A stretch of 64,000 bases of DNA from Liolophura sinensis (lineage: Eukaryota; Mollusca; Polyplacophora; Chitonida; Chitonidae). The stretch is taken from assembly GCF_032854445.1 (NCBI RefSeq), contig NC_088302.1, positions 15,247,338-15,311,337 of the forward strand, written 5' to 3'. Each line of letters opens with the position of its first letter. The first letter of the stretch is position 1. The position numbers and the translations under genes are program-made. The notes under the pieces were generated by a model, which saw only the letters and a list, made by a program, of their open reading frames with translations, was not told the DNA's origin and did no database searches. Below, piece after piece: positions 1-64,000 of the stretch.

Positions 1-277
1 ATGAAATTGTTAAGCCATGGTCTATCCACTGAGCTAGTAAATGAATGACACGAATCACTGATACTTAATTTCCACAAGCACTCAACAAACTGCATGTCTC
101 AACCTAAGTGAAGGGTTGAAAACTGAGCATAGTAATAAAGTTTTCTAAACATAGAACTAAACAGGCATAAATGTGCATATCAGCTTAAAGATATCATTAT
201 TCAAAGTAAATAAGATTTAACTTTTTATGTCAAAATTTCATTTCAGTTCAAAAATTCGAAATTAAGAAGTGTCTTAC

Positions 278-301
278 CTGATCGAGCTGAGATTGCACAA
301 T
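278..301 (-). other. candidate microexon or signal-peptide exon (minus strand)
   Basis: On the minus strand, a pyrimidine-rich tract of about 38 nt (308-345) ends in TTACAG, is followed by 24 nt encoding IVQSQLDQ, and then by CAG|GTAAGA, a strong donor. It can be read as a 24-nt in-frame microexon with strong flanking signals. Alternatively, the same frame read through the tract gives a hydrophobic run (WISLLLVLLLLPLLQIVQSQ) like a signal peptide, but no ATG precedes it in that frame before a stop. The rest of such a gene would lie elsewhere on the minus strand. No homology was recognised, so this is a splice-signal call only. Confidence 0.25.
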
Positions 302-1194
302 CTGTAACAAGGGCAGGAGGAGTAAGACAAGAAGCAGAGAGATCCATGGTTCAACGGAGAATTCCGATGTTGACCGGTGGCTGGAAATATCGGACCGTTA
401 CCCCGGTCAACGACGTGTCCACGGTCACTAAGTTGACTGATGGCGGTGTCTATGTAGTGGTCGCGTTAAGTTTGATGTCTGGTACAGGCCCTGAGCATAG
501 CCAGAGCTGGGTGGACGTCTGGGCGTAATGAAGACGGCTGTAGCTTACGAGCTAGCTCAGATGATTTATAAAGAAGGAATGAATTTCCCCCGACCAGCTG
601 CGTGCATCATGGTGACATTCTTTCAGAAGGGACCGAAAAGGACGGAATGTGCTGGGACAATCCCTGGTATAGGCGTACGTACAGCCCACAAACTGCATCT
701 TTAACATCATATATAGGAACGCCAAGTGCAGTTTTATTTTAAGGAGGAAATTTTATGAGGGAGAACAGTGTATCTCTGTTACTCATCACTACATCATGCT
801 GTTTTCTCAAAACCCCATCCTTAGATCTGGAGAAAATAACGGCGACCCGTGGGGGAGGTCCCAAACAAGACCACATTCAGCTGGTGACGGTGCGTATAAA
901 CATCACGATACGCAAACGGACTCCAGGGAATATTAGAAATATTCAAATGTTAGACTGAATAATTTCGCTGTTCTTGTTATTATTTTCTGTCTGACGCCTG
1001 TTGGAATCGCAAGTTTATTAACTGCTGTTTGTTGTAGTCATTTGTGTCATTATCTACGTCAATTGGAACATTATTTCGACCATATCAAGCCGGTGTCTGT
1101 TTGTGACGACTTCTCAATGAATACCTCTTTTAAACGTCATACAGAAGGCGGAGAAACCAAAGGACATCCAGTCGATAGTAAGGACTGCTTATAT

Positions 1195-1268
1195 TGAGAT
1201 ATTGTATAAGTAAAATATTCCTGAGTACGGCGTATAACACCAATGGCATAAATAAACAAACAAAAACA
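1195..1268 (+). repeat. SINE-like family A, 3' tail fragment
   Basis: The segment carries the family A tail: TATAAGTAAAATATTCCTGA, then a GTACGGCGTATAACACCAAT-like block and an AAATAAACAAAC tail. The same tail ends the copies near 22.6 and 45.6 kb and, inverted, those near 30.1 and 47.7 kb. The head is missing, so this is a 5'-truncated copy. Confidence 0.6.
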
Positions 1269-1409
1269 GAACAATCATCAAACCTTGTAAAACAAAACCA
1301 ACACATGCTCTTCCTTGCATAGTTCGTAACAGCTTAACGCTAAAAGGAAACAACAAAGAATTCTGTTCAAATGTAGTTAATACTGGCTGCAAACTCTACA
1401 TGATGCGAC

Positions 1410-2865
1410 ACTTTGTGTACACCTATAGGTCCACTTCCATGTACAGACTTTTTGTACATCTATAGGCCCCCTTCCAGAGACCTTGTGTTTCTCTGTAGGT
1501 CCACTTCCACATACACTTTTTGTGCTCATCTATAGGCCCACTCCCATGTATACAGGCTTTGTGATCATCTATAGGCCCACTCCCATGTATACAGGCTTTG
1601 TGTTCATCTGTAGGCCCACTCCCATGTATACAGGTTTTGTGATCATCTATAGGCCCACTCCCATGTATACAGGCTTTGTGATCATCTATAGGCCCACTCC
1701 CATGTATACAGGCTTGTGATCATCTATAGTCCCACTCCCACGTATACAGGCTTTGTGTTCATCTATAGTCCCACTCCTATTGTATACAGGCTTTGTGATC
1801 ATCTATAGGCCCACTCCCATGTATACAGGCTTTGTGATCATCTATAGGCCCACTCCCATGTGTATAGGCTTTGTGATCATCTATAGGCCCACTCCCATGT
1901 ATACAGGCTTTGTGATCATCTATACGCTCATTCCCATGTGTATAGGCTTTGTGATCATCTATAGGCCCACTCCCATGTATACAGGCTTTGTGATCATCTA
2001 TAGTCCAACTCCCACGTATACAAGCTTTGTGTTCATCTATAGCCCCACTCCCATGTGTATAGGCTTTGTGATCATCTATAGGCCCACTCCCATGTATACA
2101 AGCTTTGTGATCATCTATAGGCCCACTCCCATGTATACAGGTTTTGTGTCATCTATAGGCCCACTCCCATGTGTATAGGCTTTGTGATCATCTATAGGCC
2201 CACTCCCATGTGTACAGGCTTTGTGATCATCTATAGGCCCACTCCCATTTATACAGGCTTTGTGTTCATCTATAGGCCCACTCCCATGTATACAGGCTTT
2301 GTGATCATCTATAGTCCCACTCCCATGTATACAGGCTTTGTGTTCATCTATAGTCCTACTCCCATGTATACAGGCTTTGTGATCATCTATAGTCCCACTC
2401 CCATGTATACAGGCTTTGTGATCATCTATAGGCCCACTCCCATGTATACAGGCTTTGTGATCATCTATAGGCCCACTCCTATGTATACAGGCTTTGTGAT
2501 CATCTATAGGCCCACTCCCATGTGTATAGGCTTTGTGATCATGCTTTGTGTTCATCTATAGTCCCACTCCCATGTATACAGGCTTTGTGATCATCTATAG
2601 TCCCACTCCCATGTATACAGGCTTTGTGATCATCTATAGTCCCACTCCCATGTATACAGGCTTTGTGATCATCTATAGGCCCACTCCTATGTATACAGGC
2701 TTTGTGATCATCTATAGGCCCACTCCCATGTGTATAGGCTTTGTGATCATCTATAGGCCTACTCCCATGTGTATAGGCTTTGTGATCATCTATAGTCCCA
2801 CTCCCATGTATACAAGCTTTGTGATCATCTATAGGCCCACTCCTACGTATACAGACATTGTGTTC
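1410..2865. repeat. 39-bp minisatellite array
   Basis: This is a tandem array of a 39-bp unit (core GGCTTTGTGATCATCTATAG then GCCCACTCCCATGTATACA), roughly 34 copies between about 1525 and 2860. More degenerate units lie at 1410-1525 and one truncated unit near 2540. Because 39 is 13 codons, open frames run through it on both strands (plus: FVIIYRPTPMYTG repeats; minus: a 13-residue HGSGPIDDHKACI repeat). These frames follow from the period and are not evidence of coding. Units differ mainly at G/T in the CTATAG(G/T)CCC step and ATGTATACA/ATGTGTATA. Confidence 0.9.
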
Positions 2866-2869
2866 ATCT

Positions 2870-3665
2870 GTTGGTCCACTCTCATGTATACATTGTGCTC
2901 ATCTGTTGGTCCACTTCCATATACAAATTTTGTATCTGATTTCCATATACAGACTGTGTTTATCTGTAAGCCCACTCTCATATATACAGATTCTATGTTC
3001 ATCTGTTGTTCTTCTCCACTTCCATATAAAGACTTTGTATCTGTAGGTCTACTTCCATATACAGATTTTGTATTTGGAGGTCCACTTCCATATAAAGACT
3101 TTGCATGTGTAGGCTCACTTCCATATATAGACTGTATCTGTAGGTCTACTTCCATGTATACAGAATTTGTGTTCATGTGTTGGTTCACTTCCATATAAAA
3201 ACTTTGTATTTGTGGTTCCACTTCCACATAAAATCTTTGTATGTGTAGACCCACTTCCATATACAGACTTTGTATTTGTGATTCCACTTCCACATAAAAA
3301 CTTTGTATCTGTAGGTGCACTTCCATATAAAGATTTTGTATGTGTAGACTTTGTATGTATAGGTCCACTTCCATATACAGACTTTTGAGTATCTGTAGGT
3401 CCACTTCCGTGTACAGACTTTGTATATATACGCCCACTTCCATATACAGACATTGTATTTGTTGGTCTACTTCCATATACAGACTTTGTATCTGTAGGTC
3501 CACTTCCATATAAAGATTTTGTATGTGTAGGACTTTGTATGTATAGGTCCACTTCCATATACAGACTTTGTGTATCTGTAGGTCCACTTCCATGTACAGA
3601 CTTTGTATATATACGCCCACTTCCATATACAGACTTTGTATTTGTTGGTCTACTTCCATATACAG
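2870..3665. repeat. 33-bp derived minisatellite array
   Basis: The array continues rightward as a shorter related unit of about 33 bp (GGTCCACTTCCATATACAGA then CTTTGTATCTGTA), about 24 degenerate copies. Compared with the 39-bp unit it has lost the GATCATC segment. Its period is 11 codons, giving an open minus-strand frame of 276 codons (SLYMEVDLQIQ repeats), again an expected by-product. Units here are more diverged than the 39-bp core. Confidence 0.85.
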
Positions 3666-4065
3666 TTTAAATGTGTAAACTTACTTTCCGTTGAAGTACC
3701 GATACGGGCTATGTGAGTTGTGAAATATTTTCTGTAATAGCGAATGCGGATAAACTGAACAATGTTTATTATGCACTGACCAGAGTAATCAGGCGTGCGG
3801 GCAGTGAGGTACATAGACAAGCGGAATGGCCATCCCAGTAAATCATAAGGGTTCAGGGGCCGCCCAGACCCCGGAAGCTCCCAGATTCCCGATTTCCGGA
3901 GACTTATTCTAAATGCATTTTCGAGCAATTAAAGGAAATTTTAAACCGACGTACGGAGCCGTTAAACCTGAAAATACTGAAAATTTGTGTGCTAATTTTG
4001 TGGGGAAGCTACAACCATCCACACAATCGCAGAAGGGAATTCCTGTTCAGCATTATGATAAAAAC

Positions 4066-5300
<1,235 letters not shown>

Positions 5301-5311
5301 CTAGATACATG

Positions 5312-5530
5312 TATACGTCACATGTGGAAAAGTTCGTCAGTAGCTAACCAAAGGTTGGTGGTTTACCCTTGGCACTCGTGTTTCATCCACTCATAAAACT
5401 TACTGCCACCCGATCGCATAGGCCCAAGTGAAAAACATGATGTGAAGCAACGATCAAAGAAGTAAGTAAGTAAGTAAGTAAATAAATAAACAATAAACAA
5501 ACAAGTAAATAAATAAACGAAGCTGTTCAT
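5312..5530 (+). repeat. SINE-like family B copy with A/T-rich tail
   Basis: It opens with ACGTCACATGTGGAAAAGTT CGTCAG, then AACCAAAGGTTGGTGGTTTA and a cysteine-poor, noncoding middle, and ends in (AAGT)n/(AAAT)n. The opening recurs at the right edge of the window (63978-64000), and the 'CAAAGGTCGGTGGTTTAC'-like block recurs inverted near 51.6 and 61.2 kb. Confidence 0.55.
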
Positions 5531-5541
5531 AGTAAAATTGA

Positions 5542-6387
<846 letters not shown>

Positions 6388-6631
6388 AGGTATTGGCAAA
6401 TCCCTGTGGATATTTGTTCCTTACCAGCATGCTGGAATCATATCATGTTCGTGTATGACAGTGGAAAGGGCCGCTTATTCGTGGGGGATATTTCAGCGTG
6501 TGTAATTGTAACAGAATGTGTAACGTTTACAGTGTATACATGTCAGGGAATTCTGGAATAGGTACTGTGTGGATTTGAATTTAATTCAATATCATAGTTT
6601 TGTCATAGTGATATCATAGCTCCTCGGAGTC

Positions 6632-6898
6632 GATCATGAGCACACTCTTTAATCACATGACTGTAGTACTGAAGGTGAAAGCAAACCGAATTAAACGCAG
6701 GCGAGATAGGTCATGAATAAGATTTAAGAATGAAAAATATAGCTTTTAGGTTAGAATTTTTTTCTGCAAAAAACAATCAGAATCTTGTAGTACTTTAACC
6801 TGTAGAACTTGGCAAAATCAGGATTTCACCCATCTGGCTGCATGTTAGTTATCATCTCCTGGTCATTGCGAGGAACCCAGATGCTCAAAGCTATATGT
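6632..6898 (+). repeat. interspersed repeat family D, copy 1 (in the likely 3' UTR)
   Basis: This segment aligns by eye with 40191-40488 in the same orientation. Shared blocks include CAGCACACTC/GAGCACACTC, GGCGAGATAGG/GGTGAGATAGG, AATGAAAAATATA and TGCGAGGAACCC. Neither copy has coding capacity. It lies 245 bp after the glutaredoxin-like stop codon, so it is probably transcribed in the 3' UTR. Confidence 0.7.
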
Positions 6899-6902
6899 AT
6901 GA

Positions 6903-6908
6903 AATAAA
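6903..6908 (+). terminator. candidate polyadenylation signal AATAAA
   Basis: An exact AATAAA hexamer about 515 nt after the glutaredoxin-like stop. It is the first clear one downstream and would make the family D repeat part of the 3' UTR. No transcript evidence is available. Confidence 0.35.
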
Positions 6909-7325
6909 AATGATGAATTTTTCTCTCCTGGATCACGCCCATGAATCAAGTTTTGTTTCTGGTTCATACTTTGCTGTAATCAATTATAATGTTTGTTCAG
7001 TGAATTGTACCGGTAGGCCCCCAGATAATATATAATAATATACAATTTCAGTAATGTGTGTTTTGTCTCGTCCACAGATTTCCAAGTGAAGAAATTATAT
7101 GTTCTTATTAAATTTTATTTATTTTTATAATGATTGTTTTTTTTACAAAAGTTTTCCACATAAACTTTTAGAACATATGCTACATGGACAGGTTATGTAC
7201 TGCCGCGTTGACAAATGCGACATATGTCATTAATTCACGCTTATTCGTCACGCTTGAACACACTACCGATCACAGGTTTACTGTTAAGCATAAAAAACGA
7301 ATAAATTAGTAACACACTTACTAAT

Positions 7326-8433
7326 GTGAATGAGGACCATGTCGTCGTAAATAACCATGGACGGGACAATCCCACGATTGATGACGAACTGCTCAAGGAA
7401 CCGCGTTATGTGAGGTCGGGCGAGGAACATGGGCGATCTCGGAAGCGCGTCTTATCCGAAGGCAGGCCCACTAAGTCCAGTGGTCATAATCAAGGATTTG
7501 ATAGTCATTCCAGCATGTCTCAGTCTGTCGGTTCTGTGGATTCAAGCCTTGTTTCTGCCAGTGAGTAAGATTCTGATTCAGATTCTAGTGAGTCTCGTTC
7601 GTCCGATGACTGTCAGTTCAAACGCAAAAAGCGCAAATAGAACACCCGCAAAGCTACTAATGCTAATGGTCATTCAAAATGTGATACCTTTAAACCGCAT
7701 GTATCCTGCTCCAGATTTGACCCCAAAAATGTACAAAAATCTGATTCGTCGGTGAGTTTACGTGAGGATTTGGACAAATATATTTCTGACGTTTTTTCAG
7801 ATTTTGAAGAGGATTCGGTCCTCAAGAAAACTGTTCAGGAAAACACCCCAGTCCCAGATAATGCTACCCGCAAAACTCCTCAAATAGATGGGTATATCAC
7901 TGATGTCTTCGGACACAATGGTAAATCCTTGGAAAAGTTTGTAGATAAGGAAATGTCTAAGGTCCAGTTTAGACTTGCTGTGGTCATGTTTGACAACAGC
8001 TTGATGCAATTAGAACTGGTAATATGGAGAACGAAGTCAATTTGATGGACATGCTAGACAAACTTGAAAAAACAGTCGTCTTGATGGGTCAGGTTAATGT
8101 GTAAGACAAAGACATTGATCAAAAAACATACTTCGGTACTCAATCATGCCGTCTTTGATCAATCCGGTCTATATCTCCTTGGAGAAAAGTTCTTTAAAGT
8201 CCGGTAGGCCCCTACATAATATATAACATGTTAGCAAACCAAGTCCTCAAAGAGGGTCCAACAACTAGCTGGGGATTTTAACCCACCAAAACGAAATCAA
8301 GGTCTAATCCATTCAATAATCAGCCCTTTTCAGGGAGATCTGCGTTTCTTTACCAGGGCCAGAGCAGACGGGTAGGAGGCCAGACCGTCCGTTTTACCAG
8401 AGGTGGGAGAGGCAAAGGTCGTGGTATTGGATG
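7326..8433 (+). pseudogene. DIRS gag-like region (broken)
   Basis: Fragments in different frames: an acidic/Ser-rich stretch (7326-7567), a segment with ISDVFSDFEEDS and a later near-repeat YITDVFG (7752-8043), and a C-terminal Arg/Gly-rich tail GRGGRGKGRGIG ending at about 8433. Placement upstream of the RT and the basic RG tail fit DIRS gag; no zinc knuckle was seen. A TAG and frameshifts separate the pieces. Confidence 0.6.
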
Positions 8434-8760
8434 AGCAAGGTACGTTCAAAAGTCAGACTCACCAGGCCACAGATCCCAGATGATACGCAACCCTAATTCC
8501 TGCACCCACAAGAAACGATTACTGAAACAGGAAAACTCTGTACAAGTAAACTAGTCAGAGGCAAAATCCAAAAACTGTACTGTAGCTCACACCAAGGGAG
8601 ACAACTCCAACATAATTCTAGAAATTCTAAAACTGGAGTTTCAGTGTCCCGTCTCATAACTCAGAACATCTATATACAGATGTAGAAATACATTGGTAGA
8701 AGTTTTACCAGAAAAGGAGGCTATGGAAAGAACAACGTCTCAAAATGTCTTTCAAAGCGG

Positions 8761-9132
8761 GATTTTCTGTGTAAACCAAAACGACGGGGGCACAGTGCCC
8801 CCAGAGTCTACAATCATTTCAAAATGGAGGGGCTATACATACTAAAAGATATTCTGGTAAAAGGGGATTTTATGTGCAAACTGGACTTTAAAGATACTTA
8901 TCTCTGTGTGCCAGTAGCAACCTCAGACAGAAAATTCCTTACATTTGAATGGAAAAGGAAGTTTTACCAGTTCAAAACCCTTCCATTCGGCCTTTCATCG
9001 AGGCCCTTAGTCTTTACCAAGCTCCTAAAACCTGCTGTGTCAATAATCAGGAGATTAGGAGTCCGAATGATAATATATCGGAACGACATGCTTGTTGTAG
9101 CGGAAAATCAGTACAAATTAATCCAAGCATAA
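8761..9132 (+). pseudogene. DIRS reverse transcriptase fragment
   Basis: Open from at least 8761: VYNHFKMEGLYILKDILVKG then KLDFKDTY (motif A region), LPFGLSS and VFTKLLKP (motif B region), and IYRNDML at the place of the catalytic Y-x-D-D. The first Asp of the pair is replaced by Asn, so polymerase activity is not expected. A stop at 9130 truncates the frame; homology continues frameshifted as FLGFLIDSVKM near 9205-9240. Family identification rests on these DIRS/YR-element RT motifs. Confidence 0.85.
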
Positions 9133-9199
9133 GCTTTCTTCGGGAGAGGCTGGGTTTTGTGATAAATTGGAAAAAAAATCTCCTCTAAATCCAACACAT

Positions 9200-10260
9200 C
9201 AGGTAGAATTTTTGGGTTTTCTCATAGACTCAGTGAAGATGACTGTCTATCCCTACCTCATCAAAAGTTACAGAATGTAATAGACAAATGCCAGAAACTT
9301 CTATGAGCCAAGTCTGTAAAAGTGCGACACCTAGCCAGCTTGACAGGCCTTCTACCCTCGTCAATGAGAGCAGTCATACCAGGTTAGTTATATGCCAGAC
9401 ATCTTCAGATGGAACAAACGCATGCCCTCTTAAAAGACAAATGATAGGCCCAGATCTGTCTCTCCCGCGAGAGCCAGTTAGAATTTATTTCGTGGAGAGA
9501 GTATTAAAAACTGGAATGCAAAACGTCCAGACATGGTAATTTGGACAGACGCATCAAATATGGGATGGGAGGGGGTGGGGGCACTTGCAACTTAACTCGA
9601 AGGGGGGGTGGGGGTGGGGTGGGGGGTGGTTGGCCACATCAAGAGGGCAAGATACACATATTCAGGAGATGATGGCCATAGATCTAACAGTTCGGGTTTT
9701 CACCAAACACCTGTCAGATATATTACTCTTGATAAAATCAGACAACATGACAGCTGTAGCCCACATCAACAGAATGGGGGTGGGGGGGGGGGGGGGGGAC
9801 GAAATCTGTGACTGTTCTTCAGGCATTCAAAAATGTCATGAGGTGTTGTCTGGCCAAGAATATAACAATGGTAGCAGAACATACCGGGCAAAAACAATTA
9901 AATGGCAGGCTGGGAGTCCAGGAATGTGAGCAACTTAACCTATTGGCAATTGAATTCAGTGATGTTCCAAACTCAGAAATTTGTGAGCTGGAGACCAGAC
10001 CCGGAGGCGATAGCCACCGACGCCTTTCTTCAGGATTGGAACTCACTTAAAGCCTATGAACTCCCTCCATTCTCGATAATAGGGAGGTGCCTGTCGAAAA
10101 TTCAGAAAGAAGGGGGGACATTGGTAATTGTAGCTCCAGTGTGGCAAGGACAACCGTGGTACCCTCTCCTTTTGAGACTACTGATAGAGATCCCAGTCCT
10201 GTTACCAATATCACTCGACCTTCTACAATCACCTACGTCGAGATTAGCGCATCCACTCCT
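9200..10260 (+). pseudogene. DIRS RNase H region (broken)
   Basis: Contains VIWTDASNMGWEG (9535-9575, catalytic TDAS-type Asp), then EMMAIDLTVRVFT and LLIKSDNMTAVAHIN (second Asp context), and APVWQGQPWYPLLLRL near 10133-10180, a motif commonly found after the RNase H of DIRS elements. Poly-G expansions and frameshifts split it into several frames. Confidence 0.75.
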
Positions 10261-10451
10261 CGTGAAAACACATTGCAGCTAGTGGTGTGGAGGGTTTCAA
10301 GCGAGGTGTCCTTGAGAAATGCATTTCAGAGTAAGTTGCCTCGCTGCTCACAGCTGCTTGGAAACCAGGTACAAAATAATTCTTACAACAGCACCTGGAG
10401 TAGGTCGTCTGCTGGTGTGCTGAACGATCGCTTTGTCCATTTCAGACCAAT

Positions 10452-11205
10452 ATGGTCAATATAATTGAATTTTTATCCCAGTTATATCAGAAGGGCAAAG
10501 AGTATCGGACTGTAAATCGGTATAGTTCAGCACTGTCAGCAATTCATCCCAATGTAAATGGGTGTAAATTACGTCTGCCCCCACTGGTGGTAACATTTAT
10601 GAAAAGGCTATGTAACACACGCTTCTCACAACCACGATACATACAGACATGGGATGTTGACACTGTCCTGATGTACATAAAAGGGCTAGGACCTAACGTG
10701 GCACTGTCTTGCAAAAACCTATCAGAGACGTTAACAATCCTTTTGGCTCTAACAGCTGTCGCTAGATCTTTGAGTTGAATGCAATAGACGTCAGGTATAT
10801 AACTGACATGGGGGACAGAATAGTCTGCAGATCCCAAAACCAACAAAAACATCTAAACCAGGTGGGGAAGCACAAAAACTTGTCCTTGATTCCTTTGAAC
10901 CGGATGAAACGCTTTGTGCAGTAAAGTGCATTAAATTTTATGTTAAATATACAAAATCTTGGAGACAGACTGGGGATAACATTCCCAATAACAAACTTTC
11001 TCTCAGTAAGGTCAAACCACACAATGAAATTGTCTCCAGCACGACATCAGATTGGCAGAAAAGCTTAATGGGTAAAGCAGGTATAGATACAAACGTCTCT
11101 GCTGCTACATGTAGCCTACTTCTAAAGCTCTAGCTCAAGGGGCCTCGGTCAGAGACATCATGCAGTTATCAAATTGGTCAAAAACATCAAACCTCCGCAG
11201 GTTTT
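10452..11205 (+). pseudogene. DIRS tyrosine recombinase (frameshifted)
   Basis: The N-terminal core (10452-10778) reads FLSQLYQKGKEYRTVNRYSS, YIQTWDVDTVLMYI and LLALTAVARS, matching the SAM-like domain and the first catalytic Arg box of YR retrotransposons. Immediately after, the frame shifts to ELNAIDVRYITD. The C-terminal part is recognisable in a third frame as KALAQGASVRDIMQLSNWSK (about 11123-11182). The H-x-x-R box just upstream is degenerate and appears to have lost its Arg. The protein would mediate circular-intermediate integration; this copy cannot. Confidence 0.85.
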
Positions 11206-11399
11206 AATAGCGTGGCACAGATGGGCACTGTTGTTCAGAGTAAAATATTACAGCAGACACAAAATTGCTCACCACACCGCTATTACATCTTAGGAGAAAT
11301 TCTGATTTCATGAACAGAACCGAGCAAGATGCAATAGTCCCTCCCACCCTAAAACCCACTGATATGCAGAACACAATTTTGGGTAGGTTGCTTTATACA

Positions 11400-12952
11400 T
11401 GTACGTGTATTAGGTTCAGAATGCCATACACTAGAGGTTATGTTTGTTTTTTCTTGCATACAGTGATCCCTTAATTATGCTCACCTGTGGGAAGGACGAA
11501 CTGAAACTCATTTATGTGGAGTTAACCGTTTTATTTGACAAACAAAACCAAAAAATTATGTATTTCATTGGGTTCAATACATGGTATTTAATCGATACAT
11601 CTTGTTTGTTTTATTTGGAGCATATTTCTCTTCACCAGCTGATGGCACGAAGCCATTTTGGAGAAGGAAATTATGGGAAATTTTCATTTCCGGTTTACTT
11701 GAAAATAGGCATTGATAGTATTATTTGCAGAATATCACTTTTACCTGAATGGCTTAATTCCCTAATAATAAGACAAAATCATTCTCACATATTGTGAATG
11801 AACACTTAAAACGGAGCGTGTGTGGTGTCTATTGTGGAAAATCAAGGCGCCTCACACATGCCATTCTCCACACTTCGGAGCTTGCCGTTAAATACCGAAT
11901 GCGGGAGAATGCGTGACGTCATGGTGTTTTGACAAGTAAGAGAAACCGGCAAGTGTGATGCGACTTTCCTCTCCAAATATCAAATGAACAGCACTGTCCT
12001 GGTTCGTGTCGAGACCCCAGGATTACATGTGGGTTATTTGTGAATACAGCTAGCCGTTTTTTCTTATTGACAAAGACAGAGACAAAGCCAACAAACTTCT
12101 CGAAGTGTTAACCAGGAATGGCGTTCGATGGGTTGGATACAACAACAACAGCCGGGTAAAACGACGGTAACTGGAACCACATGGGTTTCTTTCTTACGCC
12201 ATTTCATGTTAATATGATGGATAACGATAAGTAAATTATAAGTGTGTGACCTTTTATCTGTCTTTTGCCGCTGTCACATGTACTATACTCACTAAACTGA
12301 AGAATGTGTTTGAATGAGTCATTATAAACACCAGGTCAAGGATTCATTACCTACTGTTCTGACGTTTGATTTTCCGACTATTAAATGTCAAACAGACCAG
12401 CCAGTAATAGCAGAAAGCGAGTTGGAATTTACTATACTATAAGTAGCTTTGAGGAATCGATTGAAAAAGTATAGTTGGAACTTTAAATCATAGTACTGGC
12501 ACTGTATTTCACCAAGAGTTTGGTACTAGTATGTGCATTTTAACATACTAGTACCAAACTTTTCAGAAAGGTATTAAACTGATACTTTGAATGTCGACAC
12601 TGAAGTTTTTTCTGATAAGAAATTAATCAAACTTTACCATCAGACTTCACAAACAGCCCTTTTAAGTGGTCCTATGAAGTAGATGAATCAATCAGAATCT
12701 AGCCAAATGTATCACTTGGAAAGTGCACTAGAGGTGAAATACAGTATTTTGGAAGACAGTAGGTATTCTGTTCATGAAATGCTTGCATAATAAACTTTGG
12801 AGGATGGCTGTTAAATCCAAGCCTCTATCTAATTATATCTCATTATAATTTACATATTGATGTATACTTATGACTGTTTTTTCTTAAAGTGTAAAATAAA
12901 CAGATAAGCAAAATGAAATGTCAGTTTTATATTTTTCGCTATTTTTTTTTAG
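11400..12952 (+). promoter_or_regulatory. presumed 5' flank and noncoding exon region of the MARCH gene
   Basis: No coding exon was recognised. A palindromic cAMP-response element TGACGTCA lies at 11914-11921 in a locally CpG-richer stretch (11850-12180), which is where a promoter and first noncoding exon would fit. A long perfect hairpin lies at 12517-12560. A pyrimidine-rich acceptor ends at 12952 (TTTTTTTTTAG), which could begin the 5' UTR part of the first coding exon. Promoter assignment is inference. Confidence 0.35.
12517..12560. repeat. perfect 18-bp inverted repeat (hairpin)
   Basis: AGTTTGGTACTAGTATGT (12517-12534) is followed by an 8-nt loop and its exact reverse complement (12543-12560). 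A looser outer pair, ACTGTATTTCACC (12501-12513) and its complement at 12733-12745, may mark a 245-bp foldback element. Confidence 0.8.
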
Positions 12953-13126
12953 GGTAGCAATTAATGTGGAATATGAGGAAATAGTTGACTTGTTTGAAAA
13001 TCCTCATGATGTCAGTGATGGATGTCTAACTTTTAATCCAGTGAAGTGTGAATTGGAGAAATAAACTACAGAGAGGATTTAGTTGGAAGATATTTTTTCT
13101 GTGTATCGCTGAAGTTTTACAGACCT

Positions 13127-13491
13127 ATGGAGACAACAGGAGAACACGAGAAGGAAAATCTCCATGAAGCATTACTGCCTGAGATAAGTGGAGCAGAGAC
13201 TGAGCTAAGTGGAGCAGAGGCTTTACCTTCGCATGCGTTACATACAGCATCAGGGGCCAGTGCTTCCAATTCACTGTTCAGTGATGGGAAAGACACCGAA
13301 GCTCCACCAGACCAAATTGCTATCGACTCACACTCTTCTATGGAGAATAAAATGATGTGCCAACCTTTGATCAGCAGTTTTACACGTGCTTCTCAAATCA
13401 ATATTGAAATGGATACAATTGTTACAGTAGAAGTAAACCAACAAAACAGACCAGAAAGAGATTCTAGAAGTCTATCCACAAGTGTACTCAG
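13127..13491 (+). CDS. MARCHF2/3-like: MARCH-like gene, coding exon 1
   Basis: Encodes residues 1-121 plus two bases of codon 122 and ends CTCAG|GTCAGT. Ser/Glu-rich with no domain; a short internal repeat (ISGAETELSGAEAL) is visible. The exon probably starts at 12953 with 5' UTR. Confidence 0.75.
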
Positions 13492-16400
13492 GTCAGTGGG
13501 AATCTTCTTTCCTCTTTCCTTTGTCTATAGAGATAGGGGTCACATACATATTACATGCCATGTCTCTTTAACTTGACATCATATGCCTAAATATATTATA
13601 TATATAAGTATGATTTTGTATGCTTGATTTCCATGTTTTTAATCAAGCATTTAACTTTGACAGAGGAATGTGCAAATGTATATATCGGTATGTGTATCTG
13701 AAAACAACGGTCATTTTAAGGCTGATAAACAAAGGTGAAAAAAGCTGTGTAAAAATATATCAAGTGAGCTTTCAGGAGCCTCTCATCAATGTGGTCGCTT
13801 TGAGTTCAAGGCCAGCTCATGCTGGCTTCCTCTTTGTAATATGTGTGGGTGGGAAATACTCTTGAGTACAGCATGAACACTAATCAGATAAATAAATAAA
13901 TCAAAGCATTTGATTAACTGCATGGCTTCATTTGAAAGATCCATGTCCTTAGATTGAACATGCAGGGTATTGGTAGTAAATTAAATACTTCTTAGTGTTC
14001 TGATTTACATTATTACATACTATCTCATCTTAATGTGACCAAAACCTATGGAATTGTACATTGATGAGAAGTTAACCAAGTCTGTTTACTGTTCCTGGTG
14101 TAGCACCACAAGTGACGGTGCAATCTGTCGTATCTGTCACGATGGGGAAGAGAATGAAGACCTGCTGTCACCATGTCATTGCACCGGCACCGTGGGGCTG
14201 CTACACCTGAGCTGCCTGGAGAAGTGGCTGGGATCCTCTAGCAGGACACGCTGTGAGCTGTGTGGCTTTGAGTACACAGTGGACACCCAGCCTAAACCGT
14301 TTATTGAAGTAAAATTGCATTTCTTATATATACCTGTATGTGTTACACATAATATATATGACTGAAAAATTGTTAAAACGTTAAAACCAAAGCATACAAA
14401 ATATATTGAAAAAAATGGGCATTAGCTGCAGTTGAGCTGAATTAACTTCTTTATTTATTTGAAATTGATTCCTGTTTTTAAAGCAAACTCAACAGTACTT
14501 TTTTGCTTTCACTTTTGGTTGTAAATATGGTAAAGTTCAGATGATTCATACCAACTACAGATTGTATAAGTTAGTTCTGAAATAATAGTTCTAGTGTAAC
14601 TTTCAAAAACTTGATTTCCTACTCGTATAACCATCTCTTTGTTTTTGTGTCTCCAGTGGGTACGCCATCCGTCCTCTGTTAGTGACCGTCGAAATGTGAT
14701 CTGTGATATGTGTTGCTTCTTCCTGCTCACACCACTGGCTACCATCAGCTCCTGGCTCTGTCTGGTCGGGGCCAAGTATTATTCCTACTGGACAGGTCGC
14801 TGGGAAGTGCCTGGGCTGATCTCACTCACAATCTTCCTTATCTTCATCTACCTCACCTGGTGTCTGGTAAGTTATCGCAACTCTCACGGTCCTCCTCATC
14901 TGTGTCTACCTCACCTGGTGTCTGGTAAGTCATCGCAACTCTGACTGTCTTTCTCATCTGTGTCTACCTCACCTGGTGTCTGGTAAGTCATTGCAACTCT
15001 CACTGTCCTCCTCATCTGTATCTACCTCACCTGATGTCTGGTAAGTTATCGCAACTCTCACGGTCTTCCTCATCTGTGTCTACCTCATCTGTGTCTACCT
15101 CACCTGGTGTCTGGTAAGTTATCACGACTCCCACTGTCTTCCTCATCTGTATCTACCTCACCTGATGTCTGGTCAGTTATCGTAACTCTCACGGTCCTCC
15201 TCATCTGTGTCTACCTCACCTGGTGTCTGGTAAGTTATCACAGCTCTCACTGTCTTCCTCATCTGTGTCTACCACACCTGGTGTCTGGTAAGTCATTGCA
15301 ACTCTCACTGTCTTCCTCATCTGTGTCTACCTCACCTTCTGTCTGGTAAGTTATCGTAACTCTCACTGTCTTCCTCATCTGTATCTACCTCACCTGGTGT
15401 CTGGTAAGTTATCACAACTCTCACGGTCCTCCTCATCTGTGTCTACCTCACCTGGTGTCTGGTAAGTCATCGCAACTCTCACTGTCTTTCTCATCTGTGT
15501 CTACCTCACCTGGTGTCTGGTAAGTCATTGCAACTCTCACGGTCTTCCTCATCTGTGTCTACCTCATTTGTGTCTACCTCACCTGGTGTCTGGTAAGTTA
15601 TCACAACTCCCACTGTCTTCCTCATCTGTATCTACCTCACCTGATGTCTGGTAAGTTATCGTAACTCTCACGGTCCTCCTCATCTGTGTCTACCTCACCT
15701 GGTGTCTGGTAAGTCATTGCAACTCTCACTGTCTCCCTCATCTGTGTCTACCTCACCTTCTGTCTGGTAAGTTATCGCAACTCTCACTGTCTTCCTCATC
15801 TGTGTCTACCACACCTGGTGTCTGGTAAGTTATCACAACTCTCACTGTCTTCCTCATCTGTATCTACCTCACCTGATGTCTGGTAAGTTATCGTAACTCT
15901 CACTGTCTTCCTCATCTGTATCTACCTCACCTGATGTCTGGTAAGTTATCACAACTCCCACTGTCTTCCTCATCTGTGTCTACCTCACCTGATGTCTGGT
16001 AAGTTATCGCAACTCTCACGGTCTTCCTCATCTGTGTCTACCTCATCTGTGTCTACCTCACCTGGTGTCTGGTAAGTTATCACGACTCCCACTGTCTTCC
16101 TCATCTGTATCTACCTCACCTGATGTCTGGTCAGTTATCGTAACTCTCACGGTCCTCCTCATCTGTGTCCACCTCACCTGGTGTCTGGTAAGTCATAGCA
16201 ACTCTCACTGTCTTCCTCATCTGTGTCTACCTCACCTTCTGTCTGGTAAGTTATCGTAACTCTCACTGTCTTCCTCATCTGTATCTACCTCACCTGGTGT
16301 CTGGTAAGTTATCACAACTCTCACGGTCCTCCTCATCTGTGTCTACCTCACCTGGTGTCTGGTAAGTCATCGCAACTCTCACTGTCTTCCTCATCTGTGT

Positions 16401-19400
16401 CTACCTCACCTGGTGTCTGGTAAGTCATTGCAACTCTCACGGTCTTCCTCATCTGTGTCTACCTCATTTGTGTCTACCTCACCTGGTGTCTGGTAAGTTA
16501 TCACAACTCCCACTGTCTTCCTCATCTGTATCTACCTCACCTGATGTCTGGTAAGTTATCGTAACTCTCACGGTCCTCCTCATCTGTGTCTACCTCACCT
16601 GGTGTCTGGTAAGTCATTGCAACTCTCACTGTCTCCCTCATCTGTGTCTACCTCACCTTCTGTCTGGTAAGTTATCGCAACTCTCACTGTCTTCCTCATC
16701 TGTGTCTACCACACCTGGTGTCTGGTAAGTTATCACAACTCTCACTGTCTTCCTCATCTGTATCTACCTCACCTGATGTCTGGTAAGTTATCGTAACTCT
16801 CACTGTCTTCCTCATCTGTATCTACCTCACCTGATGTCTGGTAAGTTATCACAACTCCCACTGTCTTCCTCATCTGTGTCTACCTCACCTGATGTCTGGT
16901 AAGTTATCGTAACTCTCACTGTCTTCCTCATCTGTATCTACCTCACCTGGTGTCTGGTAAGTTATCACAACTCCCACTGTCTTCCTCATCTGTGTCTACC
17001 TCACCTGATGTCTGGTAAGTTATTGTAACTCTCACTGTCTTCCTCATCTGTATCTACTTCACCTGATGTCTGGTAAGTTATCGTAACTCTCACGGTCCTC
17101 CTCATCTGTGTCTACCTCACCTGGTGTCTGGTAAGTTATCACAGCTCTCACTGTCTTCCTCATCTGTGTCTACCTCACCTGGTGTCTGGTAAGTCATTGC
17201 AACTCTCACTGTTCTCCTCATCTGTATCTACCTCACCTGATATCTGGTAAGTTATCGTAACTCTCACTGTCTTCCTCATCTGTATCTACTTCACCTGATG
17301 TCTGGTAAGTTATCACAACTCTCACTGTCTTTCTCATCTGTGTCTACCTCACCTGGTGTCTGGTAAGTCATTGCAACTCTCACTGTTCTCCTCATCTGTA
17401 TCTACCTCACCTGATGTCTGGTAAGTTATCGCAACTCTCACTGTCTTCCTCATCTGTATCTACTTCACCTGATGTCTGGTAAGTTATCGTAACTCTCACG
17501 GTCCTCCTCATCTGTGTCTACCTCACCTGGTGTCTGGTAAGTTATCACAGCTCTCACTGTCTTCCTCATCTGTGTCTACCTCACCTGGTGTCTGGTAAGT
17601 TATCGTAACTCTCACTGTCTTCGTCGTCTGTGTCTACCTCACCTGGTGTCTGGTAAGTTATCACAACTCCCACTGTCTTCCTCATCTGTATCTACCTCAC
17701 CTGGTGTCTGGTAAGTTATCACAGCTCTCACTGTCTTCCTCATCTGTGTCTACCTCACCTGCTGTCTGGTAAGTTATCGTAACTCTCACTGTCTTCCTCA
17801 TCTGTGTCTACCTCACCTGATGTCTGGTAAGTTATCACAACTCCCACTGTCTTCCTCATCTGTATCTACCTCACCTGATGTCTGGTAAGTTATTGTAACT
17901 CTCACTGTCTTCCTCATCTGTGTCTACCTCACCTGCTGTCTGGTAAGTCATCGCAACTCTCACTGTCTTCCTCATCTGTGTCTACCTCACCTGATGTCTG
18001 GTAAGTTATCACAACTCTCACGGTCCTCCTCATTTGTGTCTACCTCACCTGGTGTCTGGTAAGTTATCGCAATACTCACTGTCTTCCTCATCTGTATCTA
18101 CCTCACCTGGTGTCTGGTAAGTAATTGCAACTCTCACTGTCTTCCTCATCTGTGTCTACCTCACCTGGTGTCTGGTAAGTTATCACAACTCTCACTGTCT
18201 TCCTCATCTGTGTCTACCTCACCTGATGTCTGGTAAGTTATCGCAACTCTCACTGTCTTCCTCATCTGTGTCTACCTCACTTGGTGTCTGGTGAGTTATC
18301 GCAACTCTCACTGTCTTTCTCATCTGTGTCTACCTCACCTGGTGTCTGGTAAGTTATCGCAACTCTCACTGTCTTCCTCATCTGTGTCCAACTCACCTGG
18401 TGTCTGGTAAGTTATCACAACTCTCACGGTCCTCCTCATCTGTGTCTACCTCACCTTCTGTCTGGTAAGTTATCGCAACTCTCACTGTCTTCCTCATCTG
18501 TGTCTACCTCACCTGGTGTCTGGTAAGTTATCACAACTCTCACTGTCTCCCTCATCTGTATCTACCTCACCTTCTGTCTGGTAAGTTATCACAACTCTCA
18601 CTGTCTTCCTCATCTGTGTCTACCTCACCTGATGTCTGGTAAGTTATCACAACTCACTAACCATGTTTACAGTTCTGTCATTGTCTCCCATATCTGTGTT
18701 TACCTCATCTTTTATCTGGTATAAAGTGATCAATTTTTAACAGACTCACTGTCTCTTCATCTGTATACAACTCACCTGTTGTCTCACATTAAGTTGATTT
18801 GTCAAGGCATGCAGTTTCACCTCTTATTGTCAATCCATCATACCAAATTGGCATCTTGACATTTTTATTTTATTTTCTTGCCTTTTATTAGCATATTTTA
18901 GGTATAAAGACACTTCTGTTATTCATATATTAACTCTGTTTTGATTGTCTGGGTTCATAGGTGGTGGTCAGATATCACTATCGTATCTGGCTGGAGTGGA
19001 AGCGTCACAACCAGATTGTGCGGATCCGTGCTGTCAGACGAGGGAATGTAGTTAGGCGGAATCTGACTTCATCCACAGGGAGTCAACTCCTCAATTGTGA
19101 CAGCAGCCTGAGGAGCAGGACCAGCCCTGTCAGGGAGCCTCAGGCTGAAGACAACAATAACAATGCCTCTATATTGCTGGTGGACGAGGAGGAGGAAGAA
19201 GATGTCATTGTCGAGGTTACTGGAGGTGCTGGGCAGAGAGGATCCTACCGTCTCCTGTCTGACTCCAGTAACCTTGTCTGCAGCCCGAACAAACTGCCCC
19301 GACACCGACACAGCTCCTCATCCAGTCAAAGGTCTAAGTTACACTCCACCAGCTTCAGCCCAAGCCGACCCAACCCCCGGAATTCCAGTACGTCGTCAGC

Positions 19401-19638
19401 AGAAGGGGAGATAACTGCGCCCCTCCTGGGAGCTACCTCGGGTAGAGAGCCCTCCTGGGGCAGACAGTGTGTCAGTCGCTCTCTAATGCTTGACCCAGGG
19501 TTCTCAGAGCCACAGTCAATGTCTGTTCACTCCACCGTTGTCACCTACCAGCACATTACCGATGATGTTTTCACAACTCTGACAGACCCAGACAGGTTCA
19601 CAAGAAAGACAGGCAGAGTCAAAGAGAGTTTTGTGTAA
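13127..19638 (+). CDS. MARCHF2/3-like: MARCH-type membrane RING-CH E3 ubiquitin ligase (MARCHF2/3-like), four coding exons
   Basis: Exons 13127-13491, 14104-14308, 14657-14866 and 18961-19638 join in frame to 485 aa. Residues 130-175 fit C-x2-C-x12-C-x-C-x7-H-x2-C-x12-C-x2-C, the RING-CH (C4HC3) finger. Two membrane spans follow at about 204-228 (LLTPLATISSWLCL) and 242-263 (IFLIFIYLTWCL), then RYHYRIWLEWKRHNQ, the MARCHF2/3 layout. Vertebrate MARCHF2/3 are about 250 aa, so this one has a long N-terminal tail and a ~200-aa Ser-rich acidic C-terminal tail (both disordered by eye). It ends ESFV, fitting a class I PDZ ligand; MARCHF2 is reported to use a C-terminal PDZ ligand. Expected role: E2-dependent ubiquitination of membrane cargo in endosomal or plasma membranes. 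The start follows in-frame stops (last at 13049) and has G at +4. Intron 3 holds an unusual donor-site array. Confidence 0.92.
13768..13905 (+). repeat. SINE-like family A, internally deleted copy in MARCH intron 1
   Basis: The head (GAGCCTCTCATCAATGTGGT, GCTCATGCTGGCTTCCTC) is joined directly to the tail (CTTGAGTACAGCATGAACAC, AAATAAATAAAT), skipping the middle found in the full copy near 22.5 kb. Same orientation as the gene. Confidence 0.7.
14104..14308 (+). CDS. MARCHF2/3-like: MARCH-like gene, coding exon 2 (RING-CH)
   Basis: The acceptor CTGTTCCTGGTGTAG|CACC completes the split Ser codon. A second in-frame acceptor lies nine bases downstream (CACAAG|TGAC) and would drop three residues. 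The exon carries all eight zinc ligands and ends ATT GAA|GTAAAA. Confidence 0.9.
14657..14866 (+). CDS. MARCHF2/3-like: MARCH-like gene, coding exon 3 (both membrane spans)
   Basis: Begins WVRHPS after TGTCTCCAG and ends TGG TGT CTG|GTAAGT, phase 0 at both ends. Its last 42 bases (14825-14866, LTIFLIFIYLTWCL) together with the first 16 intron bases are unit zero of the 58-bp tandem array that fills the next intron. Confidence 0.92.
14825..18800 (+). repeat. 58-bp tandem array carrying exon-end plus 5' splice site copies
   Basis: Units start at the last 42 nt of exon 3 and run 16 nt into the intron (core TCTACCTCACCTGGTGTCTG|GTAAGT). Successive donors are 58 nt apart (14867, 14925 and on). 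About 65 units run to about 18660, four with a 15-bp internal duplication (near 15086, 15566, 16046, 16466). Two decayed units lie at 18680-18728 and 18747-18795, where GTAAGT is lost. Nearly all other units keep GTAAGT; exceptions include GTCAGT (near 15170 and 16130) and GTGAGT (near 18290). A block at about 15300-15960 recurs at 16200-16860, 900 bp later, almost identically. 58 is not a multiple of three, so each added unit shifts frame. Confidence 0.95.
18961..19638 (+). CDS. MARCHF2/3-like: MARCH-like gene, last coding exon
   Basis: Begins GTGGTGGTC directly after GGGTTCATAG with RYHYRIWLEWKRHNQIVRI, the conserved post-membrane helix of MARCHF2/3. It continues as a 200-residue low-complexity tail with an N-run, an acidic run (DEEEEEDVIVEV) and Ser-rich segments, ending KESFV-stop, a possible PDZ ligand. 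Confidence 0.9.
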   Translation: MVVRYHYRIWLEWKRHNQIVRIRAVRRGNVVRRNLTSSTGSQLLNCDSSLRSRTSPVREPQAEDNNNNASILLVDEEEEEDVIVEVTGGAGQRGSYRLLSDSSNLVCSPNKLPRHRHSSSSSQRSKLHSTSFSPSRPNPRNSSTSSAEGEITAPLLGATSGREPSWGRQCVSRSLMLDPGFSEPQSMSVHSTVVTYQHITDDVFTTLTDPDRFTRKTGRVKESFV

Positions 19639-22440
19639 CTTTCTCATGAGCATGTTTTAAAACCATGCATAAAATTGCAGTTAAAAAATTCATACATGCC
19701 CATCCAGACTTGTCCCTGATATGTATATACAAGTGGTTGGATTTTGAAACTGCACCAGGTCACATGGCTTGCTTATTGTAACCAAGTTTTTAAACATGAC
19801 AGCATGTCCTGAACAACAGTGATATTTCTTGTTCTAATTTGCACACTTTCTTATTTGCATTTCTATCTTTTCTTTTTTTTTCTGTTTTATTTTTCTTTAG
19901 TTTTGGTTGAGTTTGTTGAATGTACATGTATATATATATATGTGTTGGTTTGAAACTAAGAGATTGAGTTGCATGGTGAAAAAAAAAATCAACAATATTG
20001 CCATACATATTTTGATTTCAATAATTTTGTGTACAGAATAGAGGATGATTTGTTTTTTTTTTCTTCTTTCTATTGCATTTGTTAAAAACAGAAAATTTAT
20101 CAAAAAATAAGAAAAACTTGTGATGCAAATTTGTGAATTTCATGTTTAGGTTTTCGTCTGCTAATTTTAATACAAAATGAAACAAAGTTTAAGACTTTAA
20201 GCTGAAAGAGGAATGCCAAATATACCATTCAAAATCATATACACCTCTAACACAGGTAATGAATACTAGTCAACTTGTTTTTATATATTTATATGTCCTT
20301 AGTCCGTTATTTACTAAATTTCTTCTATTTTTTAAATCTTGGAGCTCATATTAAACAAAGTTTACATTAAATATGCTTTAAAGAGCTTTACCTGTGCCTT
20401 ATGCTTTTGGTGCATGGTTGGGAAGTTGTATTTATAATAATTATCATATAATTTTCGTCTGTGATGCAAAATATTTTGAATCTGTGATAAAAAATTTCTG
20501 AATTTCAAAGTAAAGCTTGTTTTATCCTAAAAACGTGATGCCATTGTCCTGTGATTTTGTTGGTTTTAAAGTTAAAAAGATAAGGCTACAACTGCATTTG
20601 CTTTGCATTCAAGGGAGAATACTCTTGCGGTCAAATTTACCTCTTCTGACAACCGCTGCTGTTGAACACGCCCGAAGAATTGTTTTAAAACTGGGGCGTT
20701 TGAGAAATACGTACGAAGTATATGACGCACGTCGCTGTCGCTACTGATACTAATTGCTTGTTTGGATCCGACTCTTCCAGTTTTGGATACAGGAATATTT
20801 TATTATTGCAAAAATGCATAGTTGCGGTTTTTGAAGTCTGTGGACATACATGTAAAGCTAGATGTACTGGTACATAGCATAGCGAGCTGAAAGAAAGAAT
20901 TTTTCTTTTTTCTTGCTGCAGTAGTATAAAAATAAATCTCCGAACGTTAGGTGTATGATTTTTACTAGTGTCTTGTCTTAATTGATCATAGTTGGACAAT
21001 TAACACTTCAAGAAGCAGATAGTACCAAGCCGTGTACTTAGGAGTTGATAAAATTGTTTTCAGGCTGTTCTCTCTCTTTCAACACAGTATGTTGTCCGAA
21101 GTGTTCCAGAATATTCTAGATGATAATTAAACGCTAATGAAATACATCAAACGGCAGCGGAAATTATTACAAGGGTGAAAGAACTCTATTAAGGCGGAGG
21201 GATGAAACAGAGGGTAGTGATCCGTCCACGTACAAAACGCCATTCTTCCAGTCCCGAGTTTTGTGACTTGCTCAGTTGGCCGTTCGATCGAACCTCGCGT
21301 AATCTTGCCACCACGTGCGCAGCGGATTTCCATAAAAATTATCGGAGATATTCTTTCTCAAAAGCTGCTGCAAATGTAGCCCATTCAAGGCAGGCGATTA
21401 TAATCGTCGATGGGATACTTGAGTCGCATTATCAGGCCGGTTTTCCCTGAAAAGTGGGTCCAGAAATTTATAGCTTCACAATAAAGTTCATTTCATAAGG
21501 CTTTTGAATACTCCTTCTATTCAAGAGGAGCAAGCTGGGCACCTTTTTTTGTAGCTGTTCACCGTTTCACTGGGGCACACGTGATTTGGTTAAAGGGATG
21601 CATTGTAGTCTGTTATATCTCTTCGTACATGGCCCTTTGAAGGCATTTACAACACACTCGCATATAAAGCACACATGATTAATGTTTGAAAAATCAATTA
21701 TTACTTATACAAATGTTACACAAGAGCCCATTGGTGGTGTCGAATTGTTATATGAATGGAATCAAGGCTCTTTGACACTCAGGGTTATTGCACATAGGCC
21801 TATATACAAATTTGGTTTAATATTGTCTGTATCTCTAGATTGCACGTGTTTGGCGCTTGGACAAGAGGGCCTTAAGTCATGAGACAAAATAACTAACAGC
21901 ATAAAACGTACGAGTTTCAGCTAATGATTAATGCAAACAGCGTATTGCCAGGCGACTGTGTCATCATCTGGAGTCTGTCTACATTTTTGTCTAGTGAATT
22001 AAAAGAGATCCCATATATATTATAGGTTATTTTGGTGTATTGAATAGGGTATTTTTCCTCACACTTTCTTCATACATTTGACCTGTTTTATTGCCAGTAA
22101 TATATACATCAGTCACATTTTACCGGAATTTGAAACTGTGAACTATTCAGTGCATTGTTGTTGGTATCCTTATTATTTAACTCCTAAATTACTAGCTGCT
22201 TGCTAATTTGTTTAATGAGCTCCCCCGTCTTGCAAAGACTTTAAGCAAAAAAACACAAGGGCGATATTCCCTCGTTGATGTCTTATGAGCATATATTTTA
22301 TTATTTACCGTATATTATTAAATTCACGACTTAACGTCTGGTTAACATTTATAGTGCTCAACACAATTCTTAATTATGTTCACTTGGCTTAAATAGTGTT
22401 TAGTAACAATATTTTCAAATTATGTTGTAAAGTATTAAAC
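19639..22440. other. MARCH 3' flank and gene-poor spacer
   Basis: An AT-rich likely 3' UTR follows the stop for an unknown length. The canonical signal is unclear; AATAAA-like strings occur near 20930. No exon or repeat copy was recognised through 22440. Confidence 0.4.
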
Positions 22441-22450
22441 TTCTAACACT

Positions 22451-22795
22451 TAAGAAAGTGAGGCGGTTAGCTTTACAGCCCGGCGCAATGACCCAGGAGC
22501 CTTTCATCAGTGTTATCGCTGTGGGTTTAAGTTCAGCTCATGCTGGCTCCCTCTCCTCCCTACTTGGGAGGGTCTGTCAGCATCCTGCGAATTGTCGTGG
22601 ATTTCCCTCAGGCTCTGCCCGATTTCCTTCCACCACAACGCTGGCCGTGGAAATATAAGTGAAATATTCTTCAGTATGGCGTAAAACACCAATGAAATAA
22701 ATAAGAAAGTGAGGTTGTTCGCGTGCCAGTATGGCGCAACGACCAAGGGGCCTCTCACCGATGAGTTCAAGTCCAGCTCGACAATAAATAACTCC
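22451..22795 (+). repeat. SINE-like family A, full copy plus abutting partial copy
   Basis: The full copy (about 22451-22705) has head AATGACCCAGGAGCCTTTCA, body GCTCATGCTGGCTCCC, GGGAGGGTCTGTCAGCATCC and GGCTCTGCCCGATTTCC, then the tail GTGAAATATTCTTCAGTATG and AATAAATAA. The string AAGAAAGTGAGG precedes it and recurs at its end, where a second, shorter head begins (GGCGCAACGACCAAGGGGCC). Head-to-tail dimer and target-site duplication are both possible. Confidence 0.75.
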
Positions 22796-22799
22796 ACAA

Positions 22800-24588
22800 T
22801 AAATAACTTGATAGCCTAACATTATAAATGCTGCATTTCGCATTATTAATGTTATAACATTTCGGTTTGAAGAGAGTATCATTTGGTCTATACTACTACA
22901 GATATACATGATGAAAAACCGCTGAATCTTGATAGGAAAAATGTCATTTTCGGTGGTGGACACACTTCTTAATTCTACGTATGTACATGTAACTCTGATA
23001 TATCTTTCATTTTTAAATCAAAAACTTTCGCTACTCACATTTAGTTAACACTTTAACTTCGATCAATGAAAATTTGCATTCATTTGCCAAGGTGTTTGGC
23101 TTGTATGCACCAAATGGCCTGTAGTTAACAAAGTATCTTGTCAAAAGACACATACAAGTTCTAAACTTAAAGGTTATTCATCACAAGGAATTAAATAAAT
23201 TATTGCTTAATACCACAATGACACTATTTCAGCCATATCAGTGGCGACACCGGAAGCTCATGGAATTGATTTGACAGGTTGGTGAAGTGAGGTCAAATGT
23301 TAAAAGCCGCGTGTATTGTTCCATAGAATTGAACTTGACGTCCCTTGGTTATAATTTTCTTTTTGAAAAAAAAAAACAAAAAACCCCCCAAAACAGAAAA
23401 AAAAACGGGAAGCGTGTACAATTATTTTCATGCTGTCTTTTTAGGCGGGTCATAAAACATTCATTCTTCTATCCTGCAATGCTCTTGGAAGTATTAGGCC
23501 AACAGCTCTTCTGTCCAATTTTTCATTATTATTTTATTCACTGACAAAAGAGTCCATGAATGCTTGTCTAATTCTACAAAAGACATCTAATGGAAACGCC
23601 TAATTCATACTCCGATAAAATTTGCATTATCATTTCAAGACCCCTGGTAGAAACATTGATAACAATTCGTTCCACAAATCCGCGCGCCTCTGGGGTTTAG
23701 GGCATGAGTTTTCGTTCATAACATGGATTAGGCCGCTTGTAAGGCTAATCAGTGAATCAAGCTACCGGTACAGGCTATCAGACCTTCCGCGTCATCAAGA
23801 GCGATGTCTAATCAAGCTGGATTCTCACAATCGTTACATTTACATATGGGAGACAGAGTGGAAAATCATGGAATAAGTGTGGATAAATGTTGATAACCAA
23901 CGTGTCAACAGCATGGCGATAAGAGGTTGAATAATTAGCACGTTTAGACCAGTACTATACATTTCCTCGAGTGATTTTCTATAATTGGACTTCCATTTAC
24001 AGCCCTGCGTGCTGTCGTTTCCTTCCTCTCTGCCTTTGGCGATCATCTCGTTAAAATTCGGTTATCTCCGGATGTTCCCGGACACCTACTTCTGTTGACC
24101 GCTGCTTTTCTTGGCCGCCATTGGCACATTCGTAATTATGTCCGAGTTACCAAATGGATATATCCTTTCTGGCCAAGAGGCCATTTAACCATTTAACGTG
24201 ACATATAAAATGATCAAGTCGAATGTATGAACAATTACAGATAAAGTGCAACGGAGATACGTATCTTATAAATTATCATGGTACACGATAAGAGCACATG
24301 GTTTAAATGTATACGCACCTAGAACATCTTGGGTGTTATGTAAAGCCGTTGACTGCTTCTTTTTGCAGGACCGTCCTAATTTCTTACTTTATTATACTAT
24401 TCTGTAGACATTGTTTTGGAAATTGCTTTTGCAGTTATTCAAGAGGAATTGCATTTAACGAATGTGTAGGCTATTATGAAGTCTAGATTCTAACGGACAT
24501 TTCTGTTGTTCGAACCTATCAGTGCTTGACTCTTTCTTGACATACAATCAGATCTGCCCCATATGGCTGTTTTACCTGTTTCATCATA
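22800..24588. other. spacer without supported feature
   Basis: AT-rich sequence with a purine homopolymer stretch at 23367-23408. No exon pair, RNA gene or repeat copy was recognised. Confidence 0.4.
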
Positions 24589-24590
24589 AG

Positions 24591-24876
24591 TGAGTAAGTG
24601 AGTGCTTGGGGTTTAACGTCGTACTTGTAACGTGCCTCCTTGTTGCAGGACGGATTTCCACCGCTCTTTTATCTAGCTTTACTGAGACGTCTTACCGAAG
24701 GCAAGAAGGTTGCCCCGCACAAGCTATTATACTGATACGTCAACCAGCAGTTGCATTGTTCCTTTCTTACTGAACGCCATGTGAAACTCTTTTAAGGTCT
24801 TAGACCCAGGATTGACCCAGGATCTACCGCTCCCGAACCGGACGCTCTACCAACTGTGTTATCTGGACCGGTTTTT
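24591..24876 (-). repeat. tRNA-headed SINE (family T), minus-strand copy with target duplication
   Basis: Read on the minus strand it starts with a tRNA-like head (GATAACACAGTTGGTAGAGC, then GTAGATCCTGGGTCAATCC) and ends in AAACCCCAAGCACTCACTTA. ATCATAAG flanks it on both sides (24583-24590 and 24877-24884), a likely 8-bp target-site duplication. The middle is shorter than in the 26.2-kb copy. Confidence 0.8.
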
Positions 24877-25083
24877 ATCATAAGACATATGAGAGTGTAC
24901 ATGTATAAGAGGGTATAAGATACATCGTATAATGTCTATGTGTGAAATATTTCTTCTTTGCGAACAGAAATAAGAAAAAAAATGAGGACAACCTTCTCGC
25001 TCAACTATTGATTAGACATCTGTACAGATTGATATTTGTAAACCATTGGATTATGGACATAAAGTCTGAACTTTGATGTAAAT

Positions 25084-25133
25084 ATATTATTATTATTATT
25101 ACATTTTATTATTTTTATTATTACATTTATTAT

Positions 25134-25176
<43 letters not shown>

Positions 25177-25177
25177 T
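25084..25177. repeat. (TTA)n/(ATA)n microsatellite
   Basis: TTATTATTA repeats switch to AATAATAAT repeats, forming a self-complementary AT-rich tract. Confidence 0.9.
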
Positions 25178-25179
25178 AG

Positions 25180-26187
25180 TGACGTGATTCAGCGATCGTA
25201 CATATACTGGATCGATAACATAATCAGCTCCCCACTCATCGACCCTGTGGGAAGTTTCACGTCCCACCCTGTCCTATATTCATCAGTAGCCAGACATGTC
25301 GGCTTTACTGTGACATTCCCCGATTGACCATCTGCATGGCAGCTTGCCAGATTAAATACATGATGTACACCTATACCTCACACTTTCCCAGACCATTCCT
25401 ATGATCGGCGGGAAGTCATTTATCAAGTTTCCCGTCCAAGATATCACAAAGGTTTCAGATAAACGCGAGGAAATCGACAGTACTCGACTACCTTCCCAAT
25501 TTCACGCTAATTTCGTGCCCTTGCGTAAATTATCTTCCATGGCGAGGGAACTATTAACACGTTATGAGAGCGAATTAAGGTTGGAGATTAAAGACACGTC
25601 GCCTTTACAAATTGCGATAGATATCATGCATCAAGATGAAATTACCCTAAAATTTGTGGTCGTCATTTAAAATAGGCCATCACTGCATAGCGCGCATATA
25701 TCAGTTTATTGTCAATATACACCAATATAATGTTATTTGATAGATTTATTACAAATTGTAGTAATCATTATCACTTCCACAAATTTGTTTTTGACCTGAC
25801 AGAATTTATCACTCTTTGTTCTCACATAAGTTTAAATTATGATACACAAGTCTTAATGTCATGCGCATTATGTTTTCCAATTTTAACCCCTATATACAAT
25901 CCAAAATGTGGGTAAAAATTCAGTTTCAGCGTGAAAGGGGTACAGAATCGATTTTGATTGTCTGGTGTGAGAGGTAGGCAAGTCTAGGCTATACCCAGCC
26001 TGGCTAAATTTTAAGTATGTTACATATTTATTCAAGCGTGACCAAGGTTGCAAGATTTAACCCAGAAAACCCATCTCCACGGTCAGCCAATCAGTGTCGA
26101 GCCTGTATGACTTTAAGACTTAAGCCAAAACTTGCTTTGTATAATCATTACCAGGTAAAATATATCGTAAGTCTTAGGTTAGAAATA
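25180..26187. other. spacer, no gene supported
   Basis: An 89-codon open frame (25401-25670) has an unremarkable composition and no recognised motif or splice context. I do not call it a gene. Confidence 0.4.
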
Positions 26188-26520
26188 CTGACCCTGATGG
26201 CTCAGTTGGTAGTGCGTCGGCTTCGGTGGCGGTAGATCCAGGTTCAATCTTGGGTCCAGTCACCTTAAAGAGGAAGTTGTACCTTCCTCGCGTTCAGCAT
26301 TAAGGGGAAGTGCAACGACTGGTCGACCCGTACCACTATAATGGAGGGTGGGGGCCACTTATTTTCCTTCTGTAAATAATCTCAGTGAAGAAAAGTGAAG
26401 TAAAAAAGCGGTGGAAATCTGTCCTGCAACAAACAGGCACATTGCATGCACTTCACCGACTCCTTCGTCATCATATGATTAAAAAATTGTTAAGTACAAC
26501 GTTAAACCCCAAGCCCTCAG
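26188..26520 (+). repeat. tRNA-headed SINE (family T), near full-length
   Basis: Head GATGGCTCAGTTGGTAGTGC (A-box-like) and GTAGATCCAGGTTCAATC (B-box-like); body GAGGAAGTTGTACCTTCCTC, GTGCAACGACTGGTCGACC and GCGGTGGAAATCTGTCCTGC; tail GTTAAGTACAACGTTAAACC. About 330 bp. This is the best copy in the window and the reference for the partial ones. Confidence 0.85.
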
Positions 26521-26981
26521 TCTTACAATACTAATGCAGAATAGCATTATAGCAAGGATGACCATTCCTTTCGCAGTAATGCCAAGTACTTGGTCTAATT
26601 ACCTTCTTCCACTTTGATGCTTATCATTATTAATATTTTTTTAGGCTTAAAGCTAGAAACCAATTGCTTTTTCTCGATATTATAAACTTATTGTTTTCGG
26701 ACAGTTTTTTGCCTTTTATCTGGGAAGGTCATGTTACGCTGACGTTCCTGTAATACATGATAATGACTCGCGCTTTGATATACCATTGTCATTTGGTATA
26801 CAATTTCTGTAATTTCCTGCAACTTCTGTATGTTCAGAAATGGGTGAATTTATCTTTTGATTATCAACTTTCGCTTTCGTCGCGGCGTTTCGTATCTCAT
26901 CGGTTTTTTTTTGCAATTGTGTACGGCGGAGTTCTTGCAAGCAGAGCTAAGGTATTGTGCAGTAAGTTATCATATATATGT

Positions 26982-27200
26982 GTAGCCTACTCGATACAGT
27001 TCCCGAGGGGCAGTTGGTCTACCCGACGGTTTTCCGGGGAATAAATTTAACAGTAAGTCTACTCGATGCAGCTCCCAAGAGACCTAGTTGTTCCACCTGA
27101 TGTTTTTCCCGGGGGATAAGTTTATTCGTAAGTCTACTCGATGTAGTTTCCTAGAGACGTGTTCGTTCTACCCGATGATCTTCCCGAAGAGTCATTAAGA
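26982..27200. repeat. three-unit tandem repeat of about 73 bp
   Basis: Three diverged units start at 26982, 27053 and 27128. Each begins GTA(A/G)(G/C)(T/C)CTACTCGAT and continues CAG(T/C)TCC...CC(C/T)GA(C/T)G...TTCCCG. Units are 71 and 75 bp where measurable. No coding sense. Confidence 0.75.
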
Positions 27201-29210
27201 GAAATTGAACATTTTAGTCCATTTCTGCCCGCAGGGATTTCACTTTGTCAGTTCTGCCGTAAAGCCGCTGCCCAAAGTTATCCAAGCAATCTTTTTACGT
27301 CTTTACTTGCTCATTTTACTTAAGTGTTTGTGTTCCTAGTTAAGGGCATTATCATTCCAATAACTGGATAATTACATGCTCTTGAACAGTGGTCTTCTAC
27401 CTCATGGTTGGTAACTTAACCCGGATAATGAAATCTCCAAAATAAAGGTTGCTTGTTCCTCACTATAATCAAGACTACGATGGCGGTTAGTTTCATGGAG
27501 GAAACCAGTGAGCAAAGACATAAACCGTCGATCTTTGGTAAGTTACACTAAAAAAATAATCAAATTAATCAGTTAATTTTAACAGAAAGTCTGAGTGATG
27601 CTTTACTAGAATGTATCTTGTTGTTAGAGCGCAATATTCTGTCATATATTCAACATTGTATCTTGTTTATGTCTTTATGTATCATGACGTACAGTTGGGC
27701 ACACCAGTTTGGTCAGAGACAAGTGGTTTTCAACAAACCTTGGGCTGCTCTATCGGCAAACGTCGTCGACCGCTAATTATGACCAAGGAATACACAAATT
27801 CCATGTTCCTATCTGGGGAGAAATCCTCATCCTCCGTTGTCGTAGGAGTTGAAAGATGAGCATCTTAATTACTCTGCAAAAAAGAAAGAAAGAAAAACGT
27901 TTCATCTGCGTCGTCTTTCCAGCTGCTATATGAAGTTTCCATTTTATTTCCGATCTACTAGGGAACGTCATGTTGTGGGATCAACGCTCCTCTTGGAGAT
28001 ATGTCGCCAAAGTATATTATTATAAAACTCATACTCTTATTTGCTTATAGGGCGTTCGTAGTGTGAGATAACTGAGTTGTGATATAAACGATAAACATTT
28101 GCGTAATAAAAACATTATAAATGTTATGCAGTTTTACAATGCGTATGTAGATATGGTGATACGTTCAATGTGACAAGGCTGGTAACTATTTTACTCGCCA
28201 TTGCGGCGTAGGATATTTAGAGAGATTATACAAATACATTCCGTTATTTACGACTGTCTCCTCTGATTCAATCTTACCCGCGTGGCCAAATAGTTCGGTT
28301 AATACAGCCCGTTTATGAAGTAGCCTATATTGATCTGATGTGCCCTCTGGACCTCAACATGTGTGCAAACGAAAAAAGGGAGAAAGAACAAAATTAGCTT
28401 TAAATTTGACTGTTGCCGAACCTAACGATTTGTTGAGAGGGTGTAAGTGGAGAGAACAACTGGCTTTCACCGTACATCAGTCTTTTGTGATATCCGACAA
28501 CCTTCCAATCATCTTGTCACTCAGTTCCTGTCGACCGCTTCCCAGCGCATGCGCTGATTATGAGTTGCCGGAAGATGGCGTGCGTTTACGATTATTATCT
28601 CGTCGCGGAGGCACATTAGTCGAGTGAGTGGTGATCCGTCCAGCTATCACCCCCCGTCCACCAGAATTCGGTAACAATGCACAAGGGAAGGCATTTCTCA
28701 TTACTCTTGTCTCCCTAGAGCCGTGTAAAGATTTATCCCGTGAGAGCAATCTTGCTGTCTAAACGACCCCCAGTTTTGTTCCTAGCACGACAGAACAACG
28801 CGCTCCCCGATGAAGAATGAAATGACGCCGGGTCGACTAGGATCATAACATCTGCCATGAAATCTCACACGTTAACTTCGTTACTCACCCTGCACATCAG
28901 TCACTTGGACCCATGATTAACAAATTAGCTGACTAATTACTGTGTTTCTTTTAACTGTGCTTATTTTGTTTACTTTGTTAAATATAGCCATGCATGAATT
29001 GCTAGTGGTTGGAAATGCATTCGTGCCAAATTCCCACAAACCCTTAGAGTCGGTAATGTATTTAGTGTCCTTCCAAATGGTTACAGAAATGCCATGATTT
29101 CTGAAATTCTTTCGTCATTTATAAAGAGTGCAGGTCTTCTCTCGGCTATATCGGAATACTGGGCTTTCGAGTTATGACATTACCACATCATGGTGACGTC
29201 TTCTAGATTT
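27201..29210. other. spacer with partial family B and foldback copies
   Basis: A diverged, inverted family B fragment lies at about 27462-27545 (CTACGATGGCGGTTAG...AAACCGTCGATCTTTGGTAA). A foldback family C copy lies at 27545-27680. The remainder shows nothing I can support. Confidence 0.4.
27545..27680 (+). repeat. foldback/MITE-like family C, copy 1
   Basis: Contains the palindromic core GTTAATTTTAACAGAAAGTC, then GAGTGATGC, AGAATGTATCTTGTTGTTAG and TATTCAAC. The same ordered blocks recur near 46.7 and 48.0 kb. Confidence 0.65.
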
Positions 29211-29211
29211 A

Positions 29212-29315
29212 TCTTATTTATTTTTTTTTTACGCTGCACTCAAGAACAGGCCTATTTCACTTATACGATGGCGGTGAGAGGCTTCTTGGTTATTGCGCCG
29301 CGCTGGCGACGGCCT
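29212..29315 (-). repeat. SINE-like family A, minus strand, internally deleted
   Basis: Tail (TTTTTTACGCTGCACTCAAG, TTTCACTTATACGATGGCGG) joined to head (GAGAGGCTTCTTGGTTATTG, CGCCGCGCTGGCG), middle missing, the same kind of deletion as the 13.8-kb copy. Confidence 0.65.
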
Positions 29316-30044
29316 TTTGTACTGTAACGTCGTCTCTTTAATGTTCGATAGGGCAAATCAATGACCCATAGTTGATGATTTTTATTTTCTGAAATTTTTT
29401 ATTTTATAAAGTATATAACAGGATATATAATGCAATCATTTACATTATTGCATACGCGATACAATAAACGGACCATGCCGTAACGTCGATACTCATTGTG
29501 CTTTGGAACAGCATTGATGAAATTATTCCCGTGTGTGCGTACATTCCTGTTTCATGCAAACCTATGTTATATATACATATATACACACGCGCACGCACTC
29601 AAAAACACACAATTCTATCTAAACCATCCCATTCACTCTTTAGTCATGTAATCTTCAAGAAATTTTGTTTTACGTGTTCACGTGGGGAGCCTGATGATCA
29701 AAGGTCCCTTTATCCCGTATGTTGTCAGTAATTTATCAATATCGTATCTGATAATTCAACAGCATGATTAGGTTAGATTACGCTTGTGTAGCAGCTGTTC
29801 TCTCTAAATCTCAGATCCAGACATGATAGTATAAAAAACCGAAATAAAAATGAATCCTTTCATCTGGATTGTTTTTTTATTTTCGGATTGTGTTTAGGTA
29901 TTAATACAATGTAACAAATACAACATGCAATATAGATTTTGAGGGCAAGCGTTTATACTTGTAGTTAAAAGACATCCTTAAAAGACAAAACAAATATTCA
30001 TTTGAATATGAATACATAATACTCCTATTTGAACGACAAAGGGT

Positions 30045-30112
30045 GGTGGTTTACAATGCATATTGGGGTTTTACTCCCACTTTCCTCCAAACTAGCCGCC
30101 ATCATATATTAA
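30045..30112 (+). repeat. SINE-like family B fragment
   Basis: GGTGGTGGTTTACAATGCAT, TTTCCTCCAAACTAGCCGCC and ATCATATA match the middle of family B. It abuts the inverted family A copy that follows. Confidence 0.5.
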
Positions 30113-30350
30113 TTTATTTATTTCATTGGTGTTTTACGGCGTTCTCAAGAACGTTTCACTTGTTCAAAAGTGGCCAGCATTATGGTGGGAACTAAGAAGA
30201 GTCCCGGGGAAATCAACAACCATTCGCAGGTTGCTTGTAGACCTTCCCGTGTACGACGGGAGAGGAAGCCAACATGAGCTGGACATAAACTCAAAGAGAC
30301 GATATTCGTGAGAGGCTCCTGGGCCATTGCGCATCGCATGCGTGCAAACC
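30110..30350 (-). repeat. SINE-like family A, full-length, minus strand
   Basis: Reverse-complement order of the 22.5-kb copy: tail ATTTCATTGGTGTTTTACGG, body GGCCAGCATTATGGTGGGAA, ACCATTCGCAGGTTGCTTG and GAGGAAGCCAACATGAGCTG, head GAGAGGCTCCTGGGCCATTG. About 240 bp. Confidence 0.8.
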
Positions 30351-30394
30351 AAAACAAATATTAACTTGAATATGAATACATAATACTCCTTTTT

Positions 30395-30575
30395 TAGTGA
30401 CCGATAAACGACAGCGGTTTACTCCGGGTATTTCGGGTTCTTCCAACTGTGAAACTGATGGCCGCCATGATATACATGTAGGCGACAAATGACTGAATGT
30501 TTTGCGTTAAAACAGTTAAATAAATAAACAAATAAACAAACAAACAAATAAATAAATAAATAAATAAATAATGAA
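30395..30575 (+). repeat. SINE-like family B fragment with (AAAT)n tail
   Basis: ACAGCGGTTTACTCCGGGTA, GGGTTCTTCCA and CTGATGGCCGCCATGATATA, followed by a diverged tail and AAATAAATAAAC repeats ending at about 30575. Confidence 0.55.
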
Positions 30576-32270
30576 TGAATGTCAGATGTTTGTAGAATGA
30601 AGGTTTTAATCCAGAAGCATCGCACTATATAAGCTTCTGTCAAGGTCATTCATAAGGCTAGATGGTTGGATGAATTTATACAGCACATTACTCATGGATA
30701 GCACTGAGCCATAGGAAATCCCTATCTATAAAGGTACGAGTTTGTTATCCATAAGTAATCTAGCGTCCTAATTATTCAACAATGTTATCCATTAACGGAC
30801 ATCCTATTGTCGTAAGCAATTTCTACTCTGCTCCTTTATGTCAGTAATCGTTGCGTAAACAGAATCTTTTCGGTTCGCTGACGCTTCAGTGTGTTTCCTT
30901 ACTGTATTATCCTTTAATGCATTAAATGCAATGAGTTGTGAAACATTAAATATTGTGTTGTGTTTTACTGTCCATCACGCTAGTATATATCTGTCCTCGT
31001 GCTTGAGTTTCGTGTGTTCGGCAGTGCTTTGTAACATACTGAAACAGATTTCATAGTACCCAGTATGCTAGTTTATCTGTTTTCGTCCTGTGAACCTCCT
31101 GAAGGCGGTAGTCCTTTGTTATATATTGAACCAGATTTCATTCACACATGTACACTTCATAAACCCTGGCGTGATGCTTTGAGAGCTTTATGGTACGTGT
31201 ATTAGGCTGTACTGGTTCGTGGTGTATGAGAATGTAGCTGGTATGTAAAGGGGCCACTGTCTCTGTATGTGCATAGGCCGAGGTAGCGTCTCAGAGCCTG
31301 GTTGTGAGGAAACACAAACCAAACCATGGTAGGCTGTCTGGAGTTTCGCCGTGTTAGCTCACCAAAGACTCACTCCACCGCAAAAAAAGCCAGCCAATCG
31401 ACGACACAAGGTCGTCATGTTCCATCTGAGCACGGGGTTCGATATGTCTGCCATACTCCATACAAATTACTCCTTAGAACGCGTCACGATCTGTCAAAAT
31501 GGTCGAATTCACAGTGAAATGGTTTTATTGGTGACAGAGATTTGCGATCTGGAGCACTTTTGACCGGCTCTTGGCTCCGCAAACACACTCGTTGGAACGA
31601 GTTGACAGACGAGTGTTGCTGGAGTTAAACAATCAATAAAAACCTCAAAGTAGCCGTCTATTGGCCATATTATATCGACCAGTTTCTTCCCTTGCATTCA
31701 AAGATCGCATCTTTGGACCCGATTATGGTTATAACTTTGAATGTGGAACACAAGCGTACAATCCTGTTTACGAATTAATTTGAGATGCTGTTTAATCTTA
31801 GGTTATCTTGAATGTAAAGTAATGCTCAAACCAAATTCCAACCTTCTGGTTCTTATATATCATATCTGGTTGTTTTACTCGCGAATTATGTGCCTAACTT
31901 AAAAATGTGTTGAGGATTTTCACTCCGAGGCAGATTTTTGCATAATTTTTGAAACGTGTTTTTCTGATACCATTTAACCTTGTGAGTCTATAATTTATAT
32001 GATAAAAAAGCTCCAATCGTTTGTCGTTTGCCTAACAGACAAAAACATCTTAACACTGTGAAAAAGTTTTATCCAATCGAAAGCAGAAAATCACACTCCG
32101 CTCAACTTCACGTTTCCATGTCATTGTGAGTGATGGCTCAGTAATCTAAAACGTTATTCTCGGTTCAACCGGTTGGCCCTAGACACAAACTCGAATCCAG
32201 TTGTCCTGTCTTGACTCCGACTTTAAGTTAGACGGTTTGTCACCTAGGCCACAATTAGGCCACATCTGCT
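30576..32270. other. spacer without supported feature
   Basis: No exon, RNA gene or repeat copy was recognised by eye. Short open frames here lack splice or homology support. Confidence 0.4.
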
Positions 32271-32275
32271 ATAAA

Positions 32276-32283
32276 CAAACAAA

Positions 32284-32342
<59 letters not shown>

Positions 32343-32345
32343 ATA

Positions 32346-32376
<31 letters not shown>

Positions 32377-32380
32377 ATAG
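32276..32380. repeat. (AAAT)n microsatellite
   Basis: About 100 bp of AAAT repeats with one interruption (ATATAAAT near 32343). No SINE body was recognised upstream. Confidence 0.95.
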
Positions 32381-35300
32381 TAAAATTCCTCTAGTTAGAC
32401 GGTTATATCTAGACGTGTGTGTGCTACATGAGTATAAGTTTAAATCGCTTATATGCTTTATTGAGTACGTTTGCTTGGCTTTTTAGGTTCTCGCCCCATC
32501 CACGACTCATATGAAGCTTAGCTGTTTTGGTGTCTATGGTACTACGGGGACATGTGAGAAAATTTTCTTTTGTAAGCAAGGAAAGACAACCGCTCACCTT
32601 TGGCGATGTTTTTAAAATCGATAGGTTATCTCCATATTACGCAAACAAAACCATTATTGTTCATGTCGCACGCGTTGCACCGTGTATAGCTGTAAAGGTT
32701 ATGCTCCTTCTGCACATATGAATAGAGAAATTCCCAATCACATCGGCATCCTTTAAAACGCGCCTAAATCATAATCTACAGAAAGCTGATCTCCCTCACA
32801 CCTGGCCTGCAGGATTAACCAAAGATTTCCGACAGTTTCTTGATTGATATACGAAATGCACGATCTTTAAAATATGACTCGTACATATTCCTTTACGCCA
32901 TCACGTGCAGGCGTGGACTCGGACAGATACTGTTACCTCTGTCTAAGAAAAATGATACTCTTTTGATTGGTTACAGCACGCTCAGGATCGCCGTTCTGTT
33001 TGATTTCAGATTATTTTTAGAATTAGTTTTGCGCGGCTACATATGTTGTTTGATCACAATCTCAAATGACAAAGTTGGGCTGTAACATCAGCAGCATTGC
33101 TTAAAAACAAACCCCACGCCATTTACTAAAATAGCCTCATGTAATATTATGTGGCGTAGGCACAGAATTTAGAATGTGAACCAAGAGAGTTTTTCTAAAA
33201 AAAAAAACCAGGAAAGTAAAAAAGTCCATAAGTGACGAATTTAACGTACCAATCAGCGGAGGCAAAAGTGCTGTTGTCGTTATTAAAATACCATAACATT
33301 ATCGGGTAATTAGGAACTTGAATATGCCTACATCTAATTCGGCGCTATAAATCACCAAAGCCTAAAAAAAAGCACTCGCAGACGTTATCAGTGATTTATA
33401 ATATTGTCTCCCCTCGAATAAAATTGTTGAAAGGGATTTCGGGTAGAGTGAGGGGGTGGAGGTGGGTGGGTAGGAGACGGAGGGGGGGGGGGGGCTGGTG
33501 AGGAGGAGATTACAGAGATTACAGAGATCTGACATAACGGTGATGATAATAATGACAAAGGCAACCATGATGTGGATATATATGATATATATGATGATGA
33601 TGATGATGGTACCAGCGATACTGAATGATCATGAAGCCATACTGACAATATAGATAATGGCAACAACACTGTCTGTAATGATCGTGACGGTGGTTGGAAT
33701 GACGATGGTGATGATGATGACGACGGCAGTTTTCTTGCTAATGATGGCACTGACATTAATGATGTTCATTTTCACAATTATGGTAATAAGTTTGGTCTGT
33801 GTACAGAAAATCATCTGCTACGCTTTGAATTTTGCAATAATGTATATATTCTTATCACTAACCCTACTTCCCTAGACAGTAATTTGCTATTAGACGACGA
33901 ACTATTTCTATCGAGCGGGTATATGTGCACAGGGATAGAAAAGTACATGATCGTATGATATTGTACGGGTAGAAACACACATAAAATTCCCATCAGCCGA
34001 ATGTTATATGAGATTTTACGTCATTGCCAGTCACACAAAATTTGATTTCATCTGATGGGCGGATATGTGATATTTGATATATATGGCTTTCTGTGCCTAT
34101 TTGTAGTTCAAATCTGCCTTTTGCCTGGCGTGGTTTGCCTGGGTACTACTGGGGGATTGATCTCCCTTTGTCTTACTGCGATCTCCGCATTAGTGAATTC
34201 GGAGGGCAATTGCTCAATTCCCCTTCCGCCCTATTTGATATCCGGTCCATCATATGCGAGCCAAGACAGGGTATATAGATTCGACAATCTATACAAGTGT
34301 CCAGCTGAGTTCTAGTAACCCGAATTCTGACGGCAATTGAATTGATTGACATTCCGCAGTGTTAGTCACCAGTCAGTGGAACAAGCGCGACCCTGGGCCT
34401 GTTTCAATTACAGCATTAGCCAATCATGAAACAAAAGCCAGTTTAAACCCACTAGTCTGAGACTATCCAGTTGCGCTCCTCAATCTGATCTTATCCAGTC
34501 CCAATTACATGTCTGGTGCCAGATCCGGGAACCTTCCAAAATCTGCCAGAAGGCTAGATCCTTAACACACTGGGAAAGACAAGAAGAAAACTAGGAATAG
34601 ACAATAGGCATTACCCCGGCTTCACGGTAAAGCACATTTCGTTGCCGACATCTCTACAATGATGCTTTTGATGCGGAAATCCAAAATCAGTGTTTAGTTC
34701 TTTTCATTGTCATGGTGCGCTCCGAATGTAATACCGGGTAAAATTTAGTAAGCTGCCTAAAAAGAGTAAAGACAAAGGCTGTTAAAATAGAATTAATTGA
34801 ATTTTGTAATGGATTGAAATTATAATAATGAAATAAACACCAGCGATGTTTGGTGCTCTGGAGAAGTAAAACATACGAGAGGAAAACAAGATTATTATGA
34901 GTTCTGATACATTCTCCACATTCTAAATTATATACCTTTAAGCATCATTGTTTAAGGGCTACTTATGTTGTTGCGTATTTTGCAAAAAATATATCAACAG
35001 CAAATTTAATTGAGCCACAGCTCTTTGTCAAAAAGGAACTCACGAGGTCGAATTCAACATTTTTTCATTTGTCGAAACTGACTGAGATAGTAATTTTGTA
35101 TGGTGCACACAGCTTTCTCACCCTGACTAATTTTCACCACATTTTTATATCGAGCCAGATTTTACAAATGTTGCTATTGTAGAATATTCGTAGCGTGTTT
35201 TTTTTCACACATGGACGAAAGTGTGGAAAAATGCGGCGTAGTTTTAAATGTATAGGCGTCTCAATGTCTCTTCTTACAGAGTCATATTCTGTGCTTAAAA

Positions 35301-38300
35301 AGTGACTTTGCGTTGCAAAACCCCCCAAAATACTTTCGCAGCATAACATTTCTACATATCTTTCATTGCTTGTATTTCACACAGCCATGCCCGTTGCAAA
35401 TAAACCATTGGTCAGATTAACACTTAGAATTACTTGGGGCGAATCGTCGTGCTGGTGAGGAGCGCTATAGCGTCAACTAGGCTAATGTTTGACACAAATA
35501 GACTTTCTGCTGGACTGGCGTCCAATACGGCATCTGGGCAAACTCACACGCATGCTCAGCCCACCGCGAAACTACACGAACGAAGACGGCTTTTGAGGGG
35601 TTTCCAAGCGTGAACATTTCATCAGCAACCCGAAGTAAAAATCGATAGTCGCTGTGCCTTCTTTAGAAATCTTGGACTTGTTTGCAATTAGGCAGCGAGT
35701 ACTCGTGGACGGTGAAGAGCAGTGAGGTAGGAAGGGGTTGAGGCGTTATTAACCCCGGGATGGGGCGAGGCATTGTCGAGAGTAAGTGAGATCAAATGTT
35801 TCTCGACATCCCGTAACGAAAACGTATGTCCACAATTTCTCAACATCAAGAAATAGTGTCCAAAGGTGATATTAAGCATCATTTTTTGTCACCTTATATA
35901 CTCCAGTTTAAAGCCGATGCGGAGCTTACCTTGAGTGCGGAGCTACATGCGCCTTGCCTAACGACGATGACGTGAACATAATTCACTAGAGACGGGGTGA
36001 CCTGGGTTCAAAACCGAGTTAGGCCAGTTCAGTTCAGACTGCCTACATCTTCTCCCTAATAAGGGTCCCCAATGACGGTCTAGTTGTGGCGCTTTACTGG
36101 ACTTGTGAAAAACTGGAAAAAAGTATTCTTTTGTTCAGTGATGCTACCATGGTGATATCAATAAATTTCATTCAAACAGCCTTTAGACAAGGCTTTTTCT
36201 TGTTTCCAAGAGATTTCCAAAATGAGTTGACAAATCAGAACTGTTCTACATTCTTCCAGGAATGAGAATATGTGAGCTACACTAGGTCAGACATGCGTAA
36301 AGAGCATACGCATTAAAGATACATGAACTGTTTGGTCTTTGTTTCTTCCTGTGTAGATTAAGATGGGTATGAACATAGAAAATTACACAAAGACTTTCTT
36401 TGCAGGGCGTTAAAATGGCTTTAAACTACAAGTGTTCTAAGGTCTTAGCCGCCAGTCTGCAAATTAGGCACTCTACAGTCGTGACGTCAGCGGTGATAGC
36501 TGTCAAAACAATTCTGTGGAAGAGCCCTAATGAAGGGCTCTAAGTTGGTCCAGCGTACCCAATATTATTATAAAGTTCATTGATGACGCCATTTCCGACC
36601 ATTGACCAAAAATGTACATAAAGTTGAGGGGTTATTAAGAGATAAAGTTTATCTTTTATTTTGGCATAACTTTTTTCATCAACCATAAAACCATACTCTT
36701 CGGTTCAGAGTCCCTTTCCATGCATCTTTTCAAACAGTTGATGGCATCAAAAGTCTTGCTACTTCAATAAGAGTAGCCTGGGACTAAACACAAGTCCAAG
36801 ATCATTATTTCATTTTCCATAAGATGACCAAGATGCATACTCGACTTAATAAAGTCTTTTTTTCGCAAATCATAAACAAAAGGGTAAAGAGCAGAGTTTT
36901 CAACCATCCATGAATCAAAAAAAAATATTAATCAAGTAAGCACAGCCAGAGACAGCAAGGGATCAATTTTGTAATCCGAGTAAAGCGATCTGTACATATG
37001 TCACTGTCACGCCCGTGACAAACTATATTCAGGTGATTTCATGACTCCTTTGATCCGTTTATTATATGTTATATCAGGACGGTCGTTTGTCAGTGAACCA
37101 GAGACTGTGAGTTCATCCAGCCGGCAGATGTGCCTGATCCATTCATTACACGTGGAGGCAATCAGTCTTTATGCGCTGAAGACAAAACCCCACCGTTCCC
37201 TCGGTGTATCAGGTGTTAATTTCAACAGTGTCATAATTACCCCTCCTGCAGTAGGACTAAAACTGACAAAGTGTGTACAGCTGAATATCAATAATATGGT
37301 TACCGGGGTTCTTGCAAGAAAGCGAACAACAAAATGTTGTTGACCAAGGCTATACGTTTTTAATGATATTTTGTTCTTGTGTGCAAATTTTTTTATACAC
37401 ATCCGAGTTTATTTTCAATGCAAATAACTAGAAGCACATATCGTTAAATAAACTTCAATGTTATTCACTGCTTGTAGTATCTGACATATTCACACTTCCG
37501 CAAACTAAGTATTGTATGATTTTTTCTCTAATATATCCACCAGAACATCCCTGTATAGTTGCATACTACAGCTTATACATCTTTGGCTTACTGTTTAATT
37601 TATCAAGAAATTTACGTTTAAAACAATTTCAGTCAGGTCAACAAAGGTGCATATATTGAAAGGTCTGCAGGCATTCTGCAACATTCATTAGCCATCTATT
37701 TAAACAGATGTACACTTGGAAAAAAAAAACTTAGTCATTCTAGGTAACACATGACAAAAGAGGAAGAAACCTGAGTTTCCTATGGCTTCGTATACATAAA
37801 ACGGGCAATAATGTTTCTCGGCAGTATTTCCTTTTAAATACCGATGCACTGAAAATCTGCTCAGGTCCTGTTACCAGTTTCACCTGCTATATATTCTTTA
37901 AGTATATGGAAATCGTGAAGAGAGAAGGCCATCGCTCCACTGACATACATGTATAGTTACAATCAATGACTTCCACAACAAGGTTTTCATGCTTAATTTC
38001 ACCTAGTTTATCTGTCCATTCCCCACCCATGAACAGTTTGAGTGGTCGCATTGGCATTGGTAACACGGGCTGTACAAGTGACCAAACGGGGGAGTGGGGG
38101 GGGGGGGGTGTGTGAATGGAGAGACCTATCCTTAAAGACTAATCACATTAACGAAAAGCCATTGTAATCAATCTCTGCCAGAGCTAGTTAACTGACCCTA
38201 ACGTTTTCTAACTAATGTAAGGCATCGCCGCATGAGTCAATTTGCCTAATTCAATTTGTGACCACTTGGCTCTGTAACTCTTAAGAGACAGTAAAAGAGT

Positions 38301-39565
38301 CTGGGGCTGATGGTCAGTTGAGCTGATTACAAGGGAAGAGACCTTAGATATTTCACATACAATACCCCGGGGCACTGGAAGAACAGCACTGGCGAGTTTA
38401 ATTATTTCTATATAATGAATAAAACCGATACTTTCTTCATAAATATATTTACATTTTAAATCACTGGACATAACAGAAGCGCACAAGTACTGTTATCGTC
38501 GAGAAACGAAAGCTTTATTTTGATTCAATATTTCAGCATTTCGTTTAGGCATCGTCATGAGTATTACAGGAAAGTTGTCATCGGATCTACTGGATTTTCC
38601 AACTGACATCTTAATAAATCCTTTTTGTAAACAATATTTTATTAAAACAAATGAACAGGATTGACAAACATTGTCTCGCCACGTAAATTATTGTTCACAT
38701 CAAGCGCTGAATACAAGTTGACTAAATGATGTTAAATTACTGATAATAGGAATAACAAAGCAACGGTGAAAACTGTGTTTCTGGCTTATATATGTTTATA
38801 CATATACACATACGGACATACACGCACGCACACACTTACATGTACATTCAAATATATTTTAATACAACAGTGTACCTGGTCCAGCTTTGCGAGGCAATAA
38901 AGAGAGGTACGCTACAATAGAAGTGAATTAAATCACAACACTGTACCCAGCCCAGGTTTGCGGGGCAATGGAGGGGGCTACTTGACAGTGAAGGGGGCCA
39001 AGCTAAAATAAGAAGTAATCGTTAATTAAATCTTCTGGACGCAAGAATAAAGTCTTGTACCTTTTGAAATATTGCAAGGTTTTCATAAGTTGCTAATAAA
39101 TGGTTACTGTAAATAATTCTATCTGGAATAGTCTCGGTAGGTCCGAAAATGTCTAATCTATATGCTGCATACATACGACAGTTATGAAGCATTCTAAGCA
39201 TTCTTTAGTGTGATGTCCACAGGCGCAACATGCACATTCAGAAATGTGTCTTGCGAACGTGTGCTTTTAGGGAGGAACAACCCAGGTATGCTAAGCGTGG
39301 ATAATTTCAGCTTTTCTGTTAGGCCTATAGTAATATTTTGGAACCTTTAAGTAAACACAAAATCTGCCACTATATATACATAGAAAAAAAAGATATAGGA
39401 CATAATTATCACAGAAAAATATGTAAAACATGCCATATTGTGGATATGGCACTGATGGACAATTCACTCCGAGTAGCCATGTTGTAGAAGCCCTTATGAA
39501 CCTTGCCATAAGCGTCACGTGATAATTGGCTGCCACGTCAGAAAACCTATTAGCCCTCGATTGTT
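32381..39565. other. long gene-poor spacer
   Basis: Contains a G-rich run (33478-33494), a degenerate GATGAT-rich stretch (33540-33740), a G-run at 38090-38108, a palindromic CRE TGACGTCA at 36482-36489 and an 8-bp-stem hairpin (AGAGCCCT/AGGGCTCT, 36521-36541). An 86-codon frame with hydrophobic segments (34055-34315) has no recognised homology. No gene is supported. Confidence 0.45.
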
Positions 39566-39570
39566 ATTGA

Positions 39571-39800
39571 CGGGCCCAGTTAGCACAGTTGGTAGAGTGT
39601 CCGCTTCTGAAGAGGTAGATCCAGGGTCAACCCCTGATCGAGTCACACCTAAGGCTTTAACAGAGGGCGTTAATTTCTGGCTTGTCGTTCAGCATGAAGG
39701 GGATAGTGCAACTACTGGTGGACCCGTATCAGCATAATGGCTCGGGCGGTGCTGCTTACTTGCCCTCGGTAAGGCGTCTCAATGAAGCAGCACTAGATTA
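39571..39800 (+). repeat. tRNA-headed SINE (family T), 3'-truncated copy
   Basis: Head CAGTTAGCACAGTTGGTAGA, GTAGATCCAGGGTCAAC and CGAGTCACACCTAAGGCTTT; body GGATAGTGCAACTACTGGTG, CCCGTATCAGCATAATGGC and AGCAGCACTAGATTA. It stops before the conserved 3' block seen at 26.45-26.52 kb. Confidence 0.8.
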
Positions 39801-39945
39801 ATATATTCTTATATTGGAGGGACAGATATCTATGCAATAAAATGGATTTTACGGTTAGCTTTAGTTTAGCTAAGAGAGCTCCTAGGTTTTCTGATATCAC
39901 TCTAGATAGCTATAACATGGCAAAATGGGTGGCTAGGTACTGACG

Positions 39946-40007
39946 ATTAATGAGTAACAATTTTACACATTTTGTAATTAACTGGCATTTTCTGTTATAT
40001 TCATAGT
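39946..40007 (+). repeat. 62-bp direct repeat, left copy
   Basis: Identical over 62 bp to 41280-41341 (starts ATTAATGAGTAACAATTTTA, ends CTGTTATATTCATAGT). The left copy is bracketed by a 7-bp inverted pair CTGACGA/TCGTCAG (39940-39946, 40007-40013); the right copy is not. Confidence 0.95.
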
Positions 40008-40190
40008 CGTCAGATTGTTTGCTATGTACTTTGTTGACAAGCGGTGTACAATTTTTAAAAATATTTTATAACATTTGTGGAATATCACTTTATTAATTAA
40101 TTCAGCTTTAGTGGCTGACTTTATGTTCACTTTAACGTCATCTTTAAATAGTGACCTATACAAAAATCACGAAATGTGGTTGTTCTAAGC

Positions 40191-40488
40191 CAGTCATCAG
40201 CACACTCTTAGGTCAAGTGACTAGAGTACTGGGGGTGAAAACAAAGCGAATTTAACCTAGGTGAGATAGGCAATGAAGAAGATTGGAGCATAAAAAATGA
40301 AAAATATACTTTAGGTAAGAAATTCTTTGTGGAAAAGTAATCAGAATGTATTTAGTCTTCAGATATGATAGTTTCAGTGTCCAGTGTTAAGCTCTAGGAA
40401 AAGGCAAAACCAGCATTTCGCCCATTTTACTCCATCTTATTTATCACCTCCTGCTCGCTGCGAGGAACCCGGGTTCTCTAAACTATGG
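40191..40488 (+). repeat. interspersed repeat family D, copy 2
   Basis: Same-orientation match to 6632-6898, with shared ordered blocks from the GCACACTCTTAGGTCAAGTG region through GCTGCGAGGAACCCGGG. It lies between the two identical 62-bp repeats. Confidence 0.7.
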
Positions 40489-41279
40489 ATAAAGATGTTC
40501 GGCAGTGGAGGAATCGCAAGTCTGAATCAATATCAACACGGGAGCTGACAATTAACTAACCGGATCCAACTTGTTTGGGTAGAAAACATCACTTCATTAG
40601 TTTTGTACAATGTTACTTCAGACTTGTGGTCATTCCTCTAAGACTTTGGGATTTAGTCAAGAGAAAATAAGTCTGATGGTCGACGTTCGTCACAGGCTAC
40701 GACCCATGCGCATATTAATCACGCACCCGACAATCACGAACTCGACGAACGCCTTCCGAAACTAGAAAAACAACAACGCCGTTCTCATAAAGAGCTGCTC
40801 GTCACAATTAAAAGGGAAAGACATTAATCGTCTGTACAGTGGCGCAAGGGTTTGAAAAAATATATTTTGATTTAAAATGTGAAACTTTCACTTTCTCAAT
40901 CAATGACTGAAAAATATATTCGGTGAATGCTTTAGCATTGAATATTATTTCATCGAAGTTTGAAGGGGTTAAATATACAATTTAATTACAGAACAACTTT
41001 GAGAGTGATATGAAATAAAAAAAATTTAAAAGAATATTATTGGCAAGCAAATTTCCCTTCAGTTTCTTGAAGAGAATAAAAATAAAAAAAAATACTGCGG
41101 CAGGCAAAATCTCGATAATCGTGACTTGTTCGGACTCAGCACTACATCCCCTCACCCCAGCTCCGTTTTTGCACCCAAGTCAACCGAGTCAATTAACCCA
41201 TTCACACCAATTCACTGAGGTTCACAAAAACCATCGAGAGAAAATTTCCTGAAAGCGAAATTACAATTAACCCATGGAA
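40489..41279. other. spacer between the 62-bp direct repeats
   Basis: AT-rich with no coding signal; it ends at the second 62-bp copy. Confidence 0.4.
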
Positions 41280-41341
41280 ATTAATGAGTAACAATTTTAC
41301 ACATTTTGTAATTAACTGGCATTTTCTGTTATATTCATAGT
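41280..41341 (+). repeat. 62-bp direct repeat, right copy
   Basis: Exact duplicate of 39946-40007, 1334 bp downstream. The flanks differ completely, so only these 62 bases were copied. Confidence 0.95.
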
Positions 41342-41952
41342 AATTAAAACTGCTTCTAAATCCAAGTATCGATATTTCTGTCTGTACTTTCTAAACCGTG
41401 CAAAAAATCTTAACGAAATCACATTTTTGTTATACAGTAAAAGACGTAATTTTAAAAATCAGCATGTTGTGGATGAACCCAAATCTGATTTAGACATTTT
41501 ATTTGCGTTACGTTGTCACACATTATATAACTAGTCCGTCTATAGAATAATCATATACAACACTAAATACACAGCTGATTCAGATAAATATTTAACACCT
41601 TTAATGGGTTCTACGCATGTTTCTGTACTAATGAATAAACTGAAGTAACTTTCATATTATTTCTTTTTCGTTACAAAAAAGATTGTATTGGCTATTCTAT
41701 TAAATGAGAACAATACAGTGAGCATTGTTTCTCTAAAGCAAAACTAAGACCACCACACATGTCTCCACAGTAGAGTTCGTTTCAAAAGAGCTATTTTTTG
41801 GTTTGAAAAAAAAATCGAAATGTTACAACATAAACAATTTAGAAAATAAACTTAGTCCTTTTTAATGTAGCAATAACTTAATGGACTACAATTCAGATCT
41901 ATATCTGGCTTATGACCATTGATATTGGGTACTGGCCCAACTTTGTCCTTAA

Positions 41953-42316
41953 GGCCAATTTCCACAGCACGCCGCTGTAAAATCCTCGCAGCACGCTGCA
42001 AGTTACGCCCCATACGTTAATTCCACTGCGCGCCGCGCCGCACGTCTGATGTTTCCCGAACGTCCCCGATGATAAACGAGCAAGTTGTTGAGACTAGTTG
42101 GCTGTTTCCTTCAACCACACCAACAAACAGGGAACTAAAGGCCAAACGATTGTTTTGGCAAATGACTGGTTTAAAATGACGCCGCACGTCTTGGAAACAG
42201 AAACAAAGCTATCGAAGTTCGCCGCACAAAAAGCCGCGCCGCGTATAGTGCAAATGGCAATGCATAACAAGAAGCGTTCTGTTTTAAGACGTTGTGACGT
42301 GCAGTGGGAATTGGCC
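41953..42316. mobile_element. 364-bp TIR element with TTAA flanks (MITE)
   Basis: Left end GGCCAATTTCCACAGCACGC and right end, read inverted, GGCCAATTCCCACTGCACGT match over about 20 bp. TTAA directly abuts both ends (41949-41952, 42317-42320), as in piggyBac-type insertions. TTAA is palindromic, so other superfamilies are not excluded. The interior is CG-rich (GCGCGCCGCGCCGCACG) and has no complete transposase, so it is nonautonomous. Confidence 0.8.
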
Positions 42317-42320
42317 TTAA

Positions 42321-45560
<3,240 letters not shown>

Positions 45561-45571
45561 TGCATGTACAT

Positions 45572-45684
45572 TCCCCCCGGGCTCTGTCCATTTGCCTCCC
45601 ACCATATTGCTGGGCCGCCGTTGTATTAGCGAAAAATATTCTTGACGGCGTAAAACACCAATCAAATAAATAAATAAATAAATT
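45572..45684 (+). repeat. SINE-like family A, 3' half
   Basis: CCCCCCGGGCTCTGTCC, CTCCCACCATATTGCTGG, GGCGTAAAACACCAATCAAA and an AAATAAATAAAT tail. The head is absent. Confidence 0.75.
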
Positions 45685-47688
45685 TAAGTCAAAACTTGTT
45701 TCGTGGAATTGGCACAAGCATCTTATTCGTCTTGTGCCCCGATCAATTCAGTTCTGTTGCGTGTAAATCTGGTTAAAGCGACAAACACCGTATGTCTATC
45801 TTAAAACGAACTGTTTCAATAATATCTATTAAATGCTCAAGATGGTGAACCACTGAAATGGCATATCGCATTTCAGAATCCGCGATCTGTCTACTTCCCA
45901 TATCACAGCTGTGAGGGACATGCAATGTCTATTTACATCGAAATGCTCCAAATAATTATCCGTTTTCTGTCATGTGTAATAATATATAGGGTATTCATGC
46001 GCTGTTGTTGTTGGGTTCACCCGGTCAGGTTATCTACTTCTAGCAGCCGGCGCCCTTTTCGACATCTGTGTCACACCTCACAGAAAGCACCCTAAGACTC
46101 CTTATTGAGAATTATGCAAATTTCATATTGTGGATGTAAAACGCTGTCTTAGGTCAATACCGCTTGGTATTGAAACCAATATAGAGACATTGTCAATATG
46201 AATTACTATAGTACCATACAGCGTATAAAGAGTAACATTGGTGTAGCAACACTTTCTTGGCCCTATGAGTCTATGCAGAGTGTGTTGCATTATAATAGAA
46301 CTGCAATAAAGATAACAAAGCTGATCGGATATATCTTATTAGCAGTTTGCAGCATTTGCTTTTGTTTTTTTTTTTCTTCTTTTTTTTTCTTAGGCTTACA
46401 CTTCTTTAAGCAGAGGGCTACAGATGAGGACATATCGTACTACTCGCTGTAGACGCTGTTCACATCATCGCCCACACTACATTTTACCACATATACAAAG
46501 CAATAAGTGACGGACATTTAAAGCAAGTAAAGCGGGTGCCACATGGGTGATCAATCAACACCCAAGGTGCAAATTTGTCCAACATTAGCAACACTTTACT
46601 TTATCGAATTGGGAACACAAATGGTAGCTAACACCTCCTCTCTGTGGATTATTCCACCAATACTAAAAAAATAATATTCTGTTAATTTTAACAGAAAGTG
46701 TGTTGTTTGAATGATGCTAGAATGTATTCTGTTATTATAACATACTACAGTGTTATATTCAACCTAATATCTTGTTAGGACCTTGTTTCGTTCGGAATTA
46801 ATTTCGTGTTTTTATTTAATATGATCCATCGTTACTCTTCTTGTAATATAAAATGGGAATTTTATATGTCTATTTTGGTTTCACATTTTTCATCTGATAA
46901 TGCATATTGAACAGCTACTACATATAAAGAGAGCGAAAGTTATAACTATAAATATTATTGTCATGCAACCCTCTCTGCATGATAGTGGAACACGACCCTG
47001 TGACAGCTGGTCGGCCATTAGCGCGCGTGTGTCTGACTATGTATTGATTAGCTCGCCCGACCACCTGACATGAGCCAAGAATTGGCGCTAATCACCAGTT
47101 TGTCTTCCCGCAGGCACTACACGAGCGTTGTTGGCGTGCATATGCCATTATAATCAGAGTTATGAATCGAGCTCCGGATCAACCGCTCCTGTGTCGCATA
47201 TTCAGATACTATTATGGATATATTGTTATATAACTGTCCCAGATGCATTCTGGTTCTCTGCATAAGATCTGTCCAAACCAATACAGCAGCTTGTATTATA
47301 ATAATCAATTTATGTCCAGCGACTTGAAATAAACGCGCTTTTATATATAATAAGGACGCGCGTTCGCACCCAGTTCCTGCAACAGCTAACACTTGTGTTA
47401 CCAACTTTTTTTGTCGGGAGGCTTGTCAGAGCAATTAAGGCCTATTGTCTATGTACTGTGGTCTACTTAGTTCTATGTTCTTTTACTCCAAGCACAATAT
47501 GTATAGGGATTTGTGTACACGTATGATTTTGAGCATGGAGAGAAATATAAGCCTAAAAAATAAAATATCTAAAATATAAAATATTAAATCTAAATATCTA
47601 AATATAAAATAAACATCTGGATGTATAATTTGTAACTATTTTCAGTGATCCAATACAAAATTTGGAAGGCATATATATGTGCATGTAT
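45685..47688. other. spacer with one foldback copy
   Basis: Apart from the foldback family C copy at about 46660-46785, nothing is supported. Confidence 0.4.
46660..46785 (+). repeat. foldback/MITE-like family C, copy 2
   Basis: ACTAAAAAAATAATATTCTG, the palindrome TGTTAATTTTAACA, GATGCTAGAATGTATTCTGT, TATAACATACTACAGTG and TATATTCAAC, in the same order as copy 1. Confidence 0.65.
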
Positions 47689-47815
47689 ATTTATTTATTT
47701 ATTTGATTGGTCTTTTACGCTGTAGTCAAGAATATTTCACTTAAACGACGACGGCCATAATCAGTATCAGCTTATTAGTGACACTAATGGCGGGAGGACA
47801 CCGGGCCAAATGTAT
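47689..47815 (-). repeat. SINE-like family A, 3' half, minus strand
   Basis: TTTATTTATTTGATTGGTCT, TTTTACGCTGTAGTCAAGAA, TATTTCACTTAAACGACGAC and GGCGGGAGGACACCGGGCC. An insert within it includes CAGCTTATTAGTGACACT (47768-47785), which recurs exactly at 48908-48925. Confidence 0.7.
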
Positions 47816-47994
47816 ATGTTAGCCTCGATTATAACCAATGCGTTCCCAATACATAATGTAATATATATAGGATAATATAATACAAATGTGAATTAGTAAA
47901 CACCATAAAATAGTATCAGCTGTACGAGATGGTACTTCCTTACTACAATACATACGATTACTTTCCAATAATTTTAAGGTTGGATACAAATATA

Positions 47995-48192
47995 CACTCA
48001 AAAAGTTAATCTGTTAATTTTAACAGAAAGTCTTTTGTCTGAGTGATGCTAGGATGTGTTGTGCTATTGCAGCAGATTGTTTTGCTAAATATAACACACA
48101 TATTGTATTAATTCAGCACAAACACTCTATTAGACTAACGGGATACTAAGTTGAATATGACAGAGTATTGTTTTATAATAACAGAATACAGG
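47995..48192. repeat. foldback/MITE-like family C, copy 3 with inverted arms
   Basis: The left arm has TCTGTTAATTTTAACAGAAA and GTCTGAGTGATGCTAGGATG. The right arm (48150-48190) is the reverse complement of the GTATTCTGTTATTAT...ATATTCAAC block seen in copies 1 and 2. This gives the element a foldback structure and suggests copies 1 and 2 are left halves. Confidence 0.6.
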
Positions 48193-50290
48193 TAGGTCTA
48201 TGTTAGTCGCGCTTTGATCATAACAAAGCACAATTTAATGTAATAAGGACGAATGGCTACGCTCCCCGAGACTAATACTCTTCATAAAACAGATTTTTTC
48301 AAGAAATATATCTACAGATATAAGTAAAATTAAATGTATTGATAGGTTGAGAAAAACATCGTGTCAGTTAGTCTACCATGCAATCCATTACGTCTAATCG
48401 TAAACAGCATGTATGCATTATATATGACTGACCCATTGGCGACCCTAGCTGACCATTTAGTAGCGTATATTACCTAACGCATGTAGTGGAAGTCGGCTTA
48501 TTGATCGAACATTATATCTATTGTTCTGGTTGTATTACGTAACTCTGGAATCAGTGCTTATTGTACACAAGCAACAATCTACTCATGTATTGACTGAGTG
48601 TACAGTCTTGGACCATACGGCTAACGGGCTTATATTTGGTGAACATTCCATGTATGAGATAACCGTATTTTGTTCAAAGGATGATATAAATAATTAAATT
48701 TAAATTTGGGTGGCGCAGCGACTGGTATTAATACGGCTTTGCCGAGATCAGTTATTTTGATTCCCATTAACTGCCTTGAATCGTTTAAGATTAGCTTTAG
48801 GAAGACGTGGAATTTATGTAAGGCAAACTCACGGTTCAGAGCGAGATTCGCATGTTGTCACACAGGCATACCGTCTGCGGCCAAACCGGCTTTTTCATTA
48901 TACATACCAGCTTATTAGTGACACTCGTACCTTGCGCATGTTATAGGACACGTACAAAGTGTGATGGACACCGGAAATAAACTCGGCGAACAACATCTGC
49001 CCGCGTTCGACATTTCCACGCGATGACGTCACCGCATCAGAGGAAGTGCCCGGATGTAGATGTCGTCTGCCGACAGATAATTTCCTTTGCCAATCTTCGA
49101 ACTGACACAAATAAGCGAAAAACAAATCTCTTGCCCTATTGTCTGACAAGTGAGTGGGTAATCGTACTAGGGTTTTGTGTTTCGTATTTTACTGAGGTAA
49201 CTGAAACCTCTCAGTTCACATGCTTCTGTAGACAGCTATTATTAGAAACCCTTGAGATTGCGAGGAACAAAACCAGTAGTGCAGCCACTGAAAGAATGAA
49301 CGGACATCATTCTATTTCTCATTGAATAAAACTGTCAGTCATACAAAGGGATAGAAAAAAGACATGATATGACATTAATTAAGTTACATACACGTAAGGT
49401 TATTCAAGGAACACACATTGCCTCAATCTGTCCGTAACGCTAGTTGACAGTTAATACAAAATAGTACATAAGTTATCGACATTGAATGGATAAATTAATC
49501 AATCAATCACGCCATTCAAACAAATGGCCAGAAAATGCAGATAAAAATCGAGTCTGCATCGATCTCGAACTAGCATCCAAGAGACAAGACATGAGGTAAA
49601 CCAGTGGTCTCTCAAACTCAGATAAATCTTCAAACTTCGGACTCTTTTGAAATAGGGGTAGAAAAGGCCGGTTAACACTTTGTAGTACGTCTTTGCAACC
49701 ACGCGCTGTAGGCCCAATATATAATATCAGTTCAGTCATCTGGAAAGTATTTACCAATGGGTCTCAGTAGAGATTAGACACGCCTATTCCTATTAATACG
49801 CATGTCGGATTGACAACAGGCGGAGAAAAACATGTAGTTTTGTTTATACATGGCGAATAAATATAGGCCCTACATGAAATAGGTAAATTTGAATGAAATT
49901 TGGAGGAGTGATTTGAAATTTATATATCCTGAGTAAATGACTATTATTATACATTCGCTTAAGACGATATGGATCTCTTCCATCCACGTAATTACTTTTT
50001 GGACCTACTAGGTTATATGCCCCCCTCCTCCCTCAACAAAAGCCTATATGGGCTGTGTAATTGTCTTTAAGATAAACATACGAACATATGGTCTATTTTA
50101 AGGAGTATACTTCACGCTAGTTAAATCACAAACTGGAATCTTAAAAAAGTTCTGTTCCGCAAATTTTCGTTCCGACGTATGCTTAAGTAATGATTGGCTT
50201 AACAGCCATACGCAGGCTATTGCCCTCATGCAGTTTGCTGTAGTCTGGAACACAGGCTGTGTCACAAAATCCCTCTACAGAAACGCGCAT
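48193..50290. other. spacer without supported gene
   Basis: Contains a palindromic CRE TGACGTCA at 49024-49031. No exon structure was recognised. Confidence 0.4.
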
Positions 50291-50294
50291 TTAA

Positions 50295-50869
50295 AGGAGA
50301 AGAAAACTTAAATATCAAACAAATACCATTGAAAAGAGTATGCATTTTCTCGCAGGTGCATGCCATAAAAATTCTAATATGTACCTCAAGTTGATAAATA
50401 ATACCTCAAGTTGATAAGTCAGCGCCAAAATCCGCTGTGGGCGGCTCCATTTTGTCTAAGGACTAGTCCTGAAGTCTTCTGTGTTAGGAGGAGAATTGTC
50501 ATCGGAAACCGCTGAAGTGCAGTTCGTACATTTCCGATAGAATTCTTCCCAGAAAGTATCGAGCAGTACAGTTCGTTTTTTGCCTGACGATCGGGAAACC
50601 GGAATGTTGGACGAAGGTTCCGAGTTTACACGAACAAGCCGACAGTTTTAACGACTTTCACAGGCTGAAAGACAACACACCCCCGGCATAAATTACTGAG
50701 TGATAAAGATGGAGGACGCGTGGACTCAGCGATTTATGCCAGCTTTGCGGTTTTCATGCTTTATGTATATGGTGAGGAAAAATCGCAAAATTATGCAGCA
50801 GGCACCACCAGATAGACAAAAATGTGCCCTTTTCAACCTATAGTTTCATTTTTAAACTTTTCTTCTCCT
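50295..50869. mobile_element. 575-bp TIR element with TTAA flanks
   Basis: Ends AGGAGAAGAAAACTTAAA (left) and, inverted on the right, AGGAGAAGAAAAGTTTAAA. TTAA abuts both ends (50291-50294, 50870-50873). The TIRs differ from those of the 42-kb element, so it is a second TTAA family. No transposase is present. A short ATG frame with good start context (50709) sits inside it. Confidence 0.75.
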
Positions 50870-50873
50870 TTAA

Positions 50874-53445
50874 GTCCAAAATGGATGGCGTGTGGCGCAG
50901 GTGTTGGTCCATGTAAGTTACCCTATTGTCATTACAGAAAAGCCATCCAGTTAGAAATGAAAACAGCGCCTTTGACATGAAAGTTATAAATGGCCTACTT
51001 AATCTATTTAAGTTGTCGTCTCTAACAGGCAGAAGCATAAGGATAATATTAAATGGGTGCCACTATTAATCTATGACCGTACGAGCACATCTTTCGCCGG
51101 TATTCGTTTTGATAACTTGATACAGGCTCATTAGGCTCACCCGAGAAATCCAAAAAGTCTTTTACATGTCCAACACAGAATACATATACATTGACATCTA
51201 TATTTAAAGCAGAACCTTGATTATGTGACCCGGATCAGGTTCAGAATCGGATTTTGGAAACAGAAAAGAATCTTCTTTTATACATAATATATCGATATAA
51301 ACATGTATGTCTATGACGTTAGTATCATAGCGGACATTTTGTTTGTAAAATTTATGTGTGTGTAACACACCAATTCACCGCTATGGATAAAACAAACAAG
51401 TGTTTTGATTTATGTAAATGTCAGTATTATATTATAGACTTGGTCAAAGCCTCTCATTATGATATCTGTAACCTATACTTCAAAAAACGCCACGATATAG
51501 ATGACATACTACCAATCATTCTTTAGTTCAGACACCGATGAGTAATTTATTTCATTGTTAGTTAACACCAAATTCATGAAATTTTCACCTATATACGATG
51601 GCGGTCGGTTTTTAGGGTGGAAGAAACCAGAGTTTCCGGCGTAAACCACCGACATGTGGCAAGTTACTGAAGAACTTTCCTGCATGCGAAGTACGGATTG
51701 CACGTCATACATGTATTTGTGGAAGACAGGTGGTCAAGAAAGCCTCGCGTTTTCTCTGGTACAGCGTGTGTTCACAGACATCGCGGAATTTTCAGACAGG
51801 ATATGTTAAAAAAAAACACCACGTAATTTTGTATATAGGATAGGATATGTTCGTAGACACCACGTGTTCCCTGTATACACACACTTTCAAAAACACCAAA
51901 AAGATTTAAGTATCAAAACACTGATACAATAACCAAATGGATCAAATAGTCAGTTTATTCCGTTAGGCTTCAGGTGAAAATTACAACATTATTAAAAATG
52001 CGTAGAATGGGAAAGTTGACATATAATTTCCCCTGAGATACAACAAATCGAAAACTGAAATATTGATGACACAGAGATGTAACAGTGAATTCTTGACCAG
52101 ATACTATACATTACTTTACGAGCAGTAGAGGTTTCCGTTTGTCCGAATGTTCACCAGAAATATTTGATTCTTTTTTCGTGTCGCCCAACCCAATCTCTGA
52201 ATACATTGTTGTCAATATGAAGGTCTCGCGGTAATTATTGGGGTTATGCGAGAGCTTCACTCATTGACCGATCGCTAATCGTTAATGGGATATGCATACT
52301 TAGATGACGTCAGTGGATCCCCAGCTGACCGCCTCTGTGGTCAGATACGCGAATGGCGATTCCAAAGGGTCAAGCCATCACTGTAACTGTGTAGTCTTCA
52401 TCGACCGCTCTACACACCCAACATGAAGAGAAATGTGTTTTTTAGGCAGGGCGAGATAAAAAAGCCGGGGTTCTGAGAATCAGCCAAAACACTGAGGCTC
52501 TTATTCATGGAGGGAGAAAAAAGCTGGGCAAAAGATATCGTTGTGATACAAGGCGATGATACATTACCCGTAACGTCAACTTGCGGAGGCTGCGTATGAT
52601 CCAAGGCGTGTATGGGGTATTCGCCTTTCTATGCCTATCAAGCCATTCGAGTCCCAAGTGCTTTGTTTGGCAACTGGCTCGTGGAAACGAGGCGCGCGCG
52701 TGAGGCTGAAATCGATGACTCCTGAGAATATACGGTGTCGACTTCTCCCACTCTATTTGCTTAAAGCCATCATGCCGGGTGTCGACGACAAAAGTTATTT
52801 ATTGCAACCTGGTATTTAAACGATTAATTTATTTAACAAATTGTTACCAGACATGTACGAGTGTTCAATACGGTGGGGTTATTTCTGTGATAATAATAGT
52901 CAGTGTTGTGGGCGAAGCGGTTTGATATTTCTGTGTCTCTGTGTACGGCAAACTGTCAAGGGTACAAAGTACCACGTACTAAGCTTAGAGCTCAGCGGCG
53001 AAGCCCCTGTTCCGAATCACAGCTCGAGGCTAATACACAGCCACAGTTGTGTTGTCCTAAATGTTAACATTTGACTAGCAGCTAAAATTAGGTCCAAAGC
53101 AATTATGATAATTCTGGTGACTGGGATTGGAGTTTGACAACATCTGCCACTGTTCTTTAGCCGGTTTTTGCTCTGTATCAAATATACACTCATGCTGGAG
53201 GGCCGAGTGTAACACGACCATGGCGATTCCAAACGCACTGACCATGCGTCTTCTGTATGCACAGACCGCTGGCTAAAGGTCTAATTGATCCGAATTACTA
53301 GCGTATACAATAAGGTAACTGACTCCCATCACTGCCAGTCTGTGTTCACATTCGGAACCACTGGCCACTCTGCGTTAGCCTGTAATGGTCTCCAATACAT
53401 CTGACTGATGAAACTCAGGTTTTTTACTTTTCTTTCTAATTAAAG
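50874..53445. other. spacer; likely contains upstream control DNA of the next gene
   Basis: A family B fragment lies inverted at 51575-51700 (CACCTATATACGATGGCGG...GTAAACCACCGACATGTGGC). A palindromic CRE TGACGTCA is at 52305-52312. No coding exon is supported. Confidence 0.4.
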
Positions 53446-54383
53446 GTATTAAGGAAACGGCCCGGGGTCGGCATACGTCTGAAGGGAGCCTGAGGGATGC
53501 GGGACGACGGACGCTAACTCACAGGCCCCACCGATAGGGTATCCGGAGAACAAAGTGGGGGCAACAACAAAGGGCTAACAATGGAAATGCAGACGTTCGG
53601 GAGACGGCCCGTCCCAGAGCGCTCTGGGCGGCTGATGAGGCAAGACGAGAGAGACGACGGTCTGACTGGCGCTAACTTTATGAGAATAGGACACAGGCCT
53701 AACTATGAGCTAGCCCGTGGGGTTCCAGACAGGTCTCACATAGGTGGGGACATGGGGTTAAGAAGTGTTAGTGCTTCCAGTGGATACGGGACTCGAGAGG
53801 ATAGCAGTTCGTCCGAGGATATAGCTTTGAGAAGTTTACCAGGTGCTGTTGGCTGGACGGGACGTTCCGGGGACACGGAGTACCCCTATAACCCCCGGGA
53901 ACTACTGTTGGAAAGAAATGGCAACTATTACTCTACCGTGAAACCTTTGATAACTGTTGTGAAACCTAAGCCAGGAGTACAAGTCAGAGCGAGAATATCG
54001 CTACCCCCTTCTCCAACGGGAGAGGAGGATGACAACTACAACATCTCAAAACAGCCTGAGTATGGAAAACTCGAGGTAAACTTGGGAGACATGCTTGAAC
54101 GTCTTCAGTCCGACTTGGTCGGTTTGAGAGACAGCCTTCGGGGTGATATGAGAGACGCCGAACCCCTGCTGACATCAAGCATCAACGCTACAAAAGCCGC
54201 AAAACCCGAAAGAACTTACGAAGAATTGGAAGTTACATTGGTTAAAGGACGCGCCAAATCTGAATATTCCAAACCGGGACGGCCTAAGTTGACCTTCCGC
54301 CAGAAGTTTCTTCAAGAGCTGGGTTCTTTGGGCAAAAGCGGGTTTAAAACCGCCCTGCAGCCGGAAGCTAATCCCTGTGTAAG
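53446..54383 (+). CDS. 5' coding exon of an unrecognised gene
   Basis: Coding starts at 53581 (AACAATGG, strong context, first ATG after an in-frame TAA at 53515) and runs 267 codons to a donor AAG|GTAGGT at 54383/54384; TGT|GTAAGG five bases earlier is an alternative. A 26-base pyrimidine-rich run ending TAATTAAAG (to 53445) is a strong acceptor, so 53446-53580 is probably 5' UTR and this is not the first exon. The peptide is Ser/Arg-rich and mostly disordered (RSVSASSGYGTREDSSSSED), with a likely amphipathic helix around LEVNLGDMLERLQSDLVGLR and a basic end (RPKLTFRQKFLQELGSLGK). No signal peptide or membrane span; it would be a cytoplasmic N-terminal region. I do not recognise the family. 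Downstream exons must lie at or beyond 54.4 kb and were not found. Confidence 0.75.
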
Positions 54384-56780
54384 GTAGGTGGACCATCCTT
54401 ATTTTGCATCTGATAGTTTTGAAAATACAGCCAAATCCAATCGATCCGACGGGCTTATCCTGAGGTGCCCGGGAATCCGGATAGGTATGCTACCTGGCCC
54501 AGATAAAGCTCTGTCCATCGAAGTGCACCACTAAGGGAGATAATGCGGTAGGTTCAACAATTTGCATATAGCAGTATGTATGTATAAAGCTTGTATAGTA
54601 CGTTGTGTTTGCATGTATAGGAGGGAATTTCTTACGTCTTTATATGGATAACATAGATCGTGACCATATTATTGAATACTTTACTCAGTAATTCCCTAAG
54701 AGATTAACGTTTGAAATTGATTGTGGTTTCGATAATATTTTGATTGGTATATATGTGTACTGCTCATCCAGAACGCAACCGACGAACAACAGCAGGTATA
54801 TACAGCAAGTTCGCTTGCATGCAGGCACGGCAGGCACATTTGTGTGACGTGAGGAAGCGTCATTGGCATAACGTGTGCCATTGCCGTTGCCGGCGTATGT
54901 TGTTTTGTGGCAAATATGTAGACATTCAAGGTCACAATGCTGTATGCCATGGCATATAGATGTATGTATATGTAAATATATGTTGGCGAAGAAGTTCCAT
55001 TGTGGGAACCTTGTTTGTGATTCAAGGAGAACCAGTGAGGTTGATCAGTGCAACATTTCCGTGCTATCTGAAGGACACCCTTAGAGGACACGTGATAGGT
55101 GTATGGGGAGAAATACATTTACTTTGTCTTGTTTAACCGATGTTTTAAGGCGAAGTTAATGAAATTACACCTGTACCACGATGTCACCTTTATGGGCCAT
55201 GCCACTGAATTGTTAAAGACCTGTTGTCTCCAGCGAACTGCATTTACAGTATACCGAACCTGCAGTTAATATACAGTCATTTAAATTATAATGACAACAC
55301 AGCATTCTACGTAATTCTAGACCAAAGACGCCTAATAAGTTGCGATTAACATTAGTGTATTTTTTGTACCTAATTCTGCTTAGGTCATGGTGCTATGGGG
55401 CGTGTAATTTGCCACTATTTAAGCATTTACATGATCAGTTACAACAAAACCTTAACTAAGGTATATTGGCGAGAAACCGTATTTCACCGGTTACGTGTGA
55501 CCATTTGCCGCTGCTCTGGTTTAACTCTCTATACTGTACGTCTTATTTGCAGTACACCAAGCCTAGTGTTAATGTACAATCCTGTTGAAAGAAACATATC
55601 TCCCTGAGAAGTATACAAACACCAATGTCCGTAAGCGACCTTAGAACGTGGATATATGTAACAATTAAGTGTCTTCATTAGACCTAGCGCAATTCTTTCA
55701 ATACGAGAACTGCAGGTAAACTATGGAAAATCCCGTTGTTATTACATGTATGTGGTTATTAATATAGGTTTATGGAGATTTGTTGGTTGTCCAAGTCGGG
55801 TCCATACAGGCAGATGTATCCATGGTTATATATATGTTTGTGGCGATGTTGTTGACACAAGTCGATACTTGTCAGCTGCACCATGTATCTACGTGTTTCA
55901 CGTTGTTGTATACAGCCTATAGATCGCTGAGGTTCGATGACAAAATATTGTTCGCATAATATGTTAGATCTGACGTCAGTATCGGAGTATGAACTGAGAC
56001 ACCGCGATATAGATGGATTTATCGGTATATTTGGATAATGATGTATAGACATTTGTCAGCATACTGATATGGACAGGGTTTTCTGTTTATTGAGGTTCCA
56101 GTGTAGACAGATTTTGCCAGTATCCTCAGATACTTATGAAGACAGATTTGTCGGCATACTCTGATACTCATGATGATGGCTTGGTCGGTATACCCAGTCT
56201 GTCTTCATAATTATCTGGGTATACCCTATATGAGTATACCGATTAATCTGTGATTGGTGTCGGTATGTTCATAAAGGGACATTTGGAGCCAGTGCAACGC
56301 ACGTGGGTTTGTTGTAGGCTTAACCCCATAACTTTTGTCATTTCGTCGACATATGATCAAAATTCATCATCAATAATGTTTCATGTGTCGGTTAGAATGA
56401 TGCTATAGATAAAGAAAATGCACGTATAAATAAGAACAAAGGGAAGACATGATGAAATACGTGACACACCGTTTTCGACTGATTCGTCGGGATACTAGAA
56501 ATATCTACTAGAAAGGTTTATGTACAATACCCAGCGAAACATTTGTCGGTATTATCTGGTACCATCATATCATGACTGGATTTTACTAGTTTATAAATAT
56601 ACTGTACATGAACCTATTTTCAGAAAGTAATAAAGGAAATGACAGTGTCATTTTTGAACATAATCAGTGGTAAGTTAGCCAGTTACAAGTGTAACAAAGG
56701 TAGCTTAATGTATAGCAGTTAGCTTGAACAGATTTTTTTCACTATCTTCGCCATTGTGTATGTGCACCAGTTTTGGTTAC
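54384..56780. other. presumed first part of the downstream intron
   Basis: No further exon was recognised. A degenerate stretch at about 55985-56270 repeats GACAGATTTGTCGGCATACT-like blocks every 38-40 bp with some inversion. A CRE TGACGTCA is at 55971-55978. Confidence 0.4.
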
Positions 56781-57340
56781 TAGCTCTGCGGTCCTGGATA
56801 TGAATAGGTTTTTGGAGTCCACTTCCTCTCTATTGTGGATTAGGACATGTTTTTGGATTCTACCCTATCTTTTACAGATGTCGACGTAATTCTGGATTCT
56901 ATCCTACATGTTGTTGACTTGAACATGTTTTTGTATTCTATATTCCCTGTTGCGGATTTGGACACGATTTTGGATTCTATCGTCCCTATTGTCAGATTTT
57001 GATTTCTGTTCTCCGTGCTGCAGATTTGGACATGTTTTTTCCCTACCTACTTGTTGTTAATCTGGACATCCTTTTGGAGCCCATCTTACCTGTTGTTCAT
57101 TTTGACATGCTTTTGGGCTCTGTCCTATACCTATTGTGAACTTTGACATGCTTTTGGGTTCTGTCCTATACTTATTGTGAACTTTGACATGCTTTTGGGT
57201 TCTATCCTATACTTATTGTGAACTTTGACATGCTTTTGGGTTCTATCCTATACATGTTGTGAACTTTGACATGCTTTGGGGTTCTATTCTATACCCATTG
57301 TGGATTTTCACCTGCTTTTGGGTTCTATCTGCCCTATGCA
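56780..57340. repeat. 41-bp minisatellite with a homogeneous core
   Basis: Unit core TTTGACATGCTTTTGGGTTC then TATCCTATACTTATTGTGAAC. Exact 41-bp spacing is seen at 57104, 57145, 57186 and 57227. Units become increasingly diverged toward 56780, giving about 13 recognisable copies. It lies in the presumed intron of the 53.6-kb gene or in its flank. Confidence 0.85.
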
Positions 57341-59525
57341 TGTTGGGTATTTGGACAACAGATTTTTAGTGAGTATTCCCATTGCTATGCATTTGAACAC
57401 TTTCTTGGTGATACTTTCCTATCTGCATTGCGAATTGCGGGTAATCCACAATCCACGACTCAGTTGGCCCTCCGATTGCACTTCAGCTTTTGCCGACGCC
57501 AGTATAATATACTCCGTTAGCTGATGCTACGAAGATTACATTGTATGTATGTCGATTACATGTGTAATAAGCAGGATGCTGGGTTGTTGTCCCAGTGGCT
57601 TGGCGTCGCATTTCCTCATCGTGTGATTTGTTTGCCATTACCAGTGTCGCATGGACAAAACTCCCGTGTTGAATATACATTGACAACTGGCGACATTAGC
57701 CCAGGGTGAGCTGATCAATGAACAAGATCAACTCTATCACTCCACACGGAGCTTCAAAGGCCAGGCAGCGCATGCAATTGAGACCACTTACTATGTAAGA
57801 GGATAGCACGGAGACTGATCGATACGGTCGATCAATAACAGGTTAATCGCAGTATTTATCTCGAGGATAGTGCTCTGTCGTCTCCCAGCTACAGCTGTTT
57901 CCCTCACAGATCGTCTGCCTTTCCGCTGCTACTACATTAGACGTTAACATCAACCCGCCAAGGAAACCGCGACCCGGTGTGCGGTGTCACGTGTACAAGA
58001 CAGAGATCCACGTGGCCTCGCGCTGTGATGACGTCACACGTGTGTAGCAGGCAAGTCATACTCCTCACAGCCCAGGTACAACGTCAATCTTGTCTAGTGG
58101 TGTCAGTGATGTAAGGCCAGCGTAGAGAGTGGCACAGGCACTGATTATCATGTTGGCTAATATACGTCAGCTGCTGATGCAAATATCTGGTACTTGAGCT
58201 TTTCTGTCTGATATATTTGCTATAAATATTTAGATGGGGCTTTCGCTTTCATTGCTTTATTAGGAATATCAAGACAGTATTTCTATGTAACACCATTTTT
58301 TGTAATTCTACCTAATTAGAACAACATGCCAAAGACACCAGACATGATGAGCCTCTTTACTACACGTGTGTTAACAATAGGCTGACCGATATCTCGTATA
58401 TTCCCTGGTGCAGAATGCCATGCGAAATAGATCACCAGTCAAGTAATAAGCCGTACGCCTGATTTAATCAGTTGCATTCTAAGTTACCTGGGGCCACTTT
58501 TAGTAAATGAGAAGAAAAAAAGAAATAACACAACGAAATAACCACAGCGATTTGAGCCGGTTAAACATCCAAATTCGATACAATGAGCTATCGATATTAA
58601 TCAGAGCAACTTCATGTTGTACAATGTTTTGATTAAACCACAGAATGCCATATGTCTCAACAAGAAAGGGTCATAAGGGCGATCAAATCTGCTGGACTGA
58701 TATAAAGTTTTATGTGGATTAATAAACCTGGTTACATCTGTTGATGAGACTTCATGCTATATGACCTAACGTTATGTGCACCTGTTTTGGCGTCTAGGAA
58801 ACGCATGGTAGGATTTGCTCCTTCTGATAAACCATCTGAAGCCAGAGCAGTTGTATACTGTCATTTGAAAACAACAACATATCGGATATCGGATGAAAAG
58901 GCAAAAAGGACAGCACGGCACATCCAGGTTGCTTTGCATTAAATCGTTACTTTAAATCACTGCAAGAGCGCTAAATCAACCTTAGCCATTCTTTCTGTTA
59001 CCGAGTCCCGCGGAAGTGCCGAGTTTCGCTTACGAGCTCATCACGGAACGCACTGCATCATAAACACGACGTTTTCGTCCAATAACAGCTAATAAAAGCG
59101 CGGATTTTATAGGCATCACCGGAACCGCCAGCAAAGTAGCTTTACGACCCGGTCCGTCCACCGCGTTTTACGGCCGACAATAATTACGAGTTTCAAGGCA
59201 ACATTCAGACTCCGCTTTATCTGGCTTTCCCTCAGATTCACAACTGAAAAGGTCATGTGAACATGGAATACGACAAAAACACAATTATTCTAACTGTTCA
59301 ATGACCTGTACCTCTGTTCACATATAACGGCAATATTTCCCCCCCTAAACATTGATGCCATCATGTCTTAGTTATATATCTTATTTCTGGGTAACTGCAC
59401 ACTTCATATATATTTCTCCAGGTTTTTGTTTTGTTACATTTATGCTCAAAGATTCTGTTAGACGATCTGTCAGCCATGATATTTTCTGTGTTTAGAATAT
59501 GAGATATTGTGTTACAAAGTTGTCA

Positions 59526-59526
<1 letters not shown>
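57341..59526. other. spacer with a regulatory-looking cluster
   Basis: Apart from the E-box/CRE cluster at 57988-58042, there is a CpG-richer stretch at 58990-59230 with CCAATAACAGC and TAATAAAAGC elements that could be a promoter; no transcript unit is evident. Confidence 0.35.
57988..58042. promoter_or_regulatory. cluster of three CACGTG E-boxes and a CRE
   Basis: CACGTG occurs at 57988-57993, 58009-58014 and 58037-58042, and TGACGTCA at 58029-58036 directly abuts the last one (TGACGTCACACGTG). All lie within 55 bp of CpG-rich sequence. Such motifs bind bHLH factors (USF, MITF/TFE, CLOCK type) and CREB/ATF. Target gene unknown. Confidence 0.5.

Positions 59527-59613
<87 letters not shown>
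59527..59613. repeat. (TA)n microsatellite
   Basis: About 86 bp of perfect alternating TA. Confidence 0.97.
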
Positions 59614-59616
<3 letters not shown>

Positions 59617-62600
59617 TATGTATCACCCCAGATCAGTAGATCAGTCAGAAGGATTTAAGTTTTCTGACACGTGCCACATATGGTAAACAGGAAGTTCTTT
59701 CTGAACTAGAGGTGAAGCAGATCGTAGCTTAACAATGCCATGTTTTTACTGGATGACTTCCCAGTGCATGCGCACTACCTACTTCATTGACAACATTGTC
59801 GCAAAAACAACATAGAATACTACAGAATATAGAACAAAGGACATCGTCCATTGAACTCGACTTGCTTAAGGCGGATTTCCCCGTTGTTCCTGGAAACAAT
59901 CAAAGCTATTCAAAAGCTGTACAATAGTGCAGTTTGTGTTTGGAAAGAGGCAGCATATGAAATGTAATACTGAACGTTTTAATAAAACATGTATGTTTCT
60001 AACATTACAGGCAGAATCAAATGATAAAACAAACTATGTAGGTGATATCCTCGAGGAGTTATCTTTCCGGTGGTGGTAATTTATCGGAAATGTATTGGAA
60101 ATTCTTGTATTCATTGTGCAGTTGCTCTCCTTTATTTATGACATTTGTTTATTTTCTCCCACCAGTATACTCGAGGATGCAAGGTCGGCGCGTTACGGGC
60201 TGTAGCATACATGTATACTTATATATATATATATATACCCTTTCCAGCTTTATTTCTTATCCACGGTACTTTTCCGATGGAGTATGTATCGAAATTGTTC
60301 TCTGTACCGTGGTAAATTTTGTAAACCCTGTTTATTTGCCCACTGTCTGGTGCTAATGTCTGTTAATGTTTGCAGAAAATTTATGAATGCGTCGGCGTTG
60401 ATGTTGACAAACGTTATGGGTGAATTACGCTCCGTCGAATTAATTCTTCGGCATATCCGGACTAATGACTATCAACCTAAAACCTTTGGGTTATTTGAGG
60501 TAAACTTTGTATTGGCCATTTGCCAGACTCAGCTAAATCTCGGCTGATTTAGTTCATGCGTTTTCACTCTGTTGGAACGATTTCAAATTACTTCCTGGTA
60601 TATCACTCAAGCTCCGGACAACCCAGGGATCGTCTGATCAGCAAGTGGTTTCTCTCCACTAGTGAGGGAAGAAAAAAAAGCCTGAAAAAACCCGATTCTC
60701 TTATCAAGCTGCCAAATTGGATTACCTACGTGCATTGTTTAAGCTTGGATAACATTTATTTAGTGGGATCTATCTACAATTTTCCACTTAAACCAGTGTC
60801 TGAGGCCAAGAAGCTAAACTTTTATAAACGTCACATTCTGTTAGGGCTATCACCATTGTATGGCTATATGTATGGGATCTTTATCGCGATGTCTGCAACA
60901 TTCTGAAGGTGAACTTATTGCCCCAATTTAAAGTCAGAAATAGCTAGTTATGTGTTACATCACAAAGTAGTTGCCAGTCTGATTGCAACTTTCCGAGCAG
61001 ACGCCATTACACTGTGTGCCAAGTACATCTCTGCCTGAAACGTAGTATTTGATATGAATGTCTAGAGAGTGAATTCAGCTGAACGTTGCACACAGCCACA
61101 TCAACTATTTGTGGAACAGAATATTCATTTATTTGAATTCGTGGCATTCAAGAATAGTCATTTGATGGAGGTAAAAGGAGAGCCTAGAGTAAACCACCGA
61201 CCTTTGGCAAGTGACTAGGCATGCACTGTACGACGCACTGATTTTTGGAACACCGCCTATAACAGGCCATGTGGACACTGTGGAATGCTTATTTCGACGA
61301 AGACTCGGGAAAACAGTGGAATAAACTAATTATGCATAACTACAGGGTATGACGTAAATGATATGAAGATTTTCGATCATTTTTGAATCTTGGCTTTAAG
61401 ACAGCCATTTCACATTTCGGGCGACGAGAATGAAGAACGTAAAAATTCTGCTGATTATTTGATTGATGGTTTACACTTTACATAAATCATGAATATTTTC
61501 TCTTACGACGTCAGTTCATATGACTGGAGAAAACCTTGTAAAAGTGACTGTATATTATATGGTAACTTCATTCAGTAGCTGTGTGCTGTGTCTGTGATAA
61601 CCTTGGTGAAATATCAAGCTTTAAACCATGTCTTTTGGTATTGAGAAGTAACATATTTTACCATACACTTGACTCTATTATAAAAGGTTGTCTGGCCTGT
61701 CTTAATTTCGAGTTGCTCAATACAGCAGACAGTCGTCATAAACTCAGATTTTTGGAAACGCTTTTAGCAATTCTGTCTCAAATTCTGTCGACCAGTCTAA
61801 AGGTTAAGGTAAACTCTGTAACAGAACAGGAACTGAACATGTTGTCTAACATGTATAGAACAGGCCGCGTGGACTAAGTTGCATACAGGATATCAACAGT
61901 AATGCAAATATATGCATATCAAGCGACAGCTGTGAATTAATAGTCGATTATTGTGAACAGGAGAGAGCTGGCAGTCAAACGGTTTAGCACCATCCATGCA
62001 TTTTAATGGGGACAAATCTGAGCCCACGACGCCCAGTGAGCCGACAGAGGGCGCTACCGATCCGTTCCAGAACCGACCGCCGACCAATGTCCTTTTCAGG
62101 AGGTCGAGACTCCATTAGTGTTTCTCTTTTGTCGCCATATTGCAAGTGTAAAACGCGTTATTTAGATGAACGTTATAATGGTGTTTGTGACAGTGTATTA
62201 GGTGTAAAACATAGTACATATACTTCTTTTGTTTTGTATTCATATCAGATTGGTGTTCAGGCAAAAGCATGGTGTCACATTTAATACCCATTTGAACAAA
62301 CTGGGACCTAGGATCACCTTGGAGGGATACCTTGTTTGAGTCCACCATATTGCATAGGTAAAACGCTACGTTTAATATTCGGACGCAAGCGACCAGTTGT
62401 TCCAAAGTGTACTAGTTGTGAAACCTGATATTAACATTATTAATATTATTATTTTGTTTGATATTCGGAACAGGCTGGTAATAATACAGAAGATGTTACC
62501 TTTTTTACATTTTTGAAGAAGGGAATGACAAATGAAAAGGAAAGCCCATATAAATCAAAATCTTCAAACAGAAAAATGTTATTTTATTTATCGTACAGAT

Positions 62601-64000
62601 GACATAATGCCCTTTAAATGTATAATTAAAGTTAACACTTTTATTTCATCAAACTGTTCTCTTGCTCGTACAGTAGTACTTGTGATCCAGACAATATGAC
62701 TACAATGTCTCTTGTCGAGAAATCTTGAGAGAAAGCACTGTGACAGAACTAGATATATGATGACATACCGATCTGTAAATGTGACATGACGATGGTAGAT
62801 AAGCACATAATACTCACACACATTCTCATTTTGTTGAAACGCTTTCGGCCAGTTATGAAGTCCACTGAACGGAAAATTGATGAATCAGAAAGTATATGTT
62901 CCATATACGAATTCAACATGATCGAAATTCCAAACTTTGATCTTAATATGTGGAATTAAGTTTGCAAACGGTGAGCTGTTTCTCCTTTGTCACTCAGAAG
63001 ATATGTTTGCATGTTTTAGTTTTTAAAAAATCCACACTTGTTTGACTATGTTTTGGAAAAAGTGGCCTCACACCGCGCCGAAGGAATTGTCTGGAATTAG
63101 CGCGATCTGAGAGGAGGGATTTGTCGCGTTTTTACGGTAAGGCGAGACACCTTGGCCTGTGAGGTAAATCCCTGGGAGGAGATAAATGCTGAACTGAAAT
63201 CCCCAAAACTGATTGGAAAATAGGCTCATGGCTTATACTTCCTCTCAGTAACACATCAGCCCGCGGGCAGACAGCGGGAGATGACTTACGTTGACTTAAT
63301 CCCACTGCAGTCGCGTCCAGCATTCAAAGATAAACTCAACACGCCAGAAAGATGGAGTAGGAAGACCTAGCGCCGACCATTACAGGCCACTGTACAAGGA
63401 CAGAGCTCCCACTTTACGATACAGATTAGTAGCGAAAACTTCTGTCAGTAATTACGGACTAATCCGAATCTGTCCTTAACTCCGTAAATGTAAAGGATCA
63501 GCCCGAAGTGTGTTGTAGAACAAGGCACGGACAACTGGTGTTAGGGCTTCGTCCAGACAACTGGATAATCGGGCTAATTAGGAAAGACGAAAACTAATTA
63601 GCCTTTGTCCTTGTAAGGTGAAGGAAGCGTGTGGTAATCAGCTGGAGAAAGTCCACAGGGAACGCTTCCGGCGAAGAGGATGAATGTCGATAATAAAATA
63701 ACGTTGATGCTGGATATAAATGTTCTGTACACAGAATACATAAAGGAGGAGAAATATCAGGGTTTTTGTTTCAGTGTATAGGTTCCGATTTACCCAGTAG
63801 CAATCATTATCTCTACTGAATCATTCTGAAAGTCTATGCTGTATATGACTAATTTATTTGAAGGTTGCTTTTAACACCATACGTTATGTCATACACTGTT
63901 TATCACAGAAAACCACTCGCATTTTTATCTATGAAAGACCACTTTTCTTCCACCAATATGGTATACATATCTCTACGTCACATGTTTGGAAGTTCGTCAG
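59614..64000. other. right-edge spacer, no supported gene
   Basis: Contains a diverged inverted family B fragment (61135-61245). At the very edge, the start of a plus-strand family B copy (63978-64000, ACGTCACATGTTTGGAAGTT) is cut by the window. Several 60-116-codon open frames at 60.0-60.9 kb and 61.6-61.9 kb have no recognised domains. Confidence 0.45.

Follow-up and report, generated by a model that had tools for sequence, protein, structure and literature searches.

How does a spliceosome choose its 5' splice site when an intron offers dozens of near-identical donors before one acceptor, and is such an arrangement kept for a function or merely tolerated? This question is raised by a predicted gene of the chiton Liolophura sinensis, found in a window of 64,000 nucleotides (the whole stretch of DNA analysed here), in which an exon end together with its donor is repeated in tandem through most of the following intron. 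The original prediction, made from the letters of the window, had offered three roles for the array: a sink for U1 snRNP, a regulator acting by poison splicing, or none. Here we describe the array and its host gene, and weigh these readings against one another. All features given below lie on the forward (+) strand, and a slash within a motif marks the exon/intron border.

The host gene and the anatomy of the array

The host gene appears to be a MARCH-type (RINGv) ubiquitin ligase gene, as predicted from open reading frames and splice signals, from which the exon borders were read. Coding exon 1 is predicted at 13127-13491, with the donor AG/GTCAGT and a frame that closes with exon 2; exon 2 (14104-14308) encodes the RINGv domain; exon 3 (14657-14866) comprises 70 codons and ends in phase 0; and exon 4 up to the stop codon (18961-19638) follows the acceptor ...TTCATAG/GTGGTG at 18960/18961. 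These four exons join into a 485-aa protein only when the donor at 14866 is used, exon 3 reaching it in phase 0 and exon 4 resuming in frame at 18961. In the joined protein the RINGv domain (Pfam PF12906) was found at residues 130-175 with an E value of 2.4e-14 and 53.6 bits against a cut-off of 21.6, in agreement with the MARCH identity suggested earlier. The translation of exon 3 holds two hydrophobic stretches, judged by eye. The predicted ligase appears to resemble MARCH2/3, and it is on this likeness that the label 'animal' for the gene rests.

Tandem Repeats Finder reported 14825-18655 as one tandem array with a period of 58, 65.0 copies and 86% matches. Cutting 14825-18654 at CTG/GTNAGT yielded 65 units with a total length of 3.8 kb, 61 of them of 58 bp and four of 73 bp, the latter being the 58-bp unit with a 15-bp internal duplication. 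The start at 14825 and the number of about 65 units that had been predicted were thus recovered, but the predicted end at 18800 was not: the array ends at about 18655, and 18678-18795 is occupied by two decayed units. Unit 0 (14825-14882) consists of the 42 coding bases that end exon 3 and the first 16 bases of the intron, exactly the register proposed, and carries the frame-preserving donor CTG/GTAAGT at 14866/14867. This anatomy also agrees with the proposal that the array took its start at the exon 3/intron 3 junction. The 16 exon bases upstream of 14825 agree with the unit's intronic part at just 4/16 positions, hence the likeness to the unit begins at about 14825.

Units 1-64 (14883-18654) each bear CTG/GTNAGT. 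A direct count of the 65 donors places the first exon end at 14866 and the last at 18638; the 64 spacings between successive donors are 58 in 60 cases and 73 in four, with none longer, so that within the array there is no unit without the donor motif, although the motif itself defined the cuts. As had been expected, GTAAGT is kept by nearly all units: the hexamer occurs 62 times, next to two GTCAGT (15171 and 16129) and one GTGAGT (18290). The consensus GTNAGT is therefore present in 65/65 units and is missing from the two decayed units at the edge. Units 1-64 share a mean pairwise identity of 91.7% (with 15 bp removed from each 73-bp unit), and their identity with unit 0 is 85.9%; the 65 units comprise 43 different sequences. 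With 65 head-to-tail units of 58 bp the array is a minisatellite (units of about 10-100 bp), and its first unit holds the donor of a coding exon, as unit 0 is the predicted end of exon 3 and the frame closes to exon 4. A BLASTN search of the window outside 14000-18700 (E up to 1) found only one further copy of the unit, the decayed one at 18745-18784.

Each of the decayed units carries an insertion of 3 bases within or next to its donor, and neither donor is intact: at 18678-18731 the insertion itself breaks it (CTGGTATAAAGT), and at 18745-18795 the insertion is accompanied by the loss of GG. Decayed units at the edges are usual for tandem arrays.

Predicted strength of the donors and the consequences of their choice

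By predicted pairing with the 5' end of U1, most repeat donors are predicted to equal the true donor in strength. With an unmodified U1 5' end, the common array donor gives -9.1 kcal/mol, the same as donor 0, while GTCAGT gives -5.0 and GTGAGT -9.2; elsewhere in the gene the exon 1 donor gives -9.2 and the exon 2 donor -3.3, and the decayed units give -4.2 and -2.3. The description of dozens of near-identical donors before one acceptor is in this respect borne out. Since the predicted pairing is equal, any strong preference for donor 0 would have to come from position. For some duplicated donors the one nearest the acceptor is preferred, which would predict the opposite of donor 0 dominance. 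Exon 3 has 210 nt and grows by 58 nt with every unit, thus the use of far donors would give very long exons, which exon definition disfavours. In vertebrates expanding exons can block the formation of the spliceosome (PMC5762160), and this limit on exon length may hold in this chiton as well.

What the choice of donor would do to the product was computed for n = 0-5 and n = 64, where n is the unit whose donor is used. With donor 0 (14866) the reading frame closes onto exon 4. The in-frame TGA expected near position 14942 on reading past exon 3 was found at 14942-14944, and it is contained in the transcript for every n of at least 2, stopping translation. That alternative donors break the product holds for all of them, but not in one way: donor 1 (+58 nt) lies upstream of the TGA and leads to a frame-shifted exon 4 and a product of 310 aa, whereas donors 2-64 include the TGA and give 285 aa. 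The TGA lies 38 nt upstream of the exon junction at n = 2 and at least 96 nt upstream of it at n = 3-5 and n = 64; given the usual 50-nt rule of nonsense-mediated decay, degradation would be expected from n = 3 upward.

Other uses of the repeats were also considered. A longer protein made by reading through the repeats is ruled out by the TGA at 14942, and recursive splicing (ratchet, AG/GT) is ruled out as well, all 65 junctions being CTG/GT with no AG preceding the GT. Of the 70 AG dinucleotides in 14867-18655, all but 5 belong to donors; with these 5 (four CACAG and one CATAG) as candidate acceptors, the formation of cryptic exons is a minor possibility.

Variation among the units and the origin of the array

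If the donors were kept for a function, they should vary less than the remainder of the unit. Counted by sites, 1/9 positions of the donor 9-mer is variable against 27 of the 49 remaining positions (Fisher P 0.026), and non-consensus cells amount to 3/576 against 193/3136; for these counts the four 73-bp units were shortened by 15 bp so that they align with the consensus. By sites, no 9-base stretch is better conserved than the donor 9-mer: of the circular windows (n = 58), 39 and 40 alone have at most one variable site. In non-consensus cells, however, window 13 is just as low, with no more than 3. Counted by events, in the 60 repeat units of 58 bp that are left when the four 73-bp units are dropped, 2 of 31 distinct minor alleles fall in the donor, which makes up 9/58 sites (P 0.12). 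The proposed comparison of donor and unit divergence therefore finds the donor less variable by sites, a difference that is not significant by events. The decayed edge units stand outside the counts of sites and alleles, since the units were cut at the donor motif; in them 2/18 aligned donor bases are changed against 26/98 elsewhere, insertions aside. Control arrays of the same window are uninformative: the 39-bp array at 1519 has a divergence of 0.38 and could not be phased without gaps, and the other two hold too few units, 8 at 2543 and 5 at 57087, so that invariant 9-base windows arise in them anyway. Taken together, the data lean weakly toward constraint on the donor 9-mer, but because the event-based test is non-significant and the units are not independent of one another owing to block duplication, we do not claim selection.

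The differences between the exon and the repeats speak of the history of the array. At unit positions 7, 15, 20 and 21 one base is common to 64/64 repeat units and exon 3 differs, and position 6 is A in the exon but T or G in every repeat; all five positions were recovered also when only the 58-bp repeat units (n = 60) were taken. Such repeat-wide differences suggest that the repeats descend from one founder copy, rather than from an exon copied again and again. Their coding sense is lost, a TGG codon having become TGA in 22/60 repeat units of 58 bp. Exact repeats occur at a lag of 900, in blocks of 520 and 191 bp, the larger at 15490-16009 with its copy 900 bp downstream at 16390-16909 (about 15 units duplicated), and unit pairs at lag 15 are identical in 10/49 cases. 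The two GTCAGT sites lie 958 bp apart within a block duplication, with 191 bp exact at the 958 lag, thus they probably stem from a single mutation.

A course of events in three steps would fit these patterns. First, duplication of 58 bp, 42 of them exonic and 16 intronic, would have set a second donor in the intron. A copy with four or five differences from the exon would then have been amplified to 64 units by slippage, unequal exchange and block duplication, the exon sequence being held by coding constraint while the repeats lost theirs. By analogy with the human genes ABCA7 and IFI6, exon definition would pair the exon 3 acceptor (14656) with the nearest donor, so that most mRNA would be spliced from 14866, a few percent from that of unit 1 or unit 2, and far donors would be almost silent. 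The leak products of 285-310 aa would keep the RINGv domain and lose the C-terminal tail, and would be mostly removed or inconsequential. The array would then be held by neither a strong benefit nor a strong cost.

Known systems and competing explanations

The arrangement is already known in kind from two human genes. In the VNTR of ABCA7 intron 18 the first GT of the 25-bp repeat is the exon-18 donor, and alleles have about 12-427 units; use of the first repeat donor, with out-of-frame retention of one unit, amounts to 2 +/- 1% regardless of array length, and with longer arrays expression is lower and the exon that follows is skipped more often (PMC5954066). Like that VNTR, the present array starts at a functional 5' splice site (predicted here) with units able to supply donors, has a unit length that is no multiple of 3, and would shift the frame if its first repeat donor were used. 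Unlike it, with its measured polymorphism and a 25-bp unit free of exon sequence as described there, ours has a 58-bp unit with 42 exonic bases, in 65 units of one assembly. The IFI6 (6-16, G1P3) minisatellite also has a unit shorter than 58 bp, of 12 bp. It is reported to supply two downstream repeat units as donors and to yield three mRNA species (Turri et al. 1995, doi 10.1093/nar/23.11.1854). Here, too, a minisatellite with multiple splice donors lies in a coding transcript, by sequence, but whereas the IFI6 variants are said to encode isoforms, alternative donors at our locus would by prediction yield a truncated protein. For both human genes, the reported use extends to no more than one or two repeat donors. 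A further likeness is to intron gain by tandem genomic duplication, in which the duplication also carries splice signals (for example PMC4974935); there a new intron is made, while here the donor of an existing intron is multiplied.

We give a probability of about 0.73 to the reading that the array is a minisatellite founded by duplication over the exon 3/intron 3 junction, spread by unequal exchange and largely neutral, with donor 0 dominant and a slight leak. The neutral role was one of those first put forward, and the weak retention of the donor, the broken donors at the edge and the ABCA7 and IFI6 precedents make it the likeliest of them. The association of ABCA7 array length with expression and with skipping of the next exon is not neutral and counts against a neutral reading.

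That association also speaks for poison splicing, in which many transcripts would use repeat donors and be truncated at the TGA 14942 or degraded, the number of units setting the amount of full-length ligase. Every alternative donor does break the protein, and by sites the donor motif is kept better than the remaining unit; but this retention is nominal and not significant in the count of events, the donor is broken in both decayed units, and the ABCA7 retention of a single unit is independent of array length. With only one or two donors reported in use in the human precedents, a dedicated regulator of this kind is not supported, and we regard it as unlikely. In its bold form, the array would be a length-tunable brake, selection keeping the donors and unit number setting what fraction of transcripts encodes a ligase without its C-terminal tail; this we hold to be quite unlikely, but if true the exon's own end would have given rise to a splicing dial that is heritable and mutates fast. 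A sink for U1, or telescripting, would have U1 titrated on 62-65 sites or shielding the nascent transcript from premature polyadenylation. It could draw on 65 donors whose common form pairs as well as the true one, yet a search of intron 3 (14867-18960) for two signal forms that bound U1 could suppress, AATAAA and ATTAAA, found neither, the donors are retained above background no more than nominally, and one locus is small against the cellular abundance of U1; as no specific data speak for it, we consider this role extremely improbable. It is, finally, very unlikely that the array is an assembly artefact, the true one being much shorter, longer or reordered. The unit number of minisatellites is prone to error, and the exact 520-bp repeat at 900 bp could be a duplication made in assembly, but 43 distinct unit sequences and the decayed edges confine the doubt to the exact length; with so many distinct units, the array as such is real.

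What sets this locus apart is its 58-bp unit with exon sequence inside it, the number of copies in this assembly and its value as a natural case of donor competition. Since every unit repeats the end of the exon (42 bases) and the start of the intron (16 bases), little but position varies in that competition, and the array offers a naturally occurring test of donor selection by the spliceosome among many near-identical sites. It is likely a non-human addition to the donor-spanning minisatellites of human ABCA7 and IFI6, and may illustrate how the end of an exon can seed an array that fills an intron while the gene stays open.

Longer units within the array

In four units of the tandem array that lies mostly in intron 3 of the predicted MARCH-type gene, a 15-bp internal duplication is present (15057-15129, 15536-15608, 16015-16087 and 16436-16508), and these four are alike two by two within the duplicated blocks of the array.

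Other repeats in the window

The region upstream of the gene is minisatellite-rich, with long 39-bp and degenerate 33-bp minisatellites at 1519-3665. Additional tandem arrays (75 bp × 2.7, 39 bp × 4.1 and 41 bp × 5.9) are located at 26987-27186 and 56838-57329; the consensus of the 75-bp array also ends in AGTAAGT. A reverse-transcriptase fragment at 8686-9129 (PF00078, E 6.3e-9), about 4 kb upstream of the MARCH-type gene, is a retroelement remnant.

Similarity between the intron 3 start and exon 4

The start of intron 3 (14864-14882) was compared with exon 4 (18964-18982), a comparison picked post hoc, in which the intron-start variant taken from the repeats (CTGGTAAGTTATCACAACT) matches at 13 of 19 bases (shuffle P 0.003) and the form in unit 0, the first unit of the array, at 12 of 19. 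This likeness might hint at a duplication origin of the intron, or it might be due to chance.
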